Positions 1-64,000 of a stretch of DNA of 64,000 nt are shown here, piece by piece. A model generated the notes under the pieces. The model did no database searches and was not told where the DNA came from. It saw nothing but the letters and a program-made list of their open reading frames with translations. The position numbers and the translations under genes are program-made. Numbering within the stretch: position 1 is the stretch's first letter; the number at the start of each line of letters is the position of its first letter. This stretch comes from Candidatus Brocadia sinica JPN1 (GTDB lineage Bacteria; Planctomycetota; Brocadiia; Brocadiales; Brocadiaceae), in NCBI RefSeq assembly GCF_000949635.1, contig NZ_BAFN01000001.1, positions 3,655,052-3,719,051 on the forward strand, given 5' to 3'.

Positions 1-233
1 AAAATATAAAATGGAATTAAACCAATGTAATAGAGGAAAGGGCCATGATAATTGGCGGGGTCATAATGGTAGTAATTCCTATTGAACAAATTCAACAGGA
101 AAAAACTGTTCACACCCTCATCCGAATGAAAAGGCCTGAGATCGAGGTCCCAGAAACGGATTAGAGATGCAATGAAAACTGGCACAAAAAAAGCAATAAG
201 TAGTGTAATTCTTTGACTTCGTTCTTCTTTCAT
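1..233 (-). CDS. GT-C membrane glycosyltransferase, Agl23/TIGR03663-like (partial, N-terminus only)
   Basis: The first 77 codons of a gene that runs off the left edge. The start is the ATG at 233 (MKEERSQR), followed by one hydrophobic helix and then RPFHSDEGVN and YDPANYHGPFLYY. The acidic HSDEG segment in the first luminal/periplasmic loop and the DPANYHGPFLYY block are typical of TIGR03663 (flippase-associated Agl23-like) GT-C proteins. Such enzymes transfer sugars from polyprenyl-phosphate donors at the outer membrane face. It is codirectional with the two PA14 membrane proteins downstream. Family assignment rests on a short segment, so the family is likely but substrate is unknown. Confidence 0.75.
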   Translation of the reverse strand, partial: MKEERSQRITLLIAFFVPVFIASLIRFWDLDLRPFHSDEGVNSFFLLNLFNRNYYHYDPANYHGPFLYYIGLIPFYI

Positions 234-468
234 GGTTTGAAGATTAAAGATTAAAGATGGACGATAAGATTACCTGGTTTTTGATGCAATTGAACCTATA
301 ATTAGAGATACCTCTTTTGATTCCATAATTAAAGCCCTTCTCTCAAATTAATTTTATAGTTAGCGGTTTTCTCTGATACGATCAATTCTTCCTCTTCAGA
401 TTTAGCATTATATTTTATTGGCATTCTCCCATTTCCCCTTTTGTACTTCATCTTTTCTCCTTTCTCCT
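234..468. other. non-coding spacer with heptamer-like simple repeats
   Basis: No convincing gene. The spacer has AGATTAAAGATTAAAG near 241-256 and, at its other end (about 464-500), several CATCTTT units that run into the 3' end of the next gene. On the minus strand they read AAAGATG repeated. A related run (AATCTTTTATCTTT) lies at 2960-2995 after the next gene. Confidence 0.5.
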
Positions 469-2910
469 TCATCTTTCATCTTTCATCTTTAATCTTTCCC
501 CCGGTATCTTCCCTTCCACACCTCCCGGCGGTATCCATGATAGCTTAAAAATAGCCCCGCCGCCCCCATCAAAATATTTGATCATTATCTTGTGTTTGCC
601 TTTTTCCAATGTATGTTTACCTGTCACAGATCTTATTGCATGATAACCACCATTATCTATTATCAATATATCATCTATGGAAAGCCACGAACCGTCATCT
701 GACGTTAATTTGAATGTATACGTACCGGGCGCTGGAATATCGATATAACCTCTCCAGACTATGCTAAAAGGGCTTGATAGGGGTTTTTCTCCCTCATAGT
801 CCCAATGAAATTCAATGCCTGTATCGACTTTTTCTTGCACAGGCTCACCCTTCCAATCCACGTTGCCATAATAGCTGGCATGTAATCCATATCCCTGGCT
901 GATTAACTTCTGTTTATCGTTCGCCTGAGAATCTCTGTCTGATGAAACAAGAGGCTGTTGTTTTTTACCCAGATCGTAAATGGCATAGTTTTTCGTAGTT
1001 ATTATCTGCGTATAATGTGTATCAAAAAATTCCTTGTTTACGCCGATATGTTTCTCGTGAGGACCTATTGTTACATAGCTGGTTTTATATTTATCTATGA
1101 GAGATGCCGCTTCAGGATTACCTTTTAACATCTTTCGAATGTCGTGTTCACGCTTGAATGCATCACTATAGCCGTGACTCCATACATGACCGGGGAAACC
1201 CATCAATGACTTTCTGCCGGATAGGAATACAAGGTGGTTGTGTATGGGCGCATTCAGGAAGATTGCATCTGCCGGTGTTTCTGCGGAAATACGTCCGGCA
1301 AGTTCCATTTCCTCTGTACTAAATTCCTTCCAGCCATAAACGGGGGCCATGGCATATCTGAAAACGTCGATACTTCCTGCAATGGTGAGAAAAAACATGA
1401 TAATGAAAAAGCCCACGCGTGAAAGAACTTTGTAATGTGTATTTTCATATAAACGGGCCATTGCAAAGGCTGCAATAGGGGTAGTTCCCAAAAACCAGTA
1501 AATGAATATTTTTATATTGTCCCAATTCCAGGGTGCGAAGAGTACCAGATTGGGCACGAGGAAGAGTATCAAAAATAGCAAAGTATATATCCCAAGATGT
1601 GTAGGGGCACGGTGCCCCGTGCCCTTACGAAAAACGAAAATTAGTGTGAATCCAGCTATCATCAAAGGCCAGAAAAGACCGGTATTCTTTAACCAGAACC
1701 AGAGAAAATTTTCCTTCCCTGCCATCCATCCAAAATTTGGTTTAAAAAAACTTCCTCCACCCACGTGTCCGGACAGATAAAGCACCTGCGGTAGTGACAG
1801 GATAAAGGCTGGTATAAAGAACAGAAACCATTTCCGCCAGTCCCAAAACATGAGACCCAGTGGTATGGTAACCATCAGCATGGCCAGAAAACTATGTGAG
1901 TGGAAGAATGGCAACGTCCCGCCAAGGATGCCGGCAAAGAGAAATTCTCTCCACTTCTTATATTCAATGCCAGTATAGAGGAGAGAAAAGATTAGCATGG
2001 TAATCGGAAAACCGAAGAGAAAAGCCCGTTGCGGTACATTGAGGCATGTCAATGGCGTAATCCACTGGTAGTTCAGGCGTTCAATTTTCGTGTAATCTCG
2101 TGGCAGGTGCATAAGAAATGACCAGAAACTATGAGATGTATTTGCCAGATCCTGGAAGAAATAGTAAAAACCGAATCCGCCTGCAAAAAAGAAGATAAAT
2201 AGAGAAAGAATCGCAGCCAACCTTTTTTTTGTCAGACGATAGGCAAAGTAGTAGAGGACACCATAAAAGGCGATGGTTAATAAGAGACCAGGGACGAACA
2301 ACATGTCTTGAAAACTTAACCCTAGCTTAAGAAAAATGGCAGATAGAAAATCGGCCAGAAATGGATAGACCAGCTTCTCACCGGCAAAAGACGGGTCCTG
2401 GGGCGGGATATTATTCCCCCATACAAAGGAGGTGATATAGGCCATATGGAGCGGCAGATCGCCATAATTGTTTGTTAAGCCAACATACAGCCCGTCCTTT
2501 TTCAAAAGAATCGTTCTGGAAAACAAACACCAGAATATGGTTGTAAAGAAGGAAAATACTGCAATATGTATATAATAGGACAACGTATTGAGAAGAAAAT
2601 CGTTTTTTATCTCTCTTGCCTCATTCCGTATCCTTTCTTTAAGCGATGTCCATTTGATCCAGAGAATGAGTGAACAAAACACGATAAGCAAGCCGGTTGA
2701 AAGATAAATGCTTTTGCCAGAAAGTCCCCAGAGTAAGGAAAAGAGGTAAACAAGCCAGGTGTGAAGCCCTAATCCTATGACCACTCCGTAAGCAACTCTT
2801 TCAAAGATGGAGTACCTTGCTGACAGAAAATACGTAAGGAAAAACCCGGTAATAACGGAAACAATGATAAATAGCACAACGTATGTCATAAAATATTTTT
2901 TAAAAAACAA
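469..2910 (-). CDS. GT-C-like integral membrane protein with C-terminal PA14 domain
   Basis: An 813-residue protein. Residues about 1-530 hold many hydrophobic helices; the first large loop contains NNYGDLPLHMAY, an acidic-plus-His motif of the kind used by GT-C glycosyltransferases, followed by YPFLADFLSA. Residues about 672-800 form a PA14 domain (GLHASYYGNVDW, TYTFKLTSDDGSWL, DNGGYHAI, FKLSW), a carbohydrate-binding fold expected outside the cytoplasmic membrane. The C-terminal six residues (KMKDER) are encoded by simple AAAGATG repeats. An in-frame palindrome of family A at 1601-1628 encodes KGTGHRAP in a loop between helices. The paralogue 2973-5114 shares the same architecture. The function as a glycosyltransferase is inferred from topology and the loop motif. 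Confidence 0.75.
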   Translation of the reverse strand: MFFKKYFMTYVVLFIIVSVITGFFLTYFLSARYSIFERVAYGVVIGLGLHTWLVYLFSLLWGLSGKSIYLSTGLLIVFCSLILWIKWTSLKERIRNEAREIKNDFLLNTLSYYIHIAVFSFFTTIFWCLFSRTILLKKDGLYVGLTNNYGDLPLHMAYITSFVWGNNIPPQDPSFAGEKLVYPFLADFLSAIFLKLGLSFQDMLFVPGLLLTIAFYGVLYYFAYRLTKKRLAAILSLFIFFFAGGFGFYYFFQDLANTSHSFWSFLMHLPRDYTKIERLNYQWITPLTCLNVPQRAFLFGFPITMLIFSLLYTGIEYKKWREFLFAGILGGTLPFFHSHSFLAMLMVTIPLGLMFWDWRKWFLFFIPAFILSLPQVLYLSGHVGGGSFFKPNFGWMAGKENFLWFWLKNTGLFWPLMIAGFTLIFVFRKGTGHRAPTHLGIYTLLFLILFLVPNLVLFAPWNWDNIKIFIYWFLGTTPIAAFAMARLYENTHYKVLSRVGFFIIMFFLTIAGSIDVFRYAMAPVYGWKEFSTEEMELAGRISAETPADAIFLNAPIHNHLVFLSGRKSLMGFPGHVWSHGYSDAFKREHDIRKMLKGNPEAASLIDKYKTSYVTIGPHEKHIGVNKEFFDTHYTQIITTKNYAIYDLGKKQQPLVSSDRDSQANDKQKLISQGYGLHASYYGNVDWKGEPVQEKVDTGIEFHWDYEGEKPLSSPFSIVWRGYIDIPAPGTYTFKLTSDDGSWLSIDDILIIDNGGYHAIRSVTGKHTLEKGKHKIMIKYFDGGGGAIFKLSWIPPGGVEGKIPGERLKMKDER
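1601..1628. repeat. family A palindrome, copy 1 (inside a CDS)
   Basis: A 28-bp imperfect palindrome GTAGGGGCACGG / CCGTGCCCTTAC around a TGCC centre. It lies in frame within the 813-residue membrane protein. Copies 2 and 3, also exactly 28 bp, are at 16441 and 32257. Confidence 0.75.
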
Positions 2911-2972
2911 CCTTTCTTTTAGTGAGTTTCATTTATTGTCCTAAACTCTTTCTTCTATTTAATCTTTTATCT

Positions 2973-5114
2973 TTACTCCTTTACCTTTAATCTTTCCTCA
3001 TGTATCTTCTCCTCTCCGCCACCCGGTGGTATCCACGACAACTTAAAAACTGCCCCTCCTCCACCATCAAAATATTTAATCATTATTTTGTGTTTGCCTT
3101 TTTCCAAGGTAACTGCACCTGTCATAGATTTTATTGCATGAATGCCACCGTTGTCTATCACCAACATGTCATCTATATAAAGCCACGAGCCGTCATCCGA
3201 GGTTAATTTGAATGTATAAGCACCCGGTATGGTAATATCCACATAACCTTTCCAAATAGCGCTAAATGGGCTCGATATGGGCTTTTCACCATCAGTATTC
3301 CAATGAAATTCAATATCCGTATCGATATCTTCGGTTATCGGCTCACCTTCCCAATTTATATTACCATAATAGCAGACACGTAATCCATACCTTTGATCGG
3401 CTAAATCTTGTCCTTGTGTGCCTTGAACAAGGATTTGTTTGCTGTCCATGTGATTAACTTCATAAACACGATACTCTTTATTCTCTAAAATTTTTTTATA
3501 CCGCGACTTAAAATATTTTTCGTTAGCATGGTAATCGTGTCGTTCTGCGGGACCTATGACAACATAATTTATGGCATATTTCTTGATCAGGTGCTCGGCA
3601 TCGGCTCTACCGGAAAAGATCGTCATCATATTGCGCGCCATTTGTCCGTAATCAATGCCATATGTCCACATCCAGCCTTTGTAACCCAATAGTATTTGAC
3701 GACCTGCCTGCGTTGAGACCCAATGATTGTGGGTATCTGCCGTGAGTACCCTGTCTGTCGCCCTGGAAATTCCACGAAACTCCTTTGCTAGCGCAAGGTC
3801 TGCGTTGCTCCACATAATATTACTCAGTTTTCCCGTTCGGGTAAGGCGCCAGAGATCAAGAAACCCGGATGCGGTCATTGAAATAAACAATAGCACTACC
3901 ACTCCTTTTAGCGCTATATTCTTTCGCCAGAGTTCTGCTAAATACGATGCAGCGGGAATGCATAGCACGAGATAACTCCAGCTTAATACTTTTGAATTAT
4001 CCCAGGCATATGGCTGAAATAATATGAGGTTGCTCAGAAGGAAAATTGCGAGCCCACCGATAATAAAAGGATGTTTATAATACTTTGTTTGCCAGATTGC
4101 CCATAGAGAAAACGGAAGGAATAGTCCCCAATTGAGCCACCAAAAATAAAAATAATTCACGTTTTTTGACCGAGCATTTGCAAGCCATCCCGGATACCAT
4201 GAAAAAAAGCTCGAGGTAATTTCGCCTCCGTAGAACCACCGATATATCAAAATCGACGGGACAGCAGCAGAAAATGCAAACAATATCCATTGTTTCCAGC
4301 TTCTCAGTGTGCATACGAAAAACACCATGCAAAATATTGTGAAGGCAATGTACGAGTGGATATGGATCACCAGCATAAAGCTGGAAAATACTCCAAGCAG
4401 AACAAGCCATACATTCGGGACGTCACGAAAATGTCTCTGCATCCACTTGAGGAGGATGGTAAGCATTACCAGCATGATGGGCATTCCAAGCAAGAGTGCG
4501 CGCTGAGGGACAAGTTGCCCGGAAAAAACATTGATCCATTCAATACAATTTTCGCCGATATGCGTATATTCTTTCGGAGGAAACAGTATCGTTTTCCATG
4601 AGGGCTTTTTCGAAAAATCTTGAACGAACCAATAAAATCCCATCCCCCCGCCCGCAAAAAATAATGTCAAGGCAGTTAAAGCCTGCCAACCGGATTTTAA
4701 AATAAAACTGTACAAAAGATAAAGTGCAATCAACAAAAATATGGTCGTAATAATTGAGGGGATAATAAAGGCGGGCACCTGATCTACACCAAGGCGAATT
4801 AAGAGGCCGGAAATCATATCCGCCACAAACGGATACGTAAACTTCCGTGCGTAATAGAGCGGATGCACCGTGAACCAATCGGTAACTGGGCGATATGCAA
4901 AGGCGCTTGCATAAGAAAAATGCGCTGACCAGTCAGCCCAAATGCCAATCCAGCCTGAAGTCAGGCCATCGCGCGTCCAAAACAGCATCCTTGGCCAGAG
5001 ATAAATGAAATATGTCCCCCAACTCAACAACGCTGCCAGCAAGCCAAAGGGATAATGCAAATACCCTTTTCGCAAAAACAGTTTTACTTTTTCATAAATA
5101 GGTAAATCTGACAT
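2973..5114 (-). CDS. GT-C-like integral membrane protein with C-terminal PA14 domain (paralogue)
   Basis: A 713-residue paralogue of the neighbour at 469-2910. It has hydrophobic helices to about residue 420, a first-loop motif ADWSAHFSYA that replaces YGDLPLHMAY, and KFTYPFVADMISG. A PA14 domain covers about residues 572-700 (YGLRVCYYGNINW, TYTFKLTSDDGSWLYIDD, DNGGIHAI, FKLSWIPPGG) and is nearly identical to that of the neighbour, suggesting a recent duplication or gene conversion of the domain. Role: probable lipid-linked sugar transferase or sugar-binding membrane protein; substrate unknown. The start is the ATG at 5114. Confidence 0.75.
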   Translation of the reverse strand: MSDLPIYEKVKLFLRKGYLHYPFGLLAALLSWGTYFIYLWPRMLFWTRDGLTSGWIGIWADWSAHFSYASAFAYRPVTDWFTVHPLYYARKFTYPFVADMISGLLIRLGVDQVPAFIIPSIITTIFLLIALYLLYSFILKSGWQALTALTLFFAGGGMGFYWFVQDFSKKPSWKTILFPPKEYTHIGENCIEWINVFSGQLVPQRALLLGMPIMLVMLTILLKWMQRHFRDVPNVWLVLLGVFSSFMLVIHIHSYIAFTIFCMVFFVCTLRSWKQWILFAFSAAVPSILIYRWFYGGEITSSFFSWYPGWLANARSKNVNYFYFWWLNWGLFLPFSLWAIWQTKYYKHPFIIGGLAIFLLSNLILFQPYAWDNSKVLSWSYLVLCIPAASYLAELWRKNIALKGVVVLLFISMTASGFLDLWRLTRTGKLSNIMWSNADLALAKEFRGISRATDRVLTADTHNHWVSTQAGRQILLGYKGWMWTYGIDYGQMARNMMTIFSGRADAEHLIKKYAINYVVIGPAERHDYHANEKYFKSRYKKILENKEYRVYEVNHMDSKQILVQGTQGQDLADQRYGLRVCYYGNINWEGEPITEDIDTDIEFHWNTDGEKPISSPFSAIWKGYVDITIPGAYTFKLTSDDGSWLYIDDMLVIDNGGIHAIKSMTGAVTLEKGKHKIMIKYFDGGGGAVFKLSWIPPGGGEEKIHEERLKVKE

Positions 5115-5139
5115 TTTAAGTAATTTTTATATGATAAAC

Positions 5140-5531
5140 CCTTTTATCTAAAAAGATATTGCCAGAAGAAAACGTATCTTAATGAATGGCGACCCCCATT
5201 GTCTACGATAATTCTCTCGTTAAGATAAACCTGTGAACTATCATCAGATCTTGTGGTAAACTTATAAACGCTCTTCTTTAATATTTGAATGTAGCCCACC
5301 CATATCTATACTAAATGGCGATTTATAAGGTTTTGATTCTTTATTGAAATTGAAAGAGATCTGATTCGGTTCTACTTCTGTTAAAAATGGTTTACCATCG
5401 CATTCTGTCCCACAGAAATAGTTAGTTAGTAGTCCCATCTCAAGTTCTTGACTTGTTATTTGAATCGGAGCAATGGGGTTGTCAGTTTCTATAGAACAGA
5501 GGGCATGAGCTATGTCAGGAGAATATATCAT
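5140..5531 (-). pseudogene. PA14-domain remnant (frameshifted)
   Basis: The 89-codon open frame 5262-5531 contains GLLTNYFCGTECDGKP and PYKSPFSIDMGG, which match the first half of the neighbouring PA14 domains. The second half continues in a different frame at about 5140-5260: VYKFTTRSDDSSQVYLNE, then IIVDNGGRHSLRY. One frame change near 5262 therefore breaks the domain, and no membrane part is visible upstream. This is a decayed C-terminal end of a further PA14 membrane protein. Confidence 0.8.
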
Positions 5532-5823
5532 CTTAAATGTTTTAATTTTTTAAAGGTTTCAGGCGCTTTTTCATTTCCCAAATTTATACGCTCACATAGA
5601 AAGGCACTATTTTAAAAAATATTTTCCATAAAGCATACAAATTGTTTGATTTTTTGAAAAATAGTTCTTATAAATGGAAGTTAATTAACACTAGGAACTT
5701 CATGTTACGGACATTCTTTAGAGGAATAGAGTAATCTACACGTCGCCACTCTCAAAATCAAAGGGCCTTTTCATAACCCTCCTCATCATCCTGTTAATAG
5801 GTGGTATATATACAGGTATCCGA

Positions 5824-8313
5824 TTGTTGCTTCCTCAGCATGGATTGACTGGGAATTACTTATATCCTTCTGAAGGAGAAAATGCAGTACTCCATCCTAT
5901 AAATGTGTCTCCACCAGAGATACGGTCTGGCCTGAACAAAAAGGTCTACAAGGGAAACCCGAAGGCACAGCTAATAGAAGAAATAACCGAAGATAAACCC
6001 ATTTATTTCGAATGGCATTCCGATGCAAAAAAATCTTACAAATCGCCATTTACCATCGAATGGAATGGACTTTTAAAAATAGAAGACCGGTGTGATTATA
6101 CCTTTCTATTGGGTTCAGACGATGGATCAGAACTGTTTCTCAACGGCAAATGTATCATCAATAATGGGGGTGTTCACGGCCTTGTAGAAAAAAGACAAAC
6201 GGTATGCCTTGAGCCGGGATTTTACCGAATTCATTTGAAGTATTTTGATCAAGGTGGCAAGTCTATACTGCATCTGAAGTGGAAGTTTTCAAATGGAGAA
6301 GAAACGGTAATACCGCCATCTCAATTCTATCAGGAAACAAATATCCGTGATTTACATGCAGTTGACACTACAATACCTTACATCTTAGAAATAGAACCCA
6401 ATAGTATCATAAAAGAGACAAACGTTGTATTCAAAAAAAATAATCCTACCCTCGTATTTAAAAATCACGGTATACTGAGGACCTATTATGTAAATTATTG
6501 GGATAATCACCGTTTTGACCCACCGACAGAAGTTCCTGCTTACAATATCCTATGGAGGGGATCTATTTGGATACCAAAGGACGGCACATATACATTTAAA
6601 TTCAACACAAATGGTGATGCTTTTTTGTTTATTGATTCAAAGCCTATTATAAAATATCGTACTGGAAGTGATTCAACCGCACAAGTATCTTTGGAGAGGG
6701 GTTGGAAATCTATACAAATCAATTATTTTAATCCAAAGAAATATGCTACATTACATCTGCTTTGGCAAAGGCCAGATAATAGCAAACTCACAAGTATTTC
6801 CTCACGGTATTTAAAGCCTTCCGAGGATACAGGGTTCTTAAGGGGGGCTAGATTACGGTGTGCGGCAGGATTTATCATTACCTCCGTTTCTATCATCCTT
6901 AGTTTCTTCCTGGTATTAAGGGATACAATCGCAAATCGTATTCAAGGATATCTTGCTTATATAAAACAAAATTGGTCTATCGTAGCTTTGATTGTTATTG
7001 TTATTCTTGGGGCTATTTTAAGGCTTAACAATTATAGTGTAGTTCCACCTCACGGGGATACGATGGACCCTTATTCAGAGGCATGGAATGGTTATCATAT
7101 TCTGCATGGTGATGGACCTAAATCATGGGAACCACCCTATTTTTTGTCAGCCTACAAAGCCGAAGATGTAAAATTTATTCGATGGTTTGGGGACAGTTTT
7201 AGGATTGTAAAAGGCTATATTGATCACCCACCCTTATTTTCCATTTTTGCAGGTATCCCCCCGACAATTTGTGGCGCTAAGGATTATTTAGATTGTCGGT
7301 TTACCACGATCAATTTGGCTCCAATATTTTTCTCAACGCTTACCATTGTTCTCGTATTTCTTGTTTCTTATAATATATACCACTCCAATACACTAGCCAT
7401 TATTGCAAGCCTGCTTTACGCCACAGTTCCACTCTTTGTTGCTGCTGGAAGAATTGCCAAAGGAGACGGTCTGCTTGCGCTTGTTTTCATTTCCGGAGTA
7501 TTTTGTGTTTTAAAATATATCGAATCTCAAAAAAAGAGATACATGATTTTTGCCGGGCTCCTGGCAGGGTTGTCGTTCTGGTGTAAGGAGACAGGTATCT
7601 GCGCGATTGTAATTTTTCCCATACTATTGGGACGAAAGGGCTTTATAAAGGAAGCTGGCATAATTGCAGGAATTGGTTTTCCGGTAGCAATAGGCTATTT
7701 TCTGTATAATTATTTAATTAATCCAGAGGCATTCTTCAAGATGCTGGCTTTACGCAATGAACAGCACGTGACGGTGTTCAATATTGTGCTTAAGTATTTA
7801 AAGGAACCTAGACTTGCCCAGGTCACTGCAAATTTTGGTATGGGATATTTCTTGTGGTTTTGGTATGCAATAGTTTATTCGATGGGGAAAAAAGACCAAG
7901 TCGTTCCCATAACGACCTTTATTTTTCTCATGTGTCTGTGTGCCGTATCATCGGATATTTATTCATATGGCTGGTATCTTTTTCCTATGTATCCCTTTAT
8001 GGCAATTGCGGGTGGATTATTTATGAGGGATTTTATCTCAAAGCCAAATACTGCAAAGGCGCTCTTAATACTTTTACTACTAATGGCAGTTCCTTTAAAA
8101 GAAATCCTTCCGGGAGATTTATCTAAGGCACCGTGGCTGTTTAGATGTTATCTTGCCATTGGCATCCTTCCTTTCCTGGCAGTTGATTTTCTGAGAAATC
8201 GGATTAGTGCCACGATTGCTAAAGCTACCTGTTATACCTATATTTCCCTTTTCATCATGATGAATGTCTATATCGTTTATCACTTACAAGACGTCTATGA
8301 CCCACTGAAATAA
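5824..8313 (+). CDS. PA14-PA14-GT-C (GT39-like) membrane glycosyltransferase
   Basis: An 829-residue protein with the reverse architecture to its neighbours. Two PA14 domains (about residues 5-165, with LLGSDDGSELFLNGK and NNGGVHGL; and about 212-335, with TYTFKFNTNGDAFLFID) precede a membrane domain starting near residue 345. The first loop after it has PHGDTMDPYSEAWNGY and later DHPPLFSIFAG, typical of GT39/ArnT-like GT-C enzymes that use polyprenyl-phosphate sugars. The start used is the TTG at 5824. An in-frame hydrophobic stretch at 5764-5823 (GLFITLLIILLIGGIYTG) lies just upstream without a standard start codon, so the true N-terminus probably begins earlier and may be frameshifted. It is divergent from the PA14 remnant. 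Confidence 0.75.
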   Translation: MLLPQHGLTGNYLYPSEGENAVLHPINVSPPEIRSGLNKKVYKGNPKAQLIEEITEDKPIYFEWHSDAKKSYKSPFTIEWNGLLKIEDRCDYTFLLGSDDGSELFLNGKCIINNGGVHGLVEKRQTVCLEPGFYRIHLKYFDQGGKSILHLKWKFSNGEETVIPPSQFYQETNIRDLHAVDTTIPYILEIEPNSIIKETNVVFKKNNPTLVFKNHGILRTYYVNYWDNHRFDPPTEVPAYNILWRGSIWIPKDGTYTFKFNTNGDAFLFIDSKPIIKYRTGSDSTAQVSLERGWKSIQINYFNPKKYATLHLLWQRPDNSKLTSISSRYLKPSEDTGFLRGARLRCAAGFIITSVSIILSFFLVLRDTIANRIQGYLAYIKQNWSIVALIVIVILGAILRLNNYSVVPPHGDTMDPYSEAWNGYHILHGDGPKSWEPPYFLSAYKAEDVKFIRWFGDSFRIVKGYIDHPPLFSIFAGIPPTICGAKDYLDCRFTTINLAPIFFSTLTIVLVFLVSYNIYHSNTLAIIASLLYATVPLFVAAGRIAKGDGLLALVFISGVFCVLKYIESQKKRYMIFAGLLAGLSFWCKETGICAIVIFPILLGRKGFIKEAGIIAGIGFPVAIGYFLYNYLINPEAFFKMLALRNEQHVTVFNIVLKYLKEPRLAQVTANFGMGYFLWFWYAIVYSMGKKDQVVPITTFIFLMCLCAVSSDIYSYGWYLFPMYPFMAIAGGLFMRDFISKPNTAKALLILLLLMAVPLKEILPGDLSKAPWLFRCYLAIGILPFLAVDFLRNRISATIAKATCYTYISLFIMMNVYIVYHLQDVYDPLK

Positions 8314-8360
8314 ACGAATCCATCAACTCTTTTCTTTGCCTGTGGCTAAACTGTTAAAAA

Positions 8361-10460
8361 TTATTTATTGGTGTTATTTAGTATTGCACAATTCATTATA
8401 TAATTATAAACGTTATCTTCGCCGAGTAGGCACCTCAGTCCATCTGGTATTTCCCAAAATACCTTAATGTGTCCTTTTCCCATACTATTGTAATATTTAA
8501 CCTTGATGTCGTAATACCCTTCGGTCAAATACATTGTTCCTTCTTTGGTTCTAATTCCATGGTCTCCTCCATTATCGACAACCAATTTGTCGTTAATGTA
8601 TAAAAATGACCCGTCATCCGATTCCGTATAAAATTTATAGAGTCCACTTCGTGGGGCATATAATCTGCCACTCCAAATAATGCTATATTGTTTTCCAGAA
8701 AAGATCTCGTTAAAGGATGTATCATAAAAAGAAATCCTATTGTCATATCGGACCAATTTTGGTTTGCCATCAAATGACTTGTTTTCATAGTACCAGCCTA
8801 AAAAACCTGGCCGTGTAATATAGTTACTTTCTTTATTGAAAGTCGCCTTTTCTCTCCCTAAAATTGCAATGACGATTTGTGTGCTTAATATACTGACAAG
8901 AAGAATAAGTAAACTTAGCTTAAAATATCGTGCATTTCTTTTCAATAGAGCAGCTCCCTTATTTATTTTAGAAATAGACCATGAGCTATGAAAGACATCA
9001 GTAACCTTTAATTCTGCCGTACGGCTAAAACTCATTATCCCAATTACCATCATCAGATAAAATGGCACCAATGATAAAGCATCTGGCAAATGAAGGACGT
9101 TGCCTAAATTGAATGAATTGAATGTGTCCCCCAAAAAATTATTTGTGAAAATAGGCATTTTATTGAGTGACAGATTTGAATCGAAAAAATTCTTGAAATA
9201 GAATTCCATTACAGGATTTCGGTATCTGCCAGAAGGAGTTTCTGGTGTGACAGAAACTGCCATGAGCATAGAGAAAAATGATGCCAATGTACTACATATC
9301 GATATTTTTGGATATTGCTTTATAAAAAAAGAAGATAAGAGAACCGTAAAAGGTATCATCGCCACAAGATGCCGAGGCCCCAAAGACCACCCACCGTCCC
9401 AATGACGGTAAGAGGCATTAAAAACAAAAAAATATAGAGTTATTACGGCTGAAATGAGAAATTCTTTGGAAACAGCCTCTTTCTTTAAGAAAAAGTAAAT
9501 CCCGGGAAAAAGTAAAAAAAGGAACGGGCAATAAAAGAATATACCCCTGTAAGAATCGAAAGAGATCTTATATAAAGTTGTTATACGAGGAAAGGAAATT
9601 GTTTTAACGGTTTCTTTTAAACCAGAATGAATTTCTGCATCTCTAATAAAAAACGAAAAGTAGCTGAAATGGATAGGATTACCATAACACAAGTAATTGT
9701 AAAACAACAAGAGTAAGGCTGGAATGGAAGACCCCATTAAGAAATAAATGATGTATTTTCTCTTTTCCGATGTAATAAAAAATACATAAAGGAATAACAT
9801 CATCCATATGAAAAAACAGGGATATTCAGTGATTACCGAATATCCCGCTAATAAACCGCTGAAAAAAAGGCTCGAAAAATAATGTATCTTTTTGTTTTTT
9901 AGAACAAAAAGGATGTAAAAGGCGATAAAGGAACATGCGGCGGCGATTTGATGCGCGTATAAGATTGTTGAGTAAGCAAAAGCTGTTGTTCCAAAGGCAT
10001 ATCCCATAGTTCCAATAAATGCTGCCAAAGTGTGTTGTGTTAAATTGTAAATGAATTTATATAGTACAACACATAAAATAGCAGAAATGAGACCAATCGT
10101 TAGCCAACTAATAAAATAGCATACAAATAAGAAATAGGTGTCTTCCTTCATGAAATGAAGGAAGAAATTTTTTGATTGAAACAATACAAAACCGATGGGA
10201 ACACTAAGGAAGGTCAAGCCAGGGGCTTTATTAGGAAAGACAAAACCTTTATATACACTTATGTCGTGGGTATTGTAAGCAAACCTGTTTATTGAAAGTT
10301 CACCATATTCAACAACCGATCTGATTTGATCATAAGTAGCATTTTGGTTGGCGCCGCCACCGTGAAAAAAGTATCCATAAGAAAAAAAGCATAAAAAGAA
10401 TAAAGTAATCTCTACTTTGTTAATCTTTACCCATTGCCACATTTTCAAATAGAAAGCCAT
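8361..10460 (-). CDS. GT39-like membrane protein with C-terminal PA14 domain
   Basis: A 699-residue protein. The N-terminal two thirds are polytopic, with a first-loop signature NQNATYDQIRSVVEYGEL and FPNKAPGLTFLSVP. The (N/D)KxPG block is usual in GT39/PMT-like family members. A PA14 domain begins near residue 552 (GFLGWYYENKSFDGKP, KFYTESDDGSFLYINDK, DNGGDHGIRTKEG). It is convergent with the 829-residue gene and separated by 47 bp. Likely a membrane sugar transferase with an external sugar-binding cap; no substrate can be named. Confidence 0.75.
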   Translation of the reverse strand: MAFYLKMWQWVKINKVEITLFFLCFFSYGYFFHGGGANQNATYDQIRSVVEYGELSINRFAYNTHDISVYKGFVFPNKAPGLTFLSVPIGFVLFQSKNFFLHFMKEDTYFLFVCYFISWLTIGLISAILCVVLYKFIYNLTQHTLAAFIGTMGYAFGTTAFAYSTILYAHQIAAACSFIAFYILFVLKNKKIHYFSSLFFSGLLAGYSVITEYPCFFIWMMLFLYVFFITSEKRKYIIYFLMGSSIPALLLLFYNYLCYGNPIHFSYFSFFIRDAEIHSGLKETVKTISFPRITTLYKISFDSYRGIFFYCPFLFLLFPGIYFFLKKEAVSKEFLISAVITLYFFVFNASYRHWDGGWSLGPRHLVAMIPFTVLLSSFFIKQYPKISICSTLASFFSMLMAVSVTPETPSGRYRNPVMEFYFKNFFDSNLSLNKMPIFTNNFLGDTFNSFNLGNVLHLPDALSLVPFYLMMVIGIMSFSRTAELKVTDVFHSSWSISKINKGAALLKRNARYFKLSLLILLVSILSTQIVIAILGREKATFNKESNYITRPGFLGWYYENKSFDGKPKLVRYDNRISFYDTSFNEIFSGKQYSIIWSGRLYAPRSGLYKFYTESDDGSFLYINDKLVVDNGGDHGIRTKEGTMYLTEGYYDIKVKYYNSMGKGHIKVFWEIPDGLRCLLGEDNVYNYIMNCAILNNTNK

Positions 10461-10588
10461 CGGTTGTTAAAATATTTTCCTCTAAATAAAATTGTATTAT
10501 AGCAAACGCCTTAATTCACAAATATGTACACAAAGAAAGGAAACTTTCATATACCATCCATACAGCACTTAGAAGTAAGCCGGCATAC

Positions 10589-11251
10589 TTATTTTCGCCC
10601 AACAATTATTTGATTTAATAATAAAAAGTCCAACCTGCATAATTTTAGCATCTTTTCAACCGGCAATTCAAAGGGCATTCCTATGGGGGAGATCATGAAT
10701 TGTTCTGCGTTTACTATTTCAAATCCTGCTTTTTTAAATAATGAGATTAGTTTACGTAAAGTAATGAGTTCGTTATGTTCCTCTTCATTTAAATGACCAA
10801 TATGAGTAGCAATTCTCTCCCAGAATGGATGTGGAGTTGTTATGACAATGATGCCGTTTTTCCGAAGGATTCGAAAGGTTTCATGGACTAATTGGATTGG
10901 ATCAGAAACGTGTTCAATAATTGCAGTGGCAGTAACAACGTCAAAGACATTATCTTTGAATGGTAATACCAAAGCGTCACCCCTGATCAGATGAACGTTT
11001 TCGCTGTCATTGCACGAGATCAAATCACTGGCATATTCAATACCTACACAGGTTGTATCTGGGAATATTTCTTTCATCCTGTTTAACATAAGACCATCAG
11101 CGGCGCCAATATCCAAAACTGCTTCAGGTCTTTTTAAGGAGAACGTCTGGATGCTTTTTAGTACCTCAAAGGTCCTTCTTTTCAATCTGTAAATGTGTGA
11201 CCGCTTTCTTTGACGTGCAATGGCGTATTCTTTATTCAAAACCCCTTTCAT
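10589..11251 (-). CDS. class I SAM-dependent methyltransferase
   Basis: 220 residues with motif I VLDIGAADGLMLNRM, the acidic loop after beta-2 (CVGIEYASD), RGDALVLPFKDNVFDVVTA and IIEHVSDP, as in Methyltransf_11-type enzymes. Its ATG overlaps the stop of the upstream radical SAM gene by 4 bp, so both are translationally coupled in an operon with the GT2 enzyme. The substrate is unknown; the context suggests modification of a glycan or lipid-linked sugar. Confidence 0.85.
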   Translation of the reverse strand: MKGVLNKEYAIARQRKRSHIYRLKRRTFEVLKSIQTFSLKRPEAVLDIGAADGLMLNRMKEIFPDTTCVGIEYASDLISCNDSENVHLIRGDALVLPFKDNVFDVVTATAIIEHVSDPIQLVHETFRILRKNGIIVITTPHPFWERIATHIGHLNEEEHNELITLRKLISLFKKAGFEIVNAEQFMISPIGMPFELPVEKMLKLCRLDFLLLNQIIVGRK

Positions 11252-12666
11252 GACTGCATCCCAAAGACCTTCAGTCCAGCCCTTGCCATACGTTTAAATT
11301 CTCCGATAGAGCGCACGTGTATCAATCGCTTCAAGATATACCTAGGTCTCGTATAAAAACTCTTATAGGCATAAACAATTAATTCTTGAAGTTCCTCTCG
11401 TGTAAAATTTTCTTCCCAGCACCGTGGCTGAAAGTCTTTGGTGGGATTTTTGGCAAATTCTCGCCAGAAATCTTCTTTTATGATGCCATCTCTCAACCCC
11501 ATCTTATATATTTCCGTGGCAGGGAATGGGGTAAATATTGTGATATGTACGAAGTCAGGCTTTAACTCCCTGGCGAATGCAATTGTTTCCATGATTTCTT
11601 TCCTCGTTTCTTTTGGACATCCGATCATGAAATATGCCAGTACGGATATACCAGCCTCTTTTGTCTCTTGAAAGGTAGTTCTTACTCTGTCTACGGTAAT
11701 TCCCTTATTTAATATCCTGAGTATTTCTGGATTGCCCGATTCTACCCCGTAATGGATACGTTCGCAGTTTGCCTCTTTCAGTTTTTTTAATAAGTCTTTG
11801 TCAATGTTATTTACCCGTGCCCTTATGTCCCATCCGATATTGAGTTTTCTTCTTACAATCTCATCGCATACTTCTATTACGCGCTGTCTGTCTATGGTAA
11901 AGGTGTCATCGTAGATCAGGAATTCCCGTATGCCCAGTTTTACGCACGCTTCCATTTCATCTACCACGTTTAACGCAGACCTTGCGCGAAAGCTTTTGCC
12001 CAAATGAGGTCGATCGCAGAAAGTACATCGGTATGGACATCCCCGGCTCGTAAACATCGTGGTGACAGGCGTTCTCTTTGCCATGAGAGAACTATATTTG
12101 AGGATAGGGGTCATGTGCCTTGCAGGGAAGGGCAAGCTGTCAAGGTCATCGTTGAGTGGCCGGGCGCCTGTGTTAATAATCCTGCCGTCTTCTTTAAAGA
12201 CTAATCCGGGAATATTCTTTAATTTAGTCCTATCGCTTATGTTTTCTACAAGTTCTTTAAAGGCAATTTCCCCCTCGCCCAGAACAAGAAAGTCAACCCC
12301 GACGATATTTATGGTTTCTTCCGGATAGATGTGCACATGCGGCCCTCCCAAAACAACCTTTATGCTTGGGTGAATGGATTTTGCCAGATTTATAACCTTT
12401 ATGACGTCTATGAGGGTAAAGGTCATGGCTGTTATACCGATGACATCGGGCAATTTGGTACGAATGATGTCCTTTAAGCGATCGTAACCGATCTCCTCAG
12501 CCTGAGTATCCAGGACTTCCACGCCAAAGTCTGTGTGCTTTTCCAGGTAACCAGCAATGTATAATATTCCAAGAGGTGGATTGTAACCTCGTTCCTCTTC
12601 GATAATGCTGGGATTGTTTCCCAGCAATTCATTTTCAGAAGGTGGATTGATTAAAAGGATTTTCAT
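11248..12666 (-). CDS. B12-binding radical SAM protein
   Basis: 472 residues. Residues about 1-140 form a cobalamin-binding domain (LLINPPSE, LGGPHVHIYPEE, FLVLGEGE). A radical SAM core follows with C210, C214 and C217 in the CPYRCTFC motif, then GVESGNPEILRILNKG. It belongs to the large class of B12-dependent radical SAM enzymes that often act as methyltransferases in secondary or lipid/glycan metabolism; the reaction is not deducible. It overlaps the genes on both sides by 4 bp. Confidence 0.9.
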   Translation of the reverse strand: MKILLINPPSENELLGNNPSIIEEERGYNPPLGILYIAGYLEKHTDFGVEVLDTQAEEIGYDRLKDIIRTKLPDVIGITAMTFTLIDVIKVINLAKSIHPSIKVVLGGPHVHIYPEETINIVGVDFLVLGEGEIAFKELVENISDRTKLKNIPGLVFKEDGRIINTGARPLNDDLDSLPFPARHMTPILKYSSLMAKRTPVTTMFTSRGCPYRCTFCDRPHLGKSFRARSALNVVDEMEACVKLGIREFLIYDDTFTIDRQRVIEVCDEIVRRKLNIGWDIRARVNNIDKDLLKKLKEANCERIHYGVESGNPEILRILNKGITVDRVRTTFQETKEAGISVLAYFMIGCPKETRKEIMETIAFARELKPDFVHITIFTPFPATEIYKMGLRDGIIKEDFWREFAKNPTKDFQPRCWEENFTREELQELIVYAYKSFYTRPRYILKRLIHVRSIGEFKRMARAGLKVFGMQS

Positions 12667-13529
12667 GGTTGGCTTCTTTTATCTATAAGATCGGCAATCA
12701 TGCCGATGGCCAGAATTTGTACCCCGGAGATAAAAAGTATGACGGTGGTAATGTCCATAATCTTAGGGGTAAATAAATAACTCAGTACAAGAACAGCGAT
12801 ACTCGAGATGAAGAAAATTGCGCTCATAGGCAAAAAAATCTTGAGCGGATCGAAATATAAAACCGTCCGGATAATGAGTTGTAGAAAGTTCAGGGTATCC
12901 CGGATAGGGCGTATCTTTGACCTTCCCGAGCGTATTTTATATTCGATGGGGATGAATTCAACTGCGTAATCGTTTGTGAGCATAGCAAGTGTGATTGTTG
13001 TTGTGAAGGAGAAGCCATCGGGGAGCAAATGAATAAATTTCATTACCACGTCTTTTTTCATTGCACGGAAACCCGAGTTCAGGTCCGGAATCTTTGTTCC
13101 GGTCAAATAATTGGCCAGTTTATTGAGCACCCATTTTGCAGGCCGTCTTGCCAATGGAATATTTGAATCGTTGTTTCCTCTGGCCCCAACGACCATCTCA
13201 CTCTTTGATAATTGAGCAAGCAGCTTGGGGATATCCTGTACAGGATACGTCCCATCGGCATCTGATATAATAAACGTGCTATATTTTGCGTGCCGGATAC
13301 CGGTTTTAATGGCGGCTCCATAACCTCGATTGAAGGGGTGCCGGATCAATATAATATCCTGAGTGTTCCGTATTATTTCAGATGTACCATCGGTAGAGCC
13401 ATCGTCTACCATGATAATCTCCCATCGATTGCCATACCGTTTTTTTAATGATTGCAGGGACTCGATTACTTGCAGTATTCCTTCCCTTTCATTATAAACG
13501 GGAATGATAATGCTTGTTTCTTCTATCAT
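12663..13529 (-). CDS. family 2 glycosyltransferase (polyprenyl-phosphate sugar synthase type)
   Basis: 288 residues. Residues 1-220 carry the GT-A fold motifs SIIIPVYNE, MVDDGSTDGT and ISDADGTYP, with a NRGYGAAIKTGI segment typical of DPM1-like synthases. Two hydrophobic helices follow near the C-terminus (about 225-280). Enzymes of this type load a sugar onto undecaprenyl phosphate on the cytoplasmic side, which would supply donors for the GT-C enzymes encoded to the left. First gene of a three-gene overlapping operon. Confidence 0.9.
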   Translation of the reverse strand: MIEETSIIIPVYNEREGILQVIESLQSLKKRYGNRWEIIMVDDGSTDGTSEIIRNTQDIILIRHPFNRGYGAAIKTGIRHAKYSTFIISDADGTYPVQDIPKLLAQLSKSEMVVGARGNNDSNIPLARRPAKWVLNKLANYLTGTKIPDLNSGFRAMKKDVVMKFIHLLPDGFSFTTTITLAMLTNDYAVEFIPIEYKIRSGRSKIRPIRDTLNFLQLIIRTVLYFDPLKIFLPMSAIFFISSIAVLVLSYLFTPKIMDITTVILFISGVQILAIGMIADLIDKRSQP

Positions 13530-13868
13530 GTATCACCTTTATTTTGTAATTAGTCAGCCATAAAACCTGGTGGCTGAACTGTAATAAAAATTATTATAAT
13601 TCATGCATATAACATTCTCAATCTTTTTAATTCTGGGTAAATATAAGGGTTCTGGAGAAGTCAATATTAAAAAATGTTATTGATTTTGACGAAAATTATC
13701 TGTATACATATCATATGTTTTTATGTAATACGGCTATAATCAAATTATTTCTCCCTTTATATTGCCGCTTGCAAAGTAGTAATGAAGGGTAATATTGACA
13801 AACCTGGTCCCGTATGTTTTGACCAGGGACTGTTTTGTCCGTGTCTAACTTGTTAGAGATCAATAATT
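13530..13868. other. intergenic region between divergent genes
   Basis: No gene seen. It contains a sigma-70-like promoter at 13686-13714 reading right, and at 13826-13846 a partial likeness to the GGACAAAC/GTTTGTCC palindromes found at 58-61 kb. Confidence 0.4.
13686..13714 (+). promoter_or_regulatory. candidate sigma-70 promoter
   Basis: TTGACG, a 17-nt spacer, then TATCAT. It could drive the gene at 13869 about 150 nt downstream. Confidence 0.45.
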
Positions 13869-14357
13869 ATGAAAAAACCGAATGCAAAACAAGTGTCTGA
13901 TCCGACAAAGGCCGTGGTAGCGATAGATAAAAAATTGAAAGATTTTGATAAGCAATTTAAGGCCTTGACAACGGGTTTTTCCTCTATGATGAAGTCTTTT
14001 GGCGCTGTTACAAAAAAGATCGACGCCCTTGGAAAACGTATAGAAATTCTGGAAAAGTTGTCAACTTCTTCAGAAAAAGCCCTGGAGTCTGACAAAAAAC
14101 AAATGGAGTCTGCTCTAAAAAACTTTATTGATATAGGAAAAAGGATAGAATCCGGAATAAAAGATCTCACGGTAAAAGATGAGGGAATAAAAGATGTGGC
14201 AAAAAAGGTAAATAATATTGAAAAGAACCTTGAATTGTTAAGATCCGGTTTTGAGGCGATGGAAAATGATATTGGTGAGATTGAAGACACCAATGAAGAG
14301 GTATTAGATATAGCAGAACAGATACAAGATTCTTTAGAAGAAGATGAAATGTATTAA
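13869..14357 (+). CDS. hypothetical coiled-coil protein
   Basis: 162 residues, rich in Lys, Glu and Asp, without Cys or Trp and with no signal peptide. Heptad-like patterns run almost throughout (AIDKKLKDFDKQFKALTTG, KKIDALGKRIEILEKL, VAKKVNNIEKNLELLRSG), so a long rod or oligomer is likely. The C-terminus is acidic (DSLEEDEMY). No family is recognised. It is followed 53 bp later by another small charged protein in the same direction, probably cotranscribed. Confidence 0.75.
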   Translation: MKKPNAKQVSDPTKAVVAIDKKLKDFDKQFKALTTGFSSMMKSFGAVTKKIDALGKRIEILEKLSTSSEKALESDKKQMESALKNFIDIGKRIESGIKDLTVKDEGIKDVAKKVNNIEKNLELLRSGFEAMENDIGEIEDTNEEVLDIAEQIQDSLEEDEMY

Positions 14358-14410
14358 GAAATAATTATTTCACTAAGGGTGTCTTGTTTATATTATGAGG
14401 AGTAGAAATT

Positions 14411-14707
14411 ATGAGCGAAGGAAAAAATACCACTGCTGAGGGCCAATCTTCAAAGAGATCTGTATCTAGTCAAAAATCTTCTGCAAAAAAAACCCAAAAA
14501 GAAAGAGTAAAACCAGATGTTCAGGCAAAGTCCGTTGAGGAAGTAAAGTCAGCTTTTTCACTTGCAAAAAAAGTTGACGACATGGCGGAAGAAATAGAAG
14601 GCAAACCCATAAAATCCTTCGAAAAAAAAGAGCAGGAAAAGCTCCTCCAATCGTATGAAAAATTAATATCTAAAATGGTGCGGGAGATTAACAATTCCAG
14701 GCTGTAG
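14411..14707 (+). CDS. hypothetical small charged protein
   Basis: 98 residues. The first 40 are Ser/Lys-rich and likely disordered (QSSKRSVSSQKSSAKKTQK); the remainder is helical and charged (VDDMAEEIEGKPIKSFEKKE). The start ATG has GAGGAG 8-13 nt upstream. The last 20 bp overlap tail-to-tail with aroK on the other strand. No known family; probably in the same unit as 13869-14357. Confidence 0.7.
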   Translation: MSEGKNTTAEGQSSKRSVSSQKSSAKKTQKERVKPDVQAKSVEEVKSAFSLAKKVDDMAEEIEGKPIKSFEKKEQEKLLQSYEKLISKMVREINNSRL

Positions 14708-15239
14708 TTTTCAAATCCAATACGTGATTATTAATAAAGGCTATTATTTTCTTTGCAGCTTCATTTTTTGACAGGCCGGCAGTGTTTACCACAAAATCTG
14801 CTATCCTGTCATACAGTGGCCTCCTGTATGCTAAAAGGTATTCAATTTCCTCATATGCGCCACGATTCGTAAGGCTTGGTCTTCTCTGCTGTGTTTGTGT
14901 ATCTTCGTGGATTCTTTTGTAGATGGTATCCACGTCAGCATCCAGATAGATTATGATCCCGTTTTTCCTGAGTTTCCTTACATTCTCCTCCCTCAGGATT
15001 GCACCTCCGCCCGTGGCAATGACCTTGTTGTCGAGAATACATAACTCCGAAATGATTTGCGCCTCGATTTCCCGAAATAATTTTTCTCCACCAACTGCAA
15101 AAATGTTTTTAATGGTCTTTCCTTCTTTCTGTTCCAGGTACTCATCGGCATCGATAAATTCTTTGCCCATCCGTTGAGCGAGTATTTTGCCTACGGTTGT
15201 TTTGCCGGTACCGCGAAAACCGATTAAGATAATATTCAA
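14688..15239 (-). CDS. aroK: shikimate kinase
   Basis: 183 residues. It phosphorylates shikimate at O3 with ATP (chorismate pathway). Walker A is GFRGTGKTT at residues 7-15, the shikimate-binding acidic residue lies in DADEYLE, and GGGAILREE is the conserved Gly-rich substrate loop. R-rich lid residues appear in QQRRPSL. It follows aroDE by 21 bp on the same strand, so the two form an operon. Full length for the family. Confidence 0.95.
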   Translation of the reverse strand: MNIILIGFRGTGKTTVGKILAQRMGKEFIDADEYLEQKEGKTIKNIFAVGGEKLFREIEAQIISELCILDNKVIATGGGAILREENVRKLRKNGIIIYLDADVDTIYKRIHEDTQTQQRRPSLTNRGAYEEIEYLLAYRRPLYDRIADFVVNTAGLSKNEAAKKIIAFINNHVLDLKTTAWNC

Positions 15240-15260
15240 TTCTGATACAAGTGATCTTTG

Positions 15261-16757
15261 TCACTCTCCAACTAATTTTTTATAGGCAATTTCTCTGATT
15301 AATTTGAGTGGTGGTTTTATTCCTGTCCACAACTCAAACTGTGCCGCTGCCTGGTTTACAAACATTGGCAAACCACCAATAATTGTACAACCCCGAGATT
15401 TGGCTTCACGCAACAATCTTGTTTCTATCGGGTTGTAAATAGTATCAAAAACGACCATGTTGGGTTTTAGTTGATCTTTATCAATCGGGGTTTCATTGAC
15501 TGCGGGAAACATGCCCACAGGCGTGGCATTAATCAGGATGTCTGTTTGCATGGAAGGCAGATCATCGGGTTTTATGGATAGACAGCCAACATCTCTGGCG
15601 AGTGACTGTGCCCGCTCATAATTCCTGTTTACCAGGGATACTTGTGCGCCACATTCCTGTAATCCAAAAGCGATCGCCCGGGCGGCGCCACCGGCGCCTA
15701 ACAAGGTAACGTGTTTTCCTTTTAGATGCTCGTGCTTTTCGCCCATTCCGGATGCATGATCAGTGTCCCCCAATGCTTGAATGGCTGCCTTACAATCTGT
15801 ATTATAACCAACCAGTTTGCCGTCCTTGTTTACGATGGTGTTTACTGCACCGATCTTCTTTGCCATAGGGTCTACTGCGTCCAGATGATTTATTGCGGAT
15901 TCTTTATGCGGAATTGTTACGCTATACCCTTTTACATCCAGTTCCCTAAACGCTCTGATAAAGTCATCGATTTTGTCTACCTTAAAAGGAACGTAAATAT
16001 TATTCAAATTCATTTCCTTAAAGAGTGTATTATGGATAACTGGACTAATGCTGTGAGAGACGGGGTTTCCAATTAATCCGTAGATTGCCGTTTGTTTATT
16101 TTGTATTTGTGCCTGATAGACATGTAAAAGTTCGTGAATGCTGATCTGCCCTGGGGCGGATTCCTTTCCCTTCTGGAGAGACGCAAAAGTCAGATAGCTG
16201 CCAAATCTTTTATACAAGATGCGGCTAATGATGCCATAGTCGCCCATACAGAATGAAATTAATGGTGTCTGTGCTTGCTGGAGTAAGCGATATATTTTGA
16301 TGTTATCTGTAATAGTGTTTGCATAAGTAACTATTTTTATAATATCAGCGCCATACCGGCTCAGTTTTTGATAAGTAACGGTCAGGTCATCGGGTGTTTC
16401 ACGAAAATTATGGTAGGAAACAATGAGTTTCGTTTTACTCGCAGGGACACGGCGCTCCGTGTCCCCACGCATATTTTGAATGCTGTCATGTTCAACATCG
16501 ACGAAATCAGCTTGTAACTGGATAGCGAGTTTTAGAAGCGCAATCCTCTCTTCTTCGCTTCCGCCGAACTTGCCACCTTCTCTGACGGGTCTGTTCGTAA
16601 CAATCACAGGCTTAACTCGCCTTTCCAATATCCGCTTCAGATCTGGATTTTTTATGTAGTCAAGACGTAATTCGACAATGTCCGCAAACTTTGATGCATC
16701 TTCCATATCCCGGAGAACATCATCAAGGTTGTTTGCAATGATGGGTATGCAAATCAT
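15261..16757 (-). CDS. aroDE: bifunctional type I 3-dehydroquinate dehydratase / shikimate dehydrogenase
   Basis: 498 residues with two fused enzymes of the shikimate pathway. Residues 1 to about 220: type I dehydroquinase with the catalytic His in IVSYHNF and the Schiff-base Lys in DIIKIVTYANT. Residues about 224-498: NADP-dependent shikimate dehydrogenase with NPVSHSISPVIHN (substrate site), NTDCKAA, and the dinucleotide loop GAGGAARAIAFG. Type I AroD fused to AroE is known from plants, chlamydiae and planctomycetes. A family A palindrome at 16441-16468 is read in frame and encodes MRGDTERRVPA between two strands of the AroD barrel. Confidence 0.95.
   Translation of the reverse strand: MICIPIIANNLDDVLRDMEDASKFADIVELRLDYIKNPDLKRILERRVKPVIVTNRPVREGGKFGGSEEERIALLKLAIQLQADFVDVEHDSIQNMRGDTERRVPASKTKLIVSYHNFRETPDDLTVTYQKLSRYGADIIKIVTYANTITDNIKIYRLLQQAQTPLISFCMGDYGIISRILYKRFGSYLTFASLQKGKESAPGQISIHELLHVYQAQIQNKQTAIYGLIGNPVSHSISPVIHNTLFKEMNLNNIYVPFKVDKIDDFIRAFRELDVKGYSVTIPHKESAINHLDAVDPMAKKIGAVNTIVNKDGKLVGYNTDCKAAIQALGDTDHASGMGEKHEHLKGKHVTLLGAGGAARAIAFGLQECGAQVSLVNRNYERAQSLARDVGCLSIKPDDLPSMQTDILINATPVGMFPAVNETPIDKDQLKPNMVVFDTIYNPIETRLLREAKSRGCTIIGGLPMFVNQAAAQFELWTGIKPPLKLIREIAYKKLVGE
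16441..16468. repeat. family A palindrome, copy 2 (inside aroDE)
   Basis: 28 bp, GCAGGGACACGG / CCGTGTCCCCAC around a CGCT centre. In frame in the dehydroquinase part of aroDE. See the copies at 1601 and 32257. Confidence 0.75.
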
Positions 16758-17043
16758 TTTTTCCCGAGCAAGTGGATAAGAAATAAAATGTAATAGAAAC
16801 TATTGAATTTCAGGGAAGTTTACTTTTGCCTCTTTGGTGTACCAAGACAGTTCTTTTGCCAAGAATTATACAATTTATTATAAATGCAAAAACGAAAAAT
16901 CAAAATGTAAATTTCAATAAATGTTCCATGTACTCGTGTGTATTAATTTCTTAGCAGAAATTTTGCGATATTTATTGTCGGTCATGTATTGCCCTGAAAA
17001 GGTAATCCGACTCATTCACGTCTTGATAAATTTATTTTTTGAC

Positions 17044-17072
17044 TTGACAAATAATTTTGAATAGAGTAAAAC
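17044..17072 (+). promoter_or_regulatory. candidate promoter of the riboswitch transcript
   Basis: TTGACA at 17044-17049 and TAAAAC at 17067-17072 with a 17-nt spacer. The -35 is perfect, the -10 is weak. The riboswitch aptamer begins about 45 nt downstream. The rest of the spacer 16758-17043 shows nothing recognisable. Confidence 0.5.
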
Positions 17073-17118
17073 GATTTCCATTTGATCAGGTAAAAATACC
17101 CAACAAAGTGGAAGATAT

Positions 17119-17226
17119 CACGAAAAAGGTAAACCCTGAGTGATCAGGGGACGCAAAGTAGTGGGTCTTTAGTAAATAAGCATTTATCCCAGAGATTAGT
17201 TTATAAAGACAGCCTTACTGCCGAAG
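17119..17226 (+). ncRNA. cyclic di-GMP-I (GEMM-I) riboswitch aptamer
   Basis: The sequence follows the class I consensus in order: CACGAAAAAGGTAAACC (17119-17135; the conserved AAACC is exact), a hairpin CTGA-GTGA-TCAG with a GNRA loop (17135-17146), GGGACGCAAAG (17148-17158, the conserved tetraloop-receptor/ligand region), a longer AT-rich P3 (GGGTCTTT at 17163 pairing with AAAGAC at 17205), and CTTACTGCCGA at 17214-17224 that closes P1 with GGTAA. The 3' P1 strand is shared with the terminator stem that follows, so ligand binding should block termination. Confidence 0.9.
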
Positions 17227-17262
17227 ATGTTTACGAAAAATCTTTGCAGTAAGGCTTTTTTG
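17212..17262 (+). terminator. riboswitch expression platform: intrinsic terminator
   Basis: Stem GCCTTACTGC (17212-17221) with GCAGTAAGGC (17246-17255), perfect over 10 bp, extended inward by AAGAT/ATCTT, then TTTTTT. The left arm is the same sequence as the 3' strand of aptamer helix P1, so the two folds exclude each other. This predicts a c-di-GMP ON switch. Confidence 0.85.
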
Positions 17263-17368
17263 TTTTAGGTCATTGTTGCAGTAAATACATGTGCAACGGA
17301 AAAAAACATTCAGGATCATTATCAGCACAATGAAAACCACAATCTCACATGGAAAGGAGCAAAGAAAA

Positions 17369-19459
17369 ATGGAAAAGCAAATACAAAGGGCTATAACTAT
17401 AGTAACTTTTTTTGCAGTAATTTTATTTTCCTTACCGCTTCTGGCTTATACAACAGAAAACGTTTTTGTGGTTGTTATTGATGGTTTGAGGAATAATGAG
17501 GCATTTGAAGATGCCGATCACGATCTCATACCTCACATTTGGAATGATCTCCGGCCTCAGGGTACAATATATACAGAATTCTACAATGATTATTTAACCA
17601 CTTTTACAACCCCCGGCCATATGGCAATTGTTACTGGTCAGTGGCATGTTGCTCCTAATCTTGCCAATGTCGTATCAGGCGGTATTTACGATGTACGTCC
17701 CGAAGCGCCAACCATCTTTGAGTATTTTCGGTACCATACCGGTAAACCGAAGGCGAGTTGTTTGGTTGTAACAGGGAAAAAAAATAATATACAACTGGAC
17801 TGGTCTCTGGAACCCACCTATGGCCCTAATTATGCAAGTTTATTGTTTGAGGGCGGGAACGATACTGACACCTATGCGCTGTTAAAAACAAAGTTAGAGG
17901 CGCATCATTCCAACCTCGTAGTGGTAAACCTTCGGGACGTTGACGAAGCCGGACACACCGGTGACTGGGTTACATACACCGGGGCAATTAAAAAGGCGGA
18001 TGAATTGGTCTATCAGATTTGGACGCAGTTAATACAGGGGGATGCGTTTTATGCAAATAAGACAACCATGATTGTTACATCAGATCATGGCCGTCATGAC
18101 GATGAATATGGAGGATTTCAGGAGCATGCCGGGATGTGTCACGGATGCCGTCATGTTCTGTTTTTGGGCATAGGCCCTGATACTCCGGCAGGACTGGAAA
18201 TCCCTGAGAGACGTTATCTGAGAGATATCGCTCCAACGGTTGGAGAATTCCTTGGCTTTCCCACTCCGTTTGCCCGCGGGCAGATAATGACCGGCATCTT
18301 TTCTCAGAATCCTGACCCGAAAATTCATGTTTACTGCCGGAATCCACGGGTGAAAATTTTTAATGGGAAGGTGTTTGTTGTTTGGTCGCAGAATGATCCG
18401 ACCGATACGGGGAATGAACATGTCTTTCTCATGAAGAAAGATTCGGCAGATATGTTCTTTAGCAATCCCATACCGGTTGATTCACAGAAGGCACGCTGGG
18501 CTTTTTTCCCTGCCGTGACTGCCAATAAAGACGGCCTTCATGTTGTCTGGCTAGACGGACGTGCCCTGGACGGGATTCACGATACATGGTCGGTATATTA
18601 CCGGAAAAGTCCGGATTATGGATCGACCTGGGAAAATGAACAACTCATTGCAACCAGTACGTTTGAGTCTGCCGACCCTCTTTCAATGGAAATAGTAGGA
18701 GAACCCGAAATTATCTCCAATGAACTCGGTGAACTCATTATCACCGTCCGTTATAAGAGAGGTTCTGGCCAGAACAGGAGGATTACCAGTTTCCGATCAG
18801 CAGATGGAGGGAGAAACTGGGTTGAAATCATGGTTAAGCAGGATAACTTCTCACCCATTCAATATAGTCCTATAACCATGGAAGGGCCAAAAGAGGCCTC
18901 GATGGTGTGGATTGATCTGGCGCCGACCCCGAATAAGCCCAACTATTATAATTGGGAGGTCTTTTTTATGCGCACCATGAACTCCGGTACAACGTGGAAA
19001 GACCTGAACCGTTTAACGAATGATGCCGGTTACTCATACTTGCCCATGCTTGCCTGGGGTGGGAGAAAACTGATTACCGTGTGGGCGAACCGGGATCCAT
19101 CCGGAACACCATGGAAATTGTGTATCCGGCCAAGTACTAACAAAGGGTGGTCCTGGGGTAGCGTCCTTACCATCCCACTAGGCGACTCGTCAGCGTGGCA
19201 ACCGGCAATTGTATGGAATTCTGCCAGGAATGAATTCTTCATGTCCTGGACTGATTATGCATCAGGTGTACCAGATTTACGTTCAAGTACAAGTAAAAAC
19301 GGAGTGAACTGGTCCATGCCGGTCACAATCAACTCTCAATCAACCAATATTTTCCGTTGCAAACCTCATGTGACGTCAGGAGACGGTTTATTGTACCTGG
19401 TATGGGAAGAACAGGTTCCCGGCGCAGGGGATTGGGTAATTGGTACAGCTTCTCTGTGA
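17369..19459 (+). CDS. secreted alkaline-phosphatase-superfamily phosphoesterase with Asp-box (sialidase-like) propeller
   Basis: 696 residues from the ATG at 17369, which has GGAAAGGAG 9 nt upstream; an in-frame GTG at 17291 is less likely. Residues 1-27 are a signal peptide (VTFFAVILFSLPLLAYT). Residues about 30-300 resemble type I phosphodiesterases: VVVIDGLRNN (metal Asp), FTTPGHMAIVTG (Thr nucleophile), DVDEAGH and TSDHGRH (metal ligands). The C-terminal half has repeated Asp-box-like motifs (SPDYGSTW, SADGGRNW, TMNSGTTW, STNKGWSW), suggesting a beta-propeller for glycan binding. It lies directly behind a c-di-GMP riboswitch, which links it to surface or biofilm life. Substrate unknown. 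Confidence 0.85.
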   Translation: MEKQIQRAITIVTFFAVILFSLPLLAYTTENVFVVVIDGLRNNEAFEDADHDLIPHIWNDLRPQGTIYTEFYNDYLTTFTTPGHMAIVTGQWHVAPNLANVVSGGIYDVRPEAPTIFEYFRYHTGKPKASCLVVTGKKNNIQLDWSLEPTYGPNYASLLFEGGNDTDTYALLKTKLEAHHSNLVVVNLRDVDEAGHTGDWVTYTGAIKKADELVYQIWTQLIQGDAFYANKTTMIVTSDHGRHDDEYGGFQEHAGMCHGCRHVLFLGIGPDTPAGLEIPERRYLRDIAPTVGEFLGFPTPFARGQIMTGIFSQNPDPKIHVYCRNPRVKIFNGKVFVVWSQNDPTDTGNEHVFLMKKDSADMFFSNPIPVDSQKARWAFFPAVTANKDGLHVVWLDGRALDGIHDTWSVYYRKSPDYGSTWENEQLIATSTFESADPLSMEIVGEPEIISNELGELIITVRYKRGSGQNRRITSFRSADGGRNWVEIMVKQDNFSPIQYSPITMEGPKEASMVWIDLAPTPNKPNYYNWEVFFMRTMNSGTTWKDLNRLTNDAGYSYLPMLAWGGRKLITVWANRDPSGTPWKLCIRPSTNKGWSWGSVLTIPLGDSSAWQPAIVWNSARNEFFMSWTDYASGVPDLRSSTSKNGVNWSMPVTINSQSTNIFRCKPHVTSGDGLLYLVWEEQVPGAGDWVIGTASL

Positions 19460-19504
19460 TTGAGAAGTGCATTTGAAATTTATTTGGGTTTCTTGATGGG
19501 GTAA

Positions 19505-21025
19505 CTACTTTTGTTTCATTGCAGCCACCTTGTTGATGGCATTTAAATAGGCCTTTGCGCTGGCCTCGATGATATCAGTGCTTACCGCACGGCCCCCGAT
19601 AGTTTTCCCATCCACTTCGACATTTACATAAACCTCACCCATTGCATCCTTCCCGCTGGTAACAGCGCGGATGTTGTAATCCTGCAGCTTGCCGGGGATA
19701 CCGGTTGATAAATCGACAGCCTTGAAAAGGGCATCAATGGGACCATCGCCAATGGTGGTGTTATCCACCAAACGGCCATCCTGTAATTTAAGTCTTACCC
19801 CGGCTGTTGGAACCGTAGTAGGTCCGCAACTGATACTGAGGCTTTCTAATTGAAAGATATGGGGGACTTCCATCTTTTCTATGCCGATAATGGCTTCAAT
19901 ATCCTCATCAAAGACCTCTTTCTTCTTATCAGCTATGTGCTTAAATTCCTCAAAAGCCCGTTCGAATTCTTTTTCCGATAATTCGTATCCCAGTTCCTTG
20001 ATGCGTGTTTTAAAGGCATTTCGGCCGGATAATTTCCCGAGCACAAGCTTGGTCTTTAAATACCCGACGTCTTCGGGTTTCATAATCTCATAGGTAGTGC
20101 GTTCCTTGATTACCCCGTCCTGATGTACCCCTGACTGGTGTGCGAATGCATTTTCACCGACAATGGCCTTGTTCCTCTGTACCCGCAGTCCTGTAAGGGT
20201 GCTTACCAGTCTGCTCGTGGCAATCAATTCCTTTGTGACAATACGGGTAGAACGCTGGTAAAAATCATGACGTGTCTTAATGGCCATCACGATCTCTTCC
20301 AGTGCCGCGTTCCCTGCCCGTTCTCCGATGCCGTTGATGGTACACTCGACCTGTTGTGCGCCTGCCTTTATAGCAGCCAGGGAATTAGCCACGGCAAGTC
20401 CTAGGTCATTGTGACAATGTACGCTGATTATTGCCTTATCAATGTTTTTAACGTTTTCTTTTAATCCGCGGATAATGGAGGCATATTGATCGGGCGTGGC
20501 ATAACCTACGGTATCTGGGATATTAACAGTCTTTGCGCCGGCATCAATAACGGCCTCGACAACCTGAATGAGGAAGTCTGGTTCCGTTCTGGATGCGTCT
20601 TCTGTGGAAAATTCTACATCATCCACATATTTTAAGGCGTGCGCAACCCCTTTGACAGCCAGGTGAACAATTTCTTCCTTTGCCTTAAGGAGCTTGTATT
20701 TTCTGTGAATTTCAGAGGTGGCGAGAAAGACATGTATTCGTGGCTTTTCGGCCTTTTCCAGAGCCCTGGCGGCACTGTCAATATCCTTTTCAACGGCGCG
20801 GGCAAGACCTGCCACGGAAATTCCCCGAATTTCCCGGGCAATTCTGCTTACCGATTCAAAGTCACCTGGTGATGAGACGGGAAAACCAGCCTCAATAACG
20901 TCCACATTCAGCAGCGCTAATTGCCGCGCAATCTGGACCTTTTCGTTAATATCCAGACTTGCTCCAGGCGACTGTTCTCCGTCTCGCAGTGTGGTGTCAA
21001 AAATAATGATGTTATTATTGGTCAC
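19505..21025 (-). CDS. leuA: 2-isopropylmalate synthase
   Basis: 506 residues. Condenses acetyl-CoA with 2-oxoisovalerate, the first step of leucine synthesis. Catalytic barrel motifs [13 protein letters not shown] (residues 9-21) and [16 protein letters not shown] (metal His ligands) are present, with [11 protein letters not shown]. The C-terminal LeuA regulatory/dimer domain (about 370-500, [27 protein letters not shown]) is complete, so leucine feedback control is expected. It is divergent from the cytochrome gene. Confidence 0.95.
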
Positions 21026-21105
21026 AAATAGTTTCCCTTATTTCATAATTTGGATGTGAGTCTGTAAAAATTTTACTACATGTCATAACTACATTCAATA
21101 ACAAT

Positions 21106-21133
21106 TTGAAGTGTTTGTGTTATCGGGTATAAT
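21106..21133 (+). promoter_or_regulatory. sigma-70 promoter before the octahaem cytochrome
   Basis: TTGAAG, 16-nt spacer, perfect TATAAT. It predicts a leader of about 230 nt that contains repeat element E1. Confidence 0.65.
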
Positions 21134-21160
21134 TCCTGATACTTGTGGCTGCATAATCTA

Positions 21161-21236
21161 ATGTATCGGAATTTCAATTACCCCCCATACTCCGTTTACA
21201 GGGGAAACAGAGGGAAAGTAGCCGAAGGCCTAATGA
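21161..21236 (+). repeat. dispersed element E, copy 1 (in cytochrome leader)
   Basis: Shares with 63890-63968, in the same orientation: ATGTAT..GAATTTCAATTACCCCCC, a CCGT(T/A)(T/A)AC..GGGG block, ACAGAGGGAA and GCCGAAGGC(C/G)TAAT. The hairpin-forming core and its leader position suggest a structured RNA. It is not a clear match to a riboswitch class known to me. Confidence 0.65.
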
Positions 21237-21370
21237 AAGAAAAACAGTATGATAAACTACTACAAACAAATTTTTGTCCTTTACCGGAAGGGAGCTGGCA
21301 TTTTAAGATTACGTTTGTATAATGCCTCGTGGAGAGAAAAACATCCAGGATTATATCAGGGGGAAAAAAG

Positions 21371-22732
21371 ATGCCTCACTCATTACAATATCCTATAAAT
21401 AAATCTCTGAAATATCTTACCATTGTGATGCTTTTGGCGGAATTCTGTTGTCTCGCCAGTTGTGCGACCCACAAGAAGACAACTACCCCGCAAACAGTGA
21501 TTATCCCTCCTGAAGAAATACCAATTATCAAAGCCGCAGAAGCGGTAACAGTTGCAAAAGAGGAAAAAGGAATTACCGACGAATCCTTGAAATGCATAAC
21601 CTGTCACGAGGAACGCAGGGTGACACATGGCTGGGTCGCGGACTGGCAGGGTAGCAAGCATGCAAGAAAGGGTGTGGGATGCGAGGCATGCCATGTTAGT
21701 TCAAATGCAGAACTCGCAACAAAGGAAGCAATAGAGTTGGAATATCTCAGCACTGATGGGAACAGTTGCGATGATAAGAGGGTCCATCGCAAGGTTACTG
21801 CCAGCAATTGTGGCAAATGCCACAGAAAAGAATACCAGGAATTTATGAAGAGCCGCCACTCCATTGGCTGGCAAAGGGTGCTGGAGTGCAGGAAACTCAT
21901 GGAAATTCCCAAAGGCACCCGTTCTGAAAAGTGTGAGCAGTGTCATAATATCCAATTTAAATGTGATTCATGTCACACGCGGCATACCTTTAATACCCTT
22001 GAGGCCAAAACTCCCGAGGCATGCAGGACGTGTCACATGGGTTCAGATCACCCCCATCACGATGTATACATCTCTTCCAAGCACGGGACTGTTTATACTG
22101 CAAGTCAATCCGGCATATTAAAAGAATCTCAATCTGTCCAGTCCTTGCGGTCGCCGGTATGTGTTACCTGTCATATGCCTCAGGGTACTCATGATATGAG
22201 TTTTGGACTTACCTGTGGCCCTGTTGCAGGAAGTAGGCTGTCTTATATTGACAGGAATGGCGCTGCCATAGATGAAATTGAATTAGTAAAAAAACGTGAA
22301 GACATGCTGTCCGTTTGTAATAGATGCCATTCCTTGCGCTTTGCAAAGAATGCATTAACGAGGGCTGATGATATCTATAAAAATATTGAGACTGTTATAA
22401 AAGAGGCGAAGGATATTGTCTTTGGTTTAGAAAAGGAAAAGCTTTTAATTCCACCAGTTGGTGAAGTGGTGAAAATTCCTTTGCCTGGTCATGCCTTCAT
22501 CCAGGAAGACCTTCAATCTTATACGAACAGACCCAGGATAGAGCGGCTCTTTATCAAATTAACACACAGCGCTGCTGTTACATGGAAAGGGGCTTACCAT
22601 AAAAATCCGGGCTATACACACCTGTATGGGTGGGCAAAACTCCAGGAAGATGTGAGTGAGATGAGAGAAGAAGTAAAAAAATTACGGGAAGAAGCAGAAC
22701 TCAGAAGGAAGATGAAAATGAAGCTGCGATAA
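21371..22732 (+). CDS. octahaem c-type cytochrome, hydroxylamine-oxidoreductase-like lipoprotein
   Basis: 453 residues from the ATG at 21371 (an in-frame GTG lies at 21329). A signal peptide ends in a lipobox LASC. Eight CxxCH haem sites occur in order: CITCH, CEACH, CGKCH, CEQCH, CDSCH, CRTCH, CVTCH, CNRCH. The C-terminal part has HKNPGYTHLYGWAKLQ, typical of the HAO-like octahaem family, followed by a charged coiled coil (MREEVKKLREEAELRRK). Anammox bacteria encode many HAO paralogues acting on hydroxylamine, hydrazine or nitrite. Whether this one has the P460-type cross-linking Tyr, and hence oxidative activity, cannot be decided here. It acts outside the cytoplasmic membrane as an anchored electron-transfer protein. 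Confidence 0.85.
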   Translation: MPHSLQYPINKSLKYLTIVMLLAEFCCLASCATHKKTTTPQTVIIPPEEIPIIKAAEAVTVAKEEKGITDESLKCITCHEERRVTHGWVADWQGSKHARKGVGCEACHVSSNAELATKEAIELEYLSTDGNSCDDKRVHRKVTASNCGKCHRKEYQEFMKSRHSIGWQRVLECRKLMEIPKGTRSEKCEQCHNIQFKCDSCHTRHTFNTLEAKTPEACRTCHMGSDHPHHDVYISSKHGTVYTASQSGILKESQSVQSLRSPVCVTCHMPQGTHDMSFGLTCGPVAGSRLSYIDRNGAAIDEIELVKKREDMLSVCNRCHSLRFAKNALTRADDIYKNIETVIKEAKDIVFGLEKEKLLIPPVGEVVKIPLPGHAFIQEDLQSYTNRPRIERLFIKLTHSAAVTWKGAYHKNPGYTHLYGWAKLQEDVSEMREEVKKLREEAELRRKMKMKLR

Positions 22733-22923
22733 AAGTTACTCCAAGTAGTCTAAAAAAGGTCATTTTTAAAAATGGTTATTGAGTTTGCTCAGCAAATATC
22801 AATATATTACACTGTCATTCCCTAAAATACCCCTGCTCATGGTGATTTGCTGAGGGAACTTAATAAGCATTTAATTATAAGCTAAAAGGTTATCAAAACC
22901 AAATTTGAGAATGGAGAAGTTGC

Positions 22924-23193
22924 ATGGATCAGAATGCTGAAAAAGGTTATACGGAATATCAAAAGAAGATGATTAAGAATTTTTATGAAAACAAAGACCT
23001 CCGCCTTATACAAAGGCTGGGGGAATTAGTCTCAGATTTATATTTGGAAACAAGTGAAAAAAAGAAGGAATCCGGATGGAAAAGGATTAAGAAAATGCTT
23101 CTCGATTTGAAGGTGCATCCGAATGAGGTAGAGTATCTGACGAAGGATAAGAATCTTTCTGTACTTTCGAAGAAATTGGCAGAGATGTTTTAA
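22924..23193 (+). CDS. hypothetical helical protein
   Basis: 89 residues, all alpha in appearance, rich in Lys and Glu (QKKMIKNFYENKDLRLIQRL, YLETSEKKKESGWKRIKKML). No signal peptide or Cys. The ATG has AGAATGGAGAAG 7-18 nt upstream. No family recognised and no operon partner within 190 bp on either side. Confidence 0.65.
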   Translation: MDQNAEKGYTEYQKKMIKNFYENKDLRLIQRLGELVSDLYLETSEKKKESGWKRIKKMLLDLKVHPNEVEYLTKDKNLSVLSKKLAEMF

Positions 23194-23616
23194 TATTTCT
23201 GGCTATAAGGAACGTAACGAAGGAAAATGTAAAACCGCATGTATTTGGTAATTCCCCAGTCGGGTCTCAAAGCTGGAATCTGGAAGTCAGATTCAGAAGT
23301 CAGGAAAAAAGCAGTTTAAACAGCATAAACCGTTCAAACCGCTTTGTTCTGAATGCTGACTCCTGGCTACTGCATTCGGACCTGAATAGTTACCAGGTAA
23401 AAAAAATATTTAGGAATAAATATCAAAAGCCTTTTGCTTATTTCTTTATCTGGTTTGACGTGTTTGAATAGGCTTTGATTCTACCAGTATTTTCAAGTCA
23501 TTCAAGACATTTTCATCATTGCTTTACATAGTAATGTTTGGGTCGGTTTGTGTGTGTAAGTACGGATTAGGTACGAAGGGAGATTTTAACAACTATCAAT
23601 TCGGAGGTATAATTCT
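23194..23616. other. non-coding region with integrative-element relic signals
   Basis: No gene. At 23451-23481 the sequence GGTTTGACGTGTTTGAATAGG resembles the left end of the satellite at 35338-35362 (GTTTGTTTTGACCTGTTTTGATAGG). At 23559-23575 it has AGTACG and GGTACG 11 nt apart, like the paired sites at both ends of that satellite. A GAAGTCAGG / CTGACTCCTGG inverted pair lies at 23297-23370. Confidence 0.4.
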
Positions 23617-23781
23617 ATGAAAAAAGACAATCCAAAACAAGAGGCATACACAATTTTACGGAGCGCCGGGAAGTCAATAGAGGAAGCTTACAAACAGGCT
23701 GGCTATGCGGGAAAGCCTGGAACTAACCCGCATTTCTCACAGAGGGTAATTTGTAATATCAAAAGGTTTCAAAATACATAA
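23617..23781 (+). CDS. small HTH-like protein, possible terminase-small-subunit-type fragment
   Basis: 54 codons: MKKDNPKQEAYTILRSAGK at the N-terminus, then SIEEAYKQAGYAGKPGTNPH and a basic end. TCGGAGG is 9 nt upstream of the ATG. The pattern of a short helix-turn-helix followed by GYxGKPGTNP resembles the N-terminal DNA-binding part of phage terminase small subunits, but similarity is judged by eye. It sits beside the element-relic signals. Confidence 0.5.
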   Translation: MKKDNPKQEAYTILRSAGKSIEEAYKQAGYAGKPGTNPHFSQRVICNIKRFQNT

Positions 23782-23858
23782 TGAGTTTGGTATCCAAGAC
23801 TGATTTTTCTGCTTTTATGCATCAACATTGAATATCCTCATCGTTTTATTGATAAAAA

Positions 23859-25146
23859 CCCGGGAGATGCTATCAAAAGGCGTATTTTGGGCGTAGCGCT
23901 CCCGTCCGGCTTAGCAATCATACTTACAATGGTAAATCTTTTCTGAACTTCAACAGAGCATTGGATACGCTTTACGAATGTTTTGAAAAGCGCGCTGAAA
24001 GACTTCTTTATAGGGATAAGCACTGGACAGGCAAACTGCGATTCTCCTTACACTCACCTTTACCTGTGCGCCAATCTTGAGCAGTTTTGTTCGGATCGTG
24101 CTGCACTGTGCTTGTGAGAATTCTGTTGAACAAAGCCCTATCCGTCTTAATTCGTTGAGTAACACATAAGCCACTGACGAGAACCACAGCCTCAGTTGAT
24201 TGGCACGCATCGTCTCTGTACTTGTCCGGTCGGCAAACAAATGTAACTGCTGTTCCTTGATCCTGTTTTCCATCTCCCCACGTGCACAATACTCTTGCTC
24301 GTAAAGACTCCTGGCATCTTTCTCCTCCGATTTTAGTGATGTTACTACAAACCGGGGATTTGGCCCCTTCTCTAAATATTCCACCTTGCCCACTACCCGA
24401 CGACCCTTGGACCAACTCTTCACCGTTTTATAGAAAAAATCTTTATACACCCTGGATGCTCTTCCTGTCTGCTCATATTGTTTTCTTGCCTCTTCCATTT
24501 CGCCTTGTATCTCTTCTTGTAATCGAGAATTCCTTGCAAGCCCAAAGAGATAGTCCACATGGTTTGCTTCACACCAACTCATGATTTCTTCCCTCGCAGA
24601 CCCCGAATCACCCCGCACTACAATTTTCACCTCAGGCCATTCGTGGAAAAAACGACCTTCCTGGCTCCCGTGTATCGGATCATCCGTCGCATCCAAATCC
24701 AAAACACTCTTGCTTCGCCTATCCTGCCCTGTCGGGTCTTTCTTCTTGCACAAAACTGCCAACAATGGGTCTATCCTCAATTGATCATGATCATTCAAGT
24801 CCTCATATCCTAACGCTATCCCATATATCCTCTGTGATAATAATTCTTCTACTGTATGCTCTATTGCGTCCTGATCCCGATAATTGGTAAAACACTTTGA
24901 AAACTCTTTCATGAAACCTCTTGCCTGTTCTAATCCTCTCAGTAACAGGCCTCCGGCGTCGGTTGTTATTTGCCCTCTATTAAATTGCGATATTACCTTC
25001 CTTCCGCTTAACCCTTGATACTCTATTGCATCTTTACACCCTGTTTTCACCTTCAACCCTCCTCTTGCTATGTATAATCTGTTCTTTACAAACATCTTAT
25101 ACCATAAATATCGAGGGTTGTCTAACATATCGGTGAGAAATCCGGG
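23859..25146 (-). mobile_element. IS1380-family insertion sequence (degenerate)
   Basis: Contains one transposase frame. Probable ends are weak: CCCGG at 23859 and the inverse CCGGG at 25142-25146. The right end cuts an S74 tail-fibre gene whose reading frame becomes coherent only to the right of it. Confidence 0.6.
23950..25128 (-). pseudogene. IS1380-family transposase with internal deletions
   Basis: 392 residues; full IS1380 transposases are usually about 430-460. Family hallmarks are present: QITTDAGGLLLR, YEDLNDHDQLRIDP, LDLDATDDPIHGSQEGRFFH, and VRGDSGSAREEIMSWCEANH. After DPTGQDRR the usual segment containing the GKSTLNRLE block is missing, and after GRFFH the expected CYLPL..CG segment is missing, giving GRFFHEWPEVK. 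Both losses are in frame. It is probably inactive. Confidence 0.8.
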
Positions 25147-25148
25147 CT

Positions 25149-25717
25149 AACTCAAACAGTTTTTTTATTGGAAATGATGGAAACCCAACTTTCTTTGTTT
25201 CAGGGATGAATGCAGATGTTGGTAAGGTTGGAATTGGTACAACGGCACCAGACCAAAGACTCTCCGTAAATGGCAATGCCTCGAAAACTGGTGGGGGATC
25301 ATGGCTGGTATTTTCTGATGAAAGATTAAAGAACATTTACGGCTCATTCGATGCTGGCCTCAATGAAGTCTTACAACTACAGCCAATCATTTATCGTTAT
25401 AAAAAAGGCAATTCACTCAATATCCCTGATGAAGGAGAACATATTGGCTTTAGTGCCCAAGAGGTTCAAAAGGTAATACCAGAGGCTGTCACTGAAAATA
25501 GCAAGGGATATCTTATGATGGATAATGATCCCATCTTGTGGGCTATGCTGAATGCCATTAAGGAACTCAAGGCAGAAATGAAGCTTTAAAGATTGAAAAG
25601 AATGCAGAAATGGCTGAGTTGAAGGCCTTCGTAAGCAATTTTACCAAACCCTCCACCATGCCCGCTTCTTTTGATGGTATATCAGAGAAAGATTCCAACA
25701 GTAACAGGATGTACTAA
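25149..25717 (+). pseudogene. S74 (intramolecular chaperone) tail-fibre-like protein, C-terminal remnant
   Basis: The frame reads NSFFIGNDGNPTFFVSG, then GKVGIGTTAPDQRLSVNGNA, DERLKN, and IGFSAQEVQKVIPEAV, the signature of the peptidase S74 chaperone domain of tail spikes and surface proteins. The 5' part is absent because IS1380 abuts it. A second lesion near 25573 shifts the frame: GCAGAAATGAAGCTTTAAAG ends one frame, while the other continues ENEALKIEKNAEMAELKAF to the stop at 25717. Confidence 0.8.
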
Positions 25718-25773
25718 TATGCGTATTCACCAAAAATTTCCAGGATACGAATTGAAATATTCAGGAGAACAGC

Positions 25774-27662
25774 ATGTTTAAAAAGAAGATTCATGCCGCA
25801 GCATGATTCATCATCATACTGACTGGCATACTTCATACAACCATTTTACGTGCGGGAGAATTTGTCATACCAGCAGGCTATGAAATGTATGTTGGTGATG
25901 GCCATCTATTACTTGATAATGAGGACTTGAATAATGCCGGTATATTAGAGATAGACACGGGAAAGATCAGCGTAGGAGGTAATTGGACAAATATCGGCAC
26001 ATTTAATGCGGGAATTGGTACCGTTGAATTTACCGGCACCACAAACCAGATTATTTCAGGATCAACAAACTTCTACCATTTATTCTGTACTGCCCCGGGC
26101 AATCAACTTACCTTTGAGGCAGAAAGCACACAAACAATTCTTGCTCATTGTACACTAACCGGGACTTTGGAAAGTCCACTGATACTAAGAAGCACTGTTG
26201 ACGGGATACAGTGGAAGATAGACCCCCAGGGGACAAAGAATATCACCTATGTAGACGTAAAAGATTCTCATAACATAAACAGCATTTTAATAACCACTCA
26301 GGACTGGATCAATAGTGGTAATAATACGAAGTGGGCCTCTGTTACCAATACAGCGCCAGTGGCTGTTGCAGGGCAAGACACGTCTGTATATTTTACAGAT
26401 ACGGTGACACTTGACGGGAGTGGAAGTTATGATGTAGACGGTAATCCATTGAGTTATAGCTGGTCATTTATATCGATACCGCGAGGCAGTATGGCAATCC
26501 TTTTGAATCAAACCGCAGTAAATCCAACCTTTGTTGCAGACAAAGCTGGTACATGGTGAGTCTGATAGTCAATGATGGCACGGTGAATAGCATTCCCGAT
26601 ACCGTAAACATCACAACATTCAATTCGTCACCTGTTGCAGACGCAGGCCCAGACCAGACCGTTGAGCAGACAAACACTTCCGGTGCGCAGGTAACCCTTG
26701 ACGGCACCGGTTCAAGCGATCCCGATGGTGACACATTAACCTATACGTGGACAGGACCATTTGGTGAGGCAACAGGATCCATACCAACGGTAACCATGCC
26801 GCCAGGGGTAAACACCGTATATCCGGTAGTGAATGATGGTACGGTAGATTCAGAACCTGACACGGTAACTATCACTGTGCAGGATACGACGGTACCTGTA
26901 GTTTCAAATACCGCGGCGAATCCCAATCCCGTTGCCGTAAACACGTCATGTACCATTACCGCTCAGATCGATGATACAGCGACAGATATCTCCTATGCCG
27001 AGTACAGTATTGATGGTGACACTCAATGGTATAGCATAAATCCGATAACCACCGGAACAAATTCGGTGAATGTTTCGGTAACTATGCCGGGTGTTGCAGA
27101 ATCAAAACTTTTAACAGTATCCGTGCGTGGTACTGACGAAGAAGGCAATACGAGTAAACCGGAAAGCATTTACCTGCCTGTCTATGACCCCAGCGCAGGT
27201 TTTGTAACCGGCGGAGGCTGGATCTGGTCACCCAAGGGCGCATATACGCGTGATACCAGTCTGGAAGGCAAGGCGAACTTCGGGTTTGTAGCCAAGTACA
27301 AAAAGGGTGCGAATGTACCTGAGGGCAATACCGAGTTCCAGTTCAGCACAGCAGACTTTAATTTCCACTCAAACACGTACGATTGGCTTGTTGTCTCCGG
27401 ATTTAAAGCTACGTTTAAGGGAACCGGTATCATTGAAGGTGAAGAAGGCAGTCACAAGTTCATGATCTCCTGCGTTGACGGGGATTTAAAAGGCAACGGC
27501 GCCAAGGACACGTTCCGCATCCGCATCTGGGATGAAGACGGAAACGGCGGCGAGACCACCATCTATGACAACCAGATGGGCGCCGATATGGATGCAGAGG
27601 CCACCACGACGCTTGGCGGTGGATCGATCATCATCCACAGTGATAGTGGTAATAAAAAGTAA
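25774..27662 (+). pseudogene. exported PKD/REJ-repeat protein with post-COAP-type C-terminal domain (broken)
   Basis: ATG at 25774 begins MFKKKIHAAA, then a TGA at 25804 interrupts a signal peptide (FIIILTGILHTTILRAG). The same frame is open to 26559 and contains a PKD-like repeat (VTLDGSGSYDVDGNPLSYSW). Near 26553 the frame shifts and a second open segment (26553-27662) continues VSLIVNDGTVNSIPDTVNIT, a further repeat (VTLDGTGSSDPDGDTLTYTW) and a C-terminal module (GFVTGGGWIWSPKGAY, YDWLVVSGFKATFKGTG, FRIRIWDEDGNGG). Two lesions could be real decay or sequence errors. The intact protein would be secreted or surface bound. Confidence 0.8.
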
Positions 27663-27866
27663 TTTATCTGAAGAAACGAAGAACTGGGGTGGGCGTAGTT
27701 ATCAGCTCACCCCGGTTTGGAAGGAACGTGGCTGTAAGGTTGATGAGCAAAAACCAATATTACGTAACGATAAAACGATTATTCATTTGACAGAAAATGT
27801 TTTATTTGTAATAATTATTTATTAAATAAAACGTAGTTTTGGGGCTTATGAACTCAATGTATATTT

Positions 27867-27901
27867 TAAAAGCCGCTACGATTCTTCGTTGCGGCTTTTT
27901 T
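27867..27901 (+). terminator. intrinsic terminator
   Basis: AAAAGCCGC ... GCGGCTTTTTT with a 15-nt loop region, about 200 bp after the exoprotein. It could work on both strands. Confidence 0.75.
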
Positions 27902-27978
27902 GTTTTGACAATCATTTTTGTAGTATTGTATAAAAACTTCTTTTTTGAGAAAGTTTTTAAACCCCTAAATCCCCTGAG

Positions 27979-28050
27979 GTAGGTCAACCGTCTCCGGTTG
28001 ACACATGTTAACATCATCATGACAAGCGGGGACGCTTGTCCTGCCGATAG
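27979..28050. repeat. paired-palindrome (BIME-like) element D, copy 1
   Basis: Two palindromes in tandem: GTCAACCGTCTCCGGTTGAC at 27983-28002 and GACAAGCGGGGACGCTTGTC at 28021-28040, flanked by GTAGG and CTGCCGATAG. An inverted copy is at 61983-62050. Confidence 0.85.
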
Positions 28051-28124
28051 AAGGGACTTGGTTGCGGCTGTGCCGCACCAGGGTATTGGTTGTATAATAT
28101 TTTGCAGTATATTTGAGGAGTGAT

Positions 28125-29987
28125 ATGACACAAATAGTGAGAGACGATGTACGGAATGTGGCGATTATTGCCCACGTTGATCATGGCAAGACCACCCTTG
28201 TGGATCAATTGCTGAAACAAAGCGGTACGTTCCGGTCTAATCAGCAGATTCAGAATGTAGAAAGGATTATGGACTCTAACGATCTGGAACGTGAGAGGGG
28301 TATTACGATCCTTGCCAAGAACACGGCTATCAACTATAAGGGCGTGAAGATTAATATTATTGATACACCGGGGCATGCCGATTTTGGTGGAGAAGTGGAA
28401 CGCGTCCTCAAGATGGCTGACGGTGTCTTGTTGCTGGTGGATGCGGCTGAAGGGACGATGCCCCAGACGCGGTTTGTACTCCGCAAGGCTTTGAGTTATA
28501 ACCTAAGACCCCTTGTGGTTATCAATAAGATTGATAGACCGGATGCCCGTTGCTCAGAAGTATTGAATGAGGTCTTTGATCTCTTTGTCGAGCTGAATGC
28601 AACTGACGAGCAGTTGGATTTTACCGTGATTTATGCCAGCGGACGGGAAGGCTTTGCAAAGCTGTCCCTTGAAGACGATAACAAAGACATCACCCCGCTG
28701 CTCGACACGATTTTGCACTACGTTCCAAAACCCAGCGGTGATCCGAATGCACCATTGCAAATGCAAGTAACATCGCTGGATTATAATGATTATGTAGGCC
28801 GAATTGGGATCGGTAAGGTGTTTAATGGCACAATTCATGCAGGCCAGCAAGTTACGCGGATTGACAAAAATAACAGGCATACGGTACACAGAGTAACTGA
28901 ATTATTTACCTTTACGGGATTAGGCAGGCAGGCCGTAAAATCGGCTCAGGCAGGGGATATCGTTGCTTTAACAGGGATAGAGGATATCGATATCAGCGAT
29001 ACCATTGCATCCATCGAGAACCCTCAGGCCATGCCAAAGATCAGTATCGATGAACCCACGCTTTCCATGATATTTTCCGTGAATAATTCGCCTTTCAGCG
29101 GCCAGGACGGGAAATATGTTACCAGCCGGAATCTGAGGGAAAGGCTTTACCGGGAACTTCGGTCAAATGTGGCCCTCAAGGTGGAAGACACAGAAACGCC
29201 TGACTCCTTTCGTATTTCGGGACGCGGGCTCTTGCATCTCTCTGTGTTAATTGAAAACATGCGTCGTGAAGGATATGAGCTGCAGGTCTCCAAACCCAAG
29301 GTGATTTTTAAGCAGATGGATGGGGAAAAAGCGGAACCTGTGGAATATGTTGTAATCGATGTGCCGAAAGAATATGAAGGTCAGGCGATTTCCATGTTGG
29401 GTGCCCGGAAAGGGGAAATGCTCAGCATGGATACCGATAAGGACATCACCCACTTTGAGTTTAAAGTGCCTTCCCGGGGTTTGATTGGCTTGAGGAACCG
29501 TCTCTTGAGCTCTACCCGTGGAGAAGCGGTGATGTACCATAATTTTTATGACTATGAACCATACAAGGGTGATATTGCCCATCGCATCCAGGGCGTGCTC
29601 ATTTCCATGGCCGCAGGTGAGGCGACTGCCTATGCCCTTGATGGATTACAGGACAGGGGTATAATGTTTGTAAACCCAGGCGATCGTGTGTATGAAGGGA
29701 TGATCGTGGGTGAACACTGTGAACAGAATGATATTACGGTGAATGTCATCAGGGCAAAAAAGGCCACGAATATTCGTTGTGCGACGGCCGAAAAAGGGAT
29801 CAAACTCCCTCCTCCCAGAGAATTTTCGCTGGAGATGGCCCTTGAATATATCGAAGACGATGAATTGGTGGAGATTACTCCAAAAACATTCCGATTGAGA
29901 AAGAAACTCCTTACCGAGAACGAACGGAGAATTACCCGCAGACAGCAAACCCTTGAATCTGTTGAGACATCCACAGAGAAGTCATAA
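28125..29987 (+). CDS. typA: ribosome-associated GTPase TypA/BipA
   Basis: 620 residues from the ATG at 28125, with GAGGAG 5-10 nt upstream (a TTG at 28113 is in frame but less likely). A translational GTPase of the EF-G/LepA class that acts on 70S ribosomes in stress or low-temperature conditions. G1 AHVDHGKTT, switch RGITI, G3 [10 protein letters not shown] and G4 NKIDRPDAR are intact. Domains II and V ([18 protein letters not shown]) and the TypA-specific C-terminal domain ([18 protein letters not shown]) follow. Full family length. Confidence 0.97.
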
Positions 29988-30066
29988 GTTGGTTCTTCGG
30001 AATTTCTCATAAGATTGAAATTCCTTGTATAAAACAAGTTTTGTCACTACAGGGAAAGAAAAAAAC

Positions 30067-30097
30067 AAAAAAGCAGGCTTTAGGAGCCTGCTTTTTT
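30067..30097. terminator. bidirectional terminator between typA and hup
   Basis: AAAAAGCAGGCT TTAGG AGCCTGCTTTTTT: an A-run before and a T-run after an 8-bp GC-rich stem, serving the two convergent genes. Confidence 0.9.
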
Positions 30098-30121
30098 GTT
30101 GTATATCCAATGGGGAATGAT

Positions 30122-30397
30122 TTATTTATTGACGACGTTTTTGAAATCCTGTCCTGCAGTAAATTTTACCGTTTTGCTGGCCTTGATGTTTATCACGGCG
30201 CCCGTCTGCGGATTACGCCCTTTCCGTGCCTTTCTGGTCCTTACTGAAAAGGTTCCAAAGCCAATTAAGCGAACCTCCTTGGTCTTCTTAACACCATTTT
30301 TTATGCCATTTAGCACGGCATTTACAGCCATTTCCCCGCAAGCTTTTGACAATTCGCACTCTTTTGCCACAATTTCAACCAATTCCTGTTTATTCAT
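30122..30397 (-). CDS. hup: HU-family nucleoid protein
   Basis: 91 residues from the ATG at 30397 (MNKQELV), chosen because AAAGGAGG lies about 8 nt upstream. A longer frame from 30415 would include the ribosome site. It binds and bends DNA as a dimer. Family features: FGTFSVRTRKARKGRNPQTG (the DNA-binding arm) and the C-terminal VKFTAGQDFKN. Convergent with typA. Confidence 0.95.
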   Translation of the reverse strand: MNKQELVEIVAKECELSKACGEMAVNAVLNGIKNGVKKTKEVRLIGFGTFSVRTRKARKGRNPQTGAVINIKASKTVKFTAGQDFKNVVNK

Positions 30398-30451
30398 CCA
30401 ACAACCTCCTTTCAAAAAAATGGTTTAATAAAGGGTGTTAAATTCGGAGCT

Positions 30452-30480
30452 AGAATACATTAAATGGGCTGCTGAATCAA
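30452..30480 (-). promoter_or_regulatory. hup promoter
   Basis: On the minus strand TTGATT, 17-nt spacer, TATTCT, about 55 nt before the hup start. Confidence 0.55.
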
Positions 30481-30626
30481 GTATTTTCTGGATTTTTTTG
30501 AAAATAATATCTCTCCGATGAAATGCGGGTGTGTCTTTAAAAAAACCCATTGAAAATCTTATACAACCTGGGATTCCTGCAAATCCAGGCAAACAAAGCC
30601 ATGTGCTTTCAATGGTGTAATTCCTA

Positions 30627-31200
30627 TCAATATTTTTTCAGTTTGGTAAACTTTGAGCCTTCAAGCGTTAGGTTGTACATGAGCCCTTTCTGGCCGAAAA
30701 CGAACCCGACAATGGGCTCCTTGATTTTCGTTGTGTCGATGGAGGCAGCTGCCCCAAGATTCACCAGGGCTACTGACCCGTCAACTCCTGCCTTCCAGCC
30801 GGAGCTTTCACGGAACTTTGTAATGGCCTCGTCTTGCATAAAGGCGAGGATGATGTCTTTCTTTTGGCCCCTGATTTGGAAGCCGTATGAGGCGGCCGCT
30901 GCGCTGTAGTAATCAGCGGTCTTTCCATCAATTCTCATCGCTCCCTCGCCGTATTTCGCCGCCAATGACAAATCCCCCTTTGATGACTCCTGGTAATACA
31001 AGTACACCCTTTGCGCTCTTAAGAAATTCCTCTGCACCCTTTACTTCCTTACGGAAGCGGTCCAGGGAAGTATCAACACTCACATCGATCTCCTTAGCCG
31101 TTTTAGCATAGGAGGCGTTGCCCAAAAGAAATCCTAAGATGGCTGTAATACATACGGTTAACGCAAAGGCCATTATAAAACGTGATTTCATATTTTGCAT
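30627..31200 (-). pseudogene. SYLF (Ysc84-like) lipid-binding protein, frameshifted
   Basis: The first frame (31200-30928) has a signal peptide (FALTVCITAILGFLLGNASYA) and SAKGVLVLPGVIKGGFVIGGE. The second frame (to 30627) continues KYGEGAMRIDGKTADYYSA, DEAITKFRESSGWKAG and FGQKGLMYNLTLEGSKFT. Joined, they make one normal SYLF domain. The break lies at GGCGGCGAAATACGG: removing one A of the GAAA run restores IGGEYGEGA. A single-base insertion in a short homopolymer could be a genuine mutation or a sequencing error. GAAAGGAG is 8 nt before the first ATG. Confidence 0.85.
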
Positions 31201-31505
31201 ATTTTTGACTCCTTTCTTATAGTAACTGAAAGAAATTGAGTGGGGTGGACTTCGTCATGAGCGCTCAGTTGAACGATTAAGGTGCTGGTTTTTGCGCCGA
31301 ATCTACCTACAACTTTACTACCCGAAATATCTTAGCCACGACTAAATTTATGTTATTTTTCATTACAAAATCAATAATTAAGTATGGTGTCCTCAAAATT
31401 CTTGGAGCAACCCGTCCCCTTTGGGGTGCCAGTGCGCTAGTGTGTCCATGTTATCTGCACTCAGGATGAACTCAAGGTTATCATACCTTTGCAGTAAAAT
31501 ATTCC
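31201..31505. other. spacer, nothing recognised
   Basis: No gene, RNA or repeat is evident apart from a short CCCC/GGGG hairpin near 31410-31425. Confidence 0.4.
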
Positions 31506-31736
31506 TTATCGGATATTGATGTTGGTTGTGCCGGCCCGAGACCAACCGAGGGCATGATTTGCATTGAAAAATTCTTCAACATGCCAGCGACTTGGGTAAT
31601 GAAGGGTCAGATCATCTACTTCTTGACGGTCTGCAGTCGAGAGAAATGCTTTATATTGATATTGATCGGGTTTTTCTCCGCAGCGTTGGGTAATTTGGTA
31701 CAAGGGCAACTGAAGATTACCATTTCCTGGGGACAA
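31506..31736 (-). pseudogene. transposase C-terminal fragment
   Basis: 76 codons containing YPSRWHVEEFFNANHALGWS and RAGTTNINIR, the typical C-terminal region of IS4-like DDE transposases around the catalytic Glu (WHVEEFF). The N-terminal catalytic part is missing, and the frame stops right after NINIR where the family continues. A remnant only. Confidence 0.7.
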
Positions 31737-31912
31737 TTACAGAAATTAGTCGATGAAGAAAATTAAATATACCGCCATATTTAATTAGACTCTGGCTGTG
31801 AGAACAAGTTGATGTGTTACTTTATTACCATGGGTAGATAATTGGCTGGGGGTATGATGTCAAATTAATACCGCCCAGAAAATCCCTGCCCTGGAGGAGA
31901 ATGTAGTACACA

Positions 31913-31942
31913 GCCTTTCATTGAACCTATAAGGAATTGAAA
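31913..31942. repeat. solitary CRISPR-repeat-like 30-mer
   Basis: The segment ends with CCTATAAGGAATTGAAAC, the 3' end typical of type I-B/III repeats (GTTTCAATTCCTTATAGG in reverse). Only one copy exists and no cas gene or second repeat is in the window, so it may be chance or a relic. Confidence 0.3.
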
Positions 31943-31974
31943 CAAGGGGGAGAAATGTCCCCCGCTGGCTGGGG

Positions 31975-32256
31975 GTGCAGGGGGTGGAGCATTTTGCCGA
32001 AAACCCGAAATCGAAATGTTCGCATTGTTTTGCCGAAGAGAAGCCCGATACAGTCGATAATCTTATGGAAAATGCAATGAATCAGGTCAATCTCGATCCA
32101 TATATAGAGCAAGTTAAAAATCTGGTCAATCAGGTTGATATTCTAGAAGAATTGCGGGATAAACTGTTAGATATCTATGGCGGCATTGATCCTGTTGAGC
32201 TTGGCAGTCTCATGCAAAAGGCATTTACCGTAGCGGGTCTTGCAGGCAGGTATGCA
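31975..32256 (+). pseudogene. Mu-like portal protein (DUF935/gp29) C-terminal fragment
   Basis: The frame reads HCFAEEKPDTVDNLMENAM, then VDILEELRDKLLDIYGG and LMQKAFTVAGLAGRYAV. This helical segment ending in LAGR is like the C-terminus of DUF935 portal proteins of Mu-like phages. The N-terminal portion is absent. The frame is cut at a family A palindrome (32257), beyond which a different head gene begins in another frame. Confidence 0.6.
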
Positions 32257-32284
32257 GTAGGGACACGGAGCACCGTGTCCCTAC
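32257..32284. repeat. family A palindrome, copy 3 (at a deletion junction)
   Basis: 28 bp, GTAGGGACACGG / CCGTGTCCCTAC around AGCA. Twelve base pairs are perfectly inverted. It lies exactly between the portal fragment and the MuF fragment, which are in different frames. Confidence 0.85.
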
Positions 32285-33307
32285 AATCTTTCGAAAGACA
32301 TTTGATGAAACCGTAGCAAGGAATGGCTGGAGCTACAAAGGAGAACGCGGCTGGCGAACAGGAGTAATTTTCAACACGAATATGCGCGTTGCCTATGCGG
32401 CAGGGAATTATCAACAGATGATGGCCGTCGGGGGTGAAAGGCCCTACTGGCGGTATGTCGGCGGACTATCGGAAACGCCAAGGCCTTTGCACTTGAAGTG
32501 GAGCGGTACGGTATTGCCTGCCGATGACCCTTGGTGGAATACTCATTATCCTCCCAACGATTGGGGTTGCAAATGTGAAGTAGTAAGCCAAACGCAAGAA
32601 GAGATTGATAGCCTGAGAAAGGAAGGGATGAAGATATCTACTGAGCGGCCAGATGACGGCGCCTATCAATGGGCGGATAAAAATGGCAATACCCATACAA
32701 TCCCTAATGGCATAGGCCCCGGCTGGGCATATAATCCCGGCAAGACCGCGTGGGGTGAAACATTGTCAGAAGATGTAATGGACACGTGGAGGACACAGGG
32801 TGCAAAGGCATGGGAAAGACTTACCCCTGGGGATTGGGAATCGTATGGTAGTCCTGAAAAAGTTCCCCTTCATGCGCCAGTGGCCTCTCTGGATTATACA
32901 ATATCAAAAACGATAGAAGGTATGGAATTGGCTACTGAAAAGATATTAGGATGCCCGGAAAAGGTCTTTTCCTTTCAGTCTGGCGAATTCAGGTATGACA
33001 CCCTGGTTAATGCAAAGACGTTAGCTCGTCACATCGATCCGAACGTGCTCCGTATATCCCATTCATTACAGAAACAATGACTGACCCATACGAAGTATGG
33101 CTCTCGTTTGAGCGACACAAAGGGACAGATCAGGTAGTATTAAGACAGAGGATTATTAAGGCAATTCAAACGGGAAAAAAGGAAGGAATCTTAATTGTGG
33201 CGAATGTCATTAAAGGCTTTATGGAGTCATGGACATTTGTCCCAATTGAAGAATTGGGTTATTTGGATAAGCAGCGGGTAGGAAAACTGATATGGAAAAA
33301 AAATTAA
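32285..33307 (+). pseudogene. Mu gpF/MuF head morphogenesis protein with C-terminal PBECR-like domain (truncated, frameshifted)
   Basis: From 32285 one frame reads IFRKTFDETVARNGWSYKG, ERGWRTGVIFNTNMRVAYA, and NDWGCKCEV, the second half of phage MuF minor head proteins. It ends at 33080 (LARHIDPN...). Another frame continues PYIPFITETMTDPYEVWLS, then FERHKGTDQVVLRQRI and QRVGKLIWKKN to 33307, the PBECR nuclease-like tail usual in such proteins. So the first half is deleted and one frameshift lies near 33040. A dead prophage remnant. Confidence 0.8.
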
Positions 33308-33478
33308 TAGGACCTCTCCCCTCCACAGCAGGGGTGGCGTCAGATAATGGCTGTAGGGACTGTGGCCCAACCATTACCCCTTAACAGAGTTAACAGCTTT
33401 TTTTAATTCCAGGGACACATTGAGGACGGTTTTTGAGGGTGTCAAAAGTCATAAATGCTTTTATACAAAGAGTTAAAA

Positions 33479-33553
<75 letters not shown>

Positions 33554-33857
33554 ATAGAAATGAGTATAGTTTGCCACAGACGGCGCTGATGGCAAAGAGA
33601 AATTTTAAAGAACAACAAATTAACGATTTTCGGTTCAGCTTTAAATTAGAAATCGCAAGCTGAAAATCACAAGTTCATCTGTTTTCTCTGTGTTCCTTGC
33701 GCCCTTTGCGGTGAATTAAGTTTCCATTATATATCCCATATTCCAAATTGCAAACCAATTCTTCGTGTGAAAGTTTAGCTGAATTACAGCTATTTACTGT
33801 TAAAATTCCCTTTGGGGTTGACATACAGAAAGACCTCTGCTAATCTAATTCACACAT
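33554..33857. other. spacer with a dispersed CTCTGTGTTCC..GCGGTGAA motif and a promoter
   Basis: CTGTGTTCCTTGCGCCCTTT then GCGGTGAA at 33688-33716 resembles TCTGGGTTCTCCGCGACCTC then AGCGGTGAAC at 48244-48273. The promoter at 33818 is listed separately. Confidence 0.4.
33818..33846 (+). promoter_or_regulatory. strong sigma-70 promoter
   Basis: TTGACA, 17-nt spacer, TAATCT. The expected start point (about 33853) is only some five nucleotides before the ATG at 33858. Confidence 0.65.
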
Positions 33858-34619
33858 ATGATATATTTTTCACTAGCGATTGGTCTTATCATGGTTGTTT
33901 TTCTTAGTTTTGCTATTTGTGGATTGTGGACAAAGTATGCAAATCTCAAGACGGTTAAGGGATTTCTCTTCCCTGGCACAATCGTACACGAACTCAGCCA
34001 TGCGTTTCTATGTCTCATCACAGGGACAACGATTAAAGAACTGAATCTGTTTACATCCAATAACACGGGGATTAAATACGACAAGCCAAAGGTTCCTTTT
34101 CTCTTTGACTTCGCCATTGCTTCAGCGCCGATTTTTGGTTGTGCGTTTTTCATCTTTTTTATATCAAAGATACTCTCCAACCCGATCAATCTCAATAGCA
34201 CATTTCCCCAGGAAATTCACTTTACGGTCAAGGGATTTTTCGACCTGATACGACATTTGCTTGATACCGTATGGGTTACTTTTAACACCTTTAGGGATCA
34301 CCTCCATCTAAAAAATATACGCCACATCTTCTTCGTATTGACCATTATTATTTTTACGGTTTCCATGGCGCCTCACAAGCAGGATATCAAACATCTTGTC
34401 CTTGGATTTGGTATTCTTTCATTGATTTTTTTCTTTCTTGAAAAAGTTGATATACGGTTATTAAAATACCATGGATGGGATTTTTTTATAAAGAAATTAT
34501 GGGGGATTACTACCCTTTCGATCTCTGTACTTGCAACCCTGCTTTTTTTTACTTTAACGATAATGGGTTTTATCAAAGGATACAGGTTGACATTTGGGCA
34601 CAAAGGTTCGAGTAAATAA
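33858..34619 (+). CDS. membrane protein with HELSH metalloprotease-like motif (M50-like)
   Basis: 253 residues with about five or six hydrophobic helices. PGTIVHELSHAFLCLITG (about residues 43-60) places an HExxH zinc-site motif at the start of a membrane-adjacent helix, as in site-2-type M50 peptidases and their inactive relatives. The second M50 signature (a D in an NxxPxxPxDG motif) is not visible, so activity is uncertain. No ribosome-binding sequence precedes the ATG and the promoter is almost on top of it, suggesting a leaderless mRNA. It overlaps ogt by 26 bp. Confidence 0.7.
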   Translation: MIYFSLAIGLIMVVFLSFAICGLWTKYANLKTVKGFLFPGTIVHELSHAFLCLITGTTIKELNLFTSNNTGIKYDKPKVPFLFDFAIASAPIFGCAFFIFFISKILSNPINLNSTFPQEIHFTVKGFFDLIRHLLDTVWVTFNTFRDHLHLKNIRHIFFVLTIIIFTVSMAPHKQDIKHLVLGFGILSLIFFFLEKVDIRLLKYHGWDFFIKKLWGITTLSISVLATLLFFTLTIMGFIKGYRLTFGHKGSSK

Positions 34620-35151
34620 TCCAGAAATAATTTATTTTGGCAGTTTTTTTACGGCAATAGGCCACGTGTATATTGCAAAAAACGCAAGAGGGGTTTGCCG
34701 GATTTCATTTCCCCACACCACTGAAGAAAATTTTCTCGATTCATTTTTGAAAGGCACATTGGTAAAAATCCAGAAAAACGATTCGCTTCTGAAAGCCGAA
34801 ATAGATATTTTAAAAGAATATTTTAAAGGTAAACGGGTAAATTTCAATTTTCCTTTGGACTTAAGCGAAGGTACAGCATTCCAACAAAAGGTGTGGAGAA
34901 AATTACGGGAAATACCTTATGGAGAACGCCGGTCATATAAATGGGTTGCAGAACAGATTGGACATCCTCTGGCCGCAAGGGCCGTTGGTCTAGCAAACAA
35001 TAAAAACCCTTTTCCCCCTGTTGTTCCCTGCCATAGGGTTGTCGGTTCAGATGGTTCGTTAACTGGGTATGCCTTCGGGATCCATATCAAAAAATATTTG
35101 TTAGAGATGGAATGTAAGGCTGTTTATGACAGTGGTTTTTGCAAACAGTGA
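34594..35151 (+). CDS. ogt: methylated-DNA--protein-cysteine methyltransferase
   Basis: 185 residues. Removes alkyl groups from O6-alkylguanine (and O4-alkylthymine) to its own Cys. Active site VVPCHRVVG with helix-turn-helix recognition segment ARAVGLANNKNPFP, preceded by FQQKVWRKLREIPYGERRSY. The start is a TTG at 34594 inside the previous gene; no ATG is near, so the N-terminus is approximate. This is the last chromosomal gene left of the integrated element. Confidence 0.92.
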   Translation: MGTKVRVNNPEIIYFGSFFTAIGHVYIAKNARGVCRISFPHTTEENFLDSFLKGTLVKIQKNDSLLKAEIDILKEYFKGKRVNFNFPLDLSEGTAFQQKVWRKLREIPYGERRSYKWVAEQIGHPLAARAVGLANNKNPFPPVVPCHRVVGSDGSLTGYAFGIHIKKYLLEMECKAVYDSGFCKQ

Positions 35152-35219
35152 GTGTTCTGTAATCAGGGTTGAAAGAAATTGCGGGGGGAGAAGATTGTTA
35201 GCTTTACGGCTTATCCACA

Positions 35220-35238
35220 GAAATACCGGGATAGTGTT
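35220..35238. other. attachment site, left (att core)
   Basis: GAAATACCGGGATAGTGTT. Read on the minus strand it is followed by codons GTG GAT AAG CCG TAA, which would complete speE as ...HYPGISVDKP before integration. Confidence 0.85.
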
Positions 35239-35374
35239 TTCTCTGGCTTTTTGATGTGTTTTACTGTATTTTGCTTACTTTAGCTATTCTTTGTTTTTCC
35301 CGGCAAATTCAAGGGTTCCCAAGACTTTTTATCTTTGGTTTGTTTTGACCTGTTTTGATAGGCTTTTATCAATA

Positions 35375-35392
35375 GGTACGGTCAAAAGTACG
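35375..35392. promoter_or_regulatory. candidate arm-type integrase sites (left)
   Basis: GGTACG and AGTACG starting 12 nt apart, about 140 bp inside the left att core. The right end has the same pair at 44527-44543. Confidence 0.45.
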
Positions 35393-35422
35393 GCTATTTT
35401 TTTATAGCAGAGAGGGCATAAT

Positions 35423-35695
35423 ATGCGCATAATCATCGCAATCGAATGCAAAGGTGACGAACCAGAAACAGAGCTTTCCCGTGTGCTGAATGAAGTTGCG
35501 GAGAAGATATCCGGGGAAGATTTAACACCAGGGGAATACCTGTTAAAAGAGGACAACGGAGACGTAACCGGCAAGATGTTCATTGAGGATACCGAGGGAT
35601 TCCTGACGGATGAGGGTTATAAGGCACTTGCAAATACAATAAAAAAGCAGAGACAGCATTACGCATCAGAATTGCCTATCTCAGACGAATTATAA
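35423..35695 (+). CDS. hypothetical satellite protein
   Basis: 90 residues, acidic, no Cys beyond one, predicted mixed alpha/beta: MRIIIAIECKGDEPETELSR, then GEYLLKEDNGDVTGKMFIED. No family recognised. It is the first gene of the element, alone before a terminator at 35734. Confidence 0.7.
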   Translation: MRIIIAIECKGDEPETELSRVLNEVAEKISGEDLTPGEYLLKEDNGDVTGKMFIEDTEGFLTDEGYKALANTIKKQRQHYASELPISDEL

Positions 35696-35733
35696 CGGCC
35701 TGCCATAAAAGTAAATCAGATATCAAGGCATTT

Positions 35734-35777
35734 AAGGGCTGGATTATCGCATAACAAGCGGTATTCCAGCCTTTTTT
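35734..35777 (+). terminator. intrinsic terminator
   Basis: AAGGGCTGGA ... TCCAGCC then TTTTTT, 40 bp after the stop of the preceding gene. Confidence 0.85.
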
Positions 35778-35906
35778 GTTTGAATATTCCCAAGTATTTC
35801 CGCAACAAAATTCCACACAAACGAAATTTACAAAAACACCACATATCCGCTAAGCCAGTAAATACAGGGGTTTCAAGGCATTTCAAGTTTTGTTTACAAC
35901 AACGGA

Positions 35907-35934
35907 TTGACATTTTAAAACAACATGATAATCT
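35907..35934 (+). promoter_or_regulatory. candidate promoter of the replication operon
   Basis: TTGACA, 16-nt spacer, TAATCT. It lies 260 nt before the RHH gene; the leader contains no other gene. Confidence 0.6.
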
Positions 35935-36190
35935 GTTAATTATTGTAATATCTGTGTTGGCGGATCACAGTATAATAAATGGACGCTTTCTTTTTTGGGA
36001 GGAAAATATCTTCAAAATACGATAACGAAATTTTTTAAAATAAAAATTCGATTAACACAGATTTCTTTTGAAAGGGGCGATCTGTGAGAATGAAAATTTT
36101 GTGCCGGGAATAACCCCCGCTGCATCTTTTTCCTTCTTGCAGACTGCCCTTTTTTATTTCTATAACCCACATTTTACTGGAGGTAAAAAC

Positions 36191-36382
36191 ATGAAAACAT
36201 ATCGGCATTTAAACTTCTTAATTGATGGCAATACTTATGATGCTTTGAGGAGACAAAGCAGGAAGCTTGACATGTCCATAAGCCGAATCGCAAGGGAGGC
36301 GATTGCGTCTTTCTTGGAAAACGGGAGATGTTCAAAGTCTTCGAAAGGGCTGGCATTGGGCGGTGAAAACTCTAAGGAGTAG
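36191..36382 (+). CDS. ribbon-helix-helix (CopG/Arc-type) regulator
   Basis: 63 residues from the ATG at 36191, with TGGAGG about 10 nt upstream; an in-frame upstream extension lacks such a site. A short beta strand (HLNFLIDGNTYDALRRQS) and two helices (MSISRIAREAIASFLEN) form the RHH DNA-binding fold, expected to act as a dimer. It precedes the primase by 16 bp and probably represses the replication operon. Lys/Ser-rich C-terminal tail. Confidence 0.75.
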   Translation: MKTYRHLNFLIDGNTYDALRRQSRKLDMSISRIAREAIASFLENGRCSKSSKGLALGGENSKE

Positions 36383-36398
36383 TGCCGGAGGGCGATAA

Positions 36399-38102
36399 AT
36401 GGTGACCACAATAGATTACAAGCAAGACTTAGGTTACGACCTCCTAAAGGCGCTGATTCACGGCGGGCTTCAAAACGGTAAGTTAGATGCTATCCTTTCA
36501 CTCGAACCAGAACGCTTTGATAAGTTTGCACTGCGTGAAATTTTCTTCGAAGCGAAAGATATTTATAAGCAAAATTTACCAATCACTACCGCAACAATTA
36601 TTCATCGGCTAGGGCAACGATTGCAGGGAAGGCCACTGCTTGGAAATATTATCGATATTCTCTTGCTCATGGAATCGGAGCGGGACGAAGCTTGCCTTTT
36701 GGCTGTAAATATCGAAACTTATTTAAAACAATTGAGGGAACCCAAAATTGAAGTTTCTGAAACTGTTCAGGCATTCAATGCGACCGACCTGGGCAACGCA
36801 AGACGGCTGGTTTCGCAACATGCCAATAAAATCCGCTTTTGTTTCGCTTGGAAGAAATGGCTTGTTTGGGATGGTAAAATTTGGCGCATAGATAATGATG
36901 GTAAAATCCTAAGATTGGCAAAGGATACAATTCGATGTCTTTACGAGGAGGCGGGAGAGATTGCGGATAAATACGAAAGACAAACCCTGGCAAAATGGGC
37001 AATAGCGAGCGAAGCAGAAAACAGATTGCGGGCGATGATATCCCTTGCACAAAGTGAACCTAGCGTTCCTATTTCACCCGACCGGTTAGACATAAATCCT
37101 TTCTTTTTAAATTGTCTTAACGGCACAATTGACCTGCGGACTGGACAATTAAAGCCACACGATCCCCAGGACTACATAACCAAGATAATCCCGGTTGAAT
37201 ACACCCCCGATTCGCAATGCTCTTTATGGATTGAATTTCTCGAAACTATTTTCAATTGGAATTATGACCTAATCCAGTATGTCCAACGAGCGGTTGGATA
37301 TTCATTGACCGGGGATGTTACTGAACAATGTCTTTTTCTTTTACATGGAACAGGTAGCAATGGCAAAAGTACCCTCCTGAGTTGTTTGTCCATGTTACTT
37401 GGCGATTATGCCCAAACTGCTGATTTTGAAACTTTTCTTATTCGAAAAAGCGAAACTGTTCGTAATGATCTGGCAAGGATGACAGGCAAACGTTTTATTT
37501 CTGCTATCGAAGTAGAGGGCGAGCGGCGATTGGCTGAGGTGTTGGTCAAGCAGTTAACTGGTGGCGACACTATCACAGCAAGATTCCTTTTCGGTGAATA
37601 TTTTGATTTTAAACCCACTTTCAAGATATGGCTGGCGGCGAATCATAAACCTAACATCAAAGGGACGGATTATGCGATCTGGCGGCGTATTAAGTTAATT
37701 CCGTTTAATGTCACTATTTCCGAAGACAAAAAGGATCAGAAGCTTTTGGAAAAATTGAAGGCTGAAATGTCCGGGATGCTTACTTGGGCTGTCCAGGGCT
37801 GCCTCCAGTGGCAAAAGAATGGACTGCAAACACCGGATGATGTGAGTCGGGCTACAAATAATTACAAAGCTGAAATGGATGCGATAGGGGCATTTCTTTC
37901 TGAATGTTGTGTCCTCATACCTGATGCTAAGGTTCCGGCGGGAAAATTATATGAAACATATAAAAGGTGGTGTGAACAATCTGGGGAGTATATTTTAAGC
38001 CAAAGAAGTTTTGGAACCCGGTTATCGGAGAGAGGTTTTGAACGAAAACAATCAAGCGGCCATTGGTGGAAGGGAATCGGTATTTGTGAAAGTACCCTTT
38101 AG
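36399..38102 (+). CDS. phage/plasmid primase-helicase, D5/P4 family
   Basis: 567 residues. The N-terminal about 110 residues are helical (DLLKALIHGGLQNGKLDAIL) and similar in pattern to DnaB N-terminal domains. A D5_N-like region follows (FCFAWKKWLVWDGKIWR), then an SF3 helicase core: Walker A HGTGSNGKSTLL (about 307-318), Walker B-like ISAIEVEGERRLAE, sensor WLAANHKPNIKG and the arginine WRRIKLIPF. The AEP primase domain is not visible. It would unwind the element origin. Downstream lies the symmetric AGTACC array that partly overlaps its 3' end. Confidence 0.9.
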   Translation: MVTTIDYKQDLGYDLLKALIHGGLQNGKLDAILSLEPERFDKFALREIFFEAKDIYKQNLPITTATIIHRLGQRLQGRPLLGNIIDILLLMESERDEACLLAVNIETYLKQLREPKIEVSETVQAFNATDLGNARRLVSQHANKIRFCFAWKKWLVWDGKIWRIDNDGKILRLAKDTIRCLYEEAGEIADKYERQTLAKWAIASEAENRLRAMISLAQSEPSVPISPDRLDINPFFLNCLNGTIDLRTGQLKPHDPQDYITKIIPVEYTPDSQCSLWIEFLETIFNWNYDLIQYVQRAVGYSLTGDVTEQCLFLLHGTGSNGKSTLLSCLSMLLGDYAQTADFETFLIRKSETVRNDLARMTGKRFISAIEVEGERRLAEVLVKQLTGGDTITARFLFGEYFDFKPTFKIWLAANHKPNIKGTDYAIWRRIKLIPFNVTISEDKKDQKLLEKLKAEMSGMLTWAVQGCLQWQKNGLQTPDDVSRATNNYKAEMDAIGAFLSECCVLIPDAKVPAGKLYETYKRWCEQSGEYILSQRSFGTRLSERGFERKQSSGHWWKGIGICESTL

Positions 38103-38195
38103 TACCGATAGTACCCTTCTTTCCGGAAACTTTTTTATATTCTATCTCATATAGGACTTTCCAGAATAAAGGGTACTAATCGGTACTTCGGTACT
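38091..38195. repeat. symmetric iteron-like array AGTACC x3 / GGTACT x3
   Basis: AGTACC at 38091, 38101 and 38110, then the inverse GGTACT at 38172, 38182 and 38190. Spacings are 8-10 bp on each side of an AT-rich 56-bp centre. The first copy overlaps the end of the helicase gene. Layout fits a replication origin or operator for the element. Confidence 0.7.
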
Positions 38196-38237
38196 AAATC
38201 TTTTTGATATGTTTCGATTTCTTTCGATTTTCTCAAA

Positions 38238-38705
38238 ATGATAAAAAAATCAGATTTGGTCATTATCCAAGATACGAGGGAACAAACCCCTTTGGTGTTT
38301 AAAAATGCAACAGTGGAGGTTGTTGGACTATCCACCGGGGACTATAGTTTGAAAAATTTCACGGATAAAGTGACCATAGAACGGAAAAGTCTTTCTGATT
38401 TGTTAGGATCGCTTGGGGTTGGCCGTGAACGTTTTATGAATGAGGTACAGCGCATGAGGGCCTTCGATTATGCAGCTATTGTCATTGAGACGTCACTTTC
38501 AGACATCTATAAGGGTAAATGGCGAAGCGAAATGACGGTGGCATCGGTTGTCGGAAGCTTACAGGCACTAAGCGCAAAATACGGGGTGCATATACTTTTT
38601 GCGGACAATCCGACTATAGCAGCGGATACAGTTGAAGGGCTTTTGTATCATTTTCTACGGAAGCAGCACGAGTATTTAGAACGAATAAAACCTTATTTGG
38701 TTTAA
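38238..38705 (+). CDS. ERCC4-family nuclease
   Basis: 155 residues. XPF/ERCC4-type nuclease core: IQDTREQTPLVF, STGDYSLKNF, then VTIERKSLSDLLGSL, giving the GDxnERKxxxD active-site pattern. It cuts branched or flapped DNA in this family. No clear ribosome site before the ATG. In a mobile element it may process replication or integration intermediates. Confidence 0.88.
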   Translation: MIKKSDLVIIQDTREQTPLVFKNATVEVVGLSTGDYSLKNFTDKVTIERKSLSDLLGSLGVGRERFMNEVQRMRAFDYAAIVIETSLSDIYKGKWRSEMTVASVVGSLQALSAKYGVHILFADNPTIAADTVEGLLYHFLRKQHEYLERIKPYLV

Positions 38706-38811
38706 TTCTTAATTCTTTAGATTTTGAAAACCGAAAAGGCGTATGAAATAGTTTACGAATTTTTTACGGGTTTAACTTTTATCAGTCTTTTTTTTATGGA
38801 GGGTTTAAAAA

Positions 38812-39369
38812 ATGAGAAATAATATTGAGGTTGCGGTAGGAGCGTATAGGTCGGCACAGGGGGAGATTGAACAGTCATTAAGAAAACAACGAGAGCTAAT
38901 CAAACGGCTGGACGATGCCAGGGAAGGCCTCCCCAAGCTGGAGCGGGCTTGCGAATCGGTTAGGCATGAGCGTGAGAAGATTGCAGATAAATTTGTCCTG
39001 GGTGAATGTACTGAGCTGGAATTTCAAGAGGCTGGTGAAAAGCTCGAAAAGGCCGAGAAATCCCTTGCAGATGGCCGGGTAATACATGATGCACTAACCA
39101 GGCAAGTTAAGGCGCTGGAAACTGATTTGCCTAAAAGATACACAGAACTTGACCTTTTGCAACGTCAATGCTGGGAACAAATTTCTTTGCAATTCGAGAG
39201 CAAAATTACCGGTGGGGTCAGGGAGACCATAAGAACCATAGTTGCAATCGGCTGTCAGATCGGACGGACACGACAATTTATCTTGGATTGCCTGTTTCCG
39301 AATCCCAGCAGCGGTGAAACCCAGCAAATTCAAGGGGAGTTGCGTGAGGAATACAGTTTGAACGATTAA
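38812..39369 (+). CDS. hypothetical coiled-coil protein
   Basis: 185 residues. Residues 10-130 are coiled coil (EQSLRKQRELIKRLDDAREG, EAGEKLEKAEKSLADGR). The end is mixed and ends SLND. GGAGGG is 8 nt upstream of the start. No family recognised; similar coiled-coil proteins of unknown role are frequent in small phage elements. Confidence 0.75.
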   Translation: MRNNIEVAVGAYRSAQGEIEQSLRKQRELIKRLDDAREGLPKLERACESVRHEREKIADKFVLGECTELEFQEAGEKLEKAEKSLADGRVIHDALTRQVKALETDLPKRYTELDLLQRQCWEQISLQFESKITGGVRETIRTIVAIGCQIGRTRQFILDCLFPNPSSGETQQIQGELREEYSLND

Positions 39370-39393
39370 TCGGCTACCTCCAGGCCGATTCCT

Positions 39394-39434
39394 GGCATGG
39401 GGTGTTTCCGTGATAGCATCCCATGCCTTTCTTT
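39394..39434 (+). terminator. hairpin/terminator
   Basis: GGCATGGG ... CCCATGCC followed by TTTCTTT. A smaller hairpin AATCGGC/GCCGATT precedes it at 39367-39389. Confidence 0.6.
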
Positions 39435-39459
39435 AAACATTTTTTACGAAAGGATAGTT

Positions 39460-39966
39460 ATGGAAAACACGAAAAAATGCCCATTAAATTTGGACGGCTT
39501 CCGACATTTTTGCCCAGATGATCGGAATGGACACCCGAGCTTAGAGGAAATCAAAACGAATCTTGAGAGGCGATCCGATTTGTACGAGTGCAACGACCTT
39601 CCGGCACATTTGCAGCGAGAGAAGGAGTTACTCCAATTTATCAGGACAGGCGAAAGGCCTAAGCGAATTGAAACAAAGTCTGAAGTGGTTACTCAGACTC
39701 CGAAAGTTGAACCTGCTCCGGTTCCGGCGATTTCACTTGCACAGCAAAAGGCAATGGACGACCTTGCAAGGCTGAAAGCGGGTGTCCCGTTCAGTAGGAG
39801 TTATACTCCACAGGCCACAACCGAAAGGATTGAACCACAGTCTTTGAGTTTCGAGGAAAGCTTAATCGCAAATTGGAAAAATGACACAGCATTGCAAAGA
39901 GAATTTACAAGCTTTAACGCTTATGCTGCATATATGCGGGCAGAAGCAGGGTCGTCGGCGGGGTAG
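39460..39966 (+). CDS. hypothetical satellite protein
   Basis: 168 residues from the ATG at 39460 (CGAAAGGA upstream); a longer frame from 39397 would cover the preceding hairpin. N-terminus LDGFRHFCPDDRNGHPSLEE; the middle is Pro-rich (VTQTPKVEPAPVPAISLAQ) and probably flexible. No known domain. It precedes a long inverted repeat and the terminase-like gene. Confidence 0.65.
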   Translation: MENTKKCPLNLDGFRHFCPDDRNGHPSLEEIKTNLERRSDLYECNDLPAHLQREKELLQFIRTGERPKRIETKSEVVTQTPKVEPAPVPAISLAQQKAMDDLARLKAGVPFSRSYTPQATTERIEPQSLSFEESLIANWKNDTALQREFTSFNAYAAYMRAEAGSSAG

Positions 39967-39968
39967 CT

Positions 39969-40044
39969 GTGAAATAGGCCGTGACCTCCTGGCCTGGCCG
40001 TTCACGGCTTCGTCACTCATCATATAGCGGCCAGGCTACTTCAC
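39969..40044. repeat. long imperfect inverted repeat before the terminase-like gene
   Basis: Outer arms GTGAAATAG / CTACTTCAC, inner arms GCCTGGCCG (39992) / CGGCCAGGC (40028), with GCCGTGA / TCACGGC inside. Strong folding potential and position suggest a transcription stop or a packaging-type site. Confidence 0.55.
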
Positions 40045-40177
40045 ATGAAAAAGGAAGTGTGTAATAAGTTGTTGCGGGGCAAAGGTTAAGGTACTCCCAG
40101 AAAGCGTTTTTGTACGGGGGCAAGACGACCGCAGAATTTTCGCAGTCTCAGAAAAATTTTCGGGGGTTGTTATAAAC

Positions 40178-40660
40178 ATGGGAAAATTAACATCAAATGA
40201 AGTTTGTAAGGCTTTTTCGATCAGCAAAACCACTCTTACCAATTGGATAAACCGGGGGTGTCCGCATGAGCAAACCGCAAAAGGTAAGCTTTTTGTTTTG
40301 GCCGAGGTTATCAAGTGGCATCAGGAGAAATTTTTAAAAACTGAGAGCAGCGACACGGAAGGCCTTACGAAAGCAAGAGCGATGAAAGAGCACTTCCGGG
40401 CATTGTTGGCTGAACTGGAATTTAAGGAAAAAAATGGTGAGCTTGTACCGGTCGAGGCGGTCAGGAAGCAAGCTTTTGAAACGGCACGCATGGTCAGGGA
40501 TTCGCTCTTGAATATTCCTAATAGAGTTAGTCCAATCCTTGCAGCCGAAAGCGATCACAGGGAGATCAATCAAATTCTTACGAAGGAAATTACGCAGTGC
40601 CTTGAATCATTATGCAGCGAATTAAATCAATCGGGGGTGACGAATGGCGAGAAAAATTGA
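40178..40660 (+). CDS. terminase small subunit-like protein (Nu1 type)
   Basis: 160 residues. The N-terminal winged HTH (LTSNEVCKAFSISKTTLTNW, GCPHEQTAKGK, FVLAEVIKWHQEK) is like lambda Nu1. The second part, RAMKEHFRALLAELEFKEKN, GELVPVEAVRKQAFETARMV and a C-terminal helix, matches Nu1-like small terminase arrangement. Such subunits recognise the packaging site; in PICI satellites they redirect a helper phage's large terminase. No large subunit is encoded here. Confidence 0.75.
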   Translation: MGKLTSNEVCKAFSISKTTLTNWINRGCPHEQTAKGKLFVLAEVIKWHQEKFLKTESSDTEGLTKARAMKEHFRALLAELEFKEKNGELVPVEAVRKQAFETARMVRDSLLNIPNRVSPILAAESDHREINQILTKEITQCLESLCSELNQSGVTNGEKN

Positions 40661-40853
40661 CCTGAGCGAGTTATCAGAAAAAATGGGAGTCAGCCGATAC
40701 TTAATTGAGGACTGGATTCAGTTGGGTTTACCACATAAGAGAACCAGCCGGGGTTATAGATTTGATTTCGACCAAGTGGTCGAATGGCATGATTCTCATG
40801 TCAAACGAATAATTGGAACGGAGGGAAAAGATGATAAAACCACCACAAAATGA
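40644..40853 (+). CDS. small HTH protein (Nu1/MerR-like fold)
   Basis: 69 residues: IDLSELSEKMGVSRYLIEDW, IQLGLPHKRTSRGYRFD and a helix ending in VVEWHDSHVKRI. It repeats the winged-helix unit seen at the N-terminus of the preceding protein (WIxxGxPHxxTxxG), so it may be a partner or duplicate of it. Overlaps the preceding gene by 17 bp and the next by 23 bp. Confidence 0.75.
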   Translation: MARKIDLSELSEKMGVSRYLIEDWIQLGLPHKRTSRGYRFDFDQVVEWHDSHVKRIIGTEGKDDKTTTK

Positions 40854-40986
40854 AACACAGGAATTAATCGACCAATATTTGCGGTATACAAGCTTACTTT
40901 TAAAAATCAAGGTATTGCTTATGGATGTTGCCAGGGTGAAAGATGAAATTAATCGAATAGAAGGGGGTGGGCAATGCCAGAATTAA
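40831..40986 (+). CDS. small hypothetical protein
   Basis: 51 codons: MIKPPQNETQELIDQYLRYT, then a helix LLLKIKVLLMDVARVKDEIN and a GGG-rich end. GGAGGG is 8 nt before the ATG. It overlaps both neighbours, which supports coupled translation in a packed operon. Not a known family. Confidence 0.5.
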   Translation: MIKPPQNETQELIDQYLRYTSLLLKIKVLLMDVARVKDEINRIEGGGQCQN

Positions 40987-41156
40987 AATTGTTGGGTATG
41001 GATGAAGCATCCAGTCTTTTGGGCATCAAGAAGTCAACCCTTTACGATATGGTCATGAGACGGGTAATTCCGGTAGTAAAAATTGGTAAGTTAAATAGGT
41101 TTAAATTATCCGACCTGGAAGTATTTATTGATCGGAACCGGCAGGAGGCGGTTTAG
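40974..41156 (+). CDS. excisionase-family HTH protein
   Basis: 60 residues: LLGMDEASSLLGIKKSTLYDM, then IPVVKIGKLNRFKLSDLEVF and a short tail. This is the HTH_17/excisionase pattern (helix-turn-helix plus a wing RFKxSDLExF). It could be the directionality factor for the integrase or an AlpA-like activator. AGGGGGTGG lies just upstream. Confidence 0.85.
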   Translation: MPELKLLGMDEASSLLGIKKSTLYDMVMRRVIPVVKIGKLNRFKLSDLEVFIDRNRQEAV

Positions 41157-41321
41157 TTTTTCTAAAAGGCATGCCACAATCGTATAGTTTCGCCTTCTAA
41201 AAACGTTTCGGAATGTCTTCAACGTAGTCTAGGTCGATGAAGGTAATCGGAATGTGAAATTTATTGTTTCTTGATATGTTTTTGGAGCAAGGAATTGAAA
41301 ATTTTAATATAGGGATATCAA

Positions 41322-41639
41322 ATGAAGAGATTAGTAAATAGAAAATCTTTATTAAGTGAGGAAGAAAAAGATGTTTTTAGTGTAATGATCAGTTACGACC
41401 GTAGATTATCCAAAGCCAAAGAATCAAAGTATAAGCCTGTAAAAACACATTCATCGATAATTCAACATGCGAGGATGACAGCATTCAAAGAAGTAGAAGC
41501 CAGTCAGTGCGAAGTATGCGGTAAGAGTGATGGCAAGATGCATAGACATCATCATAATTACCTTAAATACAAAGATGTGATAATTTTATGCTCAAGTTGC
41601 CATCGTAAAATTCATAGCTTTGATCCTATTGGATGGTAA
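41322..41639 (+). CDS. HNH-like zinc-binding protein
   Basis: 105 residues. The C-terminal half has CEVCGKSDGKMHRHHHNYLK and CSSCHRKIHSF: two CxxC pairs and a His-rich centre, as in phage HNH endonucleases, which often sit next to terminase genes and help cleavage at packaging sites. N-terminus charged and helical. Activity is inferred from motif only. Confidence 0.75.
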   Translation: MKRLVNRKSLLSEEEKDVFSVMISYDRRLSKAKESKYKPVKTHSSIIQHARMTAFKEVEASQCEVCGKSDGKMHRHHHNYLKYKDVIILCSSCHRKIHSFDPIGW

Positions 41640-41661
41640 ATTTTAAAGGAAGGGGGTAAGT

Positions 41662-41892
41662 GTGAATTTGGGATTAAAAACATATCATGAGAAAATTAAA
41701 GCTGGATTGATCGAAAGATCATTCAGACAAAAAAGACCTTCCATGAAAAAGGCAATCCTGGCAAAGTGCAAAGACTGTATGTGTGATTATATTGACGGTA
41801 GGCTGGATTGTGAAATCGAAGATTGTAGTCTTTATTTTTGGATGCCATACGGTAAGTTGAGAAAAAAAGATAAATGCCTGGAAACTGTCTAA
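41662..41892 (+). CDS. Cys-rich small phage-type protein
   Basis: 76 residues with KCKDCMCDYIDGRLDCEIED, then CSLYFWMPYGK. Five or six Cys suggest a metal-binding knuckle. Similar short proteins (CxxCxCxYxxGxxDC) occur in many phages without known function. Overlaps the methylase by 19 bp; GTG/ATG choice near 41662 follows AAGGAAGGGGG. Confidence 0.65.
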   Translation: MNLGLKTYHEKIKAGLIERSFRQKRPSMKKAILAKCKDCMCDYIDGRLDCEIEDCSLYFWMPYGKLRKKDKCLETV

Positions 41893-42698
41893 AAAGTCCA
41901 ATTTGCCGTATAGGTGGTAAAAGTTTTCTGGCGGGCTGGCTATCCGAGAAGATTCCTGAGCATACTTGCTACGTTGAACCTTTTTGCGGGGCTGGACATT
42001 TACTCTTTAGCAAGACACCTTCCCGGGTGGAAATAGTCAGCGATATTGACGGCCATTTGATAAACTTTTTTCGTGTTCTTCAGTATCCTGGAAAGAGACG
42101 GTATCTCACACAATTGCTTAATGGTATGCTTTATTCCCGTGAGGTATGGTTTATTTTAAGGCAGCGGTGGAAAGCTGGCGATATCCCATCAGGAAGGGCG
42201 GAGCGAGCGGCACAGTGGTTTTACCTGAACAGGACATGCTTTTCAGGTGACCAGGTAAGGGGTGGCTTTGCTGTACCTTCTACCACTGGCAGGAATCCAG
42301 TAATGAGTTTTAGGAACTCTATCGATGGACTGAACGCTATTGCAGAACGTCTCAGAAACGTTTGTATTGAGTCCTTAGATTATGCCGAATGTATCAAGCG
42401 ATACGATTCAAAAGACACCTTATTCTATTGCGATCCTCCCTATCTGAATGCAGAACATTATTACAGCAAGGATTCCTTTGGCCATGACGATCATTATAAA
42501 CTTGCAGAGCTACTTCACGGCATAAAGGGTAAGGCCATGATCTCACATTATCAGAACGGCCTATACGATGAATTGTATAAGGGCTGGTGCCGGCATGAAT
42601 ATTCAAGCTTCAAGGGTAGCCATAAATCAACAGGGGAATCAAAGCCAAAGACTGTGGAATGCCTTTGGACGAATTTTGAACGGGAGTTTAACCGATGA
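41874..42698 (+). CDS. D12-class N6-adenine DNA methyltransferase
   Basis: 274 residues. Motif X/I region RIGGKSFLAGWLSEKIP and YVEPFCGAGHLLFSK, catalytic motif IV FYCDPPYLN, and HDDHYKLAELLHGIKG. These are typical of Dam/M.FokI-like D12 enzymes. No cognate restriction gene is present, so it is a solitary methylase, possibly protecting the element from host restriction or controlling expression. Confidence 0.92.
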   Translation: MPGNCLKSPICRIGGKSFLAGWLSEKIPEHTCYVEPFCGAGHLLFSKTPSRVEIVSDIDGHLINFFRVLQYPGKRRYLTQLLNGMLYSREVWFILRQRWKAGDIPSGRAERAAQWFYLNRTCFSGDQVRGGFAVPSTTGRNPVMSFRNSIDGLNAIAERLRNVCIESLDYAECIKRYDSKDTLFYCDPPYLNAEHYYSKDSFGHDDHYKLAELLHGIKGKAMISHYQNGLYDELYKGWCRHEYSSFKGSHKSTGESKPKTVECLWTNFEREFNR

Positions 42699-42790
42699 AC
42701 TATTTCAATGATTTTTTATTTTGGATAATAGGCTTTGAGATAACCAGAGCAATATGCTGGATGATCTGGACGGGGTTACAGTGGCACTAA
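42695..42790 (+). CDS. possible 31-residue hydrophobic peptide
   Basis: Starts with ATG overlapping the methylase stop by 4 bp: MNYFNDFLFWIIGFEITRAI then CWMIWTGLQWH. Aromatic and hydrophobic, may insert in membranes. Its stop overlaps tail-to-tail with the minus-strand peptide. Confidence 0.35.
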   Translation: MNYFNDFLFWIIGFEITRAICWMIWTGLQWH

Positions 42791-42888
42791 TGTGTATGTT
42801 TAGAATGTTTCTGGCTATATAATGTCCACGCAAGACCAATCAGGCCAATAACTGAAATTATTATAAAAAGTATAGCAAGGTTACTCAT
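42787..42888 (-). CDS. 33-residue single-span membrane peptide
   Basis: MSNLAILFIIISVIGLIGLA then a short polar tail YSQKHSKHTH. Its ATG overlaps the end of the upstream small gene by 8 bp, which indicates translational coupling. Function unknown. Confidence 0.5.
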   Translation of the reverse strand: MSNLAILFIIISVIGLIGLAWTLYSQKHSKHTH

Positions 42889-43072
42889 TTTGTATATTCC
42901 TTTCCAGGCTATATGCCCAAAAGAAAACTATTAATGTTGCTATAATGCCAGAGACAATAACAGGGATGTCTAATTTTTCTTTTACAAAATTTCCAACAAC
43001 AGTAAGAAGGGCAATCCCCTTACTAATATCATACAAATATTTGGCTGTGCTTTCTCTCTGTTTCTTAGTCAT
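42881..43072 (-). CDS. small membrane protein (DUF6722-like)
   Basis: 63 residues with two helices: KYLYDISKGIALLTVVGNFV and IPVIVSGIIATLIVFFWAYS. The YLYDISKxxxxxxVVGNF pattern resembles DUF6722 proteins of unknown function found near mobile elements. Divergent from the integrase and sharing its promoter region. Confidence 0.65.
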   Translation of the reverse strand: MTKKQRESTAKYLYDISKGIALLTVVGNFVKEKLDIPVIVSGIIATLIVFFWAYSLERNIQNE

Positions 43073-43138
43073 GCGTTTTGTAACATAATACCAATTTCAC
43101 CAAAACACGTCAAAAGAAAAAGGAATAGATAAAAACAC

Positions 43139-43167
43139 TTGACAATATCTTAAAGATACGATAAACG
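43139..43167 (+). promoter_or_regulatory. integrase promoter with embedded palindromic operator
   Basis: TTGACA, 17-nt spacer, TAAACG. The spacer contains the perfect palindrome TATCTTAAAGATA (43146-43158), a good operator candidate for an element regulator. Confidence 0.6.
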
Positions 43168-43222
43168 TACTTCTGTTGGTTTAGTTTCGTTGTGTTCGGT
43201 TAAGTTAAGTTTTGTTTGTGGC

Positions 43223-43325
43223 GTTGGTCAGGACGCTTGAATAATTTTGCTCCTGGGGTAGACTTCAGGAGCAAAACGAAGGCAACGGCTGTGGGGCTGA
43301 CCACCTATGGCTTGTTGCCTTTTTT
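43223..43325 (+). ncRNA. structured leader with terminator before the integrase
   Basis: Hairpin TTTTGCTCCTG / CAGGAGCAAAA (43245-43255 with 43266-43276), then AAGGCAAC (43279) / GTTGCC (43314) followed by TTTTTT, an intrinsic terminator 20 nt before the gene. GGTCAG at 43226 can also pair with CTGACC at 43297, competing with an inner GTGG/CCAC stem. Looks like an attenuator. Confidence 0.55.
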
Positions 43326-43346
43326 ATTTGAAAAGGACGGTGAATA

Positions 43347-44522
43347 ATGGCGGTAAGGTGGAAAAAGTATTATCCGGACAAGTGCAAAATTCAGGATGCC
43401 GAGGGTAAAGAAATTTCCTGTGATGGTAAGCGTGAGGATTATTGTCCAACGGATTTGCCTATAAAGAAAAACGGAGATATTCCGAAGTGTGGGCGGTGGT
43501 TGATAGAATTGTTTGATGATAGAAAACGGTGGGTGTCAGTTAGCTTCAGGGACGTTAGAAGTCGGAAGGATGCTATGAAAAGGTTAATGGTGCTTGTCGG
43601 TGATAGGGAGCGGGGCAAACTGCAATTGCCAAAAAAAAAGGTCATTCCTGCCCTTGCAGAGTATTCCGGGAGATACCTGGAACTACACAAAGGGGCGAAG
43701 GAAAATACCCTATGCGCAAAGAAAGTATGTGTAAATAATCTTTTAAGGTATTTGGGTAATTACCAGCTGGATAAGATTACATCATTCATTGTTGAGAGGT
43801 TTAGGATTGAACGCAAAGAGAAAGACCAGGTGAAGGACAGCACAATCAACGATGATGTCAAATTTTTAAGTCATATCTTTACTGTAGCCATGAAAGAGGG
43901 CATCGTTGATAAGAACCCATGCAAAGAGGTTAAGCGTTTAAAGGTGGCACAGACCAAAGACAGGGTATTGAGTCCCGAAGAAATTAAGCTGATACTTGAA
44001 TTACCACAAGACAAAGACCGCATGATGATTCTAACGGCATTGTTCACCGGGATGAGGTTAAACGAGGTATTAGGCTTAAGATGGAACGATGTTGACTTTG
44101 CCAGGGACTTGATAACATTTACCCAAAGCAAGACCGGCAAACTCATAGCTGTACCACTGTCAGAATATCTAAGGGGAGAGCTACAGGGTTACAGGGGTAA
44201 CGATGCTGCGGATAGAATCTTTGAAACCAGAGACATAACAAAGGCCGTTGGTAGGAAGTACAGCGAACACTTTAGCCATTTGTTTAAGGGCTTAGGGATT
44301 CATAATTTCACATTCCACAACCTGAGACATACCTTTTCGAGCTTGCAGGCAGAGCTAGGAACCGGGGCTGTAGTCACCAAAGACCTCTTAGGGCACTCTA
44401 CTTTGGCTATGACCTTGCGTTATTCGCATACTAACCTTGACAGCAAGAAGAAGGCTATTCAGGTATTAACGGACCATGTTCTGAGTATGAATAATAATGC
44501 AGATTTGGCCGTAGCACAGTAA
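43347..44522 (+). CDS. int: tyrosine recombinase / integrase of the element
   Basis: 391 residues. N-terminal arm-binding part (Cys-rich start KYYPDKCKIQDAEGKE), SAM-like core-binding domain (about 90-190), catalytic domain with Arg in LFTGMRLNEVLGLRW, HNLRHTF (His-x-x-Arg), LGHSTLAMTLRYSH with the Tyr nucleophile. It catalyses integration at the 19-bp speE core. Right at the edge of the element, next to attR, as usual. Confidence 0.95.
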   Translation: MAVRWKKYYPDKCKIQDAEGKEISCDGKREDYCPTDLPIKKNGDIPKCGRWLIELFDDRKRWVSVSFRDVRSRKDAMKRLMVLVGDRERGKLQLPKKKVIPALAEYSGRYLELHKGAKENTLCAKKVCVNNLLRYLGNYQLDKITSFIVERFRIERKEKDQVKDSTINDDVKFLSHIFTVAMKEGIVDKNPCKEVKRLKVAQTKDRVLSPEEIKLILELPQDKDRMMILTALFTGMRLNEVLGLRWNDVDFARDLITFTQSKTGKLIAVPLSEYLRGELQGYRGNDAADRIFETRDITKAVGRKYSEHFSHLFKGLGIHNFTFHNLRHTFSSLQAELGTGAVVTKDLLGHSTLAMTLRYSHTNLDSKKKAIQVLTDHVLSMNNNADLAVAQ

Positions 44523-44526
44523 CAAA

Positions 44527-44543
44527 GGTACGACAGGAGTACG
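44527..44543. promoter_or_regulatory. candidate arm-type integrase sites (right)
   Basis: GGTACG and AGTACG starting 11 nt apart, in the same orientation and order as the left pair, 60-75 bp inside the right att core. Confidence 0.45.
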
Positions 44544-44580
44544 ACATAAGAAAGGCATGTGTTCTGTAACTATGCGTAAT

Positions 44581-45540
44581 TTAAAGGTTTGTGGATTCTG
44601 TGGAAATACCGGGATAGTGTTCTTTCAGCGGATCTTTATCCCGTATTACATGCTTTTGTTTTTGGATGTCTGCCCGTAAATACTTTGGCAGATTAAAGAG
44701 TGAATGATGTGTAATACTATCGTAAAAACGAAGCTCGCTGGCAATCCTTGAATTGATCCTTGCATCAATTTCTTCACCCGTGATATCAAGATTGGATGGG
44801 TTGTGTGTTGCCATGGAAAATCCCCACTGAAGTGCATAAGAAGGAATATAGGTAACGTAGGGGAATACATGCGGAAACACCTTACTTAATGTATTGCAAA
44901 TGCAAGTAAATGCATCGTTCTCTGAAATAGAAGCTGCACCAGATTGCACGATAAGTATTCCATCCTTTTTCAGCCTTTCTGCAACAAGCTGATAAAATTC
45001 CAGGGTAAAAAGCATATATGATGGTCCACTCTCTAACGGGTCATTCACATCTACGATAACCACATCAAATCTATCCTGTATCCGTTCCAGATATTTTCTG
45101 CCGTCTTCAATAACGAGTTCCACACGCTTGTCATCAAATGAGCCAGCATGAAATGAGGAAAGAAATTTTTTGGAACAATGTATCATTTCCTTATCAATAT
45201 CAACCATTACGGCCTTTTTTACCGTTTGATAGCGAAGCGCCTCCCGCAACGTCGCCCCTTCGCCGCCCCCTAAAATGAGTACGGTTTCTGCTCCCGGATG
45301 TAAAATAAAAGGAGGGTGTACCAGTGCTTCATGGTAAATAAATTCATCAGTTTCCGCTGATTGAAACTCATTGTCGAGGATGAGACATCTTCCGAAATTA
45401 TAGGTATCGACTATGATAATTTTTTGGATCTCTGACTGAACCTGGCATACAACATCCCTGAAGGCATGTTTGTGCAATTCGTAACTGTTAAAATAATCAT
45501 CTATCCAATTTACCGGAGACTTTTCCATACGATTTCTCAC
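44581..45540 (-). CDS. speE: spermidine synthase (polyamine aminopropyltransferase)
   Basis: 319 residues, probably beginning at the second Met (45528, MEKSPVNWIDDYFNSYE). Transfers the aminopropyl group of decarboxylated AdoMet to putrescine. Motifs: LGGGEGATLREALRY, VDIDKEMI, VVIVDVNDPLESGPS (catalytic Asp). The C-terminus HYPGISTESTNL is encoded by the att core and element DNA, so the last six residues come from the integrated element. Five bp after it (transcriptionally before) lies speD. Confidence 0.95.
   Translation of the reverse strand: MRNRMEKSPVNWIDDYFNSYELHKHAFRDVVCQVQSEIQKIIIVDTYNFGRCLILDNEFQSAETDEFIYHEALVHPPFILHPGAETVLILGGGEGATLREALRYQTVKKAVMVDIDKEMIHCSKKFLSSFHAGSFDDKRVELVIEDGRKYLERIQDRFDVVIVDVNDPLESGPSYMLFTLEFYQLVAERLKKDGILIVQSGAASISENDAFTCICNTLSKVFPHVFPYVTYIPSYALQWGFSMATHNPSNLDITGEEIDARINSRIASELRFYDSITHHSLFNLPKYLRADIQKQKHVIRDKDPLKEHYPGISTESTNL
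44603..44621. other. attachment site, right (att core, inside speE)
   Basis: GAAATACCGGGATAGTGTT, identical to 35220-35238. It encodes the HYPGIS residues of SpeE. Confidence 0.85.
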
Positions 45541-45545
45541 CGTTT

Positions 45546-45974
45546 CTATAAACAGATTGGAGAACGAGAACCAGGGATATTTACATTCATTTCCACCGTT
45601 TTGCCACCTTGTATCTTCCTGGATGCAAGGTTTCCTCTTTCCAATTCCAGCAGGGAGGTTTCTTTTGCATGAAATGCCTGTATTATGAAAGAGGCGGCAT
45701 TTTGCGGGTTGATGGTGTTGCCGCCACAGATGAAGACGTCTGCCGCGGCATACCCATATTCAGGCCATGTATGAACCGAAATATGAGACTCTGCAAGAAT
45801 AGCGACTCCCGTAACACCGTAGGGACTAAATCGATGACATACGATATCTACCAGTGTCGCCTGTATAGACTTTGTAGCTTTCATGAGAATTTCCTTTACA
45901 ACATCAACATTGTCAATGATATCGTGACAACATCCCCACATCTCCAGAATGATGTGTCTACCTAATGCATCCAT
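45546..45974 (-). CDS. speD: S-adenosylmethionine decarboxylase proenzyme
   Basis: 142 residues from the ATG at 45974 (MDALGRHIILEMWGC), with GGGGGAA upstream; a longer frame from 46016 is less likely. A self-cleaving enzyme that makes a pyruvoyl cofactor at the Ser of ESHISVHTWPEYGYAA. It yields decarboxylated AdoMet for SpeE and is cotranscribed with it. Confidence 0.95.
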   Translation of the reverse strand: MDALGRHIILEMWGCCHDIIDNVDVVKEILMKATKSIQATLVDIVCHRFSPYGVTGVAILAESHISVHTWPEYGYAAADVFICGGNTINPQNAASFIIQAFHAKETSLLELERGNLASRKIQGGKTVEMNVNIPGSRSPICL

Positions 45975-46195
45975 TGTGTTTTCCCCCAAGCTATGTAATA
46001 ATAAGTAAACACACAACCTTTGTTTCTATTTTGATTTGTACTTTGAATGTATATTTTTTGCTATTGATTTCATTTTTGGTCAAAAACATCGTTTTAGGAA
46101 TGGCTAAAGATTCATAGCCGTAAACGAGTGTTTGATTCTAGAATGAAGAATGAGACTTGTCAAGAATGAATATATGGATAGAACAGAGAAATATT

Positions 46196-46224
46196 TTGAC
46201 AATTAAAATGCCATCCTGTATAGT
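46196..46224 (+). promoter_or_regulatory. murC promoter
   Basis: TTGACA, 17-nt spacer, TATAGT; near consensus. It lies 117 nt before the murC start. The remainder of 45975-46340 holds nothing else that I recognise. Confidence 0.7.
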
Positions 46225-46340
46225 CCTGAATCTATGAAACATACAGTAATAAAGAATGCATCCCCAATTTTTCTTCATTTTTGTTTATTAATCTCCTCCA
46301 AACCCCTGTACTTCCCCTTTAATAAAGAAGGAATAGGGGA

Positions 46341-47744
46341 ATGAAGGAGAATTGTAGAGATTTTAAGAAATTTTCGTATCACTTCGTGGGTGTGGGTGGC
46401 ATTGGTATGAGTGCAATTGCCCAGGTGCTCAGGGAGAAAGGTCATATTGTCAGCGGCTCTGACAGAAATTATGATAAAAATATTACCGATGACGTATTTT
46501 CTAAGCTCTTTACTCAGGGTATTTCACTCCACCCTCAGGATGGTTCAGGTGTTAAAGAAAATACAGACTGTGTAGTCGTTTCCTCCGCTATCGAAGAAGA
46601 TAACCCCGATATCAAAAAGGCGCGTCTCTTTTACAAAAAGATCACAAAGCGTGCCGACCTCCTTGCTGAAATGTTTAACCCCGGGTATGGCATTGCTATT
46701 GGTGGAACGAATGGCAAGACCACGGTAAGTTGTATGGTGGGCTATATACTCGACTATGCCGGCCTGTCTCCTACCATTATCGTGGGTGGCTGTATCAAAA
46801 ATTTTGCAAATAACTCCCGCTTAGGTAATGCAAAGACAGGCGACTCGGATATTATCTCCATTGAGGCAGACGAGAGTGACGGCAGCATTGCTTTGTATAC
46901 ACCCCGTGTATCCGTCATTACCAATATCTCGAAAGATCACAAAACCATCGAAGAGATATCGAAGATGTTTATTACCCTTTCACAAAATACAGGGGAAAGG
47001 CTCATTCTCAATGCAGATTGTCCGTATCTGAAAATGATAGATTTTCAGCATAAGGATATTGTTACCTATGGATTAAACAACAACGCCAGTATCTGTGCAA
47101 AAAATATAGCCTATAAATCATTTCAGTCCACGTTCACCGTAGATGATCAGTCCTTTGAGATAAATCTGCCCGGTAGTTACAATGTATCGAATGCGCTTGC
47201 AGCTATTGCTGTGGCGAGGAGTTTAGGCATAAGTGATAGCAAAACTGCCGCGGCACTCAGAGAATTCAGGGGTGTACAACGCAGGATGGATATTATCGGA
47301 GAGATTAATGGAATAAAGATAATAGACGACTATGCCCATAATCCTGAAAAAGTTAAAGCGGCAATACATGCCGTAAAGCTTGGCTGCAAACGGGTCATAG
47401 CCATCTTTCAGCCGCACGGCTACAGTCCAACGAATTTTATGAAAGAAGAATTTATTGACGCATTTACGAAAGTTCTTTCTCCTAACGACATCCTTTTTAT
47501 GCCGGAAATATTCTACGCTGGCGGCACTGCCAGCAAAAATATCTCTTCTGCCGATATCGTGAAACGGATAAGCAAAGGAGATAAAAATGCCTTCTTCATC
47601 GAAAGGAGAGACGATATTATTCCATTCATCGATAAGCAGGTTTCAGCAGGCGACTGTATCCTTGTTATGGGGGCACGAGACAATACGCTTACAGAATTTT
47701 GCCAAAAAATTTTCCAATCTCTTGTAAGATTATCAGAATTTTAA
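46341..47744 (+). CDS. murC: UDP-N-acetylmuramate--L-alanine ligase
   Basis: 467 residues. Adds L-Ala to UDP-MurNAc in peptidoglycan synthesis. N-terminal Rossmann part with FVGVGGIGMSAIA and SGSDRN, ATP site GGTNGKTTVSCMV, IEADESDGS, and a C-terminal ligase domain with DDYAHNPEKV. Complete length. It stands alone here rather than in a division/cell-wall cluster. An anammox-type organism with murC agrees with the reported peptidoglycan in this group. Confidence 0.93.
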   Translation: MKENCRDFKKFSYHFVGVGGIGMSAIAQVLREKGHIVSGSDRNYDKNITDDVFSKLFTQGISLHPQDGSGVKENTDCVVVSSAIEEDNPDIKKARLFYKKITKRADLLAEMFNPGYGIAIGGTNGKTTVSCMVGYILDYAGLSPTIIVGGCIKNFANNSRLGNAKTGDSDIISIEADESDGSIALYTPRVSVITNISKDHKTIEEISKMFITLSQNTGERLILNADCPYLKMIDFQHKDIVTYGLNNNASICAKNIAYKSFQSTFTVDDQSFEINLPGSYNVSNALAAIAVARSLGISDSKTAAALREFRGVQRRMDIIGEINGIKIIDDYAHNPEKVKAAIHAVKLGCKRVIAIFQPHGYSPTNFMKEEFIDAFTKVLSPNDILFMPEIFYAGGTASKNISSADIVKRISKGDKNAFFIERRDDIIPFIDKQVSAGDCILVMGARDNTLTEFCQKIFQSLVRLSEF

Positions 47745-47785
47745 AACCATGCCCGATAGCTGATCTTCAAACTATCACGGTTTTT
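47743..47785. terminator. bidirectional terminator
   Basis: AAAACC...GATAG / CTATC..GGTTTTT between the convergent murC and rhodanese genes, overlapping the rhodanese stop codon. Confidence 0.6.
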
Positions 47786-48218
47786 CGACCGGATAGCCTT
47801 CTGACTTCCACTGATTAATACCCCCTTCAACATTATACAACTCTTTTAATCCTTCGTCTTTCAGTATCTCACATGCCTTGGCGCTGCGTTTCCCTTTTGC
47901 ACAGTGCACTATCACTTTCTTATCTTTGGGAATTTTATTGATGTTTTGTTCAAGTTCCTGAATAGGAATAAGGTTGGCCCCCTTAATATGGGCATCGTTA
48001 TATTCCTCCTGTGTTCGCACATCCAATATGAACACATCCTTTTCCCTGTCGATTAATTCCCTGGCCTGTTTGGCAGAGATATTCTTCACCTCTGTTTGTG
48101 TTTTTGTACTGCCTTCCCCAGCATGGAGTTTTTTGAAACTGAGTATGCCACTCACTGTGATTAAGAATAAGATTACACCAACAGAGAATACTATTCTTTT
48201 TCCCGGATTTCTCTTCAT
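47775..48218 (-). CDS. exported/membrane-anchored rhodanese-domain protein
   Basis: 147 residues from the ATG at 48218 (AAGGAG about 10 nt upstream). An N-terminal helix (IVFSVGVILFLITVSGILSF) acts as signal or anchor. A single rhodanese domain follows: DVRTQEEYNDAHIKGA, VIVHCAKGKRSAKA with the active Cys, and GGINQWKSEGYPV. It would bind persulfide sulfur in the periplasm. It neighbours a MoeB/ThiF gene on the same strand, 74 bp upstream. Confidence 0.9.
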   Translation of the reverse strand: MKRNPGKRIVFSVGVILFLITVSGILSFKKLHAGEGSTKTQTEVKNISAKQARELIDREKDVFILDVRTQEEYNDAHIKGANLIPIQELEQNINKIPKDKKVIVHCAKGKRSAKACEILKDEGLKELYNVEGGINQWKSEGYPVEKP

Positions 48219-48291
48219 ATTCAATCGCTCCTTATTTATTTGTTCTCTGGGTTCTCCGCGACCTCAGCGGTGAACTATTACGATTTTTTGT

Positions 48292-49107
48292 TTACGACCC
48301 AACGTGGGCGTGGCAAAACTCTTCGTAATCTATGAGTTCCTTAATCGTGGCTTTGTCGCTGCACACCGGACAAGTGGGATTCTTATGTATTTTGACCTTT
48401 TTAAAGTCCATATTCAGGGAGTCGTAGATAAGTAATTTTCCTTTTAATATTTGTCCCTTGCCCAGAATAAGTTTTACGACTTCTGTAGCCTGGATAGAAC
48501 CAACCACGCCGGGCAAGACCCCCAATACCCCGGCTTCCTGACATGACGGCACCAGACCGGGTGGGGGCGGTGTTTCGTACAAGCAGCGGTAACAGGGCCC
48601 ATCAAACGGTATAATGGTAGTGACCTGCCCTTCGAACCTGAATATGGAACCATGAGACAGCGGTTTTCTGAGGAATACACACGCATCGTTAACAAGGTAT
48701 CTTGTGGGAAAATTATCAGCCCCATCAAGGATGACATCATAATCCTTGATGATATCCATGATATTGTTTGAATTTAAACGTTCTGTATAAGGAATTACCT
48801 CTATATCCGGATTTAATGCCTCCAGGGTTTCCTTGGCGGAGATAGCCTTGGAACGCCCTACATCTTTGGTGGAATGGAGTATCTGCCGCTGCAGGTTTGA
48901 ATGGTCCACGCAATCACTGTCGGCAATGCCAATCTTCCCTATACCGGCTGCGGCAAGATAAAATGCGGCAGGGGAACCCAGTCCTCCGGCACCTACCAAA
49001 AAAACCCTGGCATGTAAAAGTTTTTGCTGTCCCTTTCCACCTACTTCGGGAAGGATAATATGTCGTGAATAACGCTTTATCTGTTCTTCTGTAAATGGTG
49101 ATGACAT
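48292..49107 (-). CDS. moeB: ThiF/MoeB/HesA-family sulfur-carrier adenylyltransferase
   Basis: 271 residues. Activates the C-terminal Gly of a small sulfur-carrier protein (MoaD/ThiS-like) with ATP. ATP loop VGAGGLGSPAAFYLA, RQILH, DGADNFPTRYLVND, and two zinc CxxC pairs (CYRC and CPVC) are all present. Specificity for MoaD, ThiS or another carrier cannot be read from sequence. Complete without the rhodanese extension seen in longer relatives; a separate rhodanese gene follows. Confidence 0.9.
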   Translation of the reverse strand: MSSPFTEEQIKRYSRHIILPEVGGKGQQKLLHARVFLVGAGGLGSPAAFYLAAAGIGKIGIADSDCVDHSNLQRQILHSTKDVGRSKAISAKETLEALNPDIEVIPYTERLNSNNIMDIIKDYDVILDGADNFPTRYLVNDACVFLRKPLSHGSIFRFEGQVTTIIPFDGPCYRCLYETPPPPGLVPSCQEAGVLGVLPGVVGSIQATEVVKLILGKGQILKGKLLIYDSLNMDFKKVKIHKNPTCPVCSDKATIKELIDYEEFCHAHVGS

Positions 49108-49196
49108 CTCGTTTCCTTAGTTATTAAGCATTTTAAAAGTATTAAAAATATAGGGAATCGTGTCTCTTAAACTATTACGTACTTTTGGCATAACAG

Positions 49197-49230
49197 AAAA
49201 AAGGTCATGTCATGATACATGACATGACCT
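49197..49230 (-). terminator. terminator of the DUF362 gene
   Basis: A perfect 13-bp inverted repeat AGGTCATGTCATG / CATGACATGACCT with a 3-nt loop, followed on the minus strand by TTTTTT. The rest of 49108-49386 is empty. Confidence 0.85.
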
Positions 49231-49386
49231 CGGTCTTCGTTTTTGAGAATTAGGTTTTCACCAAGAGTTAAGCGAAGATATTACAAACCAAAAATTGTTA
49301 CGTATTGTAAAATAGTAACAAACGATAGATTATTATTCAACAGATTTTACTTGTTGATATCCTGATTACAAGCCATATTGCATTCA

Positions 49387-50415
49387 TTATGCGTGAATCA
49401 CGTTGATTTTGGAAGGTTCATCAATACCTAATCCTAACGCGGCAGCTGTGGAGATATATTTGGGCTCTCGATTTGCTTGTTTCAGAGACGGAAGCTTCAT
49501 CTCTTTCCGTTTTTCTTCGATAATCGTATGGCATATCCGATCTAAGGCCACAGGATCCCTGCCTACAATAATTCCGTTGTAATTCCATGTCCACTGTGGT
49601 TTGTAACCAGGCCCCCCGTGGTACTGTGCAAGAATTGCGTCGCACACAATCAACCTTACCTTGTCTGCAATATATGGGTGCGTGTTCAGTTCAGCGATAA
49701 AGGGATTGCAATTGTTCCCATGATATTTATTGGGATTATGGATAACACCAAAAAAATTCTTCATTGCCACGCTTATCCCGGCCAGATCATGATCCTTTAA
49801 CACAGGAACGTTAATAATAGCTGTACATAAACGTGATATTATCTTGCTAAAACACGTTCCTACACTGCCTGATAATTGTGGCTCGGCTTCATAACCACCG
49901 CCAGGGAGTTCGTCTGTGCCGAAACATTGGATCCCATCAGTCATACGGCGGACACGGAATCCTGCAGTTTCAAGCTCCCGGTTAAAACGTTCGAAGACAA
50001 TAATATTTTTCTCTTTAACGCCCGCCAGCTTTAAACCTTGTATAATAGATTCCACAACCGCAACATGGGGGGACATTGTTTTGCCTGAGAGACAGTTTAA
50101 CTTTATGCCGACAATATCGTTAGGTTGAAAAAGGGATTGCCAGGCCTTTTCTTGTGACAGGGCATTGGTCAGCTGCATTACTGCTTTGTGTAGTAATCCA
50201 GAAACGAACGATTCCTTTAAATTCCCTGTTTCTGTGAACAAGTTGTCATCACGTGCAATTACTACCGTGGCAGGGTTAACTGTGGATATATCTCCTCCCC
50301 ACGTAATAAGGGAGGTATTCGTCAGGCATTTCCCAATGATTGAGGAAGCATAAATACCGCTTCCCATTTGTAAGGCTTTTTTCAGAAATAATCTTCTTTC
50401 CTTGTTTATTTTCAT
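49387..50415 (-). CDS. DUF362-domain protein with Tat-like signal
   Basis: 342 residues. The N-terminus KERRLFLKKALQMGSGIYAS is a twin-arginine-type signal. The body has the DUF362 pattern: VGIKLNCLSGKTMSPHVAVV, VPVLKDHDLAGISVAMKNFFG, and GRDPVALDRICH. DUF362 proteins are often iron-sulfur associated, but no ferredoxin CxxCxxC cluster is present here. Exact role unknown. Single-gene transcript with its own terminator. Confidence 0.8.
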   Translation of the reverse strand: MKINKERRLFLKKALQMGSGIYASSIIGKCLTNTSLITWGGDISTVNPATVVIARDDNLFTETGNLKESFVSGLLHKAVMQLTNALSQEKAWQSLFQPNDIVGIKLNCLSGKTMSPHVAVVESIIQGLKLAGVKEKNIIVFERFNRELETAGFRVRRMTDGIQCFGTDELPGGGYEAEPQLSGSVGTCFSKIISRLCTAIINVPVLKDHDLAGISVAMKNFFGVIHNPNKYHGNNCNPFIAELNTHPYIADKVRLIVCDAILAQYHGGPGYKPQWTWNYNGIIVGRDPVALDRICHTIIEEKRKEMKLPSLKQANREPKYISTAAALGLGIDEPSKINVIHA

Positions 50416-50721
50416 TAATTTTTTGTAAAAAAAGAAGCCGTTTACTTTATTTCAGGTAAATTAAGGTATAAACCATTCGTATATTTTGTAATTTATAATA
50501 GAAATAAACTCATAAAATGTCAATCAAGTTATCAAGAAAAACACAAGGGATTTTTCAGTGAAAACTCAGGCAATTTTAAATACTTCCTTGCAATACTCCC
50601 TCTATTTTGTTTTAATAAAAAAAATGCAATTAAAAGTCTTCCCGGAAATTACACGTCTGTAATGATGCACCTTGTCAGAAAGATCCTATTGATTCATGCG
50701 CTCTACCTTTAATCAAAGATC
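50416..50721. other. divergent promoter region, nothing specific
   Basis: AT-rich spacer between two divergent genes; no convincing promoter pair, repeat or RNA stands out. Confidence 0.35.
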
Positions 50722-52368
50722 ATGAGTTATATTAAACCATTTATTTGCCTTTCGGTTTCTCTTCTGGTGTTGATATCTACTGGTTGTACAACGGTAAAAC
50801 ATTATCCCGGCAATTTTGTAGAGTCCCTCCAGCATCCCACCAAATTTCCTGTGGTCTTCTCCGCCGATGTCCAAAACATTGAAGAGATTGCAAACAAAAA
50901 TCCACTTGGTGAAAACGAAGATGTGAAGATTACCGATGTGGGTGAGAATAAGAATTCAAGTATGCATCTCATCCAGATCCGTGAGAATGGAGAACTGCGT
51001 CCCCATTACCACAAACGGCATGATGAAGTCATCTACGTTAAAAAGGGGAGTGGAATCGCTACCCTTAATGGTACACGATATCTGATAAAACCGGGATCTA
51101 TCCTGCAAATTCCCGGTAAAACGATACATAAATTCCTTAATACCGGCGGTGAGCAATTTGTGGCTGTTTCTATTATCTCTCCGCCATTTGACGGAAGAGA
51201 TGAAAAGGCCATCAAGGAAAAGAAGAAGGCTGGCAGGAGTGTAAAAGAAGAAAAAAGACTTGCCGCAAAAAAACCCGAAAAGACCGAAGAAAAAAGAGCT
51301 GTTTCGGATACAAAAAAAAGCGCAGAAGAAATCGAAACACCTGTGGTTAAAGCAGATAAAGTTGCAGTAAAAAAGCCGAATAGACCTGTCCGTGAAGAAT
51401 GGAATTATGATGACGAAAAGTCGTCTTTTTCCTCCGGAAAGGCATCTCCGCAAAAAGAAAAAAAGAAACAGGAAAATAGAGTGGACGTCACAGAACCCGA
51501 AACAAACATTGAAGATGTACATGAAAAACTCACGAAATTAGTGGAACTCAGGGAGGAAGGGACCATCTCTGCTGAAGAATATGAGGAAAAAAAGGATGCG
51601 CTTGTGGAAGGTCGGGATATTGGCGACCTTCCGGAATTAAAAGGTCACACAAAAAGGAAAATGCCGGTGGAAGATGAATCTGTTTTGGAACAGGCAGAAG
51701 GACGTGTTCCTGTAAACCGTGATATCTCTGATAAAAATAAAGATACGATGCCGGACACACCGGATGTGTTTGATGAAAGCAAACCAGCAGGGCATGATGT
51801 TGCATCAGAAGAAAAAGAATCTTTGGAGGATAAACTAAAAACCCTGGAAGAAATGCGGCAAGAAGGTTTAATTACGGAAGAAGATTATGCGGGCAAGAAA
51901 AAGGAACTCATGGGTATATCCGGAAGAGAAGAAAGTAGAGCAATGGTAACAGGAACCACACATAGCGATGAACGTATCCAGGAGCTTAAGGAATTATACG
52001 AACAGGAACTCATTACAGAAGAAGACTATAAATATAAGTTGAAGGAACTAACCGAAGCGCAGAACTCACTTCAAGAAACTCCCGGAGATGAAGAGCAGAC
52101 GGTTTCTCTGCCATCCAACAATACCAACGAAGACGAACGAATCAGTGAACTGAAAGCGCTCTACGATGAGGGGCTTATTACAAAAGACGATTATGAATAT
52201 AAACTCAAGGAACTGACTGGAACAAAGGCACAAAATTCTTCTCCAGGTGTTTTTTCCGGAAAAGAAATTGAAAATGAAAAGTTATCAGAGCTCAATGAAT
52301 TAAAAGAACAGGGTCTTATTTCCGAAGAGGACTACGAGTTTAAGAAGACACAATTGTTGGGCAATTAA
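50722..52368 (+). CDS. cupin-domain lipoprotein with five SHOCT repeats
   Basis: 548 residues. Lipoprotein signal with ISTGC lipobox near residue 22. A cupin barrel spans about residues 70-155 (ELRPHYHKRHDEVIYVKKGS, then IPGKTIHKF), with His/Glu metal ligands of the HxHx4E type. A long Lys/Glu-rich linker follows. Five SHOCT-type helical hairpins (LxELxxxGxIxExxYExKK) occur: KLTKLVELREEGTISAEEYE, KLKTLEEMRQEGLITEEDY, ELKELYEQELITEEDYKY, ELKALYDEGLITKDDYEY and ELNELKEQGLISEEDYEF. Such hairpins usually mediate oligomer or protein contacts. Substrate unknown; probably periplasmic and envelope-bound. Confidence 0.85.
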   Translation: MSYIKPFICLSVSLLVLISTGCTTVKHYPGNFVESLQHPTKFPVVFSADVQNIEEIANKNPLGENEDVKITDVGENKNSSMHLIQIRENGELRPHYHKRHDEVIYVKKGSGIATLNGTRYLIKPGSILQIPGKTIHKFLNTGGEQFVAVSIISPPFDGRDEKAIKEKKKAGRSVKEEKRLAAKKPEKTEEKRAVSDTKKSAEEIETPVVKADKVAVKKPNRPVREEWNYDDEKSSFSSGKASPQKEKKKQENRVDVTEPETNIEDVHEKLTKLVELREEGTISAEEYEEKKDALVEGRDIGDLPELKGHTKRKMPVEDESVLEQAEGRVPVNRDISDKNKDTMPDTPDVFDESKPAGHDVASEEKESLEDKLKTLEEMRQEGLITEEDYAGKKKELMGISGREESRAMVTGTTHSDERIQELKELYEQELITEEDYKYKLKELTEAQNSLQETPGDEEQTVSLPSNNTNEDERISELKALYDEGLITKDDYEYKLKELTGTKAQNSSPGVFSGKEIENEKLSELNELKEQGLISEEDYEFKKTQLLGN

Positions 52369-52391
52369 ACCAAACCAAACCAAACCAAACC
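52368..52391. repeat. AAACC pentanucleotide tandem repeat
   Basis: About five AAACC units directly at and after the stop codon of the cupin/SHOCT gene. Confidence 0.9.
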
Positions 52392-52848
52392 ACGCATAGA
52401 CATTTCATCAATTACTGTTTTTCAAATTTATCGATACCCTGCATCATTCAAAGTTACGCAAGACAGCATTTCTTAAACGTTGTTCTGGCACATATTTTGC
52501 CCTTATTTTACAAGGCTTTTAGCCGAAAAAACAAAATTATAGCAAATGGTACTTTTCACTTGATATTTCATCTCAAATGGAATATATATATCCCCTGAAA
52601 TATCAATATGAAACAACAAACAAAGATATGTACAGTTTTAAAAAAATGGGCGAAACAATGAATACTTGTCATGAAATTCTCCCCGGCATTGTTTCAGAAA
52701 AAGTGAAAACAAGCCACTTCAGTGGCTGATATCATGCATTTTAAATTGTTCAGGAAGTTAAAATTTTCATAGAAATTTATTTCGTTACCAGGCAAGTAAT
52801 GTGTTAATTCTCACAACAATTTAGATACGAGAAAAGGAGGGCAGGTAG
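52392..52848. other. long leader region before the Rh transporter
   Basis: No gene. Contains a sigma-54-type site at 52486 and several short AT-rich hairpins; the distance from that site to the start codon is about 350 nt. Confidence 0.4.
52486..52501 (+). promoter_or_regulatory. candidate sigma-54 promoter
   Basis: TGGCACATATTTTGCC agrees with TGGCAC-N5-TTGC: GG at 52487-52488 and GC at 52499-52500 have the required spacing. It reads toward the ammonium transporter. Confidence 0.6.
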
Positions 52849-54258
52849 ATGGCAATGAAAAGGTTTTTAAAGTTGTACGTTGTTTTATGTATCGGTCTTT
52901 TATGCATTCCCTTGCTATGGGTACCAAAAGTATCCGGCGGGACTGCAGCTTTAGAAAGTGAAGGAAAAAATCAATCGATAGATCATGCATTGCCCGCAAT
53001 GTATGACATCCAGAACGATTGGCACGCATGGTCTTCAATAGATCATGGTTCCAATGTGGTTTCTGAAAGCCATAAAATTCTCCTTGCCAGTAACAGCGTG
53101 GAATCTCATACACCGGCAAAAATTGAGTCAGTTCCTTCCAAGGTTGAACATACCGGGGAGATCACATCCGCAATGGAGGATTTTCTCGAGTTAACGAAAT
53201 ATGGCAAGGCCATCCATGTTATGGCAATGTTGATGGTCGGTTTCGGATTTTTAATGGTCTTTGTAAAAAGATACGGTTATGGCGCCGTTACTGCTACCTA
53301 TATTGCAGTAAGCATTGTCATTCCTTATTATATGTTTCTTAAGAAAATGGACATATTTGGAGAACCTGCTGAATTAACAATGGATCGGTTGATCCTTGCC
53401 GAGTTTTGCGCGGCAAGTATACTCATTGCCACCGGGGCATTCCTGGGCAGGTTGAAGATGTCCCAATATATTATTATGGCATTGGTATTTGTTCCATCCT
53501 ATATGCTGAATGAATGGATTATGTTAGAAAACGGTATGGGTCTTATCCCAAAAGGTCAGTTGATAGATACGGGCGGCTCTATCGTTATTCACCAATTTGG
53601 CGCCTATTTTGGATTAGGCGTGATTGTCAGGATGACCACGAGCGAGGATTTTAACAAGAAGATCGAATCTGATAAGATCAGTAATCAATTTTCGATGCTG
53701 GGGAGTATGGTCTTATGGATCTTCTGGCCATCCTTTTGTTCGGCACCGGCAGAAATATCAAAGATGCCTCTTGCCGCAGTCAACACCGTTCTTGCTCTTT
53801 GCGGCGCAACTGTGTCCACGTATCTGACAAGTACAATGATTCGAAAAAAAATTGGTATTGAAGATATGGCCAATGCAGCCCTGGCGGGGGGCGTGGCTAT
53901 CGGTTCTTCCTGTGCTCACACCACGCCAAAGGCCTCACTGATATTGGGTTTCGTCGCCGGTATTTTGAGTGTCATTGGCTTTGCTCTCATTCAACCACGC
54001 CTTCAGAGGGCAATAAAAGGAATTGATACTTGCGGTGTCCACAATCTCCATGGAATGCCTGGCATGTTAGGTGGTTTGGCAGCTATCTTTATAGCACAAA
54101 ATGTTGTGCCGGGATTGCAAATTAAGGGTGTGTTTATTACCTTCATTATTGCGTGGATCACAGGACTCGCTGCGGGAACAATTGTATCACTGTTCGGTTA
54201 TCGGAAACAGTCTTATGAGGATGCAGTGGAATTTATCATTGAAGAGGAGCATCACTAA
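52849..54258 (+). CDS. Rh-type ammonium/ammonia transporter with N-terminal extension
   Basis: 469 residues. An N-terminal signal sequence and about 110 polar residues precede the transporter core, which begins near residue 118 (AIHVMAMLMVGFGFLMVF). Family marks are Rh rather than Amt: VIHQFGAYFGLGV (first conserved pore His), LWIFWPSFCSA, ANAALAGGVAIGSSC and GVHNLHGMPGMLGGL (second His). It would admit NH3/NH4+, the energy substrate of anammox. AGGAGGGC lies 8 nt upstream of the ATG. Followed by a good terminator. Confidence 0.9.
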   Translation: MAMKRFLKLYVVLCIGLLCIPLLWVPKVSGGTAALESEGKNQSIDHALPAMYDIQNDWHAWSSIDHGSNVVSESHKILLASNSVESHTPAKIESVPSKVEHTGEITSAMEDFLELTKYGKAIHVMAMLMVGFGFLMVFVKRYGYGAVTATYIAVSIVIPYYMFLKKMDIFGEPAELTMDRLILAEFCAASILIATGAFLGRLKMSQYIIMALVFVPSYMLNEWIMLENGMGLIPKGQLIDTGGSIVIHQFGAYFGLGVIVRMTTSEDFNKKIESDKISNQFSMLGSMVLWIFWPSFCSAPAEISKMPLAAVNTVLALCGATVSTYLTSTMIRKKIGIEDMANAALAGGVAIGSSCAHTTPKASLILGFVAGILSVIGFALIQPRLQRAIKGIDTCGVHNLHGMPGMLGGLAAIFIAQNVVPGLQIKGVFITFIIAWITGLAAGTIVSLFGYRKQSYEDAVEFIIEEEHH

Positions 54259-54290
54259 ATTTTCCTTCTCAACTCAAAAGATTCTTTACA

Positions 54291-54328
54291 AAACCTCCTG
54301 TATTGTCTTTGAATACGGGAGGTTTTTT
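54291..54328 (+). terminator. intrinsic terminator
   Basis: AAACCTCCTGTATT / AATACGGGAGGTTT then TTTT. Confidence 0.9.
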
Positions 54329-54472
54329 ATTTAACATTCAATGGTATTTTACGTTGACTCATTGGCTGTATTCTGATATACACATTTACAGAAGCCGTGA
54401 TACTGAGCAGCGTGAAGTGTCTTGATGGCGGATTTCCGAAAGAACCACGGATAGTAGGAGAGATATGAATTT

Positions 54473-54745
54473 ATGGATTGGAAGATTGTCGTGAGCGTAT
54501 TCGTCACTATCTTTTTAGCAGAGCTAGGGGATAAGACACAGCTGGCATCTATCCTTATGACCAGTAAGACAAATAAACCCGTACTGGTTTTTATTGGTAC
54601 TATGCTTGCATTTGCCGTAGTTACCATTATTGGTGTTTCCGTAGGGGGGGTGATAACAAAATTTTTGCCTATCAGTTTCATTAAGGTGGGGGCTGCTATT
54701 GCTTTTATTATTATCGGAATCCTTATTCTTGTGGGTAAAATTTAA
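54473..54745 (+). CDS. half-size TMEM165/GDT1 (UPF0016) membrane protein
   Basis: 90 residues with three helices and one copy of the signature ExGDKTQ (LAELGDKTQLASILM). The family, Mn2+/Ca2+ cation exporters or exchangers, normally has two such repeats, so one-repeat proteins are expected to form dimers. It is followed by a membrane protein and trpC at 1 bp and 4-bp overlap spacing, which suggests one operon. Confidence 0.88.
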   Translation: MDWKIVVSVFVTIFLAELGDKTQLASILMTSKTNKPVLVFIGTMLAFAVVTIIGVSVGGVITKFLPISFIKVGAAIAFIIIGILILVGKI

Positions 54746-54746
54746 A

Positions 54747-55184
54747 ATGACAGAAAAACACCTCATAAATTACTCACAACGTGTTGGAAAGGTGGCAAAC
54801 CTGGTAATCTTCCTTGGCATATTAGGTATCATCCTGAGTATCCTGGCATTAACCGTTAGCCAGGGACTTGCTCAACGCGGATATGGGTTTTACTCTATTA
54901 CCATAGGGTTATTCATAATTGGACTTGGATACGGCATCCGCTATCGTTATAAATATTGTCTCTATGCCGCGATAGGTCTGTTTATAATTCTTTCGTGTAA
55001 TTTTCTTTTCAGATTCTTTGTACATCACACCATGTATCTTACCCTGCGGCTGTCCTTATGCAGCTGGGTATCCTTTCGTCTCATCCAGTCTGTTTCTTCT
55101 ATGCAAATGCTTATTGCAACGAATTCCTTTCCGGATAAAAGCAACCGTTTTATGGAACTTTTGTTAAAGCAAAAACGCTTATGA
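54747..55184 (+). CDS. hypothetical membrane protein
   Basis: 145 residues from the ATG at 54747. Three hydrophobic segments (LVIFLGILGIILSILALTV, FYSITIGLFIIGLGYGI, LYAAIGLFIILSCNFLF) then a basic amphipathic end. No family recognised. Its last 4 bp overlap the trpC start, so the two are translationally coupled. Confidence 0.75.
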   Translation: MTEKHLINYSQRVGKVANLVIFLGILGIILSILALTVSQGLAQRGYGFYSITIGLFIIGLGYGIRYRYKYCLYAAIGLFIILSCNFLFRFFVHHTMYLTLRLSLCSWVSFRLIQSVSSMQMLIATNSFPDKSNRFMELLLKQKRL

Positions 55185-55963
55185 CAATTTTAGATGAAAT
55201 TTACCGGTATAAATTACTTGAAGTGGCAGAAAATAAAAAGCGGATTTCTGCTGAGGCATTGAAGAAAGATATTCAAAAAGGCCAAAATGTGATACCCTTT
55301 GGCAGGGCGTTAAAATCGGGCACCGGTATTAGCATTATTGCAGAGGTCAAAAAGGCTTCTCCGTCCCTCGGTATTATCAAAAATGATTTCGACCCAATCG
55401 GAATTGCCCGTCTTTATGAAGCAGGAGGAGCTGCGGCCATCTCTGTCCTTACGGACGAAAAATTCTTCCAGGGCAGATTGTCGTATTTAACTGACGTGAA
55501 GAAGTCCGTTGATTTGCCTGTTCTGAGAAAGGATTTCATCATTGATACATATCAAATTTATGAGGCACGTTCTGCCGGGGCCGATGCTTTACTGCTCATT
55601 GCCGCGATCCTCTCCAACGAGGAAATCCAGTGCTTTTTAGAACTGGCAAGAGAATTGGGTATGGATTGCCTGGTAGAAGTCCATTCAGAAACGGAATTAC
55701 AAAAAGTCTTGCAAACAAACGCCATGATTATTGGTATCAATAATCGTGATCTCGCAACATTTAAGACCGATCTGGGTACCACTCTCCGGCTAAGATCGAT
55801 GATTCCCGATGGAAAAATTGTTGTAAGCGAGAGTGGAATCAGATCACGAGAGGACGTGAGGAGATTGGCCGGCATCGGCGTCCATGCTATTTTAGTCGGA
55901 GAAACCCTGATGAAAAGTAATGATATACCAACCAAGCTCCACGAACTTTTGGGGATACCATAG
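55181..55963 (+). CDS. trpC: indole-3-glycerol-phosphate synthase
   Basis: 260 residues, TIM barrel. Closes the indole ring from carboxyphenylamino-deoxyribulose phosphate in tryptophan synthesis. Conserved IIAEVKKASPSLG (catalytic Lys), LRKDFIIDTYQIYEAR, IGINNRDL and VSESGI are present. It stands apart from other trp genes here, at the end of the TMEM165/membrane-protein operon. Confidence 0.95.
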   Translation: MTILDEIYRYKLLEVAENKKRISAEALKKDIQKGQNVIPFGRALKSGTGISIIAEVKKASPSLGIIKNDFDPIGIARLYEAGGAAAISVLTDEKFFQGRLSYLTDVKKSVDLPVLRKDFIIDTYQIYEARSAGADALLLIAAILSNEEIQCFLELARELGMDCLVEVHSETELQKVLQTNAMIIGINNRDLATFKTDLGTTLRLRSMIPDGKIVVSESGIRSREDVRRLAGIGVHAILVGETLMKSNDIPTKLHELLGIP

Positions 55964-55966
55964 TTA

Positions 55967-56293
55967 TTACAGTTGAGCATCCAGCGCTGTCTTTAGGTCC
56001 TTCTTCGATTTCACGCCTATCATTTTGTTCACAACCTGTCCATTCTTAAACAGGATAATCGTGGGTATTGCAGTAATTCCAAACTTGGCAGGGGTGTTAT
56101 TGTTTTCTTCCGTGTCCATTTTTCCTATCTTGGCCTTTCCTTTGTATTCCTTTGCCAGTTCGTCTATCACAGGGGCCAGCTGCCTGCAGGGACCACACCA
56201 TGCCGCCCAAAAATCTACTAACACGGGAATACTTGATTTTACTACTTCTGCATCAAAATTTGCATCGGTAATTACGGCGACATCTTCAGACAT
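55967..56293 (-). CDS. trxA: thioredoxin
   Basis: 108 residues, cytoplasmic, with FWAAWCGPCRQLAPV (redox CGPC) and the cis-Pro segment ITAIPTIILFKNGQ. Overlaps the ftrB gene by 8 bp, so both are one operon and the reductase is likely its electron donor. Confidence 0.95.
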   Translation of the reverse strand: MSEDVAVITDANFDAEVVKSSIPVLVDFWAAWCGPCRQLAPVIDELAKEYKGKAKIGKMDTEENNNTPAKFGITAIPTIILFKNGQVVNKMIGVKSKKDLKTALDAQL

Positions 56294-56606
56294 AGTCTTC
56301 TCCTTTCTCCATCTTTACCTGATAATCTGCACTCACAAAAAGATTGCAATGACACTCTCCGTCACGTTCAATTTCTTCAAGGTGATACACACAGGGACAA
56401 ATGATCTTTTTATCTCTTTCCCTGTCTCCTGTAACCAATCGGCAGGGGCAATACGCATGCCCGAACTTGATTTTACGCATCAGTAACCCGTTAACTACCC
56501 TGTCTACAATTTTTGTATCCGGATTTAGCTTGCAAGAACTGGAAGTCACATATTCGGTAAGTATCATACGGATTTTTATTGCTTCATGCTCTTTATTGTT
56601 ATCCAT
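56286..56606 (-). CDS. ftrB: ferredoxin:thioredoxin reductase catalytic (beta) subunit
   Basis: 106 residues. Contains CPCRLVTG, ICPCVYH and ECHCNLF: the CPC..CPC..CHC pattern that holds the 4Fe-4S cluster and active disulfide. It reduces thioredoxin with electrons from ferredoxin. No variable (alpha) subunit gene is adjacent, as in many anaerobes. Start at 56606. Confidence 0.92.
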   Translation of the reverse strand: MDNNKEHEAIKIRMILTEYVTSSSCKLNPDTKIVDRVVNGLLMRKIKFGHAYCPCRLVTGDRERDKKIICPCVYHLEEIERDGECHCNLFVSADYQVKMEKGEDYV

Positions 56607-56831
56607 AGGTATCCACTTAGTGTATTAATCGTTTTGTTCATTCAATTTCATGAACAATTATATTTTATATCTTTGACATATTTCAAGGAAAGTTTCACAA
56701 TAAACCGTAACTTTTAAATTTGCAAGAACATACAACATCAGGATGATTTCCGCTTTGTACTGAAGTTGTGCCATAAGCCTGTACTGCCAATTGAATCCCC
56801 CAGGGAAACGATAGAAAAAAACAGAAATGCA

Positions 56832-56876
56832 TTGACAACAGGAATATTCGTGTTATTATTATAACGTTTGTAACAC
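56832..56876 (+). promoter_or_regulatory. nikR promoter with NikR operator
   Basis: TTGACA at 56832 and TATTAT at 56854 (16-nt spacer). The operator at 56850-56876 is GTGTTAT-N13-GTAACAC, one mismatch from the GTGTTAC-N13/14-GTAACAC consensus described for delta-proteobacterial NikR. It covers the -10, so nickel-loaded NikR should repress nikR and probably the importer genes behind it. Confidence 0.8.
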
Positions 56877-56896
56877 AACAAAACGAGGGGGATTGT

Positions 56897-57313
56897 ATGT
56901 CAAGTTTAGTCAGATTCGGGGTCTCTCTGGAAAAAGAATTACTCCAAAGATTTGATGAGTGTATCAAAGAAAAGAAATACACCAACCGTTCGGAGGCCAT
57001 ACGCGATCTGATTCGGGAGGATCTGGTAAAAAAAGAATGGCAAGAGGGTAAAGAAGTCGCCGGGTCAATCACCCTTGTCTATAATCATCACAAAAGGGAG
57101 TTGGTCAATCTTCTTATCGACATCCAGCATGATTACCATGACACAATCCTTTCTACCCAACATATCCATTTGGACGATGACAATTGTCTGGAAATCGTTG
57201 TAATAAAAGGCAGGCCGAAAGAGATCGAAGAATTATATGGGAAATTAAAGTCGGCAAAAGGGGTAAAACACGGGGGTTTTTCCATGACGACAACAGGAAC
57301 AGAGATCATGTAG
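56897..57313 (+). CDS. nikR: nickel-responsive regulator NikR
   Basis: 138 residues. N-terminal RHH DNA-binding domain (LVRFGVSLEKELLQRFDEC, NRSEAIRDLIRE) and C-terminal ACT-like metal domain with the high-affinity ligands in HHKRELV (His) and HIHLDDDNCLEIVV (His-x-His and Cys). First gene before the nickel transporter; GAGGGGGA upstream of the ATG. Confidence 0.95.
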   Translation: MSSLVRFGVSLEKELLQRFDECIKEKKYTNRSEAIRDLIREDLVKKEWQEGKEVAGSITLVYNHHKRELVNLLIDIQHDYHDTILSTQHIHLDDDNCLEIVVIKGRPKEIEELYGKLKSAKGVKHGGFSMTTTGTEIM

Positions 57314-57401
57314 GAAAGATGTCTTTTTTTTGTCTTCGGCGGTAGCATAAATATTATATTTGTGGCACAACAATCTGGTTTTTTCAGTTGAGAATAATTT
57401 C

Positions 57402-58007
57402 ATGCATATCAGTGACGGGGTACTCTCACCCTATGTTGTTGGAATAGGATGGGCAATAGCCCTGCCTGTATTAGGAGTGTCGGTTCGCAGATTACGAACT
57501 GACCAAGTTGGTACGTATGGGGTGGTTGCAGCAGCTTTCTTTGCAGGCTCGACAATCCATGTGCCCGTCGGTCCTTTCAGTATGCACCTTGTGCTCAGCG
57601 GTATGGCTGGACTCTTGCTTGGCTGGGGTGCTTTAACCATCGTGACGGTTGGTCTTTTCCTGCAGGCGTTATTAATCGGTTTTGGCGGACTGACAGTTTT
57701 GGGTGTCAATATTTCTATCATGGCCTTGCCTGGCGCCATTATGGGGGTACTCGGACGTCATTGGATGAAGCATGCCTCTTTAAAAAAGCGACCGTGGATA
57801 GGTTCTTTTATTGGTGGGGGAACAATCTTAATTTCGGCTATTTTACTTTATGTAACATTAGCTACGACGAATACGGCGCTGATGCCCCTGGCCAAATTGG
57901 TTTTTCTGGGCCACATTCCTATCGCCATCGTAGAAGGTATCATCAGTTTTTGGTTAGTGCATTTTCTCCAAAAGGTTGAACCATCATTACTGGGGGTTTC
58001 TCCATGA
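57402..58007 (+). CDS. nikM: nickel/cobalt ECF transporter substrate component (CbiM/NikM)
   Basis: 201 residues from the ATG at 57402. The N-terminus MHISDGVLS is the conserved metal-coordinating end (Met1, His2) that must be free, which decides this start. Further conserved GSTIHVPVGPFSMHLVLSG. Seven hydrophobic segments. Selectivity for Ni2+ rather than Co2+ is inferred from the upstream NikR. Its end overlaps the next gene by 4 bp. Confidence 0.92.
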   Translation: MHISDGVLSPYVVGIGWAIALPVLGVSVRRLRTDQVGTYGVVAAAFFAGSTIHVPVGPFSMHLVLSGMAGLLLGWGALTIVTVGLFLQALLIGFGGLTVLGVNISIMALPGAIMGVLGRHWMKHASLKKRPWIGSFIGGGTILISAILLYVTLATTNTALMPLAKLVFLGHIPIAIVEGIISFWLVHFLQKVEPSLLGVSP

Positions 58008-58414
58008 AAATTTTCTTTTTCTGTATTTTCGGTTCCATCTTTCTGCTACCTTCCCTGTCAAATGCCCATGGACTTTATGTATCCTCTGAAGGCGGAAAGC
58101 TGCATGCCAATTTCAGCGATCAGTCACCGGCCGCAGGCGCTGTGGTTACCGTCGTGGATGAGGATGGTATTGTCATTATCAGAAATATCGTGGACGAGAA
58201 GGGGATATGGACGTTACCGAAAGATGTAGAGGGAGAGCCGGAATTTGTTATTGTTGAGGCACCAGGGGGGCATCTTACGCGGATTGCATGGCAAGAAGTA
58301 TTACAAGGAACTTCAAAAGGTTTTTTTGATTACTTAAGTGTCCGTATTGCAATTGGGGTTACAGTTCTCGGTGGCGGTGGTTTTATCATAAGACGACTCA
58401 TAAATAAATCGTAA
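58004..58414 (+). CDS. nikL: auxiliary nickel transporter subunit, NikL-like
   Basis: 136 residues. Signal peptide (FGSIFLLPSLSNAHG), a small periplasmic domain with His residues near the mature N-terminus (AHGLYVSSEGGKLHANF), and a C-terminal helix (VRIAIGVTVLGGGGFII). In NikMLQO-type transporters the L subunit occupies this place. Family likeness is by position and topology. Confidence 0.8.
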   Translation: MKIFFFCIFGSIFLLPSLSNAHGLYVSSEGGKLHANFSDQSPAAGAVVTVVDEDGIVIIRNIVDEKGIWTLPKDVEGEPEFVIVEAPGGHLTRIAWQEVLQGTSKGFFDYLSVRIAIGVTVLGGGGFIIRRLINKS

Positions 58415-58458
58415 TCTAAATTTGTGTTATAGTTAGAAATTTATTAATTAAGGGGTGG

Positions 58459-58482
58459 CACGGACAAACTTGTTTGTCCGTG
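58459..58482 (+). repeat. family B palindrome, copy 1
   Basis: GGGTGGCA then CACGGACAAAC-TT-GTTTGTCCGTG: an 11-bp perfect stem. Ends 32 nt before the cbiQ ATG. Confidence 0.85.
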
Positions 58483-58514
58483 TCTTATGTAAACCTCAGA
58501 AATCTGATATCCTA

Positions 58515-59300
58515 ATGAGAATATCTCCTCCTTCAACACGTTTGGGAACGGTGCTTGTTTTGTTGATTCTGACAGGGCTTGGGTTGCTCGACAATCTTTT
58601 TTATCTTTTCTTTTATTTATTGATTATCAATGTATCCGCTGTGCTTGTAGTGAGAAAGACGTTTGTAGCTGCATGGCGTTGTAAAGGGGTGCTGATCTTT
58701 TTCATACTAACAGGTGCAACCCTGCTTTGGACAAAGGAGGGGCGTTCTCTTGCCCCTGTCCTGATAGCAAAGATGTTGGTAATGTGGCTGTGGGTCGTGA
58801 TGTGGATAACCTGGGTTGGTTTCGAACGCATCTTATTAACCTTTGAAAAATTAAGGGTATCGTCGGTTTTGATACACATCGTAGCATTTACTGCACGGTT
58901 TTTGCCGATCTTATCAGAACGGTTAAAGATGATGCTTGCCGCTCAGGCCTCCCGTGGGGCGAAAAGAGGCATACATCCTTTACAATTGCGTAACCTTGCA
59001 GGCGGGGTTGGTTGTTTACTGTTAGCAAGTTTTGAGCAGGCTGAAAATGTCGAACGTGCCATGCAGTCCCGTGGCTTTAGCGGTATGCTGCCTTTCCTTG
59101 TTGACGATAAAGATGTCATTGCAGTTCCCTATGGCAGTTTGACTATTCTATTTTTTTTTTACAAGTATTGTCTGGTTTGGAGTAGTTTGCGATGTCCTGT
59201 GTCATTCGTGCGCGGAATGTATCCTTCAGTTATCAAAATGAAGGGCTGGCGTTATCTGATCTGTCATTATCGGTTCATCAGCATGAAAAAGTGGGAGTGA
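58515..59300 (+). CDS. nikQ: ECF transporter transmembrane (coupling) protein CbiQ/NikQ, 3' frame doubtful
   Basis: From ATG at 58515 (MRISPPSTRLGTV). Polytopic, with the coupling motif AQASRGAKRG and ERAMQSRGFSG that contacts the ATPase. In the printed sequence the frame runs past the ATPase start by 109 bp. A 10-T run at 59151-59160 explains this: with one more T the frame would read ILFFFLQVLSGLE and stop at 59185, seven bases before the nikO ATG. So the real C-terminus is probably at 59185 and the run is a slippage or sequencing site. Confidence 0.85.
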   Translation: MRISPPSTRLGTVLVLLILTGLGLLDNLFYLFFYLLIINVSAVLVVRKTFVAAWRCKGVLIFFILTGATLLWTKEGRSLAPVLIAKMLVMWLWVVMWITWVGFERILLTFEKLRVSSVLIHIVAFTARFLPILSERLKMMLAAQASRGAKRGIHPLQLRNLAGGVGCLLLASFEQAENVERAMQSRGFSGMLPFLVDDKDVIAVPYGSLTILFFFYKYCLVWSSLRCPVSFVRGMYPSVIKMKGWRYLICHYRFISMKKWE

Positions 59301-59914
59301 TAGGACCAAGCGGGGCTGGCAAAACTACCTTTTTCTGGCATTTAAACGGCTTGTTAAAACCCAATTCGGGATGTGTAGAGGTGTTAGACCGTCCACTTGC
59401 TGAACATAAGAATATCAACGAAGTCAGGCGCCACGTGGCGCTGACCTTTCAACAGGTAAATGATCAGATCTTCTGTTCTTCTGTCTGGGAAGAAATTGCC
59501 TTTGGCCCAAGGAATTTAGGGTGGCCGAAACAAAGGATACAGGAAACTGTGGAGAAGTGGCTGGCATATTTTGATCTGAACGAGGTGAGCCATCGGCCTC
59601 CGCATCATTTATCCGGCGGGCAGAAACGGAGTGTTGCCCTAGCTGCTGCGATGGCCATGGAACCTCAATTGCTGATCCTCGATGAGCCGGCAAACGATCT
59701 TGATCACAGGAACCGGCGCAGGTTGATTACCTACCTGAAAGGTTTACCGATAGCCATTATGGTGGCTTCTCATGATTTCTATTTGATTTCAGAAGTTACA
59801 CAACGCTGTGTGCTCATGAACAAGGGAAGGATCGTGGCAGATATGCCCACTGATGAATTGGTATATGATGAAGATACCTTAAAACAATATGGGATGGAGG
59901 CGATGAGAAGATAA
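59192..59914 (+). CDS. nikO: nickel ECF transporter ATPase (CbiO/NikO)
   Basis: 240 residues. ABC motifs: Walker A IGPSGAGKTTFFWHL, Q-loop LTFQQVNDQIF, signature HHLSGGQKRSV, Walker B LLILDEPANDLD and switch His in VASHDF. Powers NikMLQ. Last gene of the operon. Confidence 0.95.
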   Translation: MSCVIRARNVSFSYQNEGLALSDLSLSVHQHEKVGVIGPSGAGKTTFFWHLNGLLKPNSGCVEVLDRPLAEHKNINEVRRHVALTFQQVNDQIFCSSVWEEIAFGPRNLGWPKQRIQETVEKWLAYFDLNEVSHRPPHHLSGGQKRSVALAAAMAMEPQLLILDEPANDLDHRNRRRLITYLKGLPIAIMVASHDFYLISEVTQRCVLMNKGRIVADMPTDELVYDEDTLKQYGMEAMRR

Positions 59915-60010
59915 ATATTTTTTAGATATTGGTAGCACGTATATTATACAAGTGCTATCGGTATGTTGTTACTTGCTGAGATGCCATTGAGCAAGTTTCA
60001 GATTTTGATA

Positions 60011-60097
60011 GTTGTCATTGCGAGCAAATAAGGCAACTCTATACGCCATATAGATTGCACAGACATTTCGCACATGTCGTACACTCGCAATGACAAC
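60011..60097. repeat. inverted-repeat-bounded element (MITE-like)
   Basis: GTTGTCATTGCGAG at 60011-60024 and its exact inverse CTCGCAATGACAAC at 60084-60097 bound 59 bp. Similar GTCATTGCGAG elements recur in many bacterial genomes. Confidence 0.7.
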
Positions 60098-60145
60098 TTT
60101 TGCCTTTGCGGTATTCGTATATTTTATTTATAGATTTCCGGGTGG

Positions 60146-60170
60146 CATGGACAAACTTTGTTTGTCCATG
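60146..60170 (+). repeat. family B palindrome, copy 2
   Basis: GGGTGGCA then CATGGACAAAC-TTT-GTTTGTCCATG. Compared with copy 1 both arms changed C to T and G to A together, keeping the stem. Ends 25 nt before the next ATG. Confidence 0.85.
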
Positions 60171-60195
60171 TTTAACTGAAGGATTTGGAGGTATC

Positions 60196-61215
60196 ATGTC
60201 AGCAGGTAAAAGACACAGTCATTGTTTTATATGCATTGTTTTATTCATTTTTATCGTTATCATAAACACAACCAGCAGTTTTGCCCACCACGGCGGAGTT
60301 TCCACTGCATTTGGGCCTGGAGCGCCCATTGAAACTGCTTCTCCTTTGGCCCTCGGCAAGGGGAACTTTTTACTCTACGAAAAGTTTGAATACGTGCCTT
60401 TTGAACACAAAGACCATGCGGAACCAGAAAACATCGATACCTTTACCTTCCTCAACACCCTTGTAGGGTATGGCTTTACCGACGCCCTCAGTGTCTATGC
60501 CATATTACCGGTGGCGATAAAGGAACAGGATAGTCTGGGTACTTCTAGTGGCCTGGGAGATTTGGGGTTTATTTTTCAGTATGGTTTTAAGTATGGCGAA
60601 AGGGATGGTATTCGTGGTTTGTATGGTTACGGCCCGGAAGACTCATATGGCGCCGAATACAGCACGGATGACCTGAAAATGGCCTTGCAGTCAGGGTTTA
60701 CGGTGCCAACCGGTGAAACATCGAATCGTGATAATAAGGGAAATATCTTTGATATGGGTATGCAGCCGGGTTTTGACGCCCCCACGTTTCTGTTTGGCTT
60801 TGTCGCATCGAAGATGATCTTTCCTCATTTTACCCTGACGGGGGATACATCGCTTACGACATTTACTGAGCACAACGATGGCAAGCCAGGCAACGAAATT
60901 CGCTTCAACGTAGCAGGCGGTTACGAGATATATGAAAAAAAGAACGGGTTTCTCTCCCGGCTTGATATTATTGCAGAATCGAACGTGCTCCATCTTACCA
61001 AAGATCAGGATGAAGAGAACGAAACAGATGATGCGACAGGCGGGACAATTCTTTATCTTTCACCGGGTTTAAGGGCGACGTTTGGCAAACACGTCAGCAT
61101 TGGAATGCTGATAAAATTGACAACGTGGGAAGACCTGAACAACGAATCCGAACAGCAAGGCGCTGAAGGTCTGGAAGAGTATCGGGCAATCGTTACGTGC
61201 TCAATTTCCTTTTAA
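60196..61215 (+). CDS. outer-membrane beta-barrel protein (phenol MetA-degradation-like family)
   Basis: 339 residues from the ATG at 60196, with TTTGGAGG 6-13 nt upstream. Signal peptide (CIVLFIFIVIINTTSSFAHH), mature end HHGGVSTAF. The body has alternating strands (GKGNFLLYEKFEYVPFEHKD, VGYGFTDALSVYAILPVAIK, AIVTCSISF ending in Phe), typical of an outer-membrane barrel. It follows the nickel importer and may serve as an outer-membrane metal channel; that role is inference. Confidence 0.7.
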   Translation: MSAGKRHSHCFICIVLFIFIVIINTTSSFAHHGGVSTAFGPGAPIETASPLALGKGNFLLYEKFEYVPFEHKDHAEPENIDTFTFLNTLVGYGFTDALSVYAILPVAIKEQDSLGTSSGLGDLGFIFQYGFKYGERDGIRGLYGYGPEDSYGAEYSTDDLKMALQSGFTVPTGETSNRDNKGNIFDMGMQPGFDAPTFLFGFVASKMIFPHFTLTGDTSLTTFTEHNDGKPGNEIRFNVAGGYEIYEKKNGFLSRLDIIAESNVLHLTKDQDEENETDDATGGTILYLSPGLRATFGKHVSIGMLIKLTTWEDLNNESEQQGAEGLEEYRAIVTCSISF

Positions 61216-61245
61216 ATCTGGCTTTTAAATGATTTTGTCATAGGA

Positions 61246-61267
61246 GTGGCAAGGCGCGCCTTGCCAC
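61246..61267. repeat. 22-bp perfect palindrome
   Basis: GTGGCAAGGCG / CGCCTTGCCAC, 11 bp per arm. Lies in the spacer between the barrel protein and the next exported protein. Starts with the same GTGGCA as family B. Confidence 0.8.
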
Positions 61268-61331
61268 TACCAGTTGGTTTGAAATATCTTATTATTGGAA
61301 TTATTATTTATTTAGTGAGAATGTGGGGCGG

Positions 61332-61356
61332 TACGGACAAACTTTGCTTGTCCGTG
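61332..61356 (+). repeat. family B palindrome, copy 3
   Basis: GGGGCGG then TACGGACAAAC-TTT-GCTTGTCCGTG. Ends 30 nt before the next ATG; same strand orientation as the other two. Confidence 0.8.
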
Positions 61357-61386
61357 CTTTATTTTATAAAGCGAAAGGAGTTTGTT

Positions 61387-61932
61387 ATGCTGAAAAATAA
61401 CTGTTTTAAAAAATGTATGGTATTTTTATTAATCTTTTATGCCTCTTATCCCCATGCCGCTTCTGCCCATGAAGGCCACTCCCATGAAGCGGTAATTACC
61501 ATCGGGAAGAAGACCGTTGTTCATCTTCAAACAATTCTGTCAACGTACCAGGTGGTGTATACTCATTTAGTAAAGAAAGACTTGCATGGCATTGCCGGTT
61601 TAGCCAGAAAATTGTCAGAGGCATCCAGTCTGGCTGCTAAAACCGAGCCTGACGGCGCCGGCCGGCATATGATGGAGCATGTTCATGCAGGTGCTGAGGG
61701 TCTTGAAAAAGCACAGAACATTCAGGATGCCCAAAAGGCATTTGTGTCAGTGAGTGATGCCCTCTTGCCATTTTTTAAGTCCTGGCCTAATCAGCTTAAA
61801 CGGAATGAATTGAAAATGTGCCAATGCAAACATGACGGACATTGCTGGCTCCAGCCGCAGAACCATCCTGATGCCTGCCCCTATTCTGCAGATCAGGCGA
61901 AGATGTGTTCTGATATTGAAGAGATAAAGTAA
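61387..61932 (+). CDS. exported His/Cys-rich helical protein
   Basis: 181 residues from the ATG at 61387 (AAAGGAG about 7 nt upstream). Signal peptide (MVFLLIFYASYPHAASA), mature start HEGHSHEAV with several His, a helical middle with HMMEHVHAG, and a C-terminal CQCKHDGHCWLQPQNHPDAC. The metal-ligand-rich ends suggest periplasmic binding of Ni, Cu or Zn. The architecture is like DUF3347 proteins, but I am not certain. It follows the nickel importer and the barrel protein. Confidence 0.75.
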   Translation: MLKNNCFKKCMVFLLIFYASYPHAASAHEGHSHEAVITIGKKTVVHLQTILSTYQVVYTHLVKKDLHGIAGLARKLSEASSLAAKTEPDGAGRHMMEHVHAGAEGLEKAQNIQDAQKAFVSVSDALLPFFKSWPNQLKRNELKMCQCKHDGHCWLQPQNHPDACPYSADQAKMCSDIEEIK

Positions 61933-61982
61933 TTATCCCAATTTTACGATATGTAACGCAGTAATGCCGCAACCAGAATCCC

Positions 61983-62050
61983 TCTATCGGTAGGGCAAGC
62001 GTCCTCGCTTGTCATGTGATACTGTCAACCGGGGACGGTTGACCTACCTT
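61983..62050. repeat. paired-palindrome element D, copy 2 (inverted)
   Basis: CTATCGGTAGGGCAAGCG..CGCTTGTCATG then GTCAACCGGGGACGGTTGAC and CTACC. Same element as 27979-28050, in the other orientation and with a shorter middle. Confidence 0.85.
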
Positions 62051-62157
62051 ACAGGATTAGATAATTAAGAAAACAAAATTACACGTAATACCTTAGTTTT
62101 TTTGAATGTGGCTTTGTGCGCTTGGTTTTTTATGCATTGAAAAGGAGGATATCATCC

Positions 62158-62355
62158 TTGAGATCATGTAAGTTCTTTGTATGTCCAAATTGTGGCTACG
62201 ATGAAAAGTTTAAAGTCTATACGAGCAATTTCCAGGTGATTTGTCAATCCCCTGAGGCCGGGATACGCTCATTTGAAAGCAGTATTTTACCAAACCTGCG
62301 GAATAGTGATAACTATATCGAGTGTCAGTTGTGTTTTGAAAAATTCAGGGCATGA
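62158..62355 (+). CDS. small zinc-ribbon-like protein
   Basis: 65 residues from a TTG at 62158, chosen because AGGAGG lies 9 nt upstream. CPNCGYDEKF near the start and CQLCFEKF at the end form two CxxC pairs, so one zinc ribbon is likely. Function unknown. Confidence 0.6.
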   Translation: MRSCKFFVCPNCGYDEKFKVYTSNFQVICQSPEAGIRSFESSILPNLRNSDNYIECQLCFEKFRA

Positions 62356-62409
62356 AATAAAATAAGAATGATATGGCAAAAAGTATTAGTATTTTTTCAT
62401 TAGGGAGTT

Positions 62410-62934
62410 ATGTTCAAGGTTCTGCTGTGTGGAAAGCTCAAGGAATATTATCAAATCAACCCGCGAGATAGCTGGCTTATGGAAGCAGCGATACGAAATC
62501 TGCCCATTTTTGTTCCAGGCTGGGAGGATTCGACACTCGGCAATATGTATGCAGCGCACTGCATTTCCAGCGAAATCAGGAATATTCACACAGTAAAGAC
62601 CGGAATCGAGTATATGGTTTTACTGGCAGAATGGTACACACAAATCGCCCCGAAGGGACTGGGCTTTTTTCAAATCGGTGGCGGAATTGCTGGAGATTTT
62701 CCCATCTGTGTGGTGCCGATGCTTCATCAGGACCTGGGACGCCCCGATGTGCCACTTTGGGCATACTTTTGCCAAATCAGTGATTCGACAACAAGCTACG
62801 GATCGTATTCGGGCGCAGTGCCAAATGAAAAGATTACCTGGGGCAAGCTCGGCAAGGACTCCCCGAAGTTCATCATCGAATCTGACACCACCATCGTTGC
62901 GCCACTGATTTTTGCTTATGTGCTGGGATGGTAA
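62410..62934 (+). pseudogene. deoxyhypusine-synthase-family protein, C-terminal half only
   Basis: 174 residues with GKLKEYYQINPRDSWLMEAA, VPGWEDSTLGNM, TVKTGIEYM (region of the catalytic Lys), FFQIGGGIAGDFPICVVPM and ISDSTTSYGSYSG. These are the NAD/substrate-site motifs of DHS-like enzymes, which in bacteria often act as homospermidine synthases. Family members have about 320-380 residues, and the first about 150 are missing, with no matching frame upstream. Probably a remnant, although an intact C-terminal frame is maintained. Confidence 0.8.
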
Positions 62935-63332
62935 ATGCCGGCCATTCAATACGTGAAAAAGTAAGAATGATAACCAGGGATCATGGATGCCACTTTTTGA
63001 TATTTGAATTTCTGCCTGATTTATTCCAATATTGCATTGTGTATTTCAATAAAGAAACTTTTAAGACTGGATCTCCCGATATATTTCAGTGCAGATAATT
63101 TTTATAGCCCTAATAATATAAATGTCTTACAGGGGAAACGGCAGATTGTTTTGGAAAATGGAATTGATTTTGCAAATTTGCCACAGTATGAGCAAATTAT
63201 TTTGAGAACGAAGGAAGAGGAACTGTGTTGGTTTAAACGATCACGGTTATTCCGACGAAGTTCGTTGAAAGTTTGTTTCTCAATTTTGCCGGTGTAAAAT
63301 TTCCGTCTTCAATTTTTTAAGCGTATGCAGCT
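62935..63332. other. spacer, no convincing gene
   Basis: A 97-codon open frame (63004-63297) lacks a ribosome site and a family and is not called. Confidence 0.4.
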
Positions 63333-63767
63333 GTGAGCAAAACGAACAAGATTCTTGCCTGTATTCAAATCCTCATTTTTCTCAGCCTCACATTATGTGG
63401 CAGCGGCATCACCTTCACTGTATCGGTGACGTCCGATGAATTTCCCTGTAAAGATCATAACTGTGGTTGCAAGTCGGCAGTTGATTGCAGGACGAATTGC
63501 TGTTGTTTGCCGCAGGGAAATCATGAAAAGTCTCACTACGGGGCAAAGAAACAGAAAAACGGCATTCAATCCTTTATCAGCAGCCTGATGTGTAAATCCG
63601 GTAGTGATGGAATCAGCGTGATAAACACCGAACTGAAATATGTCCTGGAAGATGATTTTGTAATTCCCCAAATAGCATTTTTGTATTTTCTTGCCAGCGA
63701 TACCATGGTGCACATCTGTGAACCTATGGTATTACCTCCCGAAAAACCCCCTCGCTGTTCCATATAA
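63333..63767 (+). CDS. exported Cys-rich hypothetical protein
   Basis: 144 residues from a GTG at 63333. A hydrophobic signal (ILACIQILIFLSLTLCGSG) is followed by CKDHNCGCKSAVDCRTNCCC, a dense Cys cluster that may bind metal. The remainder is polar with a hydrophobic patch (IAFLYFLASDTMVHICEP). No family recognised. Confidence 0.6.
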   Translation: MSKTNKILACIQILIFLSLTLCGSGITFTVSVTSDEFPCKDHNCGCKSAVDCRTNCCCLPQGNHEKSHYGAKKQKNGIQSFISSLMCKSGSDGISVINTELKYVLEDDFVIPQIAFLYFLASDTMVHICEPMVLPPEKPPRCSI

Positions 63768-63889
63768 AGTCCAACCAGCAGGTAAAGTAAACGCTTAAAG
63801 TAGCTGCACCGGGGATATTAGGACGAAAAATCTCCGCTACACTGTAATTTTGCTGTTCCTGGAAATGCTACACCCTGTCGGCTTATTTC

Positions 63890-63968
63890 ATGTATAGAAT
63901 TTCAATTACCCCCCCATAATCCCCTCCGTAAACGGGGAGAGACAGAGGGAAGTTGCCGAAGGCGTAAT
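63890..63968 (+). repeat. dispersed element E, copy 2
   Basis: Same order as copy 1 at 21161: AATTTCAATTACCCCCCC, CTCCGTAAACGGGGAGAG, ACAGAGGGAA, TTGCCGAAGGCGTAAT. Downstream sequence is cut by the window end. Confidence 0.7.
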
Positions 63969-64000
63969 TCAAGGCGTTTACTCTCAATCAACTTGCTAAG

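Follow-up and report, generated by a model that had tools for sequence, protein, structure and literature searches.

Does a 9.4-kb insert in the genome of the anammox bacterium Candidatus Brocadia sinica JPN1 represent a phage satellite, as an earlier note made from the sequence alone had proposed, or something else that has kept a few phage genes? The insert occupies positions 35220-44621 of the window, meaning here the whole stretch of 64,000 nucleotides that was analysed. It lies between recombined att sites and encodes an integrase and a replication helicase of its own. Of phage genes for packaging or assembly it has just two, which encode a small terminase (TerS) and a scaffold-like protein, here called X. 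Most likely the insert is an integrated satellite of phages and belongs to a new family; there are no induction, circle or particle data.

Attachment site and boundaries

An exact 19-bp direct repeat, GAAATACCGGGATAGTGTT, was found at both ends of the element (Table 1), while the longest word common to both flanks after shuffling was 15 (2000 shuffles). An empty attB site, one of the checks proposed in the earlier note, was found in the same-genus genome G009 (L048:2495), where MGMT directly adjoins speE and the 19-mer occurs once. In two further Brocadia relatives the speE site is occupied by different elements with the same integrase. All 10 elements with this integrase type have motifs of the form GTACG[AG]C at about 145-175 bp inward from their left end. 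The element is therefore flanked by recombined att sites within speE, and the claim that it is intact at both ends held. Fragments of mu-F and portal genes at 31975-33307 were considered as part of the element and rejected, being outside attL and from other phage families.

Table 1. Features of the element and its attachment gene, by position in the window.
Feature	Position	Strand	Evidence or relatives
attL, 19-bp core direct repeat	35220..35238		repeat; empty attB in G009
Left integrase arm-type repeat pair, GTACGGT..GTACGGC, 12 bp apart	35376..35394	+	
Small ORF, function unknown	35423..35695	+	78% relative in sister element L087
Putative Arc-type ribbon-helix-helix (RHH) regulator	36188..36382	+	weak: Pfam RHH_3 0.0059, phrog_3180 0.0041; homologs at equivalent place in sister elements
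D5-type primase-helicase, 567 aa	36399..38102	+	Pfam D5_N 4.6e-37, phrog_6088 1.6e-136; 53-71% relatives in sister elements
ERCC4-type nuclease	38238..38705	+	Pfam ERCC4 8e-13; 85% to sister L052, dN/dS about 0.03-0.07
CC, coiled-coil hairpin protein	38812..39369	+	common to sister elements
Terminator-like hairpin, 13 pairs, between CC and X	39394..39427	+	
X, protease-less scaffold-like protein	39460..39966	+	C-terminal motif common to phage head-maturation-protease/scaffold C-termini
TerS, Nu1/phrog_57-type small terminase	40178..40660	+	phrog_57 1.1e-30
Free-standing paralogue of TerS DNA-binding domain	40644..40853	+	TerS query match 2.2e-6; 86-88% relatives beside TerS in L086 and L090
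Small ORF kept beside TerS in sister elements	40813..40986	+	35-41% relatives: L086, L088, L091, L092
AlpA/excisionase-type HTH_17 protein	40974..41156	+	Pfam HTH_17 2.9e-11; relatives in nearly all sister elements
HNH endonuclease, moderate support	41322..41639	+	phrog_2340 7.2e-10, Pfam HNH 0.003
Small ORF, function unknown	41662..41892	+	73% relative in L090
D12 N6-adenine DNA methyltransferase (Dam)	41874..42698	+	Pfam MethyltransfD12 1.1e-29, phrog_56 5.5e-75
Small DUF6722-like membrane protein	42881..43072	-	Pfam DUF6722 9.8e-5, below cut-off; relatives in L047, L052, L054, L093
Tyrosine integrase (Int)	43347..44522	+	phrog_1 9e-63, Pfam 2.8e-25
Right integrase arm-type repeat pair, GTACGACA x2, 11 bp apart	44528..44546	+	
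attR, inside speE 3' end	44603..44621		repeat
Host speE (spermidine synthase), attachment gene	44581..45540	-	

Gene content

All recognised genes are encoded on one strand, except the small DUF6722-like ORF. The integrase, xis, D5 helicase, ERCC4 nuclease and Nu1-like terminase listed in the earlier note were all confirmed by solid matches; its HNH held with moderate support, and its RHH with weak support only. The D12 methyltransferase, X and CC had been missed. Among the ORFs scanned inside the element, no match to TerL, portal, capsid, tail or lysis genes was found with Pfam or PHROGs, in agreement with the reported lack of capsid, tail, large terminase and lysis genes. Where computable, dN/dS was about 0.03-0.5 for TerS, X, CC, ERCC4 and Dam, indicating that these genes are under purifying selection.

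The element thus meets the satellite criteria of intact att ends with its own integrase, and of lacking a complete virion gene set. A further criterion, diversion of helper packaging or assembly, is met by homology only, through TerS and X.

The CC protein is 100% identical to that of a sister element at G000:C1:2.767 Mb. Its AF2 model is a helical hairpin (mean pLDDT 83), for which a fold search returned generic coiled coils only and no informative match. CC was absent from the phages and from nearly all of the phylum sample, being essentially restricted to these satellites.

The small terminase

The two halves of TerS differ sharply in their conservation. Between satellites and phages, identity is 12% in the N-terminal half and 42% in the C-terminal half, compared with 30% and 45% among phages. 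The C-terminal half is thus as conserved with phages as phages are among themselves, while the N-terminal DNA-binding domain is unrelated. TerL lies downstream of TerS in 42/44 phage contigs found by this TerS, and never so in the satellites. This domain contrast suggests packaging hijack, an inference without particle data; no pac or cos site was located. Two TerS-only elements were also observed in Desulfobacterota, suggesting a wider reach.

A protease-less scaffold-like protein

A profile of X was searched against 859 ORFs and, outside its own family, matched only C-termini of phage protease/scaffold proteins. E-values were 2.7e-12 for L095, 2.8e-12 for Pseudomonas phage KT1, 7.9e-7 for L097 and 0.002 for phi3LM21, the next being 0.074. 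Three more matches were the C-termini of post-portal ORFs in IMG/VR phages (L119, L122 and L151), which had been fetched by TerS and not by X. The similarity covers mainly about 45 residues. A tblastn search of X against phage records gave no match; it was profile searches, together with the scaffold L095 of a Brocadiales prophage, that revealed the link. In the structural model, X is predicted to be disordered apart from a single C-terminal helical unit modelled with confidence (pLDDT 91-94), an arrangement usual in scaffolds. X can thus be read as a counterpart of the scaffold tail found in phage head-maturation proteases, without the protease. This points to packaging hijack; capsid redirection by X is inferred.

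The copy of X in the window lacks the last basic 'GRAKI' residues found in the sister elements and in phage scaffolds, with a 13-nt gap relative to the sisters, and may therefore redirect heads poorly or not at all.

A family of related elements

At least nine TerS-bearing elements of 8.2-9.4 kb were found in two genera, each with a flanking repeat and without TerL, portal or capsid genes. They carry three integrase types and occupy seven or more integration sites, including tRNA-Thr, tmRNA (two genomes), tRNA-SeC and speE. Their shared module includes X and TerS, with X accompanying TerS in 9/9. The satellite reading is thereby strengthened well beyond one locus, by a packaging module in at least nine att-bounded elements. 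A related 14.1-kb element in genome G037 (L097) has TerS and a full protease-scaffold, with still no capsid, portal or TerL recognised.

No contigs of this satellite family were recognised among 2.9 million viral contigs of IMG/VR: integrase scans returned distant integrases only, and neither a CC scan nor a single-sequence TerS scan detected any. Reported satellite families stem from a limited set of bacterial groups. The earlier note had stated that such a satellite in this group would be new to its author, and no paper on satellites in anammox bacteria or Planctomycetes was found in the open literature searched.

Search for a helper phage

The earlier note had also proposed looking for a helper prophage with a matching large terminase. 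None was detected in the host genome with three TerL families (GpA, Terminase_6N and TerL_ATPase), suggesting that, as far as these families show, the helper is not resident; no helper phage was identified. The lambda-like phages L095, L096 and L098, which belong to the same order, share the TerS family and the scaffold C-terminus with the satellites but, unlike them, encode TerL, portal and protease, which adjoin TerS.

Comparison with known satellites

The PICI-like hijack claimed in the earlier note held in part: the element works like a PICI, with packaging diversion supported by homology only, but fails the anatomy of PICI, P4, cf-PICI and PICMI. It meets the PICI criterion of TerS without TerL. 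The gene order typical of PICIs, which combines a terminal int with a divergent repressor/alpA or stl/str region and a pri-rep module, is absent; in this element int follows TerS and HTH as the rightmost gene. The P4 marker set (sid, psu, delta, epsilon, alpha) is also missing, apart from a D5-type helicase distantly like alpha (PHROGs, Pfam), and so are the own capsid genes that define cf-PICIs. PICMIs integrate next to fis and have no packaging-redirection genes (PMC10803314), whereas this element integrates in speE and carries TerS. Without PICI gene order or P4, cf-PICI or PICMI marker genes, it should not be filed as a PICI.

SaPI1-type PICIs, with TerS and CpmAB, resemble the element in having Int/Xis, a replication protein of their own, TerS but no TerL, and a similar size, PICIs averaging about 9.5 kb (PMC10803314). 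SaPI1 also provides a precedent for scaffold competition via a shared C-terminal motif, CpmB/RIIK (PMC5644958). Like CpmB, X is a small protein with the C-terminal motif of a phage scaffold, which binds capsid in SaPI1 and by analogy might do so here. Several features set the element apart from SaPI1: X stems from an S49 head-maturation protease, of which it represents the scaffold tail, and not from an 80alpha-type scaffold; a divergent stl/str region is missing; SaPI genes are replaced by D5 helicase, ERCC4 and Dam; and the host belongs to another phylum. No sequence kinship with SaPI was seen for TerS, X or CC. In SaPIpT1028, the Rcm protein is homologous to the helper's scaffold protein and redirects head size (PMC12409344); X is likewise scaffold-homologous, but from another phage type and without recognised kinship to Rcm.

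P4-like satellites resemble the element in their size of about 10 kb and D5/P4-type primase-helicase. They differ in having Sid, Psu, Delta and epsilon genes. P4 itself has an external scaffold and does without TerS, whereas X resembles an internal scaffold. The cf-PICIs also carry phage-derived TerS and head genes, but the element has no capsid gene.

Proposed mechanism and alternative explanations

In the proposed mechanism, infection by a lambda-like helper with a Nu1/GpA terminase and an S49 protease-scaffold head would be the trigger. The element would be excised by Int and the HTH_17 Xis, and replicated by the D5 helicase. The private N-terminal domain of TerS would bind the satellite's own packaging site, and the conserved C-terminal half would recruit the helper TerL. 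X, with the C-terminal helix of the helper scaffold, is expected to bind capsid protein; having no protease, it would compete with the helper scaffold and alter head assembly, probably leading to small heads. CC could be a partner of X.

Among the alternatives, it remains possible that the satellite is packaged by TerS alone, as concatemers in normal-sized heads, with X merely inhibiting the helper or inactive. PICMIs manage without capsid remodelling (PMC10803314), and the missing terminal residues of X in the window also favour this view. Against it, the narrow 8.2-9.4 kb range across integrase types suggests a size constraint, and X is kept in all nine TerS members, with its scaffold motif persisting.

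It is very unlikely that the insert is a self-integrating, non-phage element, possibly spread by conjugation, whose TerS-like protein merely acts as a DNA-binding regulator. In favour of this view, the sister elements L046, L047, L053, L055 and L063 also have Int and Dam, and most of them D5 as well, without a recognised TerS, indicating that the chassis can exist without packaging genes. However, no relaxase was found among the scanned ORFs, the conserved half of TerS is the one that does not bind DNA, TerS is paired with scaffold-like X in 9/9, and in L052 an unrelated TerS (phrog_83) stands in for the phrog_57-type.

An equally improbable and already disfavoured option is a deletion remnant of an ordinary prophage, which lost its morphogenesis cassette and kept int, helicase and TerS by chance. 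In its favour, every gene has prophage homologs, the window's X lacks its last residues, and at the same site two sisters have a disrupted integrase, split over two frames in L046 and three in L047. Against it, nine elements of near-equal size, with three integrase types, repeat this compact organisation and have no TerL, portal or capsid, the att ends are intact with no TerL, portal or capsid fragment found, the genes are under purifying selection and CC is essentially confined to these elements.

Implications

The integrated satellite thus remains the preferred reading. A bolder version, towards which the evidence leans by a small margin, is that this is the first satellite family in Planctomycetota and anammox bacteria. 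Lambda-like phages would be hijacked by two matched adaptors: a TerS with a TerL-binding half and its own DNA-binding half, and a scaffold decoy from the tail of a head-maturation protease without the protease, which would be a further origin of redirection by scaffold competition besides CpmB and Rcm.

The family illustrates how a TerS with an exchanged domain and a scaffold without protease may form the core of a satellite. It also provides a sequence signature for seeking satellites in uncultured phyla, namely TerS adjoining a short protein with E..W....EF....Y.AY.KA..GR.KI, without TerL. Anammox bacteria serve in wastewater treatment, and the family implies that lambda-like phages press on them.

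Attachment site and gene content

An exact 19-bp repeat encloses the 9.38-kb window element in the 4.08-Mb genome of its host, an anammox bacterium of Brocadia type; the longest word common to the shuffled flanks in 2000 trials was 15 bases. The left flank is the MGMT gene; in the compared genome G009, speE adjoins this gene and the 19-mer is present once, which makes the site an empty attB. The same speE site holds different elements in G004 and G002 (12.0 and 6.0 kb, with repeats of 28 and 21 bp), whose integrases are related to that of the window element. The 10 elements that use this type of integrase have pairs of a GTACG[AG]C motif, spaced 11-12 bp apart, near both ends: ~145-175 bp in from the left att and ~75-130 bp short of the right att, some with one deviating copy. 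From sequence alone, they match what would be expected of integrase arm sites.

Two sisters at the same site, L046 and L047, are decayed copies with integrases broken by frameshifts; L046 also encodes a DDE transposase, a DUF3987 helicase and a DUF3854 primase-like gene, and L047 a HicB-like antitoxin. In four other Brocadia genomes (loci L049, L050, L051 and L060) the speE att flank resembles the right end of the window element, with GATTCTGT preceding the core, mostly with TTTGTG ahead of it. No related integrase was found near the speE att of these four loci, and the flanks could be traces of past or different insertions.

Profile searches identified with certainty an integrase, an HTH_17 protein (Xis/AlpA type), a D5 primase-helicase, an ERCC4 nuclease, a D12 methyltransferase and a phrog_57 small terminase (TerS). 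The HNH gene was likely, and the RHH gene gave only a weak match. No large terminase (TerL), portal, capsid, tail or lysis match was found among the genes of the element. The earlier note had described an element intact at both ends, with integrase, xis, RHH, D5 helicase, ERCC4, HNH and Nu1-like terminase genes but no capsid, tail, large terminase or lysis genes, and had proposed looking for an empty attB; this description held except for the uncertain RHH and merely likely HNH assignments, and one empty site was seen.

Fragments with a portal-like gene (phrog_113), a Mu-F-like minor head protein (phrog_220, 5.6e-44) and a PBECR2 nuclease domain adjoin a tRNA-Ala gene. They were rejected as part of the element, being a prophage remnant of a different phage outside it.

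Coordinates and sizes of the features; the nine module elements, sized by flanking repeat, are in the order in which they are named
Feature	Coordinates	Size	Repeat
Window	G000:C1:3655052-3719051
Left repeat	35220-35238		19 bp
Right repeat, in 3' end of speE	44603-44621		19 bp
End of X gene (size: gap relative to sisters)	39947-39966	13 nt
Gene after TerS	40644-40853
Phage fragments	31975-33307 (+)
tRNA-Ala	33479-33554
Module: window element (G000)	35220-44621	9383 bp	19 bp
Module: L086/L087 (G000)		8542 bp
Module: L088 (G000)		8828 bp	14 bp
Module: L089 (G000)		8996 bp
Module: L090 (G001)		8206 bp
Module: L091 (G009)		8915 bp
Module: L092 (G008)		8821 bp
Module: L093 (G045)		8692 bp
Module: L094 (G048)		9097 bp
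Fifth host element	L052:7097-17592 (G000:C1 ~3.817-3.828 Mb)	10.5 kb
Same-site sister	L046:1345-13372
Same-site sister	L047:1598-7641
Protease-scaffold element, in tRNA-Arg	L097:3795-17940	14.1 kb
Protease-scaffold element (G037)	L204:9441-12790
TerS-only element	L201:4488-14711	10.2 kb	45 bp
TerS-only element	L202:66-9794	9.7 kb	45 bp

A packaging module shared by nine elements

An Int-HTH-Dam(-D5) chassis, where Dam is the D12 methyltransferase, is common in the family (L046, L047, L052, L053, L054, L055 and L063; 6-12 kb each, att repeats of 16-34 bp). The second recurring module, composed of a coiled-coil protein (CC), a scaffold-like protein without protease (X), TerS and small HTH proteins, is carried on this chassis or on two other integrase types, in the window element and eight further elements; among these nine, CC was undetected in L089 and L090. 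Among other sites, they are integrated at tRNA-Thr (46-bp repeat), at tmRNA in each of two genomes (repeats of 28 and 29 bp) and at tRNA-SeC (29 bp); L088, bounded by a repeat of only 14 bp, is the weakest of them. The window CC protein is identical to that of L086, with surrounding DNA 98% identical across 765 bp, so satellites within one cell exchange modules. Among 392 sampled genomes of the phylum, strong CC matches were restricted to Brocadiaceae-level relatives, and the few weak coiled-coil-type matches were in the same family.

The host genome contains five TerS-bearing elements in total. The fifth, L052, has the same chassis with an unrelated TerS family at the same position (phrog_83, 4.5e-31), which together with a topoisomerase replaces the TerS/X module, and is a TerS swap within the family.

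TerS and the scaffold-like protein X

Of 44 viral contigs retrieved by an alignment of the satellite TerS proteins, 42 have TerL downstream, one of the other two being cut off at the locus end; in satellites it is never downstream of TerS. Identity between satellite and phage TerS is 42% for residues 66-145 and 12% for residues 1-50, against 45% and 30% between phages and 56% and 45% between satellites. For gpNu1 of lambda it is established that DNA is bound by the N-terminal domain and gpA by the C-terminal part. By analogy, the pattern would fit a protein recruiting the helper TerL to the satellite's own DNA. The gene after TerS is a free-standing paralogue of its DNA-binding domain, possibly a regulator.

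A profile built from the nine X proteins was run on 859 ORFs from the loci compared. Outside its own family, its only matches were at the C-terminal ends of head-maturation proteases or scaffold proteins: a scaffold gene located behind the protease of the Brocadiales prophage L095 (2.7e-12), a protein of Pseudomonas phage KT1 assigned as protease by phrog_53 (2.8e-12), the L097 protease (7.9e-7) and the annotated head maturation protease of Sinorhizobium phage phi3LM21 (0.002), the next match being at 0.074. Among the IMG/VR contigs retrieved with TerS as the only query, L119, L122 and L151 gave matches in the final 50-160 residues of an ORF immediately behind the portal gene; those of L119 and L122 had no PHROG match and are annotated by position only. 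AlphaFold predicts that the body of X is disordered and that its C-terminus forms a helical unit, modelled with confidence (residues 131-165, pLDDT >90 for most). Because of these matches and this layout, X was read as a scaffold without protease.

The SaPI1 protein CpmB and the 80alpha scaffold have a C-terminal RIIK motif in common, and CpmB attaches to the capsid protein as the scaffold does, thereby forcing small heads (PMC5644958); a similar action has been proposed for Rcm of SaPIpT1028 (PMC12409344). By analogy, X is inferred to compete with the helper's scaffold. In the window copy, a gap relative to the compared sisters removes the shared basic C-terminus, and this copy may be impaired by the loss.

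Besides TerS and an integrase, two other elements (L097 and L204, in genome G037) encode a complete S49 protease-scaffold protein, but neither TerL nor portal nor a recognised capsid gene was found in them; they might represent a second satellite type taking the whole protease-scaffold. TerS-only elements were also seen in Desulfobacterota MAGs (L201 and L202), with att repeats resembling tRNA 3' ends and a second conserved protein near TerS (230-268 aa, 49% identical).

Helper phage and classification

Lambda-like prophages with TerS-TerL-portal-protease are present in the order, in the same family (L095) and elsewhere (L096, L098 and L208). The helper prophage with a large terminase that the earlier note proposed searching for was not found in the host genome, where searches with the GpA, Terminase_6N and TerL_ATPase families gave no TerL match. 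By inference, the helper is probably a phage that infects from outside, as it is for PLE and PICMI.

The proposed likeness to PICI held in part: the element behaves like a PICI, yet it does not show the anatomical features tested for PICI, nor those for P4, cf-PICI and PICMI. As for the claim that such a satellite is new in this group, no report linking satellites with anammox or Planctomycetes was found in the literature searched; priority is not proven, since the main cross-bacterial satellite survey fell outside that search. The window element very likely belongs to a real satellite family, for which capsid redirection would be a testable mechanism.
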